DNA from: Tissierellia bacterium
GTDB taxonomy: Bacteria > Bacillota > Clostridia > Tissierellales > Tepidimicrobiaceae
Direction of reading: 5' to 3'
NCBI GenBank assembly: GCA_012728725.1
Contig: JAAYEM010000049.1
Span: 1 to 45,835 of the forward strand
Length of the DNA stretch: 45,835 bases
Both the position numbers and the translations under genes were made by a program. Under the pieces are notes generated by a model. It was given only the letters and a program-made list of their open reading frames with translations, had not been told where the DNA came from and ran no database searches. Position 1 is the stretch's first letter; the number at the start of each line of letters is the position of its first letter. Below are positions 1 through 45,835 of the stretch, piece after piece.

Positions 1-222
1 CCTAAGGACCATGCGGCCCATAAGTGTCATAGGGTATTAATCCCGGTTTCCCGAGGCTATCCCCTTGTGGAAGGCAGGTTCCTCACGCGTTACTCACCCG
101 TCCGCCGCTAAGTCCCCTACAACGTCATCCCGAAGGAATCTGTCCTAGGTGCTTCGCTCGACTTGCATGTGTTAGGCCCGCCGCCAGCGTTCGTCCTGAG
201 CCAGGATCAAACTCTCATTAAA
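1..222 (-). rRNA. rrs: 16S ribosomal RNA, 5' part only
   Basis: Read on the minus strand, the sequence begins with the universal 16S start AGAGTTTGATCCTGGCTCAG (about 196-215) and continues through the conserved GGCGGCGGGCCTAACACATG and GTGAGTAACGCGTGAGG blocks. Only the first ~220 nucleotides are present; the gene runs off the left end of the window, which is a common place for an assembly to break because rRNA operons are repeated. The mature 5' end is expected 5-9 bases upstream of AGAGTTTGATC, so 222 is approximate. Confidence 0.97.
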
Positions 223-300
223 AAAGTTTGCTAGCTCTTTTTACCTACTCAAAGTACTTCACACTGTTTAGTTGTCTAGGTTCATGAATTGTGCTTTAAT

Positions 301-329
301 AATATAACACAATTATTATTAGTTGTCAA
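301..329 (-). promoter_or_regulatory. rRNA operon promoter
   Basis: On the minus strand there is TTGACA (324-329), a 17-base spacer and TATATT (301-306), about 80 bases upstream of the 16S 5' end. A second TTGACA lies at 372-377 but has only weak -10 candidates, so a tandem promoter is possible but not shown. The rest of 330-529 holds no gene; it has a short hairpin (CGTCTG/CAGGCG, about 386-402) without a T-run. Confidence 0.8.
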
Positions 330-529
330 GTTTTTTTATAATTTTTTTATTTATTTGAAAGCTTCTACACTTGTCAACTTTTTTCGCCTGTTTTTCAGAC
401 GACATGTATTAACTTAGCATATTTTAATTAAGTGTTCAATTCTCAAATTCTCACATTAAAGGCAATTATCCATATTTAACTTCCTTTTCCCCGGAATATA
501 TTTATATATCTCTTTATTTTAATAAATGC

Positions 530-1657
530 CTATACTTCTATATTTAATAGCTTAACTTGTTTATTAATCCATTCATCTTCAGGGTTCAATTTATAAGCTT
601 TTTTAATATCTTCTATGGCCTTATCCCTCAAACCCACTTGTAAATAAGCTAAACCTCTATTAAATATAATCTTATAATCTTGGTCATATAAATCTATTCC
701 CTTACTAAAAATTTCTATGGCTTCATTAATGTTTCCCATTCCGAATAAACATATTCCTAATTCATTATATATGTTAATTTCTTTACCCCCTTCTTCTAAA
801 GCCTTATAAAAAAATTCTATTGCTTTTTCATAATCACCTATGCCTTTATAAGCTAATCCTGTAAGATACAATAGATTCCACCATTCACTATACCTATTCA
901 TTAGGGATAAAAAATTATCTAGGGCCTTGTCATATTCTCCCTTTGATAAATGGTTTATCCCCTCTTCATAATTTGCATCATCAGCTATTAAGTCTAATTC
1001 TTCCCGTATTTCCTGAATCAATTCCTCATCTTTAGACAATTTGATATACTTTTCCCATATCAATTTAGCTTTGTGAAATTGTCCATAATATTTATAATGA
1101 TAACCTAATTTATAGTAGGCTAAGGAGAAATCTTCATCTATATCTAATATTGTCTCTAATTGCTTAGTAGATTCCATTAAAAACTTTTTACCCTCATCCT
1201 CCTTATTTCTATTAATATAATCCTTTGCTATATTTTCCAAGGACAGGGCATAATTAAATATTCCCTCCACATTTTTAGCATTTATATTTGTTAAGGCCCT
1301 AAAAAATATGGCACCATCTTCATAATTGTTTTCTTCAATAAACTTAAGTCCCCTATATAGGATATATTCTTCTATCCTAGGATTATAATTATAGATTATT
1401 TTCTTATATTCTTCTTTATATTTAAAATTACAGTCTATACCAAGAATAAATATGATCCCATCTATCAAATGGGCTACTTTTAATCCCTCATGCAAATTTC
1501 CTTTTTTTATTTCATTTATCAACCTATTAGTGGCTATTGGAAGGGGAATATGGTCTTTAACAATATAATCCTTTATTCTTATATGGCTACCTTTTTTCAG
1601 TTCTACAAAAGAAACCTTATCAGTTTTCTTTGAAAAATAATCGTTTATAACTGTCAT
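530..1657 (-). CDS. Tetratricopeptide repeat protein
   Basis: A 375-residue soluble protein with no signal peptide. The C-terminal half (about residues 235-370) has clear TPR repeats with the usual spacing of small and aromatic residues, for example YLTGLAYKGIGDYEKAIEFF, YNELGICLFGMGNINEAIEIF and FNRGLAYLQVGLRDKAIEDI. More degenerate TPR-like helices occupy about 95-215. The N-terminal ~90 residues do not match a family I recognise. TPR proteins act as binding scaffolds; the partner cannot be told from sequence. It lies 9 bases downstream of the membrane-protein gene and follows a radical SAM gene on the same strand, so the three are probably co-transcribed. Confidence 0.85.
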   Translation of the reverse strand: MTVINDYFSKKTDKVSFVELKKGSHIRIKDYIVKDHIPLPIATNRLINEIKKGNLHEGLKVAHLIDGIIFILGIDCNFKYKEEYKKIIYNYNPRIEEYILYRGLKFIEENNYEDGAIFFRALTNINAKNVEGIFNYALSLENIAKDYINRNKEDEGKKFLMESTKQLETILDIDEDFSLAYYKLGYHYKYYGQFHKAKLIWEKYIKLSKDEELIQEIREELDLIADDANYEEGINHLSKGEYDKALDNFLSLMNRYSEWWNLLYLTGLAYKGIGDYEKAIEFFYKALEEGGKEINIYNELGICLFGMGNINEAIEIFSKGIDLYDQDYKIIFNRGLAYLQVGLRDKAIEDIKKAYKLNPEDEWINKQVKLLNIEV

Positions 1658-1666
1658 ATAATCACC

Positions 1667-2431
1667 TTAATCATATAATTTATTCATATACATTCTTTTT
1701 CTCCTAGTACTTGTGCTCAACAACTTAAATAGATAACCCCTATATATCATTATAAAAGAAAATACAGCTTGACCTAATATATAAAAAGCTATTCCTTTAA
1801 TGGAAAAATCGAAATTAAATCCTATATGGGTTGTAAAAACATTTAATAATAGGTTGTTAGTTATTAAATATAAAATTAGGTGAAACACTATATTAGGTAG
1901 TAACCAATTAACCCAATTTTCTTTCATAAAATCGATGGAGTATTTTATGCTTTCAAAGGGAGAGTAATATTTTAAATATACAGTCTCAGGCAGTGGATTT
2001 AAAAAGATTAAAACAGCTATACTAATTATTAGATTGAGCCCACTGCCATTAGAACCAACCATCTGCAATAGTGTAGATAATATATATCGTCCTATCCAGG
2101 CTATAAAAAATATTCCATATACCTTCCATAAAAAATACTTAAATCCTTCTTTAAAATTTTCAATGGTTATTCTATCATAATTTATTACATTAAAAAGCAG
2201 GTATAAATAATTAGATATAAGGCTGCTACTGGCTATGGCCATTATAAGACCTGCAATAATAGATAGTACCCCTCTAAATAGTGTATTCACAATCAGTATA
2301 ATAACTATATTTAAGAAAAGGTATACAAGACCTGAAAAAATTATCATCCAATTTTTGGTAAAGCTTTTGATGCTCTTTTTTACAACACTTTTATTTACTA
2401 AAATTATATCTTCCAATAGGCTCAAACCCAT
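1667..2431 (-). CDS. Hypothetical multi-pass membrane protein
   Basis: About 250 residues with roughly five to six hydrophobic segments (near residues 30-50, 52-75, 105-125, 130-150, 175-200 and 215-235), so an integral membrane protein of unknown function. The open frame begins at a GTG (2434) overlapping the TGA of the upstream radical SAM gene, but the ribosome binding site AAGGAG sits almost on top of that codon. ATG at 2431 or, with better spacing, TTG at 2425 is a more likely start. The overlap implies translational coupling with the radical SAM gene. I do not recognise the family. Confidence 0.75.
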   Translation of the reverse strand: MGLSLLEDIILVNKSVVKKSIKSFTKNWMIIFSGLVYLFLNIVIILIVNTLFRGVLSIIAGLIMAIASSSLISNYLYLLFNVINYDRITIENFKEGFKYFLWKVYGIFFIAWIGRYILSTLLQMVGSNGSGLNLIISIAVLIFLNPLPETVYLKYYSPFESIKYSIDFMKENWVNWLLPNIVFHLILYLITNNLLLNVFTTHIGFNFDFSIKGIAFYILGQAVFSFIMIYRGYLFKLLSTSTRRKRMYMNKLYD

Positions 2432-4200
2432 CACTCCTTTAATACAAACTCTGTGATATCATAAGCCCTATACTTATTAAGTGGACCCTTTTTATACTCA
2501 AACATAATATAGGAATCCTTCATTATACTATTATCCAGTAGATAACCATTATGGATTAATTTTAATATATCAATTTTAAATCCTTCTATATGAACTATAT
2601 TTATCAATTTCTTAGTTGCCATATCTCTATAATCTATTAAATATTTACTTAATAAATCTTCATCTTTTAATATCTCGTGTTTCTTTCTTTGGATAAAATC
2701 TGCATTGGATCTTTCAATAAAGCTAGGGATATTAGGATTGTTGTGGTTAGATACATAATCAAATTTGATTAATTCTTTAATAACAAATAAGTCTTTGAAG
2801 GATTTTTCTACTGAGAACTCTAATAATATTTCATATAGTCTGTTTCTACTGTGGGAAATAGAATGATACATATTCTTCTCCCAAAAATTCAAATAGTCCT
2901 CAAAAAAATCAAAGGGCTTGCTATACTTATTCTTAATAATATACTCTAATGTATGTTTAAAATACCCTTCATTATAGTATTTTTCTACTAAATCTTCTAT
3001 CCCTTTTAATTTCAACATGTCTGCAAAGCTCAAATAGTCTGTTTCTAGCACCTCATAGGGGGGACAATCTATAAACTTAAATCCATATTTTTCTTTGTCC
3101 CTTCTTAATCCAGAGCCCTTTAATAGCTTTAAAAAACCCAATTGTATCTTTTCTGCCCTTATTTCAAATACATCATTGAAGGACTTTTTAAAACTATGGT
3201 AGTCCTCATAAGGAAGACCTGCAATCAAATCTAAATGTTGGTGTATATTGTTAAAACTTTTTATTTCTTTTGTTACCTTTTTCAATTTTTCAAAGTCTGT
3301 AGTTCTACCTATAGCTTCAATAGTAGTAGGATTGGTAGATTGGACTCCTATTTCAAACTGGAATAAGCCCTCTTTAACGGTTTTAAGAAAGTTTAGCATT
3401 TCTTCATCTATCAGGTGGGCCGTTACCTCAAAGTGGAAGTTAATACCCTTAGGATCTTTATCCATTATGAATTTCATTATTTCCATTGCATATTTTTTAT
3501 TTGCATTAAAGGTTCTGTCTACAAATTTGACCTGTTTTACCTGAGCTTTTATAAGCCTATCCAAATCCTCCTTTACCCTATCCAAACTAAAGTACCTAAC
3601 CCCTTTTATAGTTGAAGATAAGCAGAACTGACAGTTAAAAGGGCAGCCTCTTGAACTTTCATAATATACAATCTTGTTGTGAAACTCATCCCCAATATCC
3701 TGATAGGGGGAGGGTATACTATCTAGATCCTTAATCAACTGCCTAGGAGGATTTTTTATAATTTTTTCTCCTCTCCTATATATCAATCCATCAATATGGG
3801 AATAATCTTTTTCTTTATCTATGATACTAGTTAACAAGTAATAAAAGGTCTCTTCCCCTTCACCATAAACTACAAAATCAATAAACCAACATTCTCTTAA
3901 TATTTCATCTCCATCAAAGGACACCTCAGGTCCACCTAATATAATTTTTATATTCGGGTTTACTGTTTTTATTATTTCACATATTCTTAAAACCTCTTGT
4001 CTGTTCCAAATATAAGTAGAAAATCCTATTATATCAGGAGCCCTTTTATACAGCTCACCTACTATATAATCCAAATTCTGATTTATAGTAAATTCCATCA
4101 ATTCTATATTAGGAATATCTTTACAGTATGACTTTAAATACCTAATAGCTAAGGCAGAATGAATAAATTTTGAATTTAATGTAGTTAAAATTATTTTCAT
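2431..4200 (-). CDS. B12-binding domain radical SAM protein (DUF4080-type)
   Basis: 589 residues. The N-terminal ~130 residues look like a cobalamin-binding Rossmann domain, including a segment near residue 90 (IKIILGGPEVSFDGDEIL) typical of such proteins. The radical SAM cluster motif CxxxCxxC is present in RGCPFNCQFCLSS at about residues 185-197, followed by a TIM-barrel core and a long C-terminal region like the DUF4080 domain. Family knowledge places it among B12-dependent radical SAM enzymes, often methyltransferases, but the substrate is unknown. The start has a good site AAGGAAGG. It heads a cluster with the membrane and TPR proteins. Confidence 0.9.
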   Translation of the reverse strand: MKIILTTLNSKFIHSALAIRYLKSYCKDIPNIELMEFTINQNLDYIVGELYKRAPDIIGFSTYIWNRQEVLRICEIIKTVNPNIKIILGGPEVSFDGDEILRECWFIDFVVYGEGEETFYYLLTSIIDKEKDYSHIDGLIYRRGEKIIKNPPRQLIKDLDSIPSPYQDIGDEFHNKIVYYESSRGCPFNCQFCLSSTIKGVRYFSLDRVKEDLDRLIKAQVKQVKFVDRTFNANKKYAMEIMKFIMDKDPKGINFHFEVTAHLIDEEMLNFLKTVKEGLFQFEIGVQSTNPTTIEAIGRTTDFEKLKKVTKEIKSFNNIHQHLDLIAGLPYEDYHSFKKSFNDVFEIRAEKIQLGFLKLLKGSGLRRDKEKYGFKFIDCPPYEVLETDYLSFADMLKLKGIEDLVEKYYNEGYFKHTLEYIIKNKYSKPFDFFEDYLNFWEKNMYHSISHSRNRLYEILLEFSVEKSFKDLFVIKELIKFDYVSNHNNPNIPSFIERSNADFIQRKKHEILKDEDLLSKYLIDYRDMATKKLINIVHIEGFKIDILKLIHNGYLLDNSIMKDSYIMFEYKKGPLNKYRAYDITEFVLKE

Positions 4201-4335
4201 ATTTTCAACCTTCCTTATTTAAACTATGTACATTATAGCATACTTTTATTATAACTCCCATCCAATACTTTCTATTTTATTAATATCTATTTATATACTA
4301 GAGATCTTATAAAACTTTTGTCCTATTTTGTTATA

Positions 4336-4364
4336 TTGAAGGTTTTACTAAAAAAGTATAGAAT
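4336..4364 (+). promoter_or_regulatory. Promoter of the 72-aa gene
   Basis: TTGAAG (4336-4341), a 17-base spacer and TAGAAT (4359-4364), 37 bases before the start codon. It is a good vegetative sigma-A type match and supports the small downstream ORF as a real gene. Confidence 0.65.
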
Positions 4365-4401
4365 AGTACATAAGACAATATTTTATGAAAGGGGTTATTA
4401 A

Positions 4402-4620
4402 ATGAGAGAATTCGACAAAATTGCAATACAGGAAATATCTAAAGAAGATATGTTGATGATTATTCAGGCATTGGAATATACTGGTAACAATACTAATATT
4501 GATGCCTTTTTAAAGTTAAGAGATAATATTGTAAAAGAGTTAAGCTCCTTAGCCGAAAGTACTGAAGAAGAATTTGTAGAATACCTAAATAAATCCTGCC
4601 AAATAGAAACTGCCCCATAA
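4402..4620 (+). CDS. Small hypothetical protein (72 aa)
   Basis: A 72-residue acidic, helix-rich soluble protein without a signal peptide, membrane segment or cysteine cluster (one Cys near the C-terminus). The start is supported by the site AAAGGGG and by a promoter match 37 bases upstream, and the gene ends in a bidirectional terminator. It stands alone on the plus strand between two minus-strand blocks. I do not recognise the family and assign no function. Confidence 0.75.
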   Translation: MREFDKIAIQEISKEDMLMIIQALEYTGNNTNIDAFLKLRDNIVKELSSLAESTEEEFVEYLNKSCQIETAP

Positions 4621-4639
4621 TTTTTTCAGTAAAAAAGTC

Positions 4640-4664
4640 AAACCTTCCTCTAAAGGGAAGGTTT
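4640..4664. terminator. Bidirectional terminator between the 72-aa gene and argS
   Basis: Inverted repeat AAACCTTCC / GGAAGGTTT with a 7-base loop, T-rich on both sides. It lies between the convergent 3' ends of the 72-aa gene and argS. Confidence 0.75.
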
Positions 4665-4669
4665 TATTA

Positions 4670-6370
4670 TTACATCTTATCTGGAGCTTCAATACCTAGT
4701 AAGCCTAACCCTGTCTTTATTACCGTCTTGGCTGCATATACTAAATTTAGTCTAGCCTTCTTTAAATCTTCCTCTACTGTCATTATAGGACAGGAATTAT
4801 AGAATTTATTAAAGGCTTTAGCTATTTCAACTATATGTCGTGTAATAATAGAGGGTTCATATTTTTCTAAAGCATCTAGTACTGCCTTTGGGAAATTGTA
4901 CAATAATCTTATTAAATTTATTTCATCCTCATTTTGTAGCAAGCTATAGTCTACCCTATCCTCCAATTTAAACTGGCCTTTTCCCAACAAGCTATTTGCC
5001 CTTGCATGGGTATACTGTACATAGGGCCCAGTTTCTCCTTCAAAACTTAAAGTCCTATCCCAGGTAAAAACATAATCTTTAATCCTATTGTTGAATAGCT
5101 CTTGGAATATAACAGCACCTACTCCTACTTGTTTAGCAACTTCTTCTTTATTTTCAAGGTCTGGGTTTCTTTCCTCTATTATCTTCAAAGTGCTCTCAAT
5201 GGCCTTGTTTAATACATCTTCTAAAAATACAACTCTTCCTTGTCTAGTTGACAAGGTTCCATCTTCCAAGCTTACCATTCCAAAGGGTACATGGACACAA
5301 TCTTTAGCCCACTCATAACCCATTAGTTCAATAATTTTAAATAGCTGCTTAAAATGAAGATTTTGCTGGGAAGCTACTACATATATATTCTTATAAAAAT
5401 CATAATGCTCCTTTCTATATATGGCCGCAGCTATATCCCTTGTAATGTATAGGGTGGACCCGTCACTCTTTTTTATCAACACAGGGGGCATATCATAGGG
5501 CTCCAAATCTACAATATAAGCGCCTCTAGATTCTTTTAACAAGCCCTTTTCTTCCATTTCTTCTATCACTCTTGGCATCTTATCTGAATAGAAGCTCTCT
5601 CCAGCATAAGAATCGAATTCAATATTTAACAGTTCATACACCCTGTTAAATTCCTTTAGGCTAATATCCCTTATCCATTGCCAAAGCTCTAAAGCCTCTT
5701 CATTGCCTTCTTCTAACTCCTTGAACCAATATCTTGCCTCATCCTTTAAGCTCTCATCCTTTTCCGCTTCTGCATTAAATTTAACGTATAGTTTTAATAA
5801 CTCATTTATGGGATCTGCTTCTATTACCTCCATATCTCCCCATTTTTTGTATGCTGCTATAAGCATTCCAAATTGGGTACCGTAGTCCCCTAAATGATTT
5901 AACCTTACAGTATTAAAGCCTTGGAATTTAAATATCTTTTCAATAGAATTACCTATAACAGTAGTTCTTATATGGCCTATGTGAAAGGGTTTAGCAATAT
6001 TAGGAGAAGAAAACTCTACCAGCACCTTTCTTCCTTTTCCAATATTGGTAGAACCAAACTTTTCTTTTTCCTCCTTTATACTATCCAGTACTGTTTCAGT
6101 AAGTTTTACTTTGTTTATAAAGAAATTCACATAAGGTCCTACATTTTCCACCTTTTCAAAATATTCTCCCAGTTCTACTTTATTAGCTATTTCCTCTGCT
6201 ATTAGATTGGGAGCCTTCCTAAAAATTTTAGCCAATCTAAAACATGGAAAGGCATAGTCCCCCATATCATAATTGGGTGGTATTTCTATCAATGATTCAA
6301 TTTCTTCTTTATCTAAACTATCAACAACTTCATGAATTATACTAACTACTTCCTTTTTAAAATCAATCAT
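4670..6370 (-). CDS. argS: Arginyl-tRNA synthetase
   Basis: Class I synthetase charging tRNA-Arg with arginine and ATP; 566 residues from the chosen start, normal for the family. Visible signatures are the N-terminal additional domain, the HIGH motif in KPFHIGHIRTT near residue 125, the KMSK-equivalent LSTRQGRVV near 375, and the C-terminal DALR anticodon-binding domain ending in LLGIEAPDKM. The frame is open further upstream, but that extension lies inside the T-box terminator hairpin. The ATG at 6370 follows GGAGGAGG with correct spacing. It is the last gene of a minus-strand block and is preceded by its own T-box leader. Confidence 0.97.
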   Translation of the reverse strand: MIDFKKEVVSIIHEVVDSLDKEEIESLIEIPPNYDMGDYAFPCFRLAKIFRKAPNLIAEEIANKVELGEYFEKVENVGPYVNFFINKVKLTETVLDSIKEEKEKFGSTNIGKGRKVLVEFSSPNIAKPFHIGHIRTTVIGNSIEKIFKFQGFNTVRLNHLGDYGTQFGMLIAAYKKWGDMEVIEADPINELLKLYVKFNAEAEKDESLKDEARYWFKELEEGNEEALELWQWIRDISLKEFNRVYELLNIEFDSYAGESFYSDKMPRVIEEMEEKGLLKESRGAYIVDLEPYDMPPVLIKKSDGSTLYITRDIAAAIYRKEHYDFYKNIYVVASQQNLHFKQLFKIIELMGYEWAKDCVHVPFGMVSLEDGTLSTRQGRVVFLEDVLNKAIESTLKIIEERNPDLENKEEVAKQVGVGAVIFQELFNNRIKDYVFTWDRTLSFEGETGPYVQYTHARANSLLGKGQFKLEDRVDYSLLQNEDEINLIRLLYNFPKAVLDALEKYEPSIITRHIVEIAKAFNKFYNSCPIMTVEEDLKKARLNLVYAAKTVIKTGLGLLGIEAPDKM

Positions 6371-6400
6371 CCCTTTACCTCCTCCATATATAATCAACAA

Positions 6401-6600
6401 AGCTCCCATCTCACTAAGAGACGAGAGCTATCCCGTGGTACCACTCTTATTGGCAAAAGCCCACTCCAAGTCTTTAACGCAACTAGCGTAATATCCTACT
6501 AAATTTCAGATATAACCTCTGGGGCTCTCTTCAAATATATTCTTTTGTACTGGCTTCCACCAACCCAGCTCGCTATTACAAAGAATATACTCTACTCCCC
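6401..6600 (-). promoter_or_regulatory. T-box leader of argS, specifier AGA
   Basis: A T-box riboswitch senses uncharged tRNA and allows read-through into the synthetase gene. On the minus strand the T-box sequence AAGAGTGGTACCACGGG is at 6432-6448, its UGGU region pairing with the tRNA 3' end. Stem I contains AGTA on its 5' side and GAAG followed by AGA at 6526-6528 on its 3' side, in the same position as the specifiers in the thrS and valS leaders here. AGA is an arginine codon. The competing terminator is AGCTCTCGTCTC / GAGATGGGAGCT (about 6401-6429), followed by a weak T-run. Confidence 0.9.
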
Positions 6601-6634
6601 CCTTCATTGGATTTTATTATTTGGTATCGATTTT

Positions 6635-6663
6635 AATATACAATATTATTACAAATATTTCAA
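6635..6663 (-). promoter_or_regulatory. Promoter of the argS T-box transcript
   Basis: On the minus strand TTGAAA (6658-6663), a 17-base spacer and TATATT (6635-6640), just after the mutS2 stop codon and upstream of the T-box. This gives argS its own transcript, separate from mutS2. Confidence 0.7.
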
Positions 6664-6667
6664 GCTA

Positions 6668-9046
6668 TTATTTAAGCTCTATTACTGTAACACCATCCCC
6701 ACCTTCATTATAATCCCCCATTCTAAAGGATTTTATATGCCTATGACCTTTAATATAGGATTTGATACCCTCACGAAGTACCCCTGTACCCTTACCGTGA
6801 ATAATATACGCCTCTTTAAGACCAGCTATATAAACATCATCAATATACTTATCCAGATCTAATATGGCTTCATCTAAGGTTTTCCCTCGTAAGTCAATTT
6901 CATTTTTAACCTTTGAAGCCTTAGATTTAATTATTTTCCTAGTACTTCCTTGTATCCTATCCTCTTCCTTAATTTTTGAACGCCTCAAAGTAGAAAGAGG
7001 GACGCTTACTTTCATTATTCCCACCTGGACCAAAACATTACCAGATTCATCAGGCAATTCAAGGACCGTTCCCACTTGGTTCAAGGATAAAACCTCTACT
7101 TGTTCTCCAACCTTTAGGTTTTTAGGTACTTTATCTGATTTTACATTTAATACCTCTTCCGATAAGGAGCTCTCCATCTTTTCAATACTAGTTTTTAATC
7201 TTTCTTGTGCCTCATGGATCTTCCTACTTCTATCCTTTTCTATATCCTTTGATATCTGTCTTAATTCTTTAATTATACTGTCGGCTTCTTCTTTTGCAGC
7301 CTTAAGAATAGTCCTGGCTTCTTCTTTTGCTTTAAGGATTATCTTCTCTCTAGCTTCTTTTGTCCTAGCCTTTTCATGGGTCAACTCTTCCTTTAACCTT
7401 TCCACCTCATCCTTTAGCTTTTCTGTTTCAAATCTATTTTCCTCAATAATCCTCCTATCCCTATCTATAGCCTGTAATACATCTTCAAATTCAATAGCTT
7501 CTTTAGAAACTAGGTTTTTTGCATAATCTATTATATAGTTTGGTAACCCTAGCCTTCTGGATATTTCAAAAGCATTAGATTTGCCTGGTACCCCAATCAA
7601 TAATCTATATGTGGGGCTTAAAGTTTCAACATCAAATTCTACCGAGGCATTTTTCACTCCATCTGTTGTTAATGCATATAGTTTCAACTGGCTATAGTGG
7701 GTTGTTGCAATAGTTCTTATGTTTGATTTCAATAGATAATCTAGTATAGCCATGGCAAGAGCTGCCCCTTCAGTGGGATCCGTACCTGCACCTAATTCAT
7801 CAAATAGCACTAAACTATTGGGCCCAACTTCTTCTAAAATATTTACAATATTGGTCATATGAGATGAAAATGTACTCAAACTCTGCTCTATACTTTGCTC
7901 ATCACCAATATCAGCAAAAATTTGATCAAAAACGGCTATCTGTGAATTAAAATCAGCTGGAATATGCAATCCAGACTGGGCCATCAAAGTTAATAGCCCT
8001 ACAGTTTTTAAGGTTACAGTTTTCCCTCCCGTATTGGGACCAGTAATTACTAAGGTATTAAAATCTTTGCCAAGGTATATATCTATAGGTACCACCTTTT
8101 CCTTGTCTAATAAGGGGTGGCGAGCCTTTTTAATATCTATATAACCCTCTGTATTTAATATGGGTTTAATTGCATCCATTTCCAAGGCTAGCTTTCCTTT
8201 AGCAAATACGAAATCCAAATGCTTTAATATTTCTTGATTATTTTTAATATTGTCTATTTCCTCAGCCACAAGGCCAGTTAATCTCTTTAATATTCTTTCT
8301 ATTTCCTCCCTTTCTTGAAGCTCAAGGCTTCTCAATTCATTATTTAATTCGACTACAGCCATTGGCTCTACAAAAAGGGTGGCACCACTGGAAGATTGAT
8401 CATGGACTATACCAGGAAAATACCCCTTATGCTCCTGCTTTATAGGTACAACGTATCTCCCCTCTCTCATAGTCACTATACTATCCTGCAAATATTTCCT
8501 ATATTTAGGAGAGTTAATAATGGAATTTAGCTTAGTTCGTATAGATTCGTTCTTGCTTAAAATCTGCCTCCTTATGCTCCTTAAAGCAGGGCTTGCATCA
8601 TCGGAGATTTCATCTTCACCTATTATTGCATTGTTAATCTCCTCCTCTATATGTTTTAAAACCCTCAAATCATTTATAAGACCCTGTATAATTGGGAAAG
8701 CCCCTAATTCATCATCTTTTATTTCTTTTATATATTTCTTTAAGCTTCTAGAGACCCTTAAAGAATCTGAAATCTTTAATAAAGCACCTGGACTTAATAT
8801 ACCCCCAATTTCTGCAATCTTTATTTCATGGGATAGGTCAGTTATTCCAAAAAGGGGTGGGTTTCCTTGCTTAATTAGTAAGTCAAAGGCTTCCTTTGTT
8901 TCCCTTTGATAGTATTCTATCCTATCTGCATCAGTAAGAGGCCTAATGCTTTCTGCCAATTCTCTTCCCAACTGGGACTCAGTCTTTTCCGCCAAATGTT
9001 CTATGATTTTTTCATATTCTAGTACTCTAAAAGTTTTTTCATTCAT
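6668..9046 (-). CDS. mutS2: Endonuclease MutS2
   Basis: 792 residues, standard for MutS2. It has a MutS core and ABC-type ATPase with Walker A GPNTGGKT near residue 335, and a downstream Walker B region VLFDELGAGTDPTEG near 415. A coiled-coil segment rich in Glu and Lys spans about 515-635, and a C-terminal Smr nuclease domain starts at IDLRGKTLDEA with HGKGTGVLR near 755. The mismatch-recognition domain of MutS is absent, as expected. Family members suppress recombination or rescue collided ribosomes. The start has GAGGTGAG; it follows the U32 gene by 14 bases, so they share a transcript. Confidence 0.96.
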   Translation of the reverse strand: MNEKTFRVLEYEKIIEHLAEKTESQLGRELAESIRPLTDADRIEYYQRETKEAFDLLIKQGNPPLFGITDLSHEIKIAEIGGILSPGALLKISDSLRVSRSLKKYIKEIKDDELGAFPIIQGLINDLRVLKHIEEEINNAIIGEDEISDDASPALRSIRRQILSKNESIRTKLNSIINSPKYRKYLQDSIVTMREGRYVVPIKQEHKGYFPGIVHDQSSSGATLFVEPMAVVELNNELRSLELQEREEIERILKRLTGLVAEEIDNIKNNQEILKHLDFVFAKGKLALEMDAIKPILNTEGYIDIKKARHPLLDKEKVVPIDIYLGKDFNTLVITGPNTGGKTVTLKTVGLLTLMAQSGLHIPADFNSQIAVFDQIFADIGDEQSIEQSLSTFSSHMTNIVNILEEVGPNSLVLFDELGAGTDPTEGAALAMAILDYLLKSNIRTIATTHYSQLKLYALTTDGVKNASVEFDVETLSPTYRLLIGVPGKSNAFEISRRLGLPNYIIDYAKNLVSKEAIEFEDVLQAIDRDRRIIEENRFETEKLKDEVERLKEELTHEKARTKEAREKIILKAKEEARTILKAAKEEADSIIKELRQISKDIEKDRSRKIHEAQERLKTSIEKMESSLSEEVLNVKSDKVPKNLKVGEQVEVLSLNQVGTVLELPDESGNVLVQVGIMKVSVPLSTLRRSKIKEEDRIQGSTRKIIKSKASKVKNEIDLRGKTLDEAILDLDKYIDDVYIAGLKEAYIIHGKGTGVLREGIKSYIKGHRHIKSFRMGDYNEGGDGVTVIELK

Positions 9047-9060
9047 AGTCTCACCTCAGA

Positions 9061-11484
9061 TTATATGACCCCTCTAAAATAATGGCCTTTAGTTATACTA
9101 TTTATATTTTTATAGTCTTTAATAAAACTTTCAACTTCATTCTTTGAAATTACACTTTTTGCAAAATTATAGTAAATTTCTTGCAGTTCATTAATTCCTT
9201 CATTCTCAATTGTAAAATCCAATCTAATCATATCTACACCACACTTATATATATGGTCTAAACTATCCAATACCATAAGGGGAACACTGTTATATATGGT
9301 GGTAAGCCCCTTATCTCTTTCCATATAAAAGTTTACACCTTTTCTATCTTTAAGTCCATAGCCTTTAGCATAGGGACATGATTTACACTTGGAACCATCC
9401 TTACAATTTTTCAGAAGGGCCATGGGACAATGTTTGGTTATCATCAACTTTAAATATCCATAGCCAATAGTTTCATAATACATGGAGCTTTTCTCACATA
9501 TCCCTTTTATTTGTTCCATATTTAATTCTGGAGACAAGGTAATGCTTGATAAGCCAGAATCCTTTAAAGCTTCTACTGTGAAACTATTAAATGTATTCAA
9601 TCCTATATCTCCATGCATATTCAAATTGAAATTATCTTTTACAAATTGGAGGGTACCTAGATTATCAATAGATACCCCATCTATTAAATCTTTAATTGGA
9701 TCTATCCTTTCCTTTAATCTAAATAAATCTTCCCCATACAATATCCTATCAGTTAGCAAATATACTTCTTTATTTTCCTTCTTAATCTCTAATATAGCCT
9801 CTTTTAATCCCTCATCAAAACCTATATAAACCCGATCCAATTTTTTTAAATCTAATTGTTCAAATTGTTCCTTTCTTAGAACAGAAATACTAATTCTTTT
9901 TGCATTTTTCTTCTCAATACTACTGGTCCTAAAGTATCTATCTAGCCTAGCTTTATATTCTTCATCAGTAATCTTGCTTCTTTTATTAAAATTTTTTCGG
10001 ATATTATCTAGAATTTCTATCCCTTCCCGTCTCAAACTATTTATGACACTAATGGGCATAAAGGAGCAGTCTTCTAGATTTACTTTTATACTATCAATAT
10101 AATATACAGTATCATTTAATTTGGATAATTGTTCTATAACCCTTTCCTTAGTTAAGGCAACCTTTTTACCCTTCTCCACTAAAAAATCTGATTGGATTTT
10201 AAAACTTTCTCCGTTAAATCTGATGATCAATTCAGCCGGTTTCCCTATTGATATATTAACCTCCATATGGATAGGAAATTTTATTTTATCTCCTTCATAG
10301 GATTTTTTAGCCCTTTCTAATAGATTGATACTGGAAGTCCTATAAACCTTGGAACCAACTGGCACTTTTTTTATCCTATCAATCTTTACTATACTCCCCT
10401 TTAGGGCTGAAAAATTCAAAATCTGGCCTATGTGCCTTCCTCTGGTAGTCTCTAACTCTATACCGTCCCCTTTTTCCACATCATAGTCTAACTTAATATA
10501 TAGATATCTACTATCCCTTTTTACTATCTTCCCTATATAAATGCCCCTGTTATCGGGCCTATCATAGGATGCAAATTTTCTTCCAAAATCCCCCAGAGGA
10601 AAACCTTTAGTAAATCCCCTATTAAATATTTGTAATATATCTTCCCTATCCTGATCCCTTAAAGCAGTAATTCCTTCATCTAATACTTTCCTGTAATTAT
10701 TAACCACTACTGCAACATATTCAGGCCTCTTCATCCTGCCTTCAATTTTTAAGGAATAAATGCCACTTTCAACTATTTTTTCTATATCCTCTAATGTATT
10801 TAAATCCCTTGGACTCAATAGGTACTTATTATTCCAGTCATTAAAAGGAGTGGACCCCTTATTAAAATCTATAATACTATAAGGCAATCTACAGGGTTGA
10901 GCACATTCCCCCCTATTTCCACTACGGCCCCCTATTATGCTACTCATAAGACATTGTCCTGAATAGCAAACACAAAGGGCGCCGTGAATAAAGCCTTCCA
11001 ACTCAATTTTAGTGGATTCATGTATCCTTTTAATTTCCTCTAAGGGAGTTTCCCTTGCCAATACAACCCTTTTAAATCCATATTTTTCCAAAAAAATAGC
11101 CCCAAATTGATTGTTTATTGTCATCTGGGTGCTAGCATGCAAATCCATATCTGGAAAAATATTTTTAATTAAATAGGCCAAACCTAAATCCTGAACTATA
11201 ATACCGTCCACATTGCTTTCATATAGATACTTTATATAATCTAATGCCTTATTCATCTCACCATCATCAATTAAAATATTGACAGTTACATATACCTTGA
11301 CATTCCTAAGATGGGCATACTCTACAGCAAACTTTAATTCTTCATTATCAAAATTTGAAGCATAATGCCTTGCATTAAATAGTTTTCCACCTAGATAAAC
11401 TGCATCTGCTCCATTTTGTATAGCTGCAAACAAATTCTCCATACTGCCTACAGGGGCTAATAATTCTACCTTTCTACTAATCAC
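9061..11484 (-). CDS. Peptidase U32 family protein with DUF3656 domain
   Basis: 807 residues beginning with the U32 signature region LLAPVGSMENLFAAIQNGADAVYLGG. The collagenase-type block includes EGFIHGALCVCYSGQC and GNRGECAQPCRLPY (about residues 165-200). Family knowledge links these cysteines to an iron-sulfur cluster, and U32 proteins such as RlhA and TrhP to prephenate-dependent hydroxylation of rRNA or tRNA. A DUF3656-like middle region follows, and a second partial U32-like module near the C-terminus has HCPMALLKNC and KCKSCPYAKG. The frame opens at a GTG (11484). A role in RNA hydroxylation is inference; a peptidase role is less likely. Confidence 0.85.
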   Translation of the reverse strand: MISRKVELLAPVGSMENLFAAIQNGADAVYLGGKLFNARHYASNFDNEELKFAVEYAHLRNVKVYVTVNILIDDGEMNKALDYIKYLYESNVDGIIVQDLGLAYLIKNIFPDMDLHASTQMTINNQFGAIFLEKYGFKRVVLARETPLEEIKRIHESTKIELEGFIHGALCVCYSGQCLMSSIIGGRSGNRGECAQPCRLPYSIIDFNKGSTPFNDWNNKYLLSPRDLNTLEDIEKIVESGIYSLKIEGRMKRPEYVAVVVNNYRKVLDEGITALRDQDREDILQIFNRGFTKGFPLGDFGRKFASYDRPDNRGIYIGKIVKRDSRYLYIKLDYDVEKGDGIELETTRGRHIGQILNFSALKGSIVKIDRIKKVPVGSKVYRTSSINLLERAKKSYEGDKIKFPIHMEVNISIGKPAELIIRFNGESFKIQSDFLVEKGKKVALTKERVIEQLSKLNDTVYYIDSIKVNLEDCSFMPISVINSLRREGIEILDNIRKNFNKRSKITDEEYKARLDRYFRTSSIEKKNAKRISISVLRKEQFEQLDLKKLDRVYIGFDEGLKEAILEIKKENKEVYLLTDRILYGEDLFRLKERIDPIKDLIDGVSIDNLGTLQFVKDNFNLNMHGDIGLNTFNSFTVEALKDSGLSSITLSPELNMEQIKGICEKSSMYYETIGYGYLKLMITKHCPMALLKNCKDGSKCKSCPYAKGYGLKDRKGVNFYMERDKGLTTIYNSVPLMVLDSLDHIYKCGVDMIRLDFTIENEGINELQEIYYNFAKSVISKNEVESFIKDYKNINSITKGHYFRGVI

Positions 11485-11487
11485 TTA

Positions 11488-12057
11488 TCAAACTTCCTCT
11501 CTACTAAATATATTTTTCTCATTATCATACAATTTTAATGCTTCTTCCAATTCCTTCTTTATTTCTATTAATTCCATCTGGCTATCAAATATTTTATCCT
11601 GAAGCTTTTTTATCATCTTTTGGCTTTCTTGTAATTCCTTTTCCTTTAATTCAATAATCTGATTATATTTTTCAATATCCTTGGCCAATCTTTCATTATC
11701 CCTTTTTGCATCCAGTAATTCATCCTTATAGACATTGCACTGTTTTGCCAATTCTTCATTCTTCTCTTTTACCTCTTCCAATTCCCTTAATATTTCATTA
11801 TAGCTTTCCATGGGAACTTTAGTCTCTTGCTTTAATTTTTTTAGTTCTTCACTAGTTTTAAATAGTTCGTCGGATATATTAAGTGCAGCCAAAGTGGCAG
11901 CCATGGAACTGCTCAATCTATCATTTTTGCTAGTCAGATCCTTTATCTTTTCGTCTACATATAATGCCAATTTTCGGACATATTCCTCTGTACCATCCCC
12001 TACTACTGTAAAGTTACGACCATCTATAGTTACATTCACCTTATTTTTTTTTGTCAT
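11488..12057 (-). CDS. zapA: Cell division protein ZapA with long coiled coil
   Basis: The N-terminal ~90 residues match ZapA: VNVTIDGRNFTVVGDGTEEYVRKLALYVDEKI followed by MAATLAALNISDELF. ZapA binds FtsZ and bundles filaments at the division ring. The rest of the 189 residues (about 75-180) is an extended, strongly charged coiled coil, which makes it longer than the ~100-residue enterobacterial form but usual for clostridial homologues. The ATG has GGGAGTGGG upstream. It ends 3 bases before the U32 start, so zapA, the U32 gene and mutS2 look like one operon. Confidence 0.88.
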   Translation of the reverse strand: MTKKNKVNVTIDGRNFTVVGDGTEEYVRKLALYVDEKIKDLTSKNDRLSSSMAATLAALNISDELFKTSEELKKLKQETKVPMESYNEILRELEEVKEKNEELAKQCNVYKDELLDAKRDNERLAKDIEKYNQIIELKEKELQESQKMIKKLQDKIFDSQMELIEIKKELEEALKLYDNEKNIFSREEV

Positions 12058-12133
12058 AACTTACCCACTCCCTTATCTCTTTCCTATTTAGTTATTATAT
12101 TCTACTCAATTCTCCAAAACCCTTCATTTTTTT

Positions 12134-12161
12134 AAAGGAGTAGAAAAAAATCTACTCCTTT
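12134..12161 (-). terminator. Terminator after pheT
   Basis: On the minus strand AAAGGAGTAGA / TCTACTCCTTT with a T-rich loop. It starts within the pheT stop codon, and only a few T residues follow the stem. It separates pheST from zapA. Confidence 0.65.
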
Positions 12162-14553
12162 AGCTTCTCAATTTTGCACCTAATTGGTTTTCTAAATCCT
12201 TAATAATATTTTCTTGTACGGCATTTACTTCTTCATCTTCTAAGGTCTTGCTATGAGACCTATAGGTTATTGAGAAGGCTACACTCTTTTTGCCCTCTTC
12301 TATTTGATCTCCTGTATAGACATCAAATAGTTCTACCTCTTCAATTAATCCTTCACCATGCTTCCAGATTATATTCTCTATATCCCCTACTAGTACCTCA
12401 TTATCTACTACAAGGGCTATATCCCTCATTATAGCTGGATATTTGGGCAGTGGCTTATACTTTTTCTCCATTTTAGTTTCTTTTATAATTTCATCAAAAT
12501 CTAAATGGGCTATATATATCCTGGTATCTATATCATATTTTTCCATTACATCTATATGAATTTCTCCTAAAATGCCCATATTCTTTCCATTATAAAGTAT
12601 ATTTGCTGTCCTATTGGGATGGAAAGTAGGATCCTTTTTTTCTGGTACATACTCTAGTCCCTTTATTCCCATCCTATCAAATAAAATTTCTACTACTTCT
12701 TTTATATCATAAAAATCTACATTCCCATACATTCCAATGGCTAATATCTTCTTCTCCGTTGGCAAATCTTTTAATGGAAGCTCTTTTGGTATGAATATAT
12801 TTCCTATTTCATATACATAGCAGTCCTTTATACCCCGATTATAATTTCTAGTTAAAAGATCAAGAATATTGGGAATTAAAGTTGTCCTCATTACACTGTA
12901 ATCCTCTCCTAAAGGATTGATTAGCTCTATATAATTCCTTAAGGGGCTGTTCTTTTCTATGTTTATTCTATCATAGGCCTTGGGACTGATGAAAGAATAG
13001 GTCATAACTTCATTTAAACCTAATCCCTGAAGAACTGATTTGGCCCTATCCTCAACAATTTTTTCATAGGGCTTTTCCCCCCTGGTTAGTACTCCTACTA
13101 GGGGCTTAACGGATATATTATGGAATCCATGTATTCTTCCTATTTCCTCTATAAGATCGGCTTCTATGCTCAAATCCAATCTAAAGGTTGGTACTTTAAC
13201 CTCCAATCGGTTTTCATCAACAGAACTTGTAAGGCCTAGTCTTTCCAAATAATCTACCATCTGTTCTACAGTTAAATCAGTTCCTAATAGTTCATTTACC
13301 TTGTTTGGTCTTAGGTTAATTATTTCTTCATCCCTTTTGTTTTCATATACATCAATTACACCTTTTACAATTTTTCCCCCACCAATTTCTTCAATCAATT
13401 GGCAGGCCCTCTCTGCTGCAATCTCACACAGATTTGGATCAATTCCTTTTTCAAACCTAGATGAGGCTTCTGTCCTTAAATTATGTTCTTTGGCAGTAAA
13501 GCGTACAGATTTAGAATCAAAATTTGCCGATTCTAATATTACCCTTGTGGTTTCTTCTGTAATCTCCGAATCGAAACCTCCCATTACACCGGCAATACCT
13601 ATTGGTTCCTTTTCATCTGCAATTACTAGATTATTAGGGTTTAAATTCCTTTCTATACTGTCTAAAGTTACTATTTTTTCCCCATCCTTTGCCCTTCTAA
13701 CTATTATCTTTTTGCCCTTTATCTTGTCTAAATCAAATGCATGAAGAGGTTGACCTAATTCAAGCATAACATAATTTGTAACATCTACTATATTGTTAAT
13801 AGGCCTTACCCCTGCTTCCATAAGCCTTGTTTGAAGCCATAGGGGGGACTCCTCTATTTTTACATCCTTAATTACCCTGGCATAATATCTATTACAAAGC
13901 TCCTTATCTATTTGTATGGATTCTAGATAATCTTTAATATCATCTACCTCATTATTAATCTTTATTTCTGGAATTTTTATCCTTTTATTGAAAGTAGCAG
14001 CAGTTTCCCTGGCCATACCAATTATACTTAAACAATCTGGCCTGTTGGGGGTTATTTCCAGTTCGAGTACTTCTCCATATAAACCCAATACTTGACTAAT
14101 ACTAGTTCCTAGGGGATATTCTTTGTCGAGTATAAATATACCATCCCTTTGATATTTAGGGATTACATTATCTCCAAAACCTAATTCCTTTAAGGAACAA
14201 AGCATTCCATAGGAATCTACTCCCCTAAAATTTGTTTTCTCTATGTAAACCCCATTGGGTAGCTTAGCCCCCACTAAAGCTACAGGTACATAGTCTCCAA
14301 CTTTTAAATTTGTAGCACCGGTTACAACCTGTATTATATCCTTTCCGGTATTTACTTTAGCTACAAATAGTTTATCTGCATCCTTATGCTTTTCCAATTC
14401 TTCGATTTTCCCTACTACTACATTTTCAATATCCCTATCTAAAGATATAATTGACTCTACATGGGAACCAGATAAGGTAAGCTTATCAGCTAATACTTTT
14501 GAATCTTCATCTAAATCTACATATTCTTTTAACCATTTAATTGGTAATAACAT
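12160..14553 (-). CDS. pheT: Phenylalanyl-tRNA synthetase beta subunit
   Basis: 797 residues, normal length. Domains in order: N-terminal tRNA-binding OB fold (about 40-150, VVGKIEELEKHKDADKLFVAKVN), B3/B4 editing domain (about 200-400, with LNPNNLVIADEKEPIGIAGVMGG cited in part as the family signature), B5 domain, the catalytic-like core, and the C-terminal ferredoxin-like anticodon-binding domain (about 700-797, KYPAIMRDIALVVDNEV). With PheS it forms the heterotetramer that charges tRNA-Phe. The site TTAGGAGGG precedes the ATG, 20 bases after pheS. Confidence 0.97.
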   Translation of the reverse strand: MLLPIKWLKEYVDLDEDSKVLADKLTLSGSHVESIISLDRDIENVVVGKIEELEKHKDADKLFVAKVNTGKDIIQVVTGATNLKVGDYVPVALVGAKLPNGVYIEKTNFRGVDSYGMLCSLKELGFGDNVIPKYQRDGIFILDKEYPLGTSISQVLGLYGEVLELEITPNRPDCLSIIGMARETAATFNKRIKIPEIKINNEVDDIKDYLESIQIDKELCNRYYARVIKDVKIEESPLWLQTRLMEAGVRPINNIVDVTNYVMLELGQPLHAFDLDKIKGKKIIVRRAKDGEKIVTLDSIERNLNPNNLVIADEKEPIGIAGVMGGFDSEITEETTRVILESANFDSKSVRFTAKEHNLRTEASSRFEKGIDPNLCEIAAERACQLIEEIGGGKIVKGVIDVYENKRDEEIINLRPNKVNELLGTDLTVEQMVDYLERLGLTSSVDENRLEVKVPTFRLDLSIEADLIEEIGRIHGFHNISVKPLVGVLTRGEKPYEKIVEDRAKSVLQGLGLNEVMTYSFISPKAYDRINIEKNSPLRNYIELINPLGEDYSVMRTTLIPNILDLLTRNYNRGIKDCYVYEIGNIFIPKELPLKDLPTEKKILAIGMYGNVDFYDIKEVVEILFDRMGIKGLEYVPEKKDPTFHPNRTANILYNGKNMGILGEIHIDVMEKYDIDTRIYIAHLDFDEIIKETKMEKKYKPLPKYPAIMRDIALVVDNEVLVGDIENIIWKHGEGLIEEVELFDVYTGDQIEEGKKSVAFSITYRSHSKTLEDEEVNAVQENIIKDLENQLGAKLRS

Positions 14554-14573
14554 AACTACCCTCCTAAATATTA

Positions 14574-15596
14574 TTAAAATTGCTCTAAAAATCTATTGTC
14601 ATTTTCAAACAATAAGCGGATATCGTTTATACCATACTTTACCATAGTTATCCTATCGATACCCATACCAAAGGCAAATCCGCTATATTTTTCTGGATCT
14701 ATACCACAATTTTCTAAAACCTTAGGATGGACCATACCACAGCCTAAAAGTTCCATGCTCCAACCAGTTCCATTGCAAACAGGGCAACCTGCACCTTTAC
14801 AGCTAAAACATGACACGTCCACCTCTGCACTAGGCTCAGTAAATGGAAAATGGTGAGGTCTAAATCTAGTCTTCATGTCTTTTCCAAATAATTCTTTTAC
14901 AAATACATCTATGGTATGGATCAGATTAGCCATAGTCACATTTTCATCCACCACCAATCCTTCTAATTGGTGGAACATTGGAGAATGGGTATCATCCACA
15001 TCATCAAATCTAAAGGTTCTTCCTGCAGAAACAATTCTTAAAGGTGGCTTTCTTTCTTTCATGGCTCGAATTTGAACGGGAGAAGTATGGGTCCTAAGTA
15101 GAATATCTTCTGTTATATAGAAGGTATCGGATAGATCCCTTGATGGATGGTTTTCTGGAGTATTCAAAGCATCAAAATTATTCTCTACAGTCTCTATTTC
15201 CGGACCCAATACTACACTAAAGCCCATACTAATAAATAGATTTTCTAATTCTTCAATGGTAGTTATAAGGGGATGGCGATGCCCTAATCTTCTTACATTT
15301 TTTGATATAGTAATATCAATCTTTTCCTTCTCCATCCTTTCAATTTTCAACTGCTCCTTCAACCTATTCCCAGCTGAGGACAATTCCTTTTCTATTTCAT
15401 TTCTAATCTCATTAGCCAACTGCCCTATCACTGGGCGTTCCTCCTTGGAAAGTTTTCCCATCTCTCTAAGGACTAAAGTTAGTTGCCCTTTCTTACCCAG
15501 ATATTTTACTCTAACACCCTCTAATTTTTCTAAACTATTTGAAGAATTTATATCAGCTATTGCTTCCTCTTTTATTCTCTTTAATTTTTCCCTCAT
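14574..15596 (-). CDS. pheS: Phenylalanyl-tRNA synthetase alpha subunit
   Basis: 340 residues. An N-terminal coiled-coil tRNA-binding segment (about 1-85) is followed by the class II catalytic core: HPLITTIEELENLF, motif 2 FRFDDVDDTHSPMFHQLEG near 215, and motif 3 GFAFGMGIDRITMVKYGI near 315. The family's cysteine-rich insert CFSCKGAGCPVCNGTGW is at about 265. It supplies the active site of PheST. The ATG has AAAGGAG upstream. Unlike argS, thrS and valS here, the leader is only ~70 bases with no T-box, so regulation must differ or be absent. Confidence 0.97.
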   Translation of the reverse strand: MREKLKRIKEEAIADINSSNSLEKLEGVRVKYLGKKGQLTLVLREMGKLSKEERPVIGQLANEIRNEIEKELSSAGNRLKEQLKIERMEKEKIDITISKNVRRLGHRHPLITTIEELENLFISMGFSVVLGPEIETVENNFDALNTPENHPSRDLSDTFYITEDILLRTHTSPVQIRAMKERKPPLRIVSAGRTFRFDDVDDTHSPMFHQLEGLVVDENVTMANLIHTIDVFVKELFGKDMKTRFRPHHFPFTEPSAEVDVSCFSCKGAGCPVCNGTGWSMELLGCGMVHPKVLENCGIDPEKYSGFAFGMGIDRITMVKYGINDIRLLFENDNRFLEQF

Positions 15597-15666
15597 ATTA
15601 AGACTCCTTTCTAAAAAATAAAACCCATCCTCAACATAAAGGTCCAGATGTAAAACTTTTTACTAA

Positions 15667-15695
15667 ATTATAGCACCTGTAACTTCAAATTACAA
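15667..15695 (-). promoter_or_regulatory. Promoter of pheST
   Basis: On the minus strand TTGTAA (15690-15695), a 17-base spacer and TATAAT (15667-15672). It begins only a few bases after the stop of the SpoU gene, with no terminator between them. Confidence 0.75.
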
Positions 15696-15698
15696 GAA

Positions 15699-16496
15699 TT
15701 ATTGGATTCGCTGCCTCATAACTTCATACATTATAATAGATGAGGCTACCGCTACATTTAAAGACTCCGCCCCTCCTGCCATAGGTATTTTAATTAAATC
15801 ATCGGCTATAGATTCTAAAGTTTCTGAGACCCCTTTAGATTCATTTCCTATAATCAACAAGCCTCCCTCTTTAAAGTCTACATTTTGAATATATTTTTCC
15901 CCTTTAAGGGATGTAGAATAGGTTTTAATCTTATTCTTTTTAAATTCTTTTATAAGCTTTATTCCATCTTCCTCATGATATATAGGCACCCTGAAAATAG
16001 ATCCCATAGTGGCTCTGACCACCTTGGGATTATAAACATCCACACAACCCTTTGTAATCACTACACCATCAATTCCAAAGGCATCGGCAGTTCTGATAAT
16101 AGTACCCATATTTCCTGGATCTTGTACTCCATCTAACAATAGAAGAAAGGGGTTATCTTCTTTATTTATATCATTCATAGTATTTACCCGGAATTTGGCA
16201 ATGGCTAGTATCCCCTGAGGAGTCCCCATTTCTGATATTTCCCTGAATAATTTAGCTGGAACACACTTTAGATTTTGTAAGGAGCTTATACTATCAAACA
16301 ATTCTTTTCCACCATCTATATTGAATAGATCCTGGGAATAGATGATATACTTTAGGGGATAGCTGTTGTCTATACATTCCTTAACCATCTTTACCCCTTC
16401 AACAATGAATAATTTCTTATCCCACCGGCCCTTTTTTCTATATAAACTCTTAATCTCCTTAATTATAGGATTTGAAGGACTAGTTATATCTACCAT
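15699..16496 (-). CDS. TrmH/SpoU family RNA 2'-O-methyltransferase
   Basis: 265 residues from the ATG at 16496. The N-terminal substrate-binding domain (about 1-95) is followed by the SPOUT knot: motif 1 DGVQDPGNMGTIIRTADAFG near 125, motif 2 LLIIGNESKGVS near 205, motif 3 IPMAGGAESLNVAVASSI near 230. It transfers a methyl group from SAM to a ribose 2'-OH in RNA. The position next to pheST matches B. subtilis YsgA (RlmP), a 23S rRNA methylase; that orthology is inference. The frame is open further up inside ktrA, but the ATG one base after the ktrA stop is a better start. Confidence 0.9.
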   Translation of the reverse strand: MVDITSPSNPIIKEIKSLYRKKGRWDKKLFIVEGVKMVKECIDNSYPLKYIIYSQDLFNIDGGKELFDSISSLQNLKCVPAKLFREISEMGTPQGILAIAKFRVNTMNDINKEDNPFLLLLDGVQDPGNMGTIIRTADAFGIDGVVITKGCVDVYNPKVVRATMGSIFRVPIYHEEDGIKLIKEFKKNKIKTYSTSLKGEKYIQNVDFKEGGLLIIGNESKGVSETLESIADDLIKIPMAGGAESLNVAVASSIIMYEVMRQRIQ

Positions 16497-16497
16497 A

Positions 16498-16977
16498 TTA
16501 ATCACCAGCACTTTTTTCAATTCTCCGTATATCCGAGGTGCTTCCAATTACCACCAATATATCTTCTTTCAATACAATATCATTTGCATTATGGGCTACC
16601 CTTACTCCCATATCCCTTTCCGGATATACCACCTTGTCAGCACCTATTTTAGATAAAACTTTTCCATGTAGAATATCATGGGCCTTTGCAACAACCCTTT
16701 TTACCCCCAATTCTTTAGCTATTAAAGTAGCCATAATTGAAGCCTGGTAATTTGAACCAATACTTATAATTGCAGCATCAAAATTCCCTATACCCAATTC
16801 CTTTAATACATTTTCATCGGTAACGTCTGCCTGAACTGCATAGGTCACCTCTTCTGATATATCCTGGACTCTTTCACCATCTATATCAATGGCTAACACC
16901 TCATACCCTAAACTACTAAGGGTTCTTGCAATGCTGGACCCAAATCTTCCACAGCCAATTACAACAAACTGTTTCAC
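16498..16977 (-). CDS. ktrA: KtrA-type potassium channel regulator, internally shortened
   Basis: An RCK-type cytoplasmic regulator that gates the KtrB potassium channel. Residues 1-130 are a complete RCK_N Rossmann domain: GCGRFG at 8-13, an acidic AIDID at the end of beta-2, and ERDMGVRVAHN at 120-130. The sequence then jumps to ANDIVLKEDILVVIGSTSDI, which in full-length relatives is the last strand of the C-terminal RCK_C domain. About 60 residues are missing in frame, giving 159 residues against the usual ~215-220. RCK_C binds c-di-AMP in relatives, so that control is probably lost. GTG start, 12 bases after ktrB. It may be a pseudogene or an assembly error. Confidence 0.85.
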   Translation of the reverse strand: MKQFVVIGCGRFGSSIARTLSSLGYEVLAIDIDGERVQDISEEVTYAVQADVTDENVLKELGIGNFDAAIISIGSNYQASIMATLIAKELGVKRVVAKAHDILHGKVLSKIGADKVVYPERDMGVRVAHNANDIVLKEDILVVIGSTSDIRRIEKSAGD

Positions 16978-16989
16978 TTGAACATCCCC

Positions 16990-18120
16990 CTATCCCACTA
17001 TTATATTCCCTTCCGAGTATCTATAGGAATATTGTTTATTCTTTCTAGCAAAGGCAAAAGCCATAGTCAAGGGTCCCAGCATACCTATAGTTACCGTTAT
17101 TATTATTTTCCCAATAGTTGATAAATTAGGGGTAATTCCTCTAGTCAACCTAACTATCCCAAAAGTTGTAGTTTTAATACCCCCTGCAGTTGAACCAGGG
17201 GAACCTCCAATAAACATAAGTATTGTCATAAAAAATGCAGTAGTATCTTTTAATGAGTTAATATCCACCGAATAAAATCCTGCACTCCTTGTGTTAACCG
17301 ATTGAAAAAAAGAAGAAAGGATTTTTTCTCTTTGGGATAACTGTAACAGGGTATCAGGATTATCTCTTTCAATTACATAGAATATCAGCATACCACTAAT
17401 AATCAAAATTAAAGAAATACTAATGACTAATTTTGAATGGAGATGCAGCTTTTTAAAGCTTTTTTGATTCAATATATCAATATATACTGAAAAGCCCAAT
17501 CCACCTACAATAACTAATAAGGCAATTGTGATATTGATTATAGTATTACCCACATAAGGAATCATGTTATTCCCTAAAATATCTATACCAGCATTACAAA
17601 AAGCAGAAATAGAATGAAAAACTGAAAACCATATACCTTTAGTTAATCCATATTGGGGAATAAATACGGTGGATAATATTATAGCCCCTAAAGCCTCTAT
17701 TATAAAGGTAGATAGTATTATATACCTTATCAGTTTTACCATTCCGGAAATGGTTTCCTGGTTTAATTCCTCTTTTATCATCAACCTTTCCTTTAAAGTT
17801 ATCCTTTTTCCCATCAATAAAGCCACTATTGTAGCCAAGGTCATAAAACCTAAACCACCAATTTGAACCAATATTAGTATAACTACTTGCCCAAATAAGG
17901 ACCAGTGTTCTGCCATATTTACTAAAGATAAGCCAGTAACACAAACTATTGAAGTGGCTGTAAACAATGCATCTATAACTCCAATACTCTCTCCCTTTTT
18001 ACTGGCAATGGGTAAACTTAATAATATAGCTCCTATAAGTATTAAAGCTAAAAAGCCTAAAGCCAACACCCTAGGTGGATTCAATTTAAATTTATCTAAT
18101 CTTTCTCCTACTGTATTCAT
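16990..18120 (-). CDS. ktrB: KtrB/TrkH-type potassium transporter, internally shortened
   Basis: Membrane subunit of a potassium uptake system, normally ~440-450 residues in four M1-P-M2 repeats; this one has 376. Filters 1-3 are visible with their glycines (CVTGL near 60, CNAGI near 175, RSAGF near 280). After GGSPGSTAGGIKTTTFGIV (about 305-323) the sequence jumps to RLTRGITPNLS, which aligns with the fourth filter (usually TVGLSTGITPNLS). About 70 residues are gone in frame: the end of repeat 3, its loop, M1 of repeat 4 and the pore helix. The fourth filter glycine is Arg, and two more residues are missing before IGMLGPLT. Good site GGGAGG at the start. Confidence 0.85.
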   Translation of the reverse strand: MNTVGERLDKFKLNPPRVLALGFLALILIGAILLSLPIASKKGESIGVIDALFTATSIVCVTGLSLVNMAEHWSLFGQVVILILVQIGGLGFMTLATIVALLMGKRITLKERLMIKEELNQETISGMVKLIRYIILSTFIIEALGAIILSTVFIPQYGLTKGIWFSVFHSISAFCNAGIDILGNNMIPYVGNTIINITIALLVIVGGLGFSVYIDILNQKSFKKLHLHSKLVISISLILIISGMLIFYVIERDNPDTLLQLSQREKILSSFFQSVNTRSAGFYSVDINSLKDTTAFFMTILMFIGGSPGSTAGGIKTTTFGIVRLTRGITPNLSTIGKIIITVTIGMLGPLTMAFAFARKNKQYSYRYSEGNIIVG

Positions 18121-18197
18121 ACGGGCCTCCCGATAATAGATAGCTAAAAGATATTATTTCATAAAAAAATGACCATTATTATATTTAGATAAAAATT

Positions 18198-18221
18198 AAA
18201 AGCTCCGTAACCGGAACTTTT
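18198..18221 (-). terminator. Terminator of infC-rpmI-rplT
   Basis: On the minus strand AAAAGTTCCG / CGGAGCTTTT with a 4-base loop, then AATTTTT. It overlaps the rplT stop codon and closes the ribosomal operon before ktrB. Confidence 0.8.
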
Positions 18222-18573
18222 AACAATTACTCTTTGCAATTTCAACTAATTTTGAAAAACCTTCAGGATCATGTATAGCCATTTCAGATAACACTTTTCT
18301 ATTGATTTCAATATTTGCCTTTTTAAGTCCATTTATAAATGTACTATAGTTCATTCCATTTAATCTAGCAGCTGCATTTATTCTTGAGATCCAAAGTTTT
18401 CTAAAATCTCTCTTTCTTTGCTTACGTCCTGAATAAGCATAGCTTAAAGATTTCATAACAGCTTGATTAGCTGGTCTATATAATTTGCTCTTGGCACCAT
18501 AATATCCTTTAGCTTGTTTCAATACTTTTTTATGTCTTTTTCTTGCTGTCACTCCACTCTTTACTCTTGCCAT
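18220..18573 (-). CDS. rplT: 50S ribosomal protein L20
   Basis: 117 residues, the usual length. It begins [20 protein letters not shown] with the conserved RNA-binding basic N-terminus, then [18 protein letters not shown] and [19 protein letters not shown]. It is an early 23S rRNA binder needed for 50S assembly. In Firmicutes L20 represses its own operon through the infC leader, and such a leader is present at 19355-19500. The site AAAGGAGG precedes the ATG. It is the last gene of infC-rpmI-rplT. Confidence 0.98.
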
Positions 18574-18610
18574 TTAAACTACCTCCTTTATCTATCTATT
18601 TCTAGTATTC

Positions 18611-18802
18611 TTATGGTAATAATGAGTCGATTCTCTTTTGATCACTTTTGCTAACTAAAGCTGACTTTCTTAAATTTCTAACCCTCTTTGGAGATTTCTT
18701 TCCAGTTAGATGGCTTTTGTAAGCCTTATATCTTTTCAATTTACCTGTTCCTGTTCTTTTCAATCTTTTTGCAGCTCCCTTATGAGTTTTCATCTTTCCC
18801 AT
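18611..18802 (-). CDS. rpmI: 50S ribosomal protein L35
   Basis: 63 residues, strongly basic, with the family start [20 protein letters not shown] and the conserved [19 protein letters not shown] component of the large ribosomal subunit. The site AGAGGAGG precedes the ATG, 14 bases after infC and 37 bases before rplT. Confidence 0.98.
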
Positions 18803-18816
18803 ATCATTTACCTCCT

Positions 18817-19329
18817 CTACTTATCAGTTTTTGGAACTAAATACATAACCATATTTCTGCCTTCCATTTTAGGTTGTTTATCTATAACTCCATACTCAGA
18901 GACTAGTTTGGCAAAATCTTCTAAAACTGCTCTACCAGCCTCCGTATGTCCTAATTCTCTACCCCTAAATCTAACACTTACTTTAACCTTATCCCCACTT
19001 TTCAGAAAGTTCATAGCCCTTCTGGCTTTAACATTTAGGTCATGATCTTCAATATTTGGTGTCATTCTAACCTCTTTTACATTTATTACTTTCTGATTTT
19101 TTCTGGCTTCCTTCTCCCTTTTGGATAACTCATATTTGTATTTCCCATAATCCATAATTCTACAAACTGGTGGTTTAGCATTTGGGGCTACCTTTACTAG
19201 ATCTAACCTTTTTTCAGCAGCAATCTCTAATGCCTTCCTAATTGGTACTATACCTATCTGAGAGCCATCTACATCAATTAGCCTTACCTCTTTATCCCTA
19301 ATATCTTCATTAATTTGAAGTTCTTTAAT
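18817..19329 (-). CDS. infC: Translation initiation factor IF-3, apparent AUU start
   Basis: IF-3 binds the 30S subunit and checks the start codon. From the chosen start it has 170 residues: [21 protein letters not shown], the conserved [21 protein letters not shown] near 50-70, and a C-terminal domain ending [13 protein letters not shown]. No ATG, GTG or TTG stands at the family's N-terminus. The site GGGAGGTG is followed, 7 bases on, by ATT at 19327-19329, directly before KELQ. AUU is the known infC start in E. coli and lets IF-3 limit its own synthesis. The longer open frame to 19413 reads through the leader terminator and is not used. Confidence 0.93.
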
Positions 19330-19354
19330 ATTACTGCACCTCCCATATTTTATA

Positions 19355-19500
19355 TAAAAAAGCGGGTATAAATACCCGCCAATAGACAATACAAGATTAA
19401 GTAGTTGAACCAACTACCTAAATCAGCTACTTATATTATGACCTTATTAGCCTAAGCCATAAGGTGAGAAGCGGATACTTCTACTTAAACTCTACCAATC
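19355..19500 (-). promoter_or_regulatory. infC-rpmI-rplT attenuator leader (L20-leader-like)
   Basis: On the minus strand a perfect terminator hairpin GCGGGTAT-TT-ATACCCGC (19362-19379) followed by seven T residues ends only 25 bases before the infC start. An upstream segment GTATCCGC (19471-19478) can pair with the 5' arm GCGGGTAT through eight pairs, two of them G-U, and would form the antiterminator. Further stems lie between (for example AAGTAG/CTACTT types around 19390-19435). This fits the Firmicute L20 autoregulatory leader, where L20 binding favours termination. Confidence 0.8.
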
Positions 19501-19522
19501 TATTCAATTTATCACATTAATC

Positions 19523-19551
19523 ATTATAAGCTAGAATATATAGTTTGTCAA
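19523..19551 (-). promoter_or_regulatory. Promoter of the infC operon
   Basis: A perfect consensus promoter on the minus strand: TTGACA (19546-19551), 17-base spacer, TATAAT (19523-19528). A second TTTGACA lies 17 bases further upstream. It drives the infC leader. Confidence 0.85.
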
Positions 19552-19591
19552 ACCTTTTTATGTCAAACTATAGAAATTTTTATTGATTAAA

Positions 19592-20995
19592 TCAATCCCT
19601 AGCCAATTCATACAAAGCATGGGCATAAATTTTGGTTAACTTCATCAAATGGTCTATGGAAATATATTCGTCCTTCTGATGGGCTACTTCCTTTTGCCCT
19701 GGAAAATTTGGACCAAAGGCTACTGCATTTTCCATGGCCCTGGCATAAGTTCCCCCACCAATGGTAATAGGTTGGCTTTCCGTATCCCCAGTTTGCTCCC
19801 TATATACCTTCATAAGCTTCTCAACTAAAGGATGCTCTTTGGGTACATACAGGGGTTTCATATCTGATTCTCCCTCTATCAATTCAATATTGGTTCCTTT
19901 TAAATTCTCCCTAATCCCATCATATACTTCCCTGGCACTACTTTTAATTGGATATCTTACATTGATAATTAATCTTATCTCCTCTTCATCACCTTTTATA
20001 ACCCCTGGATTGAAATTCAATTTACCTGATACATCATCTTCAAAACCGCAACCTATGGCCTCTCCATTATGCCTAAATCCAATTCTTTCATTATAAATTT
20101 TCACAAATTCACATACTCTACATTCTCCTGACAATATTTTTCCTAAAAAGGCCATTAAATAAGATATGGCATTTTTCCCTTTTTCAGGTGTACTTCCATG
20201 AGCCGATACACCTTTAGCAGTTATTTTTATTTCATCAGCCCCCAATCTTTCTAAAGATATGGGGTAATTAGTATTCTCAACGAAATTATTTAATTTTTCC
20301 TCTATTTGGGATATATCTTCTACCTGAAGCACCGCCTCACAATGATCAGGTACCATATTAGCAGCGTTGCCACCCTTTATACTTTTAACTATGATTCCAT
20401 TACATCTATTTGTGTCGAGTTTCTGTACTAGATCAAAAACTATTATACCCTTCTCCCCATGAATTACTGGAAAATCTGCATCGGGAGTAAAGGCCATATC
20501 AGGAGCTTTTTCATGTTTAAAATAATATTTCATACATCCCCAGCCAGTTTCCTCATTGGTACCAAATATTATTCTAATCTTCTTTTTTAATTCTACCCCT
20601 GACTCCTTTAACGCCTTCATAGCATACAAACATGCTATTGCAGGTCCCTTATCGTCGGAAGTACCTCTACCATATATCTTTCCATCATGTATTTCACCGC
20701 CATAGGGTGGATAAGTCCAACCTTCACCTTCTGGAACTACATCTAAATGGACTAAAACGCCAACGGTTTCATCTCCGTCTCCCAAATCGGCATGACCTGC
20801 ATAACCATCAAAATTTTTGGTTTTAAATCCCATGCCCTCAGCTAAATTTAAAGCAAATTCTAAAGCCCTATAAGGACCTTCTCCAAAGGGCATATTAGGC
20901 TTTCCTTCTTCTTCTACACTTTTAATCTTAACAATATCTTGGGTAGATTTTATTATATCTTCTTTGAAACTCTCTATTAATTTTATAAATTCCAT
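19592..20995 (-). CDS. pepV: Dipeptidase PepV (M20 family)
   Basis: 467 residues, the usual PepV length. Metal-site motifs of the M20 family are visible: VLVHLDVVPEGEGW near 83 (His and Asp ligands), GRGTSDDKGP near 110-119, and the Glu-Glu pair of FGTNEETGWG near 148; GGGTYARAMENAVAFGP lies near 415. An inserted lid/dimerisation domain spans about 180-385. It hydrolyses dipeptides with a di-zinc centre in the cytoplasm. The start has GAGGTGAT upstream. It is monocistronic and divergent from the ftsH-like gene. Confidence 0.93.
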   Translation of the reverse strand: MEFIKLIESFKEDIIKSTQDIVKIKSVEEEGKPNMPFGEGPYRALEFALNLAEGMGFKTKNFDGYAGHADLGDGDETVGVLVHLDVVPEGEGWTYPPYGGEIHDGKIYGRGTSDDKGPAIACLYAMKALKESGVELKKKIRIIFGTNEETGWGCMKYYFKHEKAPDMAFTPDADFPVIHGEKGIIVFDLVQKLDTNRCNGIIVKSIKGGNAANMVPDHCEAVLQVEDISQIEEKLNNFVENTNYPISLERLGADEIKITAKGVSAHGSTPEKGKNAISYLMAFLGKILSGECRVCEFVKIYNERIGFRHNGEAIGCGFEDDVSGKLNFNPGVIKGDEEEIRLIINVRYPIKSSAREVYDGIRENLKGTNIELIEGESDMKPLYVPKEHPLVEKLMKVYREQTGDTESQPITIGGGTYARAMENAVAFGPNFPGQKEVAHQKDEYISIDHLMKLTKIYAHALYELARD

Positions 20996-21131
20996 CCTAT
21001 CACCTCGTCTTTTTTGTTATTTATATTATATCCCTACATATTATTTCCTTCAACTTTTAATACAATTCTTTTTATATATGTAGTAGGAAATGGTTACACT
21101 ATACCTAGTATATGAAAAAGGTGGGGATATA

Positions 21132-22682
21132 TTGAAAAAGAAAAAGATTATGCTATTAATATTAGTAATAAGCCTAGTTGCAGTCACTATACTCATTTTT
21201 AATAAGCTTTATCCATCACCAATATGGAATAGAAAAAATATAAAAATGAGGATGGTCATGTGGATAATCTCTTTAAGTTTTTTAACCTACTATTTAAAAG
21301 TTAATCAAAAGCCCCAACTAGTCCCATCCATTTTATCCAGCGACAGAATTGCCGATAAAGAAAGGCATAGCTCAAATGTAACTTTTGATGATGTTGCTGG
21401 GTTAGAAGAAATTAAAGAGGAACTTCAGGAAACAATAGATTTTCTCAATGACTCTGGTAAATATAAAAGGATGGGGGCTAAAATTCCCAAGGGAATACTC
21501 TTCTATGGCCCCCCAGGTACAGGAAAAACTTTGCTTGCTAAAGCCGTTGCAGGTGAAACCAATTCAACCTTTTTATATGCTAGTGGTTCAGAATTTGTAG
21601 AAAAATATGTAGGAGTAGGGGCCAAAAGGGTTAGAACCTTATTTGAAAGGGCCAAAAAAGAAGCACCAAGTATTATATTCATAGACGAAATAGATGCAAT
21701 AGGAACAAGAAGGAATTTAGATTCTAATAATGAAAAGGATCAAACCTTAAATCAGTTACTAGTAGAAATGGATGGTTTTAATACTGATGAAACTGTAATA
21801 GTTATTGGGGCTACTAACCGATTAGACCTATTAGATGAAGCTTTACTTAGACCTGGAAGATTCGATAGGCATATTTACGTTGGAAATCCTAATAGGAAGG
21901 CTAGGGAACAAATTTTAAGGGTTCATACAAAGAATAAACCCTTAGACGATACCATAGATATTAGCGAAATCGCCAAAAAGACCCACGGACTGACGGGAGC
22001 AGAACTTGCAAACATTGCCAATGAAGCAGCCATAATTGCAGTAAGAAATAAGAAGGATTATATTAATATAGAACATTTCAATGCAGCTATTGAGAGGGTC
22101 TTGGCAGGATTAGAGGTGAAGAATCCAACAGTTCTACTTAAGGAGAAAAAAACTGTCTCTATACATGAAGCCGGCCATGCCCTGGTATCAAAAATACTTA
22201 AAGTAGACATGGTGCAAAAAATATCTATAGTTCCTAGGGGCCAATCTTTAGGTTATGTTTTAAAATTCCCAGAAGAAGATAGATATCTTTTAACTAAACA
22301 AGAATTGATGGATAAGATATCAACTCTCTTGGCTGGTCGGGCTGCAGAAGAATTAGTTTTTGGTGAAATAACAACTGGTGCCAAAGATGATTTAAGTAAG
22401 GCTACTAAAATTGTAAAAGAAATGGTTTGCAGCTATGGAATGAGCTCTTTAGGCCTTATGGCAATAGATGAGCACTACACCAAACTCGATTTTGAAGCAA
22501 TAAGGATTGAAATGCAAAAAATCCTAGATGAAGCATATAATAGGTCTATTAGCATAATAAGGGAAAACCTGGATATTCTCCACCATATTTCTAACCTTCT
22601 AATGGAAAAGGAAAGTATTGATAGTGAAGAATTAGATGAGATATTTAAGCTCTACCAAAAACCTATAGATTGTGCCACATAA
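21132..22682 (+). CDS. Compact FtsH-family ATP-dependent zinc metalloprotease
   Basis: 516 residues from the TTG at 21132, chosen because AAGGTGGGG sits just upstream; an ATG at 21090 has no such site. Two hydrophobic segments (about 6-23 and 42-56) flank a loop of under 20 residues, so the usual ~75-residue extracytoplasmic domain is missing. The AAA core follows: Walker A GPPGTGKT at 126-133, Walker B IIFIDEIDAIG, second region of homology RPGRFDR. The protease domain has HEAGH at 345-349 and the third zinc ligand in TTGAKDDLSKA. All catalytic residues are present. It is probably a second, specialised FtsH; its substrate is unknown. Confidence 0.9.
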   Translation: MKKKKIMLLILVISLVAVTILIFNKLYPSPIWNRKNIKMRMVMWIISLSFLTYYLKVNQKPQLVPSILSSDRIADKERHSSNVTFDDVAGLEEIKEELQETIDFLNDSGKYKRMGAKIPKGILFYGPPGTGKTLLAKAVAGETNSTFLYASGSEFVEKYVGVGAKRVRTLFERAKKEAPSIIFIDEIDAIGTRRNLDSNNEKDQTLNQLLVEMDGFNTDETVIVIGATNRLDLLDEALLRPGRFDRHIYVGNPNRKAREQILRVHTKNKPLDDTIDISEIAKKTHGLTGAELANIANEAAIIAVRNKKDYINIEHFNAAIERVLAGLEVKNPTVLLKEKKTVSIHEAGHALVSKILKVDMVQKISIVPRGQSLGYVLKFPEEDRYLLTKQELMDKISTLLAGRAAEELVFGEITTGAKDDLSKATKIVKEMVCSYGMSSLGLMAIDEHYTKLDFEAIRIEMQKILDEAYNRSISIIRENLDILHHISNLLMEKESIDSEELDEIFKLYQKPIDCAT

Positions 22683-22683
22683 A

Positions 22684-22726
22684 AAAGAACGCCTATTATA
22701 GCATATAGCATACATAGGCGTTCTTT
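22684..22726. terminator. Bidirectional terminator between ftsH-like gene and thrS
   Basis: AAAGAACGCCTAT / ATAGGCGTTCTTT, a perfect 13-bp stem with a 17-base loop that itself contains the repeat GCATA, followed by T- or A-rich sequence on both sides. It serves two convergent genes. Confidence 0.8.
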
Positions 22727-22736
22727 AATTAGGGCC

Positions 22737-24647
22737 CTATTTTTTATTCTCTACTTCCTCTATTACCCTGGCTATAAATTCATCTAATTTAAATTGACCA
22801 ATATCCCCTTCATCCCTTTTATTCACAGATACTAATCTACCTTCTACTTCCTTTTCTCCTACAATTAACATGTAGGGGATTCTCTGTAGTCTTGCTTCTC
22901 TAATCTTATATCCAATCTTCTCAGCCCTGCCATCTACAGTAACCCTCAATCTTCTTCCTTCCATCTCTTTTTTAATCTCATAGGCGTAATCATTAAATTT
23001 ATCAGATATTGGTAGCACAGTTACCTGGACTGGTGCAATCCATACTGGGAATTTGCCCGCATAGTGCTCTATCAATATGCCTAAAAATCTTTCAATACTT
23101 CCCAATATGGTTCTATGGATCATTACGGGCCGTTTCTTTTCATTATCCTTATCTACATAGGTCAGATCAAATCTTTCTGGCATTTGAAAATCCAATTGTA
23201 TAGTACCACATTGCCATGTTCTACCAATAGCATCTTCCAAGTGGTAATCAATCTTAGGTCCGTAGAAGGCTCCATCTCCTTCATTGATTATATAATCAAT
23301 TCCCTTTTCTTCTAATGCCTCTTTTAGTGCATTTGTTGCTTCCTCCCATTGTTCTTCAGTACCCATAGAATTTTCTGGTCTAGTAGATAATTCAACATGA
23401 TATTTAAATCCAAATATACTATAGATATAGTCTGCCAAATCTATTATACCTATTATTTCATCTTTAACTTGAGATGGTAGGGCATATATATGAGCATCAT
23501 CCTGGGTAAAGCTTCTTACCCTCATCAATCCATGAAGGGCCCCAGAAAGTTCATGCCTTTGAACCAAACCCAACTCTCCCCACCTTAAAGGCAGGTCCCT
23601 ATAACTATACAAATTGCTCTTATAAATTAATATGGAGCCAGGACAGTTCATGGGTTTTATAGCATACTGACTACCATCAATTTCTGTAAAATACATATTT
23701 TCTTTATAGTGGTCCCAATGGCCAGACTGTCTCCATAAAGATTCATTCAAAATTACAGGTGTTTTAATCTCTCCGTACCCTCTTTTAGCATGTTCCTTTT
23801 TCCAGAAATCTTCAATTATATTCCTAATTATCATTCCCTTTGGATGGAAGAAGGGGAATCCAGGGCCTTCCTCATGTATACTAAACAAGTCTAATTCCTT
23901 TCCTAATTTCCTATGATCCCTTTTCTTTGCTTCTTCTAATTTGTTCAAATAAGCCTCTAAATCCTTCTTCTTCTCATAGGTGGTTCCATAGATTCTCTGG
24001 AGCATTTTATTCTTTTCGTCTCCCCGCCAATAGGCTCCAGCTATGCTTAACAGTTTTATAGCCTTAACTTTTTTTGTATCCATTAGGTGGGGGCCAGCAC
24101 ACAAGTCTGTAAATTCCCCTAATTTATAAAAGGATATCTCTTCATCCTCTGGTAAATTTTCTATTAAATCGACTTTATATATTTCTCCCTTCTCCTTAAA
24201 ATACTCCAATGCTTCATCCCTTGGCATTACGAATCTTTCTAGCTTATGACCTTCTTTTACTATCTTAACCATCTCTTCCTCTATTTTTTCTAGATCCTCT
24301 GGAGTAAATCTGTGCTCTGTATCAAAATCGTAATAGAATCCATCATCTATAGCTGGCCCTATGGCGAATTTAACATCTGGGAATAACCTTTTAACAGCTA
24401 ATGCCATTATATGGGCAGATGTATGCCAAAATATTTCCTTCCCTTCCTTATCTTCAAATTTTACAAACCTAACCTTGGCATCCTCATCAACAGTCTCCTG
24501 CAATCCCTTTATTTCATCATTTACTACTGCCCCTAAAGCCACCCTAGCTAATCCTTCACTAATATCCTTGGCTATTTGATAGAGGGTTATACCCTTTTCA
24601 TATTCCCTCACCGAATTATCTGGTAATATTATTTTAATCTTTTCCAT
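22737..24647 (-). CDS. thrS: Threonyl-tRNA synthetase
   Basis: 636 residues, normal length. An N-terminal TGS domain (1-60) is followed by the editing domain with HTSAHIMALAVKRLFP near 75 and the CAGPH motif near 180. The class II core has motif 2 around LVQRHELSGALHGLMRVRSF and motif 3 with GSIERFLGILIEHYAG. A C-terminal anticodon-binding domain starts near 535. It charges tRNA-Thr and hydrolyses misacylated Ser-tRNA. The ATG has AAAGGAG upstream. It is controlled by a T-box leader. The order hisS/ytxC-thrS-infC resembles the ytxC-thrS-infC neighbourhood of Bacillus, with pepV and ftsH inserted. Confidence 0.97.
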   Translation of the reverse strand: MEKIKIILPDNSVREYEKGITLYQIAKDISEGLARVALGAVVNDEIKGLQETVDEDAKVRFVKFEDKEGKEIFWHTSAHIMALAVKRLFPDVKFAIGPAIDDGFYYDFDTEHRFTPEDLEKIEEEMVKIVKEGHKLERFVMPRDEALEYFKEKGEIYKVDLIENLPEDEEISFYKLGEFTDLCAGPHLMDTKKVKAIKLLSIAGAYWRGDEKNKMLQRIYGTTYEKKKDLEAYLNKLEEAKKRDHRKLGKELDLFSIHEEGPGFPFFHPKGMIIRNIIEDFWKKEHAKRGYGEIKTPVILNESLWRQSGHWDHYKENMYFTEIDGSQYAIKPMNCPGSILIYKSNLYSYRDLPLRWGELGLVQRHELSGALHGLMRVRSFTQDDAHIYALPSQVKDEIIGIIDLADYIYSIFGFKYHVELSTRPENSMGTEEQWEEATNALKEALEEKGIDYIINEGDGAFYGPKIDYHLEDAIGRTWQCGTIQLDFQMPERFDLTYVDKDNEKKRPVMIHRTILGSIERFLGILIEHYAGKFPVWIAPVQVTVLPISDKFNDYAYEIKKEMEGRRLRVTVDGRAEKIGYKIREARLQRIPYMLIVGEKEVEGRLVSVNKRDEGDIGQFKLDEFIARVIEEVENKK

Positions 24648-24698
24648 ATTTTTTTCTCCTTTCTATATCTTATATCTAAAAGATTATATATCTATATG

Positions 24699-24925
24699 CA
24701 AAAACCTCTCGCCACTGCCATATGCAGGGACGAGAGGTTGCTCCCGTGGTTCCACCCTAATTGGTACTCATTGAGGATAACGCAAATCTGCGGAAATCCT
24801 TAGGCCTGTCGGCTTCGGATACGACTCTGGGATGGTCTTCAGCTACTCCTGACCTAGGGAGGCTTTCAGCCTAGGCACTCCCCTCTCTGAAGGCTGGAAT
24901 AACTTACTCTTCCCTTCCTAGTCTT
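24699..24925 (-). promoter_or_regulatory. T-box leader of thrS, specifier ACC
   Basis: On the minus strand the T-box AGGGTGGAACCACGGG is at 24743-24758. Stem I runs from about 24920, with AGTA on its 5' side and GAAG then ACC (24834-24836) on its 3' side; ACC is a threonine codon. The terminator is AACCTCTCG / CGAGAGGTT followed by TTTT (about 24701-24741). Starvation for charged tRNA-Thr should favour the antiterminator and thrS expression. Confidence 0.92.
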
Positions 24926-24946
24926 TGACTATTAACTTGATTATTT

Positions 24947-24975
24947 ATTATAGCTATTAATACCCAAAAAATCAA
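24947..24975 (-). promoter_or_regulatory. Promoter of the thrS T-box transcript
   Basis: On the minus strand TTGATT (24970-24975), a 17-base spacer and TATAAT (24947-24952), about 20 bases before the T-box stem I. The stretch from here to the hisS stop at 25021 holds nothing else I can name. Confidence 0.7.
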
Positions 24976-25020
24976 TAAATATTAAATTTTTTATTGCATC
25001 CTTTTATAAATTATAAAAAA

Positions 25021-26331
25021 TTATTTTAATACAGATATTAACTCTTCTTTGGATAAAAGCCTTTGCTCCCCAGTCTTCATATCCCTCAAATTATACTTAT
25101 TTACCTTAATCTCTTCTTCTCCTATGACAAGGGCATAAGGTATGTTCAATTTATCTGCATATCCGAATTTTTTACCAATCTTTCCCTTTTCCAAGTATAT
25201 TTGAGTATTAATATTGTTTTCCCTTAACACATTGGCAATTTCTATGGCCTTATCCAAACATCCTTCCATGGGTATAACTATAATCTTAGTTAGAGAATCA
25301 TCTGTAAACTGGATTAGATTAGATTCTCTTAATTGATAAAACAACCTGGTAAGCCCTATGGAAATCCCAACACCAGGCAATTTTTGTTTAGTATAATATT
25401 CAGCTAAATTATCATATCTTCCTCCAGAGCAAATGCTTCCTATATCAGGGTGATCATTTAAAAAGGTTTCATATATGGTCCCTGTATAATAATCCAAACC
25501 TCTAGCAATGGTCAAATCAATGGTAAAATTGCTTTCAGGTACTCCGAAAGCTTTTACATAATGGTTTACATCCTTTAGTTCTTCTAGCCCTTTAATGAAA
25601 ATCTCATTTTCTATTTTCAAGTTTTCCAAGTACTGGAGTTTTTCATCATTGGTACCTTTTATTTGAATAAATTCAATTATCTTTTCAATAGTTTCTATAT
25701 TAAGCCCTTGATCTTCCAGTTCTTTTTTCACCTTGTCTAATCCTATCTTATCAAGTTTATCTATTGTCCTTAATATATCTGTGCTATCAAAAATGCCCAA
25801 CCATTGGAAGAAACCCTTTAATACCTTTCTATTATTAATCTTTATTGTAAAAGAATTAAAGCCTAACTCTTTAAAAGTAGAATAAATAATACTAGGTATC
25901 TCTGCATCATTTATTATATCTAAGGTCCCATTTCCTACGATATCAATATCGCATTGATAAAATTCCCTAAACCTACCCCTTTGAGCTTTTTCTCCCCTAT
26001 AAACCTTTCCAATATGGTATCTCCTAAAAGGAAAGGTTAATTCAGAAAAGTGTTGGGCAACATACCTGGCAAGGGGAACTGTTAGGTCAAATCTAAGGGC
26101 CAAATCGGTGGCCCCTTTTTCAAATCTATAAATCTGTTTCTCCGTTTCCCCTCCCCCTTTAGCCAATAGAATCTCTGCCCTTTCTATAACAGGGGTATCT
26201 ATAGGTAAAAAACCAAATTTTTCATAGTTTTTTCTAATGGTATCCAACATTTTATTAAATAGTATCTGGTCAGAGGGAATTAATTCCATAAATCCTGGTA
26301 GTATCGACGGCTTGATTATATCCCTACTCAT
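25021..26331 (-). CDS. hisS: Histidyl-tRNA synthetase
   Basis: 436 residues from the ATG at 26331, which follows GGGAGGTG at good spacing; an upstream in-frame ATG at 26352 adds seven residues without a site. Class II features: motif 1 region near ILPGFMELIPSDQ, motif 2 FRRYHIGKVYRGEKAQRGRFREFYQCD near 105-130, the histidine-specific motif RGLDYYTGTIYETF near 280, and motif 3 GVGISIGLTRLF near 330. The C-terminal anticodon-binding domain starts near 350. It charges tRNA-His. No T-box was found in its short leader; a TTGAAA-16-TATTAT promoter is possible near 26370-26397. Confidence 0.96.
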   Translation of the reverse strand: MSRDIIKPSILPGFMELIPSDQILFNKMLDTIRKNYEKFGFLPIDTPVIERAEILLAKGGGETEKQIYRFEKGATDLALRFDLTVPLARYVAQHFSELTFPFRRYHIGKVYRGEKAQRGRFREFYQCDIDIVGNGTLDIINDAEIPSIIYSTFKELGFNSFTIKINNRKVLKGFFQWLGIFDSTDILRTIDKLDKIGLDKVKKELEDQGLNIETIEKIIEFIQIKGTNDEKLQYLENLKIENEIFIKGLEELKDVNHYVKAFGVPESNFTIDLTIARGLDYYTGTIYETFLNDHPDIGSICSGGRYDNLAEYYTKQKLPGVGISIGLTRLFYQLRESNLIQFTDDSLTKIIVIPMEGCLDKAIEIANVLRENNINTQIYLEKGKIGKKFGYADKLNIPYALVIGEEEIKVNKYNLRDMKTGEQRLLSKEELISVLK

Positions 26332-26401
26332 ATGTACACCTCCCATGTTCATCCTATACTACTTATAATATCATTAATATACTTTTTTTCAACAAATAAA
26401 G

Positions 26402-26427
26402 GAAGCCGAAATATCTGCTTCAGCTTC
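26402..26427 (-). terminator. Terminator after ytxC
   Basis: On the minus strand GAAGCTGAA / TTCGGCTTC hairpin followed by CTTTATTTGTT. It lies just past the ytxC stop and before the hisS promoter region. Confidence 0.55.
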
Positions 26428-26431
26428 ATAT

Positions 26432-27274
26432 TTATCGCTTCTTTATTCTTATTCTATTATTACATTTGTCACAGCCTAAACAGAAGTACACCCTGTCCCG
26501 AAATACATTGGTGATAATTTTTATTACATCTTCCTCTTCGTCTTTTCCATCTAAATGTATTATTAAATGTTTAGGAGCTATAACTATTAATGTGCTTATT
26601 AAAATATCATCCATTCCAATATCAGAGTGATCTATTTCCGATAATATCTCTCTAAAAAAATCTTTGTTTATTTCATTGTTTCTCTCATCTAGTAGTTTAA
26701 AATCATTTTCTTCAAAAAATAAGTTTACTAAATTATACTTTGGTTCCTGCACATCAACAAAATACTGTAGGATCTTAATAAACTCCCTGTACTCCTTTTC
26801 AGCAGTAAATTCCTCTATCCCTTTATCAATAACTAGATTGATAAAAAAATCCAACTCCCTCAATCTAAATTTAATAAATCCATCTATAAATATAGAGGGT
26901 ATATCCATTATATGTCTCTTTATCTGATTGTTTATATATTCCTTCTCTGTCAAAAAATTATTCTTGTCCAATAGGATTTTACTTGATATTTCAACTATTT
27001 GTCTTTTTTCATGGCCATTAAACTCATTGAAATTATTGCCCAATTGCTTGTAAATAATATCTTTAGAATATATATTTAATATTAAATCTAAAATCATATT
27101 TGCTACTCTATTATAAATTTCTTTCAAAGATTTGCTTTTTACAAAATCTATATTGAATATAGATCTAAAATCATAATTTTTTTCTTCTATTTTAATCCTT
27201 CTATCAGAAAAATAACTCTGTATTATTTCTCTAGCTCTATCAATATCTCTGTCCAGCCCAATTTGTATATTCAA
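26432..27274 (-). CDS. ytxC: YtxC-like putative sporulation protein
   Basis: 280 residues, starting at a TTG with AAGGGAGTG upstream. The overall pattern, including GFIKFRLRELDFFINLVIDKGI near 130-155 and a C-terminal CLGCDKC, fits the YtxC family found in endospore formers. In B. subtilis ytxC lies next to thrS, and here it sits two genes from thrS. The role in sporulation is inferred from family distribution only. The C-terminal Cys pair CxxC could bind metal. No signal peptide or membrane segment. Confidence 0.75.
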   Translation of the reverse strand: MNIQIGLDRDIDRAREIIQSYFSDRRIKIEEKNYDFRSIFNIDFVKSKSLKEIYNRVANMILDLILNIYSKDIIYKQLGNNFNEFNGHEKRQIVEISSKILLDKNNFLTEKEYINNQIKRHIMDIPSIFIDGFIKFRLRELDFFINLVIDKGIEEFTAEKEYREFIKILQYFVDVQEPKYNLVNLFFEENDFKLLDERNNEINKDFFREILSEIDHSDIGMDDILISTLIVIAPKHLIIHLDGKDEEEDVIKIITNVFRDRVYFCLGCDKCNNRIRIKKR

Positions 27275-27341
27275 TTAGTTCACTCCCTTCTGTTACTAGT
27301 ATGTGCTATGAAAACCTCTATATACTGCATAAAGAGTTACT

Positions 27342-28088
27342 CTATTGGCAATATAGACTAATTATGGTTCCAATATCTATTATTTTATTATCGCTTAACC
27401 ATATTGCTTTTTTATTGTATTTTTTTAAAAAATTTATAATTTTTTCATAATCTGGATGTTCTTTAAGACTACCCGAAAATACAATTATATCCTTGGATAA
27501 ATTTCCATTAGTTCCTCCAATAAATCCATAAGGATATCCTGGTAATTCTATATATCCCGGTCTTATTAATAATACATCTATACCATACCTGGTCAATTTT
27601 TTGTATATTGGATAATCAGCGGTTATAATAGCCTTTGTATCTACAATAGCCATAGAACATTTAGTATAACCTTGCTCCACATGGACCAATTCCAGGTTTT
27701 CCTTTTTTAAATAATATTTCAGTTTTTCATCTGTATATTTAAAATTATGGATAGCTAAATTTCCAATTCTCCCTACATTATATGCAATATCCTCTGGATA
27801 CTCTTTGCCTAATTTAGTTTCACCTTTAATAATTTCTATACCCATCCCATAAAAGATTTCTTCATAATATTCATAAACATTTGGTGCAACTATCATCCTC
27901 TTATGATTAATTGGGTGAATGACTATATCTGGATGATAGGATATAGGGTCTGCAACTTCTTTACATTTTATAGTATGTATTATATTTAAGTTAAACATAT
28001 TTAATTTATTTAATAATTTTTTAGGAACTCTTCCATCTATTATAATAGTATTGGCAAGCTTTTTTGGAATAAAAGGGTTATTATCCAT
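27342..28088 (-). CDS. DUF6873-like protein of unknown function
   Basis: About 248 residues from ATG 28088, or 252 from an upstream GTG at 28100; the ribosome binding site (GTGGTG) is weak for either. Notable conserved-looking segments are PDIVIHPINHKRMIVAPNVY near 55-75, VEQGYTKCSMAIVD near 140, and GFIGGTNGNLSKDIIVFSGS near 185-205. This pattern recalls the clostridial DUF6873 group, described as having a guanidino-modifying-enzyme-like fold; I am not certain. No signal or membrane segment. It lies just downstream of the tRNA terminator. Confidence 0.6.
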   Translation of the reverse strand: MDNNPFIPKKLANTIIIDGRVPKKLLNKLNMFNLNIIHTIKCKEVADPISYHPDIVIHPINHKRMIVAPNVYEYYEEIFYGMGIEIIKGETKLGKEYPEDIAYNVGRIGNLAIHNFKYTDEKLKYYLKKENLELVHVEQGYTKCSMAIVDTKAIITADYPIYKKLTRYGIDVLLIRPGYIELPGYPYGFIGGTNGNLSKDIIVFSGSLKEHPDYEKIINFLKKYNKKAIWLSDNKIIDIGTIISLYCQ

Positions 28089-28114
28089 TTTTTTCACCAC
28101 TTTAACAAAAAATT

Positions 28115-28142
28115 AAACCTTCTATTTAGAAATAGAAGGTTT
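28115..28142 (-). terminator. Terminator of the tRNA operon
   Basis: On the minus strand AAACCTTCTATTT / AAATAGAAGGTTT, a perfect 13-bp stem, then AATTTTTT. It begins three bases after the encoded CCA of tRNA-Cys. Confidence 0.85.
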
Positions 28143-28144
28143 AA

Positions 28145-28219
<75 letters not shown>

Positions 28220-28220
28220 A

Positions 28221-28295
28221 TGGAGCGGAAGACGGGATTCGAACCCGCGACCCTCGCCTTGGCAAGGCGATGCTCTACCACTGAGCCACTTCCGC
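28221..28295 (-). tRNA. tRNA-Gly (GCC)
   Basis: On the minus strand acceptor arm GCGGAAG / CTTCCGC, D-loop GGCTCAGTGGTAGAGC, anticodon loop TTGCCAA giving GCC, T-loop GTTCGAATC, discriminator T and encoded CCA. It is separated from tRNA-Cys by one base. Confidence 0.95.
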
Positions 28296-28306
28296 AAAAG
28301 CTATAT

Positions 28307-28382
<76 letters not shown>

Positions 28383-28400
28383 TTGTGGAGTACAATAGTT

Positions 28401-28429
28401 AGTATACAATATTGTTTCTAAAATGTCAA
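28401..28429 (-). promoter_or_regulatory. Promoter of the tRNA-Phe-Gly-Cys operon
   Basis: On the minus strand TTGACA (28424-28429), 17-base spacer, TATACT (28401-28406), 18 bases before the 5' end of tRNA-Phe. Confidence 0.85.
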
Positions 28430-28442
28430 TAACAAATTTCAT

Positions 28443-28479
28443 AAATTCCCCATTTTGATTTTTTCAAAATGGGGAATTT
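28443..28479 (-). terminator. Terminator after hslO
   Basis: AAATTCCCCATTTTGA / TCAAAATGGGGAATTT, a perfect 16-bp stem with a 5-base loop overlapping the hslO stop codon. The stem's own A/T ends give a T-run on either strand. Confidence 0.75.
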
Positions 28480-29350
28480 AATTTATTAGCTTTAACAGGT
28501 CTTCTTTAGAGAATTTATATTTAGTATTACAGAAATGGCAAACTACTTCAGCCTGCCCATCTTCCTCTATAATATCCCTTATCTCCCCTTCACCTAAACT
28601 TACTAAAACCTCTTCTATCTTGTCCCTTTCACAATCACATCTGTATTCAATATAGCTCTTTTCCAGTACTTCCATTTCAAATTCTCCAAACAACTCTTCC
28701 ATTATTTCTTCAGGACTCAATCCTTCATCTATCAATGTAGATATGGGTTTTGCCTTATTAATTATTTCCTCTATTCTATCAATATCCTTATCATCCACAT
28801 TAGGCAAGAGCTGAAGCATATATCCACCAGCAGCTTTTACTGAAATATCCTTATCAACTAATACTCCTAAATTTATGGCAGATGGCTGCTGTTCAGACAG
28901 ATAAAAATAATGGACTAAATCCTCAGCAATTTCACCAGATACTAAATTAGAATAGCCTATGTAAGGCTCTTTTAAACCTAAATCCCTAATAATAGCTAAT
29001 TGCCCATTCTTGCCTACAATTCCTCCCACATCTAATTTTCCATCAGGTCTACTAGGCAAATCTGCTAAAGGATTATCAACATATCCTTTGACTTGGCCTT
29101 TACTATTTGCAACGGTCACAATGTTGCCAATAGGTCCATCACCTTTTAATCTAAAGGTTAAAATATCTCTATCACCCTTCATGGTCATTCCCAACATAGC
29201 TGCTGCAGTCAAAGCCCTACCTAAAGCTGCAGTGGCTGTAGGGGAGGTGCCATGAATTCTCCTAGCTTCTTCCACTAGATTAGTTGAGGAAGCTACAAAT
29301 AATCTAAAAGTCTTTTTTTTGTCCATTCCTCTAATGATATAGTCCCTCAT
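28478..29350 (-). CDS. hslO: Redox-regulated chaperone Hsp33
   Basis: 290 residues, normal length. The N-terminal domain starts MRDYIIRGMDKKKTFRLFVASSTNLVEEAR, with GDGPIGNIVTVANSKGQVKGYV near 70-90. The C-terminal zinc centre has CDC near residue 238 and CHFC near 271 (CxC...CxxC), the redox switch of Hsp33. Reduced protein holds zinc; oxidation unfolds the linker and activates holdase function. The ATG has GAGGGG upstream. It lies after the cold-shock gene but is separated from it by a terminator. Confidence 0.96.
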   Translation of the reverse strand: MRDYIIRGMDKKKTFRLFVASSTNLVEEARRIHGTSPTATAALGRALTAAAMLGMTMKGDRDILTFRLKGDGPIGNIVTVANSKGQVKGYVDNPLADLPSRPDGKLDVGGIVGKNGQLAIIRDLGLKEPYIGYSNLVSGEIAEDLVHYFYLSEQQPSAINLGVLVDKDISVKAAGGYMLQLLPNVDDKDIDRIEEIINKAKPISTLIDEGLSPEEIMEELFGEFEMEVLEKSYIEYRCDCERDKIEEVLVSLGEGEIRDIIEEDGQAEVVCHFCNTKYKFSKEDLLKLIN

Positions 29351-29377
29351 ACTCTACCCCTCATATTTAAATATTTA

Positions 29378-29398
29378 AAAGCCCCTGCATAGGGGCTT
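29378..29398 (-). terminator. Terminator after the cold-shock gene
   Basis: On the minus strand AAGCCCCT-ATGC-AGGGGCTTTT, an 8-bp GC-rich stem with tetraloop and T-run. Confidence 0.85.
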
Positions 29399-29437
29399 AA
29401 TTTGCTACTGTTAAAAACTATAAAAAGTGAAGTACTC

Positions 29438-29638
29438 CTATAGTTTAATAACCTTAGTAGCCTGAGGACCTTTTTCTCCTTGAACTATTTCAAATTCAAC
29501 ATTTTGTCCTTCCTCTAATGTTTTAAATCCTTCACTTTCAATTGCTGAGTAGTGGACAAATACATCTTCGCCCTCTTCAGTGGAAATAAAACCATAACCT
29601 TTTGTTGGGTTAAACCATTTAACAGTACCTTTTACCAT
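29438..29638 (-). CDS. Cold-shock protein (CspA family)
   Basis: 66 residues from ATG 29638, the standard CSD length. RNA-binding motifs RNP1 KGYGFIS and RNP2 VFVHYSAI are intact. It acts as an RNA chaperone in the cytoplasm. The open frame extends six codons upstream to a TTG, but GGAGGAA lies inside that extension, so the ATG is the start. The ~75-base leader contains AGATGATACATAGG/CTCATCT, a possible cold-responsive hairpin (about 29668-29695). Upstream is a TTGACA at 29727-29732. Confidence 0.95.
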
Positions 29639-29703
29639 TTTAAAACATTCCTCCAATACAACAATTTAAATAGATGAGTCCTATGTATCATCTATTTTTT
29701 CTT

Positions 29704-29732
29704 AGTCTATCATAGTTATATATACTTGTCAA
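29704..29732 (-). promoter_or_regulatory. Promoter of the cold-shock gene
   Basis: On the minus strand TTGACA (29727-29732), 17-base spacer and a weaker TAGACT (29704-29709). Confidence 0.55.
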
Positions 29733-29778
29733 ATACTATTCCCAAGATTTTATTTAATTATTCTTAAAAATTTTATTA

Positions 29779-30513
29779 TTATAGCATGGCCACAAAATTA
29801 ATCCTTTCACTGTAGTCATTAGGCTCATTGAAAGTAAAAGCATCAAAATAGTAAATTTCTTTAAAGGATGCTAATTTAAGGATTTTTACTATTTCATCTA
29901 TATGATAAGCCCTCTCTATATGTTCTTCATCAAATCTTACATAAAGTCCCCCACCATCTTCTATAAAAAAGGTAAGATAAAATTTAGCTATATTTTCCTC
30001 ATCATCAAAATAATTTTGCCACACATAAAATAAGCTAGTCCTATCCTCAACAAAAGTATTATTTCCAATTACATTTTTCAATTTATAGTAGGAGTTTATA
30101 TCAAATAGAAATATTCCATCATCCTTTAGATGATTCCTTACATTCCTAAAGGTATCCAATAAATCTTCATCCTCCAGTATATAGTTGATACTATCACAAA
30201 TGGAAATTACACTATCAAATTTTTTATTTATTTTAAAATCTACCATATTTTGATTTAATAAATTTACATTTTTAAATCTATTTAATTTGTTATAGGCTAT
30301 ACTCAACATTTCAGATGATAGGTCAAAACAAGTTAAATTATACCCAGCTTCTGCCAAATAGTAGGATAGATTACCCGTTCCACAAGCCATCTCCAACACA
30401 GTTTCAGGGCTTTTACCAAACCTATCAAAAATACTCTCAATATACATATACCACTTTTTATAATCCACATCCGCCATTAGTTCATCGTATAAAGCTGCGA
30501 ATTTTCCATACAT
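29779..30513 (-). CDS. Class I SAM-dependent methyltransferase
   Basis: 244 residues. Motif I VLEMACGTGNLSYYLAE near 40-56 and the acidic FDLSSEMLSIA near 63 define the SAM site, followed by FDSVISICDSINYILEDEDL near 98. It belongs to the broad methyltransferase-25/DUF-type group with a small beta-barrel insert, and the substrate cannot be told. It starts 20 bases after the small spore-protein gene at 30534, so the two may be co-transcribed. No signal or membrane segment. Confidence 0.88.
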   Translation of the reverse strand: MYGKFAALYDELMADVDYKKWYMYIESIFDRFGKSPETVLEMACGTGNLSYYLAEAGYNLTCFDLSSEMLSIAYNKLNRFKNVNLLNQNMVDFKINKKFDSVISICDSINYILEDEDLLDTFRNVRNHLKDDGIFLFDINSYYKLKNVIGNNTFVEDRTSLFYVWQNYFDDEENIAKFYLTFFIEDGGGLYVRFDEEHIERAYHIDEIVKILKLASFKEIYYFDAFTFNEPNDYSERINFVAML

Positions 30514-30533
30514 ATTTTGTCCCCCTTTTTATC

Positions 30534-30716
30534 CTATTTTTTCTTTTTCATCTCTCTCTTCCTAACCCTTATAAGGCCTCCTATCCTACCTGATTCTTTG
30601 GCTGTTAAACCTCCCCAGCCTACCTTGTCTATTTTTTCCATTAACCCCAATTCTTCAGCTATTTCATACTTCAATTTATCTTCTATAGTTTCTTTTTTCT
30701 TCTTTTTCTTTTTCAC
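30534..30716 (-). CDS. Divergent alpha/beta-type small acid-soluble spore protein
   Basis: About 60 residues. KYEIAEELGL fits the first alpha/beta SASP signature (K-x-E-[IV]-A-x-[DE]-[LIVMF]-G-[LIVMF]) and GGLTAKESGRIGGLIRVRKR resembles the second (SGxVGGxI, here Ile for Val). It resembles the SspF-like group, with a Lys-rich N-terminus. Such proteins coat and protect spore DNA. ATG 30722 lies right against AGGAGGG; GTG 30716 has better spacing. A sigma-G-like promoter precedes it. Confidence 0.8.
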   Translation of the reverse strand: MKKKKKKKETIEDKLKYEIAEELGLMEKIDKVGWGGLTAKESGRIGGLIRVRKREMKKKK

Positions 30717-30735
30717 ATCCATCCCTCCTAAAATT

Positions 30736-30765
30736 TAGTATTAGAAGGGCTGGTCTCTTTTATTC
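30736..30765 (-). promoter_or_regulatory. Sigma-G-like promoter of the divergent spore protein gene
   Basis: On the minus strand GAATA (30761-30765), 18-base spacer and AATACTA (30736-30742). The sigma-G consensus in Bacillus is GHATR and CATnnTA; the -10 differs only in its first base. It fits forespore expression of a SASP gene. Confidence 0.5.
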
Positions 30766-31722
30766 CTATAGGGTTAAAAATTTATAATTATAAAAAATAT
30801 ATATAAAGATCACTATTAGTATTGGCAACTTTTCCAAAATATTCATCCTTTTTCTTTTATAAAGCCCCCTTAATATGAATTCCTCTTTAACAAAATTGTT
30901 AATCTCCAAAATTTCTCTCCCATCATCAATAGATAGGGATTTGATCAGCTTATACACTACAATACCAGCTAATAATGAAACAAACACTAAATTAGCCCCA
31001 ATAAAGACCCAGGTGCTTGCTTCTGGCAGCTCTACGGAATTCACAGATACATTCATGCTTTCCTCCATACCTGCTGCAATATATCCTATAGTTAATGCTA
31101 TAGTATTATTTGCTGTATGGGCAATTATGGATGAAAATAATGAATTAGTTTTATTTCTAATTATTCCAAATATTAATCCCAAAAATATAGGCCCTAATAG
31201 GTTTTGAAGGTTGAAATGGAATAGTCCAAATAGTAGAGAGGAATAGATAAGGGCTTTAATCCTTCCCAATTTCTCATAAGAATTTAATACTAATCCCCTA
31301 AACATTATTTCCTCGCAGATACCAGGAGTTAATGCTATTATAAAAAAACTTGTTATATACTCTTTGTAAGTAGTTGGTATTGGTACAGAACTAGGGACTA
31401 CCTCTGTAAATTTACTCAATATAGTAATGCCAATAAAATTTAGAAAGACTGCTATGGGATAAGAAAATATAACAATAAATATAATTGTCACAGCCTGTTT
31501 AAAAGTAATCCTATTTAAATTTAATGTTGACTTTAATGATAATCCCTTGATCTTTAAAAATAATATTATAGGCAATAGTATTATCAAGTATTCGGTAATT
31601 AAAAGGCCAGTATAAATCTCCCTATATTGGACCCAGGCCCCTAAAGTAACCAATATTAAAGCTATGATCAAGAATAATACATTTGTTTCTAAAATTGATA
31701 TTTTACTATTATTTTTATCCAT
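30766..31722 (-). CDS. CPBP family intramembrane metalloprotease
   Basis: 318 residues with about seven to eight hydrophobic segments. Catalytic motifs of the CAAX protease/bacteriocin-processing (Abi) family are present: EEIMFRGLVL near residue 138 (EExxxR), FGLFHF near 165 (FxxxH), and IAHTANNTI near 200 (HxxxN). It cleaves substrates within the membrane; bacterial roles range from maturation of secreted peptides to self-immunity. A substrate cannot be named, and there is no peptide-antibiotic cluster nearby. A hydrophobic stretch ends the protein. Confidence 0.88.
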   Translation of the reverse strand: MDKNNSKISILETNVLFLIIALILVTLGAWVQYREIYTGLLITEYLIILLPIILFLKIKGLSLKSTLNLNRITFKQAVTIIFIVIFSYPIAVFLNFIGITILSKFTEVVPSSVPIPTTYKEYITSFFIIALTPGICEEIMFRGLVLNSYEKLGRIKALIYSSLLFGLFHFNLQNLLGPIFLGLIFGIIRNKTNSLFSSIIAHTANNTIALTIGYIAAGMEESMNVSVNSVELPEASTWVFIGANLVFVSLLAGIVVYKLIKSLSIDDGREILEINNFVKEEFILRGLYKRKRMNILEKLPILIVIFIYIFYNYKFLTL

Positions 31723-31787
31723 ATAATTCCCTCACTTTCTCAAATATTTTATACCTTTTTCTTAGTAAAATCAAATATGCTCTTCTA

Positions 31788-31816
31788 TTAACTTATTCAA
31801 TGTTGTATTATATATA
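31788..31816 (+). promoter_or_regulatory. Possible promoter of asd-dapA-dapB
   Basis: TTAACT (31788-31793), 17-base spacer, TATATA (31811-31816). The leader is too short (~35 bases) to hold a lysine riboswitch, and I see none in 31723-31853. Confidence 0.4.
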
Positions 31817-31853
31817 TTAGTACAAAAAATTTTTTGGAGGTGTATTTATTAAT

Positions 31854-32843
31854 ATGGTCAATGTAGGAATCGTAGGTGCAACTGGTTTAATAGGTCAAAC
31901 TTTCTTAAAAGTAATGGAAGAAAGAAAATTCCCAGTAAACAACCTGTACCTTTTTGCATCCTCTAAATCTAAAGGAAAAAAAATCACTTTTAACAATAAA
32001 GAGTATGAAGTTGAAGAGCTAAATGAGAACTCCTTCGATAAACCCATAGACATAGCCCTATTTTCAGCAGGAGGAACCATTAGTAAAAAATACGCACCAT
32101 TGGCTAAGGAAAAAGGAATAATAGTGGTGGACAATAGTAGTGCTTGGAGGATGGAACCCTGGGTACCATTGATAGTACCAGAGGTAAATAAGGAAGCCGT
32201 TGAAAAACATCAGGGAATAATATCCAATCCCAACTGTTCCACCATCCAATCTGTAATACCTTTAAAACCATTACATGATAAATATGGATTAAAAAGGGTT
32301 GTTTTTTCTACTTATCAGTCTGTCTCTGGTTCAGGCCTAAGTGGATTGATGGATCTAGAAAAGGGATTAACATCTACTTACCACAACAAGTATCCTCATC
32401 CAATAGCCTTTAATGTACTACCACACATAGATGACTTCTTAGACAATGGCTATACTAAAGAAGAAATGAAGATGATTGAAGAAACAAAAAAAATATTAAA
32501 CGATCCAAACATAAAAATAACCGCAACCACTGTAAGGGTTCCTGTTAGATATGGTCATGCGGTTTCCGCCAATATCGAATTAGGAAAGCCTTTTGAATTG
32601 GAGGATGTATATGACTTGCTTAGTAATTTTGAAGGCATAGAAGTATTAGACGATCCAGCCAACAATGTATATCCTATGCCTATTTTGGCTGAAGGAAAGG
32701 ATAAGGTTTATGTAGGTAGGATAAGAAGGGATTTTAGTGTGGAAAATGGACTTAATATTTGGATTGTAGCTGACAATTGCCGTAAAGGGGCAGCCACCAA
32801 TACAATCCAAATTGCAGAATTATTAATAAATAGGAGGTTTTAG
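31854..32843 (+). CDS. asd: Aspartate-semialdehyde dehydrogenase
   Basis: 329 residues. N-terminal NADP-binding [18 protein letters not shown], catalytic cysteine in NPNCSTIQ near residue 128, and the active-site His region [15 protein letters not shown] near 235. It reduces aspartyl phosphate to aspartate semialdehyde, the branch point to lysine/diaminopimelate, threonine and methionine. The site TTGGAGGTG is about 12 bases from the ATG, rather far. It is the first gene of asd-dapA-dapB, one base from dapA. Confidence 0.96.
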
Positions 32844-32844
32844 T

Positions 32845-33726
32845 ATGTTTAAAGGTTCTGGAGTTGCCATAGTTACCCCTTTTAAAGATGACAAGATCAA
32901 TTTTGACAAATTGGAAGAATTACTAGAATGGCACATCGAAGAAGAAACCGACGCTATAATCATTTGTGGTACCACTGGTGAAGCTGCAACTATGACTACA
33001 GAAGAACATAAAGAAGCTATAAAATTTACCGTGGAAAAGGTAAATAAAAGGATCCCAGTCATTGCTGGAACAGGCAGCAATAACACAAAATATTCAATTG
33101 AACTTAGTAAATATGCTGAATCCGTCGGCGCAGATGGTTTACTAATAGTTACCCCTTATTATAACAAAGCTACCCAAAGAGGTTTAATAGACCACTACAC
33201 AGCTATAGCCGATAATGTAAATATACCTATTATCATCTATAATGTACCAGGAAGGACAGGCTTGAATATTCTTCCAAAGACCATCCAAGAACTATCTAAA
33301 CATCCTAATATAAAAGGTGTTAAGGAAGCTAGTGGTAATATAGCCCAGGTAGCTGAAATAGCCCGCCTTGTACCTGAAGATTTCTATATATATTCAGGCA
33401 ATGACGACATGATAGTACCTTTACTATCTTTAGGTGGAGTTGGAGTTATTTCTGTAGTTGCTAACATACTTCCTAAGGATACACACAATATGGTAAAATC
33501 CTTCCTAGATGGGGATATTGAAACAGCTAAAAACCTTCAATTAAAGATGAAGCCCCTAATAGATGCCCTATTCATTGAAGTAAATCCAATACCCGTTAAA
33601 GAAGCAATGAATATTTTAGGCATGGAAGTTGGACCTTGTAGATTGCCCCTATCAGCTATGGGTGAAGAAAACAGGAAGAGATTGATTGAAGAAATGTCCA
33701 ACTACGGTCTAAATGTAGGGAGGTAA
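32845..33726 (+). CDS. dapA: 4-hydroxy-tetrahydrodipicolinate synthase
   Basis: 293 residues, typical. Signatures: [18 protein letters not shown] near 43, the catalytic Tyr in [11 protein letters not shown] near 132, and the Schiff-base lysine in GVKEASGN near 160. It condenses pyruvate with aspartate semialdehyde in the diaminopimelate pathway and feeds dipicolinate synthesis in sporulation. The site AGGAGG overlaps the end of asd, and coupling is tight. Confidence 0.97.
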
Positions 33727-33731
33727 TAGAA

Positions 33732-34490
33732 ATGCTAAAAGTAGTTATTAGTGGATTTTTGGGCCAGATGGGTCAAACTTTAGAAAGGCTTATTAAAGAA
33801 AAGGATGATATAGAAATAGTAGCAGGAATTAGCAGAAGCGCTGACTCCTATGAGGGGGAAATTAAAGTATATAAAAATATTTCTGAATTTGATGGCTCAT
33901 GTGATGTAATAATAGATTTTTCACATCCCGATACACTAGATAGTTTACTAGAGTATGCAAAAACAAACAAAACTCCCTTGGTGCTGGCTACAACAGGATA
34001 TAGTGATAATGATATGAGAAAAATTAAAGATACTTCAAACTCAGTACCTATTTTCTATTCAGCTAATACCTCTTTAGGAATAAACCTATTACTATCTTTA
34101 GTTTCTAAAGCAGCATCTGTACTAGGTGATGCTTTTGATATTGAAATAGTGGAAAGGCATCATAATAAGAAAATAGATGCTCCTAGTGGTACTGCCTACA
34201 TGATCGCAGATAAAATAAATGAAGTGTTTAATAACAATAAAGTATATGTTTTTGGAAGGCATTCTAAATCCAATAGAAGAACCCCAAAAGAAATTGGGAT
34301 CCATGCAGTAAGGGGAGGAACCTACGTAGGGGAACACGACATAATTTTTGCTGGATTGGATGAGGTTATAGAAATAAACCACAGGGCCTTATCTAAAAAT
34401 GTATTTGCAGAAGGGGCTATTGCAGCTGCCAGGTTCATAGTTAAGCAGGATAAGGGCTTATTTGATATGAATCATGTATTAAATATATAA
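33732..34490 (+). CDS. dapB: 4-hydroxy-tetrahydrodipicolinate reductase
   Basis: 252 residues. N-terminal nucleotide-binding loop SGFLGQMGQTL (family GxxGxMG), central ATTGYS near 96, and the signature VERHHNKKIDAPSGTA near 140 with the catalytic His and Lys. It performs the next step after DapA. The gene starts five bases after dapA and ends at a strong bidirectional terminator, so the operon is asd-dapA-dapB; later pathway genes are not in this window. Confidence 0.97.
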   Translation: MLKVVISGFLGQMGQTLERLIKEKDDIEIVAGISRSADSYEGEIKVYKNISEFDGSCDVIIDFSHPDTLDSLLEYAKTNKTPLVLATTGYSDNDMRKIKDTSNSVPIFYSANTSLGINLLLSLVSKAASVLGDAFDIEIVERHHNKKIDAPSGTAYMIADKINEVFNNNKVYVFGRHSKSNRRTPKEIGIHAVRGGTYVGEHDIIFAGLDEVIEINHRALSKNVFAEGAIAAARFIVKQDKGLFDMNHVLNI

Positions 34491-34494
34491 TAAA

Positions 34495-34520
34495 AAACCT
34501 GCAGCGTAACCTGTAGGTTT
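34495..34520. terminator. Bidirectional terminator between dapB and hpt
   Basis: AAACCTGCAG / CTGTAGGTTT with 6-base loop, T-run on the plus side and A-run before it serving the minus side. Confidence 0.85.
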
Positions 34521-34541
34521 TTTTATTATATATTTAATAAA

Positions 34542-35063
34542 TTAATCGTCAAAAGTAAATATATAGGGTACATTCCTATAGTAATCTCCATAGTTAAGGC
34601 CATATCCTACTATAAACACATCTGGGATAGTAAATCCTACATAATCTGGACTTATGTCTACTTTTCTTCTACTAGGCTTGTCCAGCATTACACAAACTTT
34701 AGTGGATTTAGGCCCTTTCATGTTTATAAAATCAACAACCTTTTTCATGGTATATCCTGAATCGATAATGTCATCTACAATTAATACATCCTTCCCCTTT
34801 ATACTAGTACGAATGTCTGTTACTATTTCCACTATGCCTGATGAAACTTCACTGTGACCATAGCTTGAAGTGGTCATGAAATCCACATTTACTGGAACTT
34901 TTATCTCCCTTACCAAGTCAGCAGAAAAGATAAAGCCTCCCCTAAGCAATGAAATAACGACAAGTTCCTTACCTTCGTAATCTTCAGTAATTTCTTTACC
35001 CAATTCTTTAACCCTTTTGGCTATTTGATCTGAGTCAATTAATATCCTAGGTTTTTTCTCCAT
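34542..35063 (-). CDS. hpt: Hypoxanthine phosphoribosyltransferase
   Basis: 173 residues, normal length. The PRPP loop VLIVDDIIDSGYTMKK is near 92-107, the flexible-loop segment LVVISLLRGGFIFSADLV near 30-47, and the C-terminal PDVFIVGYGLNYGDYYRNVPYI binds the purine. It salvages hypoxanthine and guanine to IMP and GMP. The site AAGGAAGGGAG precedes the ATG. A 41-codon membrane ORF ends 26 bases upstream on the same strand, so it is probably co-transcribed. Confidence 0.95.
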   Translation of the reverse strand: MEKKPRILIDSDQIAKRVKELGKEITEDYEGKELVVISLLRGGFIFSADLVREIKVPVNVDFMTTSSYGHSEVSSGIVEIVTDIRTSIKGKDVLIVDDIIDSGYTMKKVVDFINMKGPKSTKVCVMLDKPSRRKVDISPDYVGFTIPDVFIVGYGLNYGDYYRNVPYIFTFDD

Positions 35064-35089
35064 TTCTTATTTCTCTCCCTTCCTTTTCC

Positions 35090-35215
35090 CTAGTAAAATT
35101 TGCTTTTCAATATTTGCTTTATTTCTCTTAATTCTAATAATATTTTATTTAAAGTATACTGAAGACTTATTAAAACTATCAATATTATGGATATAATAAT
35201 TATCTTGTAATCCAT
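35090..35215 (-). CDS. Small membrane protein (41 aa) upstream of hpt
   Basis: A short ORF beginning MDYKIIIISIILIVLISLQY: one strongly hydrophobic helix (residues 4-20), then a charged amphipathic tail LNKILLELREIKQILKSKFY. The ATG at 35215 has AAGGAG six bases upstream, and a TATAAT (about 35265) with a poor -35 TTTAAA 18 bases away precedes it. It reads toward hpt with a 26-base gap. The composition, site and placement suggest a real single-pass membrane microprotein; its function is unknown. Confidence 0.6.
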   Translation of the reverse strand: MDYKIIIISIILIVLISLQYTLNKILLELREIKQILKSKFY

Positions 35216-35304
35216 GGCCTTCTCCTTGTCCCTTTTTATAATCTCAATAAAATACTTATATTGTGTTGATTATAACACAGATTAATATATAGTTTAAAGA
35301 ATAA

Positions 35305-35343
35305 ATAAAAAAAATGTCTTTCCAATTTACATGGAAAAACATT
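35305..35343 (-). terminator. Terminator after the SSB-like gene
   Basis: On the minus strand AATGTTTTTCCA / TGGAAAGACATT with a 7-base loop and eight T residues. Confidence 0.75.
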
Positions 35344-35352
35344 ATCAAAAAA

Positions 35353-36030
35353 CTAGGCTTCTTCTTTGCAGGCCGCTAATCTATTATTATCATTTTCAAT
35401 ATATTCTAATTTTGATATGGATACTTCATAAGCAACCTTTGTTTCTACTTCTCCATTAGGATATTTTTTCTGATACTCTCTACTTTGAACCCGCCCCCAT
35501 AATTTTATGTGATCCCCTACCAACAATTTTTCACAAAATCTTGCATTCCTTCCCCAGGCAATACAGGGTATGTAATCAGATTTATTGTAAGGTCTATTTA
35601 CTGCTATCAACAAATCTGAAATTTCCCTTCCAAAAGGAGTGGTTCTATAGATAGGGGATTTACATATATAACCATCTAAAAAAATTTCATTAGGTGATCT
35701 TAATAACTCCTTTATTTCTTTATCATCTTCTAATACTCTAATATCCCTAGTAAAAATAGTCAGAATAAGCTTACTAGAACCATCTATATACCTATTATAG
35801 GAACGTAATTGGCCATATATTTTTACATATGTACCTACTGATAAATCCATATCAACAATTAACCTTTCAGACACTGTCGCTGGTAATATATCTACAGTTT
35901 CGCTTAACCTCGGTACCTCTAATTTAAAATCATAAAATCCTTCCCCATACATTTCATGACTAAATTCTAAGGGTGATACTACCTTACCTACAACTTCCAC
36001 TAGATTTGTATTCATTAGCTTATTATCCAT
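35353..36030 (-). CDS. SSB-like protein with two predicted OB folds
   Basis: 225 residues. Residues ~110-215 match a single-stranded DNA-binding OB fold (NEIFLDGYICKSPIYRTTPFG, ISDLLIAVNRPY, DYIPCIAWGRNARFCEKLLVGDHIKLWGRVQSREY). Residues ~8-98 form a second OB-like unit with VEVVGKVVSPLEFSHEM and a GTYVKIYGQLRSY core. There is no acidic DDDIPF-type tail, so it is not the canonical Ssb; it ends in CKEEA. This two-OB clostridial form is known, but its exact role is not. Good site GGGGGAGATGATC region before the ATG. Confidence 0.8.
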   Translation of the reverse strand: MDNKLMNTNLVEVVGKVVSPLEFSHEMYGEGFYDFKLEVPRLSETVDILPATVSERLIVDMDLSVGTYVKIYGQLRSYNRYIDGSSKLILTIFTRDIRVLEDDKEIKELLRSPNEIFLDGYICKSPIYRTTPFGREISDLLIAVNRPYNKSDYIPCIAWGRNARFCEKLLVGDHIKLWGRVQSREYQKKYPNGEVETKVAYEVSISKLEYIENDNNRLAACKEEA

Positions 36031-36365
36031 AAAAGATCATCTCCCCCTTATTCTTATGTATTCTACAATCTATAACTATGTTTATTCTTAAGTTCCTTCT
36101 ATTATGATTAAGAAATCAATTTTTATAGATTTTCATTTGTTTTCAAAATCTTTTAGCATTATCCTATATAATTGATAGTGGTATTTTTTTATAATATAAA
36201 TTATCTATTGGGTGTAATAATAGCTGTGGAAGATTTTTATCTACAAAATTATCTTGACAACATTCTATCAAAATATTGATATTTTTTCTACACATTTTAA
36301 AAGCTAATATATTTATGCCAGGGCTTTTAAACATGTCTTTTTTCAGGCTTATATTATAAATATGC
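36031..36365. other. 335-bp intergenic region, no supported gene
   Basis: Very AT-rich. On the plus strand there is TTGACA (36254-36259) with a poor -10 17 bases on, then an inverted repeat TTTAAAAGC / GCTTTTAAA (about 36295-36330) followed by a short T-run: a possible but unproven small RNA. Near the PdaB 3' end is a weak AGGC/GCCT palindrome. No protein gene is convincing. Confidence 0.4.
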
Positions 36366-37136
36366 CTAATTCTTCTTTATCTGTCTACCAGTATTATCTA
36401 TATAATAATCATCCTTATATATTAACTCGGACACAGGTACTATCTCATATCCCTCATCTTGTAATCTCTCTATCACTATAGGAAGATATTCAGTGATATA
36501 TTTGGCATTGTTGTGGAATAAAACAATAGAACCATTTTGCACATTACGTGTTACCCTATCTACTACCGGCTGAACCCCTAACTCCTTCCAATCTAAAGAA
36601 TCAACATCCCATTGAATTACATAATAACCATTATCCCTACATACTTTAATTACCCTATCATTATAATCTCCAAAAGGCGGCCTAAACAAAATAGGCTCTT
36701 CCCCTATTAGTTCCTTAATTTTATTGCCAGTAATATTCAATTCCTTTTCTATCTCCTCATCAGACAATTGGCTCATATAAGGATGATTAGTGGAATGGTT
36801 CCCCACATCATGACCTCTTCTATGTATCTCCTTTACATGTTCTGGATATTTATCAATCCAAAATCCTACTAAAAAAAAAGTTGATTTGACATTGTATTTA
36901 TCCAATATATCTAAAATATCAATTGTAAAGTCGTCTCCCCATGCAGCATCAAAGCTTATAGCTATCTTTTTATCACTTGTCTCCACACTATATATGGGAA
37001 GCTCTTTTTTTGTAGAAAACACTTCTAATACACCCCTATTGGTTTTAAGCATAGAATAGGAAATAGAAACTATAAGGATAAATAGTACTATTATAATCCT
37101 ATAAAATAAATTATTCCTTATATATAATCCTTTCAA
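36366..37136 (-). CDS. PdaB-like polysaccharide deacetylase
   Basis: 256 residues, starting at a TTG preceded by AGGAGGGG. An N-terminal membrane anchor or signal (about 12-28) is followed by the NodB domain: ISFDAAWGDDFTIDIL near 55 (metal Asp), HDVGNHSTNHPYM near 105 (metal His pair HxxxxH type), RPPFGDYNDRVI near 148, and a C-terminal VLFHNNAKYI with the catalytic-type His. FDAAWG is the variant seen in the sporulation PdaB group, which acts on spore envelope peptidoglycan. It is divergent from a SASP gene, which supports a sporulation role. Confidence 0.85.
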   Translation of the reverse strand: MKGLYIRNNLFYRIIIVLFILIVSISYSMLKTNRGVLEVFSTKKELPIYSVETSDKKIAISFDAAWGDDFTIDILDILDKYNVKSTFFLVGFWIDKYPEHVKEIHRRGHDVGNHSTNHPYMSQLSDEEIEKELNITGNKIKELIGEEPILFRPPFGDYNDRVIKVCRDNGYYVIQWDVDSLDWKELGVQPVVDRVTRNVQNGSIVLFHNNAKYITEYLPIVIERLQDEGYEIVPVSELIYKDDYYIDNTGRQIKKN

Positions 37137-37366
37137 TCTATCCCCTCCTAAATCTTCTTTAATATAATTTATTCCTAAAAAATATTAATATTACTTTCCT
37201 ATGAAAACTCATTTTGTCAAACTATTGAAGAAAATTTTATATTCCAAATTATTTGATTTTGTAGCAAAACCTGGTAATCCTTGCATTATATTCAAGAATA
37301 TAATTTTAAAAAAAGGTTATCATATAGATAAAGTAACTAAATATGTTGTTGCAAGGAGGATAAAAT

Positions 37367-37573
37367 ATGGCTAACAACAACAATAAAATATTGGTACCTG
37401 AAGCTAGGCAAGCTCTAGAACAATTAAAGTTAGAAATTGCTAGTGAATTGGGAGTAACTAATTATAATAATATAGACAAAGGTGAATTGCCATCTCGTGT
37501 AAATGGATCTATAGGTGGGTATATGGTCAAACACCTGGTTGAAACTGCCCAAAGACAATTATCAAATAGATAA
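37367..37573 (+). CDS. Alpha/beta-type small acid-soluble spore protein
   Basis: 68 residues with both family signatures: KLEIASELGV near 26 (K-x-E-[IV]-A-x-[DE]-[LIVMF]-G) and the C-terminal SRVNGSIGGYMVKHLVETA. The Glu-Ile/Ala pair in the first motif is the usual GPR protease cleavage site. It binds and protects spore DNA. The site AAGGAGG is good, and the gene ends in a perfect palindromic terminator. A 9-2-9 inverted repeat (37285-37304) overlapping a GAATA element lies upstream. Confidence 0.95.
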   Translation: MANNNNKILVPEARQALEQLKLEIASELGVTNYNNIDKGELPSRVNGSIGGYMVKHLVETAQRQLSNR

Positions 37574-37578
37574 TTTTT

Positions 37579-37604
37579 GAGGTAAGTGGAATTCCACTTA
37601 CCTC
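37579..37604 (+). terminator. Terminator after the spore protein gene
   Basis: A perfect 26-base palindrome, GAGGTAAGTGGAA and its complement, followed by TTTTAT. Confidence 0.8.
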
Positions 37605-37658
37605 TTTTATATGATATAATCTAATCGATTAAATTTTTATTAAAGAGGTGTCATATTT

Positions 37659-38204
37659 ATGTTTACTGAAAATACAGAAGAATTAGCTCAAAATAAACTA
37701 TTACTCTTATTTATAATCAATAAATCAAAAAAACCTCTCACCAATGAAGAAATTACTGAATTCATATTGGAAAATAATTATATGAATTATTTTTTGATTC
37801 AGCAGTATCTATCGGAATTGGTTGAATCCAATTTTATAAAACAGATAGATAAGGAAGGCAAAAAAGTATATATATTATTAGACAAAGGAAAATCAACCCT
37901 TTCCTACTTCGAAGATAGATTAAATCCTAAAATCAAAGATGAAATATCTTCTAAATTTAATAATGTAAAAGATAATCCAGTAAAGACTACTCAAGTTTTA
38001 GGAGAATTCTTTAAAAAAGGAGAATACCAATACATAGTTAATTTGAAACTTATAGAAAATAATGAAGCCCTTTTTAGCCTTTATCTAAATGTGGCAAATA
38101 CAAAACAGGCAGAAGAAATATGCCAAATATGGAAGGATAACACCGAATTTATTTACAAAAATATACTCAATATATTAACTAACAATAGTATGAACTTATT
38201 ATAA
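37659..38204 (+). CDS. DUF4364 family protein (winged-helix-like)
   Basis: 181 residues. The N-terminal ~75 residues look like a winged helix (LLLLFIINKSKKPLTNEEIT, then QQYLSELVESNFIKQ and a KKVYILLDKGKSTL wing), and the rest is an alpha/beta domain typical of the DUF4364 family common in Clostridia. A transcription-regulator role is inference from the fold. The site AAGAGGTG precedes the ATG. Its last six bases overlap the 3' end of the convergent beta-propeller gene. Confidence 0.85.
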   Translation: MFTENTEELAQNKLLLLFIINKSKKPLTNEEITEFILENNYMNYFLIQQYLSELVESNFIKQIDKEGKKVYILLDKGKSTLSYFEDRLNPKIKDEISSKFNNVKDNPVKTTQVLGEFFKKGEYQYIVNLKLIENNEALFSLYLNVANTKQAEEICQIWKDNTEFIYKNILNILTNNSMNLL

Positions 38205-39128
38205 TACTAAAATTCCGTTAGGCTCTAGTCCAACCTTAATATTATCAATTATACTATTAGATTCTATATTAAATAAGGTAAGCATATTAGTTGATATATT
38301 GGATATAAGTAGTATATTTTCTCTGTCCCGCTCTAATTTATTAGGCATACCAGCTAAATAGGTTTTGCTTATTAGTTTTTTGCTTTTTATATCCATTCTA
38401 TATAGATAACCATCATTAATATTTGTAATAAATATAATCTCATTACCATTTATTTTTAGCATATTGCTGAAATTTCCTTTAAAATCCTTACTCTCCTTTA
38501 TCTCATAAGACCTTAGGTCTATTATTGATATATTGCTATAATATATTCCTCCATTATCTATGTTTGATAAAACATAAAGTTGATTTTCCATAAAAAACAA
38601 TTTTACAGGATTATTCTTTAATCTAATTATCTTATTACCTACTCCTTTTAAATCAATAACGTTTATACTGTATCCATTACTATTTACCACATACATACTA
38701 TCCTTATCTATTTCGATATGGGAGGGTTTTTCTCCAACTGGTATGTTTTCAAGCAATGTGAATTGATTTTCATCTATTACAGAAATAGAATTGGAATCGC
38801 TGTTTGTAATAAAAAGGTGGTTTTTAAAATACTTTATACATGTGGGGAAGCTTCCTACATGTAATATATCTACAATTTCCTTGCTCTCTAGGTTCATTTT
38901 AAAAACAGAATTATTATAAGCATTGGTACAATATATATAATTTTTTCCGTTATAGGCTAAATCATAAGGACCAATAAAGCTACTATATGGGCCTAGAGTA
39001 TTAGGCCTATCCCTTTTCATTATTTTTTTCAAATCTACAGTTTCTATTACCTTTCTATCTTCTATATCAATATAAGTTAATGTATCATCCCCTGTATTAG
39101 CTACAATTACCTTTCCCTTTAATTTCAA
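38199..39128 (-). CDS. YncE-like beta-propeller protein
   Basis: About 309 residues of repeated four-stranded blades of the YVTN/40-residue type: VIVANTGDDTLTYIDIEDRKVI, LFITNSDSNSISVIDE, MYVVNSNGYSINVIDLKG, ILLISNISTNMLTLFNIES. There is no signal peptide, so it appears cytoplasmic. The frame opens at a GTG (39146), but the TTG at 39128 directly follows GGGGTGAT and is favoured. That site lies in one arm of a long inverted repeat (39129-39191). Ligand and role are unknown. Confidence 0.8.
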   Translation of the reverse strand: MKLKGKVIVANTGDDTLTYIDIEDRKVIETVDLKKIMKRDRPNTLGPYSSFIGPYDLAYNGKNYIYCTNAYNNSVFKMNLESKEIVDILHVGSFPTCIKYFKNHLFITNSDSNSISVIDENQFTLLENIPVGEKPSHIEIDKDSMYVVNSNGYSINVIDLKGVGNKIIRLKNNPVKLFFMENQLYVLSNIDNGGIYYSNISIIDLRSYEIKESKDFKGNFSNMLKINGNEIIFITNINDGYLYRMDIKSKKLISKTYLAGMPNKLERDRENILLISNISTNMLTLFNIESNSIIDNIKVGLEPNGILVL

Positions 39129-39191
39129 TTTATCACCCCTATCCACTGTATATAAGTTAATCTATGCAATACAGTGGATTTAGGTGATAAA
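39129..39191 (-). repeat. Long inverted repeat covering the beta-propeller gene RBS
   Basis: Arms 39129-39150 and 39170-39191 are complementary at 19 of 22 positions (9 pairs, 3 mismatches, 10 or more pairs) around a loop of ~18 bases. On the minus strand the 3' arm contains GGGGTGAT, the ribosome binding site, and the 5' arm contains ATCACCT, a mimic of the 16S anti-Shine-Dalgarno. No T-run follows, so it is not a plain terminator. Confidence 0.8.
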
Positions 39192-39198
39192 TTAAATT

Positions 39199-39420
39199 TT
39201 ACCAAATAAAAATTCTCCTCATCAATAAGGGCCCTTCAAGGGATATATTTCTCCTTTTAACTTCTGCAATCCATTGGTTAACCCTAGAAACCTTTTTCTT
39301 ATACCCATTTAAATCTTTTATCTGATCCAGTATTTTTAATTGATCTATCTCTTCAATAGTCCAATCTAGTAATTGCTCATTGGTCAAACTAGAATGGAAG
39401 TATACCTTAATTTTTCCCAT
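39199..39420 (-). CDS. Small hypothetical protein (73 aa)
   Basis: 73 residues, mixed alpha/beta with a basic centre (LNGYKKKVSRVNQWIAEVKRR). No signal peptide and no cysteine. GGAGGG lies six bases before the ATG but within the 3' arm of a stem-loop. It sits between folC and the beta-propeller gene on the same strand. I do not recognise the family. Confidence 0.65.
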   Translation of the reverse strand: MGKIKVYFHSSLTNEQLLDWTIEEIDQLKILDQIKDLNGYKKKVSRVNQWIAEVKRRNISLEGPLLMRRIFIW

Positions 39421-39424
39421 AAAA

Positions 39425-39470
39425 AACCCTCCTATAGAATCTATAAATATGTATATTCTATAGAAGGGTT
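39425..39470 (-). terminator. Stem-loop between folC and the 73-aa gene; terminator containing an RBS
   Basis: On the minus strand AACCCTTCTATAGAAT / ATTCTATAGGAGGGTT pair over 16 bases (one G-T), with a 14-base loop, followed by six T residues and then ATG of the 73-aa gene. It looks like the folC terminator, yet its 3' arm holds GGAGGG, the only ribosome binding site for the next gene. Confidence 0.75.
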
Positions 39471-39478
39471 ACATATAA

Positions 39479-40774
39479 CTATTTATTATTGACTAAAATC
39501 CTTCTTACATCACCTATTAAATATAGGGAACCTGAAAAAACTATAATATCATCTTTACCTGCTAATTGGAAAGCTTTGTCTATAGCCCTTTCAATATCCT
39601 TTTCCACATAGGTATTACCATTATACTTATTGATTATTTTTTCTAAAGCTTCAGCCTCCATTTTTCTAGCCATGTTTACTTCTGTAATAACTACCTTTTC
39701 TGCTAAGGGGACCAATGTGGATACAATATGCTCCACATCCTTATCCTTGAGGATTCCAATTCCAAGTATCAGTCTATCATATTTAAATCTATTTAAATTT
39801 TTTGCTAATGTCATTGCAGCCTGAAGGTTATGAGCCCCATCTATTATAAAGGTGGGATTCCTTCTTAATACCTCAAGTCTTCCCTTCCACTGAGCCTTTT
39901 TAAGTCCTTTTCTTATCTCTTCATCACTTACATTTACTATACCCTTATCCCTTAAGGTCAATATGGTCACCAAGGCCAATGTAGCATTATATATTTGAAA
40001 TTCCCCTAATAATTTAATCTCCAAATTCTTAAATATGTGGTTATTGTAATTAAAATTAAATACTCCACCATTTTCATCTAGCTTTATAATCTCCACCTTT
40101 TCCATAGGGCATTTTACCATAAGGGCAGACTTTTTCCTTGCAACCTCCCTAATAACCCTATAGGCTTCTTCCTTCTGAGGATAGGAGATGACAAGTCCAT
40201 TTTCCTTTATTATTCCCGCCTTTTCATAGGCAATTTTATCTAAAGTATCTCCCAATACATCAGTATGGTCATAATCTATGGTGGTTATAACAGACGCCAA
40301 AGAATCTTTAATAATATTTGTAGAATCAGCCCTTCCACCAAGACCTACCTCTAACACTACATAGTCTAAATTCTCCTCTTTAAAATATACAAAAGCAATT
40401 GCAGTTACTATTTCAAAGGTGGTAGGGTGCTCATATCCCTCATCTAACATTATTTCTATCTTTTCCTTAATCCTTTCAGTTATTTCCGCCAGCCTTTCAT
40501 CGGGTATATCCTTACCATTTATAGATATCCTTTCATTAAACCTTTCTAAATAAGGTGAAGTAAACAAGCCTACCCTATAACCTGCTTCTCTTAATATGGA
40601 AGCTATATAGGAGGAAGTAGAGCCTTTTCCATTGGTTCCTGCCACATGGATATATTTCATGTCTAAATGGGGATTGCCCAGAAGTTCTAATAGTTTTCCT
40701 ATAACATCCAAACCAGGCCTAGATCCAAATTTATTTTTATCATTAATATAGTTTATTGCTTCTATATAATCCAT
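39479..40774 (-). CDS. folC: Folylpolyglutamate synthase/dihydrofolate synthase
   Basis: About 431 residues. Mur-ligase-type signatures: HVAGTNGKGSTSSYIASIL near 45-65 (P-loop), ITTIDYDHTDVLGDTLDKIAYEKAGII near 165-190, and FIIDGAHNLQAAMTLAKNL near 310. It adds glutamates to folates and may also make dihydrofolate. Two starts are possible: ATG 40786 (AAAGAG) or ATG 40774 (GAGGG); the second fits the family's N-terminus better. It follows valS, separated by a 26-base palindrome. Confidence 0.93.
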   Translation of the reverse strand: MDYIEAINYINDKNKFGSRPGLDVIGKLLELLGNPHLDMKYIHVAGTNGKGSTSSYIASILREAGYRVGLFTSPYLERFNERISINGKDIPDERLAEITERIKEKIEIMLDEGYEHPTTFEIVTAIAFVYFKEENLDYVVLEVGLGGRADSTNIIKDSLASVITTIDYDHTDVLGDTLDKIAYEKAGIIKENGLVISYPQKEEAYRVIREVARKKSALMVKCPMEKVEIIKLDENGGVFNFNYNNHIFKNLEIKLLGEFQIYNATLALVTILTLRDKGIVNVSDEEIRKGLKKAQWKGRLEVLRRNPTFIIDGAHNLQAAMTLAKNLNRFKYDRLILGIGILKDKDVEHIVSTLVPLAEKVVITEVNMARKMEAEALEKIINKYNGNTYVEKDIERAIDKAFQLAGKDDIIVFSGSLYLIGDVRRILVNNK

Positions 40775-40814
40775 ATCATCCCTCATCTCTTTAAATCTTT
40801 TATATTAAATCTTT

Positions 40815-40840
40815 TATAGGGTGGTATATACCACCCTATA
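40815..40840. repeat. Perfect 26-base palindrome between valS and folC
   Basis: TATAGGGTGGTAT followed exactly by its reverse complement. On the minus strand it is followed by AAAAGATTTAA rather than T residues, so it is a poor terminator in the direction of transcription. It may be an RNA hairpin or an operator. Confidence 0.7.
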
Positions 40841-40842
40841 AT

Positions 40843-43494
40843 TTATTGATTAGATTTTAGGCTAGCAAGCCTTTCCACTACTTTTTCCATCATATCCTCG
40901 TATTTCTTTAGTTTTTCCCTTTCCTTAGCCACTATATGTTCTGGAGCCTTATTTACAAAATCCTTATTGGATAGTTTGCCCCTTGCCCTTTTTAGCTCAT
41001 CTTCTATTTTCTCCTTTTCTTTTTCCAGTCTCTCTATTTCCTTATCAAAATCTATCAAATCCTTTAATGGAACAAATATCTCACATCTATCCAATACCAC
41101 TGAAACATTATCTTCTCCTAGATTGTTTTTGTCTTCTTGAATTATTATATTTTCTCCACTGGCTAAGTTGATAAAATATCTCTTGCCATAATCTATTATA
41201 TCCTTTATCTTTTCATCTTTGGTTACAAATATAATTGTGGCCTTTTTGGATGGCGGAATATTCATTTCCTGTCTTGCATTTCTTATGCCCTTAATGGCAT
41301 CCATAATAAATGCCATCCTTTTTTCAGCCTCCAAATCCTTATTCTTCTCATCATATACAGGCCATTTACTTACAATCAATGCTTCTTTTCTTTGAGGTAG
41401 GTGCTGCCATATTTCCTCTGTAATAAAGGGCATAAAGGGATGGAGTAATTTTAGTATATTTTCCAACACCTTAATCAGAACCTTCTCTGCTGTTTCTTTG
41501 CTATCTTTATTATTTCCATATAATCTAGGTTTAACCATTTCAATGTACCAGTCACAATATTCATCCCATATGAAGTCATAAATCTTTTGAGCTGCAAGAC
41601 CAATTTCATATTTTTCTAGATTTTCTGTAACCTCTTTTATAACGGTATTAATTCTAGATAATATCCATTTATCCTCCTCTTCTAGCAACTCACTATCAAT
41701 ATCTTCCATGGCAACTTCTTCATCCAAATTCATCAATACAAACCTGGTAGCATTCCACAATTTATTGGCAAAATTCCTATTAGCCTCTACCCTTTCCATG
41801 GAAAATCTCATATCATTTCCTGGAGTATTGCCTGTAACCAAAGTAAACCTTAAAGCATCAGCCCCGTATTCGTTAATTACATACAAAGGATCGATGCCGT
41901 TTCCTAAGGATTTACTCATCTTTCTGCCTAAAGCATCCCTTACCAAGCCTGTTAACAGCACATCTTTAAAAGGTACCTTTCCTGTTTGTTCTAAACTTGA
42001 GAATACCATTCTAACTACCCAGAAAAATATAATATCGTAGCCGGTAATTAAAACATCTGTTGGGAAGAAATACTGTAAATCCTCTGTATTTTCTGGCCAT
42101 CCTAATGTGGAGAAGGGCCATAAAGCCGATGAAAACCATGTGTCTAAAGTATCTGGATCCTGATATATATTTTCACTATCACATTTAGTACATTTTTCAG
42201 GCGCCTCTCTAGATACCATAGTTTCTCCACAATCTTCACAATAGTATACAGGCAATCTATGGCCCCACCACAATTGCCTTGAAATACACCAGTCTTTAAT
42301 GCCTTCCAACCAATGGGTATAAATTTTACCAAATCTATCAGGTATAAAGTTTAACTCCCCATTATAATAGGCTTGTAATGCTGGCTTAGCCAAAGGCTCC
42401 ATCTTAACAAACCACTGTTTGGATATTAATGGTTCTACAACCGTCTTACACCTTTCACAATGACCAACACTATTATCGTGATCCTTTACTTCCACCAAAT
42501 ATCCTTCTTCTTCTAAATCTTCAACAATCCTTTTTCTTGCCTCATACCTATCCAATCCATTATATTTGCCGCCATTTTCATTTATAGTTCCATCCTCATT
42601 CATTATTATGCACTGACCTAGATTATGCCTTTCTCCAACCTCAAAATCATTTGGATCATGGGATGGAGTTATCTTTACTGCCCCGGTTCCAAATTCCATA
42701 TCCACATAGTCATCAGCAATTATAGGTATTTCCCTATTTACTAGTGGTAGTATGGCAGTCTTGCCAATAAGATCCTTATACCTTTCATCTTCGGGATTTA
42801 CAGCCACAGCCAAATCCCCTAACATGGTTTCTGGCCTTGTAGTAGCTATGGTTATAAATCTATCTTCACCCTTTATAGGGTATCTTATATGCCATATATT
42901 TCCCAGAGTATCCTTATGCTCTACCTCTGCATCAGATATGGCGGTTTTACAACTTGGACACCAATTGATAATCCTATCTCCCCTATATATTAGGCCCTTT
43001 TCGTATAGCCTAATGAATACTTCCTCTACAGCCCTACTCAATCCTTCATCAAGGGTAAATCTTTTCCTGCTCCAATCACAGGACACACCTAATTTTTCAA
43101 GCTGATTATATATAGTGCCCCCATATTTCCTGGTCCAATCCCAAGCCTCCTCAATAAAAGCTTCTCTACCTAATTCCTCTTTGGTTTTACCCTCAGCACT
43201 GATTTTTTCCACTACCTTTGCTTCAGTAGAAATACTAGCATGGTCAGTTCCAGGTAACCATAATGTCTCGTATCCTTCCATCCTCATCCATCTAATTAAA
43301 ACATCCTGGATGGTATTGTTTAATGCATGCCCCATATGAAGATTGCCTGTAACATTAGGAGGAGGCATCATAATAGTAAAGGGCTTTTTATTCCTATCTA
43401 CCTTAGCTTTAAAATACTCATTATCCTTCCAAAACTTATACAATCTATCTTCAAAATCCTTAGGATTATAGGTTTTTGGTAAATTCTCTACCAT
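40843..43494 (-). CDS. valS: Valyl-tRNA synthetase
   Basis: 883 residues, normal length. The class I HIGH motif is in [18 protein letters not shown] near 50 and KMSKS in [14 protein letters not shown] near 525. The CP1 editing domain lies at about 190-350, with zinc-type CPSC and [13 protein letters not shown] clusters. The anticodon-binding domain starts near 610, and the C-terminal arm (about 815-883) is a coiled coil as usual. It charges tRNA-Val and edits Thr-tRNA. The site GAAGGAGG precedes the ATG. A T-box leader lies upstream. Confidence 0.97.
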
Positions 43495-43530
43495 GTTTAT
43501 TCCTCCTTCTATTAAGTCCTATTATATTAA

Positions 43531-43765
43531 AAAACCCTTCATCCAAAAATATAAGGACGAAGGGCTTATTCGCGGTACCACCTTATTTCTATAGATAAAC
43601 TATAGCTCTCTAGATTGATAACGGATATCACCGTTTAAGCCTACTTTACTTTCGGCTTAAATACTCAGAAGCTACCTTCAGTAATCATTGCCCAAAAAGT
43701 CTCTCAGCCTAAGGACTTTCTCTCTGTATAGGATGATTACCTACTCCTCTTCCTCATAGTATTGT
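43531..43765 (-). promoter_or_regulatory. T-box leader of valS, specifier GTA
   Basis: On the minus strand the T-box AAGGTGGTACCGCG is at 43571-43584. Stem I has AGTA on its 5' side and GAAG then GTA (43673-43675) on its 3' side; GTA is a valine codon. The terminator AGCCCTTCGTCC / GGATGAAGGGTT followed by TTTT is at about 43531-43565. Together with the promoter it fills most of the 386-base gap between pgsA and valS. Confidence 0.93.
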
Positions 43766-43783
43766 ATAAAATTGTTAGTAAAT

Positions 43784-43812
43784 ATTATATATATAAGGTC
43801 ATTATTTGTCAA
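43784..43812 (-). promoter_or_regulatory. Promoter of the valS T-box transcript
   Basis: A perfect consensus promoter on the minus strand: TTGACA (43807-43812), 17-base spacer, TATAAT (43784-43789). Confidence 0.85.
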
Positions 43813-43880
43813 TATCAGTCTTTGATATTAAGGTATGTAACAAATAGCATTAATGCATAAGATTAAATTTAAATCAATAT

Positions 43881-44420
43881 TCAAATATAATGCTGATTAT
43901 TATCTATGGATATATAAATTAATAGATAATTTAAGAATGCCAATAAATTTAATACAACAGTAGCTGTAACTAATATCTTAGTTAAATTAGGAAAAGGTAA
44001 TTCAAATATTATAGATAGGATTGCAGCGTAAAAAGAAGCTGTGGATATCTTGCCAAATTTGTTGGAAGGAAGGACTTTATTCCCTTTAAATAAATAAAGG
44101 GCAAATCCTCCTAATATCATCAACACCTCTTTAATTCCCATGATTAGCAAAACCCAAAAAGGTATCAATCCTGCAGTTGTAAAACTGATAAGAACGGCAA
44201 AGGTCATCAATTTATCTGCCAGAGGATCTAAAGCTGCACCTACCTTAGTTTTTAAATCAAATTTTCTAGCTATGTACCCATCTAAAAGATCAGATATTCC
44301 AGCTATAATAAACACAATTCCCGCATAAAACAATCGATCCTCTTTAATAGTGTAGAAACAGTACAAGTATACCGGTACTAATACTATTCTAAGCATAGTC
44401 AGCATATTAGGTATGTTCAT
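43881..44420 (-). CDS. pgsA: CDP-diacylglycerol-glycerol-3-phosphate 3-phosphatidyltransferase
   Basis: 179 residues with about five membrane segments. The CDP-alcohol phosphotransferase signature DG-x2-AR-x8-G-x3-D-x3-D is intact: SDLLDGYIARKFDLKTKVGA followed by ALDPLADKL (about 43-72). It makes phosphatidylglycerol phosphate in the membrane, the committed step to phosphatidylglycerol. The start ATG has only a weak site (GGGGTTGAA). It is divergent from the substrate-binding protein gene. Confidence 0.93.
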   Translation of the reverse strand: MNIPNMLTMLRIVLVPVYLYCFYTIKEDRLFYAGIVFIIAGISDLLDGYIARKFDLKTKVGAALDPLADKLMTFAVLISFTTAGLIPFWVLLIMGIKEVLMILGGFALYLFKGNKVLPSNKFGKISTASFYAAILSIIFELPFPNLTKILVTATVVLNLLAFLNYLLIYISIDNNQHYI

Positions 44421-44531
44421 GTTTCAACCCCATTTCAAAAAAATTTGTTATATTAATCACCAAATATTTTCATTAGAATATTATAGCTATATGACCACCC
44501 ATTATTCTTATAATATTATAGGAGGGATAAG

Positions 44532-45548
44532 ATGTCAAAGGTTTTTAAAGTATTTTCATTGCTATTAGTATTCACCCTAATCCTGGCTATTGGCTTAACT
44601 GGCTGTAAAAAGGAAGGCCTCCAAAAAGTGAGATTAGTTGAAGTAACCCATTCCCTATTTTATACTCCCCAATATGTAGCTTTAACTCAAGGCTTCTTTG
44701 AAGAAGAAGGGCTAGATGTGGAAATTAGCGATGGTAAAGGGGCAGATAAGGTTATGACGGCTCTTTTAAGCGGAGAAGCAGATATAGGATTTATGGGAAT
44801 GGAAGCATCAGTATATGTGTATAATCAAGGCAGGGAAGATTATGCTATCAACTTTGCCCAATTAACTCAAAGGGATGGCTCCTTCCTAGTTGCAAGGGAG
44901 CCAGATCCAGATTTTACATTTGATAAGCTCAGAGGAAAAGAAGTATTAGCAGGTAGAAAAGGCGGAATGCCCTACATGGTTTTAGAGTATGTAGTTAAAA
45001 AACATGGTCTTACCCCAGGAGAAGATGTAATATTAAGGACAGATGTGCAATTCGACGTTTTAGCTGGAGCTTTTATTGCTGGCGAAGGAGATTATGTTGC
45101 CCTATTTGAACCGGTGGCCGCCACCCTAGAAAAAGAAGGTAAAGGTTATGTAGTTGCATCTATTGGTAAAGAGGGAGGCTATATACCTTATACATGCTAC
45201 TCTACAACAAAAAGCATAATGGAAAAGAATCCAGAAATGATTCAAAAGTTTACAAATGCTATATATAAGGGAATGCTTTGGGTACAAAATCATTCTTCAG
45301 AGGAAATTGCAAAAGCAGTTAAGCCTCAGTTCCCAGATGTAGATGATGATGTACTAATAAAATTAATAGATCGCTATAGGGAACAGGACAGTTGGAAACC
45401 TGACCTTATCATCTCTGAAGAAGGTGTAGAGCATCTAATGGATATAATGCAAATGGCAGGAGAAATAGAGGAGAGGGTTCCCTACCAAGACATAATAACT
45501 ACTAAATTTGCAGAAGAGGCCATGAAAAATATAAAATCTCTTCCATAA
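44532..45548 (+). CDS. ABC transporter substrate-binding lipoprotein (NMT1/SsuA-type)
   Basis: 338 residues. A lipoprotein signal peptide ends at LTGC (Cys near residue 25), so it is anchored outside the membrane. The mature part has the NMT1/ThiY/SsuA pattern: HSLFYTPQYVALTQGFFEEEGLDVEI, then KVMTALLSGEADIGFMGMEAS, and a hinge near AGRKGGMPYMVLEY. Relatives bind sulfonates, nitrate, taurine or thiamine precursors; this one's ligand cannot be told. The site ATAGGAGGG is good. No permease or ATPase gene lies beside it: pgsA is on one side and a secreted protein on the other. Confidence 0.9.
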   Translation: MSKVFKVFSLLLVFTLILAIGLTGCKKEGLQKVRLVEVTHSLFYTPQYVALTQGFFEEEGLDVEISDGKGADKVMTALLSGEADIGFMGMEASVYVYNQGREDYAINFAQLTQRDGSFLVAREPDPDFTFDKLRGKEVLAGRKGGMPYMVLEYVVKKHGLTPGEDVILRTDVQFDVLAGAFIAGEGDYVALFEPVAATLEKEGKGYVVASIGKEGGYIPYTCYSTTKSIMEKNPEMIQKFTNAIYKGMLWVQNHSSEEIAKAVKPQFPDVDDDVLIKLIDRYREQDSWKPDLIISEEGVEHLMDIMQMAGEIEERVPYQDIITTKFAEEAMKNIKSLP

Positions 45549-45558
45549 TGCAAATTTT

Positions 45559-45585
45559 TGAGTCAAAGGTTCTACCTTTGACTCA
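45559..45585 (+). terminator. Terminator after the substrate-binding protein gene
   Basis: TGAGTCAAAGGT / ACCTTTGACTCA, a perfect 12-bp stem with a 3-base loop, then TAGTTTTT. Confidence 0.85.
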
Positions 45586-45720
45586 TAGTTTTTATGATCT
45601 AATTCCTACAAGCGAGGTGTAAAAAAAGTTACAAAATAGTTACATTTTCCTCTTTAATTATTTTCTATTATGGTATATACTAATAGACAAGCTTTAAATT
45701 TTAATTGGGAGGTTTTTTTA

Positions 45721-45835
45721 TGATCGGGACTAAGTATCTGAAGAAGACTGTCGTAGCATTTTCAATAGCAGGGATGGTAGCTATAAACCCAATATTAGTA
45801 CAAGCTGACCTAGGAGATCAAATATTAAAAGAAGG
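45721..45835 (+). CDS. Secreted protein, N-terminal fragment
   Basis: The first 38 codons of a gene running off the right end. TTGGGAGG precedes the ATG. The sequence has a basic start, a hydrophobic core AFSIAGMVAINPILVQA and a likely signal-peptidase site after VQA, then DLGDQILKEG. In clostridial cell-wall hydrolases a peptidoglycan-binding domain often begins GDQxLKxGMxGxDV, so a cell-wall enzyme is likely but is inference. Upstream (about 45626-45645) is a direct repeat GTTACA-AAATA-GTTACA of unknown meaning. Confidence 0.7.

Follow-up and report, generated by a model that had tools for sequence, protein, structure and literature searches.

In the window, the 45,835-nucleotide stretch of DNA analysed here, a ktrA gene that has lost most of its RCK_C domain lies beside a ktrB gene broken in its pore region. 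Since ktrB was broken too, the pair most likely represents a dying spare K+-uptake operon and not a minimal regulator of a new kind, and we consider it highly probable that a redundant KtrAB operon is in recent decay through deletions that preserve the reading frame. The features of the locus were as follows.

15699..16496, minus strand: trmH (TrmH-family RNA methyltransferase), intact, downstream, followed by pheS and pheT
16494..16515, minus strand: ktrA 3' end and trmH initiation region (GTGCTGGTGATTAATATG), with the ktrA TAA at 16500-16498 and the trmH ATG at 16496-16494
16498..16977, minus strand: ktrA remnant, 159 aa, GTG start, intact RCK_N (residues 1-130) and last 29 residues of RCK_C
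16587..16588, minus strand: joint of the in-frame ktrA deletion (59 aa, 177 bp), from alignment with relatives
16990..18120, minus strand: ktrB remnant, 376 aa versus 447 in 8 family relatives, two in-frame deletions and key residues lost
17085..17086, minus strand: joint of the 2-aa ktrB deletion, beside the conserved D4M2 Arg
17149..17151, minus strand: ktrB codon 324, fourth selectivity-filter Gly (G393 of relatives) changed to Arg, from alignment
17163..17164, minus strand: joint of the 69-aa ktrB deletion, after GGIKTTT, helix D4M1 and pore helix 4 removed
18220..18573, minus strand: rplT (L20), intact, upstream border of the locus

Outside this locus, the window carried on the minus strand the 5' end of a 16S rRNA gene running off the contig start (1-222), three consecutive tRNA genes (28148-28382) and two T-box leaders (6414-6616 and 43550-43766), each preceding a large ORF (4670-6409 and 40843-43494). 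The product of the ORF at 9061-11484 (807 aa) had orthologues about 70 residues shorter at L117, L119, L120 and L115.

The shortened ktrA and its partner

The ktrA frame at 16498-16977 had 159 codons and zero internal stops. The sequence-only reading had described a complete RCK_N to residue 130, a direct in-frame joint near 16588, the absence of about 60 RCK_C residues and a frame free of stop codons, and each of these points was confirmed by the reading frame itself, its coordinates and the alignment with family relatives. The N130 codon occupies 16590-16588 and A131 begins at 16587; the alignment was gap-free to N130 and resumed 59 residues further on, so that exactly 59 aa were gone from a protein of 159 aa in the window versus 217-218 aa in the relatives. 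The missing block (residues 131-189 of a full-length relative) reads LVSSNILDF...INVSPY in the relatives and accounts for 57 of the 83 residues aligning with the RCK_C structure of S. aureus KtrA (4xtt). Only about 2 bp of sequence was shared at the ktrA breakpoints in relatives.

The window protein resembles KtrA, the KtrAB regulator, in its RCK_N with the GxGxxG nucleotide motif (VIGCGRFG) and in the gene order rplT-ktrB-ktrA-trmH-pheS, being encoded beside its KtrB partner with rplT upstream and trmH downstream. Residues 1-130 were 81-86% identical to the closest four family members, and Pfam TrkA_N (PF02254, RCK_N) matched residues 4-119 with an E-value of 4e-33. It differs in that most of the c-di-AMP domain is gone (59 of approximately 85 RCK_C residues); TrkA_C matched in its second half only, with 16.7 bits against a cut-off of 27, so that RCK_C was not recognized. 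In reviews, RCK_C is given as the c-di-AMP site of KtrA.

The sequence-only reading was right about the shortening of KtrA but missed the damage in the adjoining ktrB, where two further in-frame deletions were found. KtrB belongs to the TrkH/KtrB pore family (Pfam PF02386), and the window protein keeps repeats D1-D3 and the C-terminal end, with approximately 65-73% identity over residues 1-325. A functional KtrB has four M1-P-M2 repeats with a filter glycine each, whereas the window protein has lost D4M1 and pore helix 4 from repeat 4 (assigned from the KtrB repeat layout in PMC5449183) and carries Arg for the fourth filter Gly. According to its title, Tholema 2005 (cited in PMC5449183) reports that KtrB needs each of its four filter glycines for selective uptake with high affinity. 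Codon 347 encodes Met in place of the conserved D4M2 arginine, which is R418 in relatives, R417 in B. subtilis and R427 in V. alginolyticus and has a gating role described in PMC5449183. The 2-aa loss also lies in D4M2, before the conserved Gly-Arg near the C-terminal end, and is in frame. Judged from these losses, the window KtrB is probably dead, with no working K+ pore.

No other KtrA or KtrB copy was found in the window genome, the other RCK matches being two halves of one TrkA. A complete TrkA and TrkH were encoded on contig C99, and K+ uptake through TrkAH may have made KtrAB expendable. TrkH was also complete in most family genomes without KtrB; none was seen in G004 and G013 and a fragment only in G018, completeness being near 80% for G013 and G018. 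Kdp was rejected as a replacement transporter, as KdpA was absent from all 20 family genomes. Diadenylate cyclase domains were present in the window genome, indicating that the c-di-AMP signal probably exists, and no c-di-AMP riboswitch was detected in the window at the gathering threshold.

Reality and age of the deletions

The 59, 69 and 2 aa deletions were absent from all close relatives. An assembly or binning artefact, in which a genome with normal ktrA and ktrB had 177, 207 and 6 bp dropped by the assembler, might be suspected from a draft of 108 contigs with 92% completeness, and collapse had been offered in the sequence-only reading. We regard it as improbable, because the deletions are confined to two partner genes and no long repeat lies at the breakpoints. 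In twelve further window proteins, which together exceed 5,700 residues and were each compared with four to ten relatives, 0 window-only internal deletions were counted, versus 3 in the ktr genes. Each of the three losses is a multiple of three; the two genes hit are functional partners, and ktrB additionally carries G393R, R418M and a substitution rate raised threefold. Relatives, moreover, lose the same genes. In relatives, the longest breakpoint repeat, found at both ends of the 69-aa ktrB deletion, was direct and no longer than 7 bp (CTTTTGG, closest match), too short to collapse an assembly. Repeats of this length would suit slippage or illegitimate recombination in the cell.

Substitution rates were compared with those of five neighbour genes in the same genome (TrmH, PheS, PheT, ZapA and one more). 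Across columns without variation in seven relatives, KtrB had changed at 31 of 221 sites versus 53 of 1131 in the neighbours (Fisher p = 2e-6), a rate three times theirs, and a comparable KtrB excess was absent in all three relatives tested alike. The KtrB amino-acid branch was 0.32 for the window versus 0.19 for G003, whereas on the housekeeping tree the branches were 0.24 and 0.36, respectively. The retained part of KtrA showed 8 changes in 101 such columns, including the GTG start, and was not distinguishable from the neighbours (p = 0.15). As KtrA was not clearly accelerated, its deletion looks recent; ktrB may have been relaxed first, with the ktrA deletion the more recent event.

In a two-ratio codon model, dN/dS on the window branch was 0.07 for KtrA, 0.08 for KtrB, 0.06 for PheS and 0.10 for TrmH; the branch is long with synonymous sites near saturation, and these values do not date the interval after the deletions. 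The ratios, well below 1 and similar to those of the neighbours, indicate that most of the long window branch was under selection. Together with the open frames, they are compatible with decay that set in late on a long branch or with constraint that partly persists.

The locus across the family

The order rplT-ktrB-ktrA-trmH-pheS was also found in many other Tissierellales, Peptostreptococcaceae and Negativicutes. Such a widespread arrangement is therefore old, and an empty locus means that the genes were lost. The locus was intact in seven family genomes (G017, G012, G019, G003, G010, G011 and G008). In G016 (L125, 8310-8774), ktrA had an in-frame TAG after residue 93 with an intact ktrB ahead of it; in G001, ktrB was lost and ktrA frameshifted; in G018 (L122, 7177-7980), ktrB was lost and a full-length ktrA kept at the locus. 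A full-length ktrA at the locus without a preceding ktrB was also seen in Candidatus Petromonas (L052, near 5537-6390). Neither gene was present between rplT and trmH in seven genomes (G004, G005, G006, G007, G009, G014 and G015), two of which (G006 and G014) had ktrB elsewhere in the genome.

In three of the emptied genomes (G007, G004 and G014), ktrA has left its final bases (GCTGGTGA) and its stop a few bases before the trmH start, and these leftover 3' bases mark losses. In the corresponding rplT-trmH intervals L141 (G007), L142 (G004) and L147 (G014), the scar of the ktrA end at the trmH initiation site read GTGCTGGTGAATAA and similar.

These positions may explain how the deletions came to be in frame. 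The trmH start lies one base past the ktrA stop, and the likely trmH ribosome-binding bases, as read from the sequence, fall inside the last ktrA codons. Deletions may have stayed in frame because translation must reach the ktrA 3' end; ribosomes running to that end would cause the least disturbance to trmH, pheS and pheT. The rule is not absolute, as shown by the stop in G016 and the frameshift in G001.

The sequence-only reading had proposed a search for the same short form in other strains. The search was run across the order, with the window genome as the single representative of its genus, and no second unbroken short KtrA was found among the matches listed from 249 genomes; nor was a compact, long-standing family form seen among them. 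Nearly all KtrA matches listed had open frames of at least about 215 codons from stop to stop, and the other complete, unbroken KtrAs readable in the order were approximately 214-230 aa long. Two other frames among the matches listed looked short without a stop in the match. One (170, G235) was rejected as a second natural short KtrA since its frame was cut by a contig end, and that of G001 was rejected since its ktrA was frameshifted. Another KtrA match in the order, L152 (G126, contig C157, 19637-20029), contained an internal TAA.

Decay or a retained regulator

The sequence-only reading had named a minimal KtrA freed from c-di-AMP control and a recent decaying allele among its explanations. 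The second was upheld, and for the whole operon; the first found no support, as the KtrB pore is broken and loss of RCK_C in B. subtilis ends ATP stimulation. A working minimal KtrA that still gates a channel would agree with the open frame and the well-conserved RCK_N, and B. subtilis RCK_N on its own assembles into an octameric ring and binds both ATP and ADP (PMC4714889). The closest known counterpart is KtrA-deltaC of B. subtilis, a laboratory construct (5BUT, PMC4714889) which, like the window KtrA, consists of RCK_N without the c-di-AMP domain. In the construct the whole C domain is absent and the KtrB partner is wild-type; even so, ATP stimulation was lost and KtrB remained at low activity whatever the nucleotide (PMC4714889). 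A KtrA without RCK_C would lose its c-di-AMP input, but the reported effect of this truncation is loss of activation, in the window beside a broken pore. The window genome yielded no further KtrB-type protein, only TrkH beside its own TrkA, and no second unbroken short form occurred among the matches listed in the order. A minimal KtrA of this kind is thus extremely improbable.

Alternatively, the short KtrA could be retained for a different role; it might, for instance, form an orphan nucleotide-binding ring that acts on TrkH or on some other partner. The retained part was not accelerated although KtrB was, and in G018 and Candidatus Petromonas a full-length ktrA is present at the locus with no ktrB. 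However, the orphan KtrA of G018 has a long branch (0.32 versus 0.20 in G003), the gene is frameshifted in G001 and stopped in G016, and seven family genomes have emptied the locus, so that we hold such a role to be very unlikely. A natural KtrA with RCK_N alone, no longer sensing c-di-AMP and kept after the death of its own KtrB to act on another channel such as TrkH, is extremely improbable. Under decay of the whole operon, the preferred reading, the truncated KtrB would be unable to form a working K+ pore and the truncated KtrA would regulate nothing.

At one fixed locus in a single family, the stepwise loss of a transporter can be followed through intact, stopped, frameshifted, shortened and emptied stages; in three genomes the trmH start site is the last piece to survive. 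Before an in-frame domain loss in a regulator is taken as a new regulatory architecture, the partner gene should be considered with it. The locus is a modest but clean case of ion-transporter loss.

Follow-up and report, generated by a model that had tools for sequence, protein, structure and literature searches.

In phage T4, long early transcripts of gene e (lysozyme), and likewise of the I-TevI gene, are described as folding so that their ribosome site is hidden, and transcripts from nearby late promoters as lacking the 5′ strand of this fold and being translated (PMC3014915). For Bacillus subtilis spoIIIG (sigG), a hairpin lock on read-through RNA is outlined as a proposal (PMC5942855). 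These known cases, including the proposed one, concern single genes. Here we describe an element of the same kind in the window, i.e., a contig of 45,835 bp from a Tissierellia bacterium, upstream of a gene for a beta-propeller protein. The arrangement of a long, folded and a short, translated RNA was shown experimentally for T4 gene e and is inferred for our locus; T4 gene e uses phage late promoters, whereas the propeller element would use a sporulation promoter. spoIIIG combines a forespore σF/σG promoter with a sigma factor gene, in contrast to the mother-cell-type promoter, the beta-propeller gene and the different bacterial order found here. No report of this element was found in the open-access literature searched. 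Our main reading, to which we assign a probability of roughly 70%, is that a σK-type promoter is built into a hairpin hiding the Shine-Dalgarno sequence (SD), and that the two form a lock which licenses only messages begun by the sporulation polymerase.

The original prediction described an inverted repeat whose arms pair at 19 of 22 positions, with an SD before a TTG start in one arm and ATCACCT in the other. Arms and motifs were recovered exactly on re-analysis, the motifs on the minus strand, and the match continues when the arms are extended (Table 1). The repeat at 39129–39191 is real and far beyond chance: only one further place in the 45.8 kb window (34474–34542) reaches 19/22 at a gap of 3–60 nt, and five first-order Markov simulations of the window yielded no repeat of this quality. 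The second repeat sits between convergent genes, which we take to be dapB and hpt, and is probably a bidirectional terminator. A repeat family or mobile element was ruled out, as the repeat is present in a single copy in the genome assembly. The minus-strand RNA is predicted to fold at −34.3 kcal/mol (z −7.54), with none of 200 dinucleotide shuffles as stable; all folding and opening energies given here are predictions. The locus thus has the stable hairpin, with the SD in its 3′ arm, that is expected of a ribosome-binding site gated by the transcription start.

Table 1. Features of the propeller locus, in window positions.
Feature	Position	Strand	Remarks
Inverted-repeat arms	39129-39150 / 39170-39191		19/22 bases match
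5′ arm of hairpin	39169..39199	(-)	26/31 complementary to 3′ arm; expected only in transcripts entering from upstream
3′ arm of hairpin	39121..39151	(-)	expected in long and short transcripts alike
SD of propeller gene, GGGGTGAT	39132..39139	(-)	within 3′ arm, 3 nt before TTG start
ATCACCT anti-SD segment	39182..39188	(-)	in 5′ arm; pairs with SD core in the predicted fold
-35 (TCACC) of putative nested promoter	39187-39183	(-)	inside ATCACCT; invariant in 20/20 family members
-10 (GCATAGATTA) of putative nested promoter	39158..39167	(-)	in hairpin loop, 15 nt after TCACC
Expected transcription start region	39151..39153	(-)	inferred from -10 spacing
Propeller gene	38199..39128	(-)	TTG start (39128-39126); 309 aa; YncE-like beta-propeller
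73-aa ORF	39199..39420	(-)	upstream of propeller gene, same strand; stop 11 nt before -35
folC terminator-like hairpin	39425..39470	(-)	3′ arm carries SD (GGAGGG) of 73-aa ORF; T-run before ATG

The propeller protein matches the Pfam YNCE beta-propeller family (PF21783, E 3.2e-10) above the family cut-off, but falls far under that of the NCBIfam YncE equivalog (19.4 vs 400 bits). folC lies upstream on the same strand, alongside the 73-aa ORF. The stop codon of this ORF lies 5–24 nt from the −35 box in those 17 of the 20 family members for which the distance was measured, and in many relatives the ORF is replaced by folC or an intrinsic terminator. The terminator-like hairpin of folC carries AC-N16-CATATTTAT in its loop, possibly a second promoter within a hairpin; hairpins of this type recur in the 19 family members with a recognised folC, and a CATA box was seen by eye in only about 12 of them.

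The segment ATCACCT had been regarded as an anti-SD mimic. Its pairing with the SD was borne out; what had not been foreseen is that the same segment also supplies the −35 box of a candidate promoter whose −10 box lies in the loop. Read on the minus strand, TCACC-N15-GCATAGATTA has the form of a late mother-cell (σK-type) promoter. The B. subtilis σK motif is summarised as a −35 box of 5 nt and a −10 box of 10 nt at a gap of 14–16 nt (PMC517825); for Clostridium difficile, a −35 of AC is given, with CATATAAT as the −10 at one σK promoter (PMC3789822). Compared with these textual descriptions, the nested promoter shares the AC-type −35, the CATA −10 and a gap within the published range. It differs from both in that its −35 doubles as an anti-SD and its −10 sits in a hairpin loop. 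The −10 boxes of σE and σK are described as resembling each other (PMC3789822); judged by its boxes, the nested promoter is probably of σK type.

In the upstream regions of orthologs, TCACC and GCATARAYT, the latter 15 nt further on and followed by TATA-rich DNA, are the most constant bases, ahead of those of the stem. Of 70 ortholog loci, which were drawn from the 88 genomes with a propeller match (18 genomes are not in the set), 67 show the promoter pattern together with an SD and a start codon. The three loci without the promoter by pattern (L120, L121, L128) were excluded from all analyses with n = 67; a covariance model nevertheless detects the element in front of the propeller gene at two of them (G049, G060). 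Of the matches of this model away from propeller genes, 20 were inspected: three precede an S8 protease gene, the others are terminator-like or unclear. Pattern scans of the window's own genome returned one match each, this element alone, and therefore no promoter set was obtained from them. Comparable promoters occur at genes of this order that are not homologous to the propeller gene: by spacings counted by eye, the same promoter type precedes the S8 protease gene (AC-N17-CATA) and a similar one dpaA (AC-N16-CATA), and the region upstream of spoIVA has a differing promoter with ATA-type boxes, as expected for σE. dpaA, with seven strong matches, all under the model cut-off, and six readable upstream regions, was taken as the σK yardstick instead of YabG, which was dropped as it is absent in 51 genomes. 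The −35 box is closely preceded by the end of an intrinsic terminator in several relatives, so that transcription of the propeller gene would have to start in or after the element.

Transcripts entering from upstream, i.e., from folC or the 73-aa gene, would contain both arms and fold, leaving the SD unreadable. RNA polymerase with a sporulation sigma factor would recognise TCACC and GCATAGATTA and start at approximately 39152, past the 5′ arm; an mRNA begun there would have the 3′ arm alone, could not fold and would be translated. Since the putative promoter would start transcription after the 5′ arm, folding would be limited to transcripts entering from upstream. With the long RNA occluded and the RNA from its own promoter free, the gene would consequently depend on its own developmental promoter for any translation.

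The computed cost of opening the ribosome site agrees with this scheme. For the window, the cost of freeing the region from SD to start codon is 17.6 kcal/mol with the long RNA vs 0.0 with the short one. The promoter is placed such that a transcript from the inferred start lacks the 5′ arm, and RNA begun at 39152 folds at just −1.8 kcal/mol with its SD unpaired; closure of the window's SD is incomplete (mean unpaired probability 0.17). Mean opening costs are 14.35 (long) vs 3.06 kcal/mol (short, begun after the −10) for the 67 orthologs, and 17.35 vs 1.95 kcal/mol for the window's family. Shuffling the upstream sequence of the 67 orthologs gave a mean of 8.36 kcal/mol, or 10.56 when the −35 was kept. 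At the 0.05 level, the cost exceeds that of plain shuffles in 17/20 family members and 40/67 orthologs overall, and that of −35-keeping shuffles in 13/20 and 29/67, respectively. Opening cost was used after the mean SD unpaired probability, tried first, had shown no difference between orthologs and −35-keeping shuffles (0.191 vs 0.200).

The last comparisons bear on the view that the promoter alone matters and that the hairpin is a by-product of TCACC/GGTGA complementarity at close spacing plus drift, which we consider unlikely. Part of the pairing does come free because −35 and SD are complementary by themselves, as seen in the cost retained by −35-keeping shuffles and in the similar unpaired probabilities; 38 of the 67 orthologs are not above such shuffles, several distant ones (e.g., L100, L102, L108, L114) show no excess opening cost, and the −35 and −10 boxes are the most constant parts of the element. 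Against this view, S8 protease genes, which have the same promoter type near an SD and were taken as a control, show little excess: 9.05 vs 7.78 kcal/mol in shuffles, with 7 of 29 loci above at 0.05 (30 loci, less L238, which has no SD by pattern). Within the family, propeller genes exceed S8 genes in opening cost (17.35 vs 6.58 kcal/mol; Mann-Whitney p 6.9e-6, a test which ignores relatedness). Further, the main partner of the SD lies off the −35 in 23/67 orthologs, and the inner stem, clear of both −35 and SD, covaries.

This covariation was assessed in an alignment of the 20 members of the window's family, where 6 of the 17 pairs have both bases exchanged in one sequence or more. In the 10-pair inner stem, 86.5% of cells pair; its covariation of 0.320 compares with 0.198 in shuffles, none of 500 being as high, and with at most 0.130 when slid. 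Parsimony on a protein tree gives 8 double changes that compensate each other and 19 changes on one side without loss of pairing, along with 22 breaks and 10 changes of other kinds. Within the family, selection acts on the hairpin. A look for covariation in relatives had been suggested as a check on the first description, and the SD-hiding pairing proved both conserved and covarying; on the other hand, the 22 breaks found next to these changes on the tree count against the lock. Over all 67 orthologs, the SD pairs mainly with the −35 in 44 cases and with the spacer in 15; in 5 its main partner precedes the −35, in 2 it falls on the −10 and in 1 it lies downstream. In 57 of the 67, the mean pairing of the SD with bases preceding the presumed start amounts to one half or more. 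Across families, the predicted partner of the SD thus shifts its place, as if pairing itself were kept. A propeller homolog from a distant family (L130, G050) has a very short leader, with 12 nt from the first base of the −10 to that of the SD; this region (CCTACAGTTTAT / ATAAACTGTAGG) forms a strong predicted hairpin around the −10.

The same stem bears on whether the palindrome instead serves a sporulation regulator as a DNA operator that overlaps the promoter. Operators with DNA symmetry around promoters are common, and the symmetry around this promoter is near-perfect. In columns 20–27 of the inner stem, however, G·U pairs outnumber A·C mismatches 14 to 5, which points to RNA rather than to a DNA operator, and the sequence and spacing of the arms vary among families, unlike a fixed binding site. 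A purely DNA-level operator, which had been raised as a possibility, therefore appears very improbable.

Blocking of translation until something opens the hairpin was the core of the original prediction. The hiding of the SD was upheld by the conserved, covarying pairing; as the opener, promoter choice is likelier than those envisaged there. A cis-regulatory switch opening the hairpin within the long transcript (an RNA thermometer, a ligand riboswitch, a protein-bound RNA or coupling to ribosomes on the 73-aa gene) would also fit a hairpin that does hide the SD, and the close stop codon of the 73-aa ORF in the window would suit ribosome coupling. Temperature or a ligand is not needed, since the constant loop bases are accounted for by the −10, and Rfam covariance models identified no family at the repeat locus up to E 1; the single Rfam match, a sub-threshold snoRNA, lies elsewhere. 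Opening through read-through translation of the 73-aa gene is disfavoured as well: the coupling is not conserved, many relatives lacking this gene or having folC or a terminator in its place. Moreover, the pairing arm moves between families. We therefore rate such a switch as improbable, about on a par with the operator. As the −35 lies in the 5′ arm and the −10 in the loop, the key is likely the transcription start rather than temperature, a ligand or read-through translation.

A further point counting against the lock is that upstream terminators, present at many elements, should already limit the presumed read-through RNA. Terminators and hairpins often occur together in orthologs; with a crude detector prone to false calls in AT-rich DNA, the association of terminator presence with hairpin strength reached p 0.03 in all 67 orthologs and was not significant without the window's family (p 0.16).

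The propeller gene itself is associated with sporulation. Among 150 related genomes, 88 carry it and 90 have a SpoIVA match above the cut-off; both occur in 83 genomes, the propeller gene alone in 5 (G007, G018, G086, G127, G137), spoIVA alone in 7 and neither in 55 (Fisher p 4e-27, ignoring relatedness). The window's genome (G000) encodes SigK (362.4 bits, cut-off 298.65) as well as SpoIVA, as expected for a σK-dependent promoter, and a second, weaker sigma match is likely SigE. In several of the 61 genomes searched (e.g., G008, G012, G014, G030, G059), sigK matches in two pieces, as if interrupted by skin-like elements. A split S8 subtilase gene, with the break near residue 200, occurs in three genomes from different families (L252, G059:C2:2989600-2995700; L253, G030:C36:300-14300; G044:C20). 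In two of the three, the intervening DNA contains an ORF of 535–547 aa, presumably a large serine recombinase, and the arrangement is reminiscent of the skin or yin elements that interrupt sporulation genes.

In the ortholog comparison, the putative promoter and the predicted SD-hiding hairpin are kept together across an order while the pairing arm changes place, in contrast to the single-gene cases mentioned above. If the lock were confirmed, transcriptome reads over such genes could not be equated with expression, as the start site used would decide on translation. In clostridia that have received little study, the element also offers a testable route to late-sporulation genes of unknown role (the propeller gene, perhaps that of the 73-aa protein). 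A broader and much more tentative idea is that start-site-gated translation is a recurrent means of insulating genes of late sporulation in Tissierellales and their relatives, with promoter boxes moulded into anti-SD arms and the pairing arm changing its position relative to a fixed promoter without loss of SD sequestration; the device may even be present twice in tandem here, for the 73-aa gene within the folC terminator hairpin and then for the propeller gene. At a separate locus (L202, G005:C80), a gene which we take to encode a PrsW-like membrane protein is preceded by a strong hairpin (TCACCTACCAATAATATA / TATATTATTGGAGGTGA) that hides the SD but has no CATA box.
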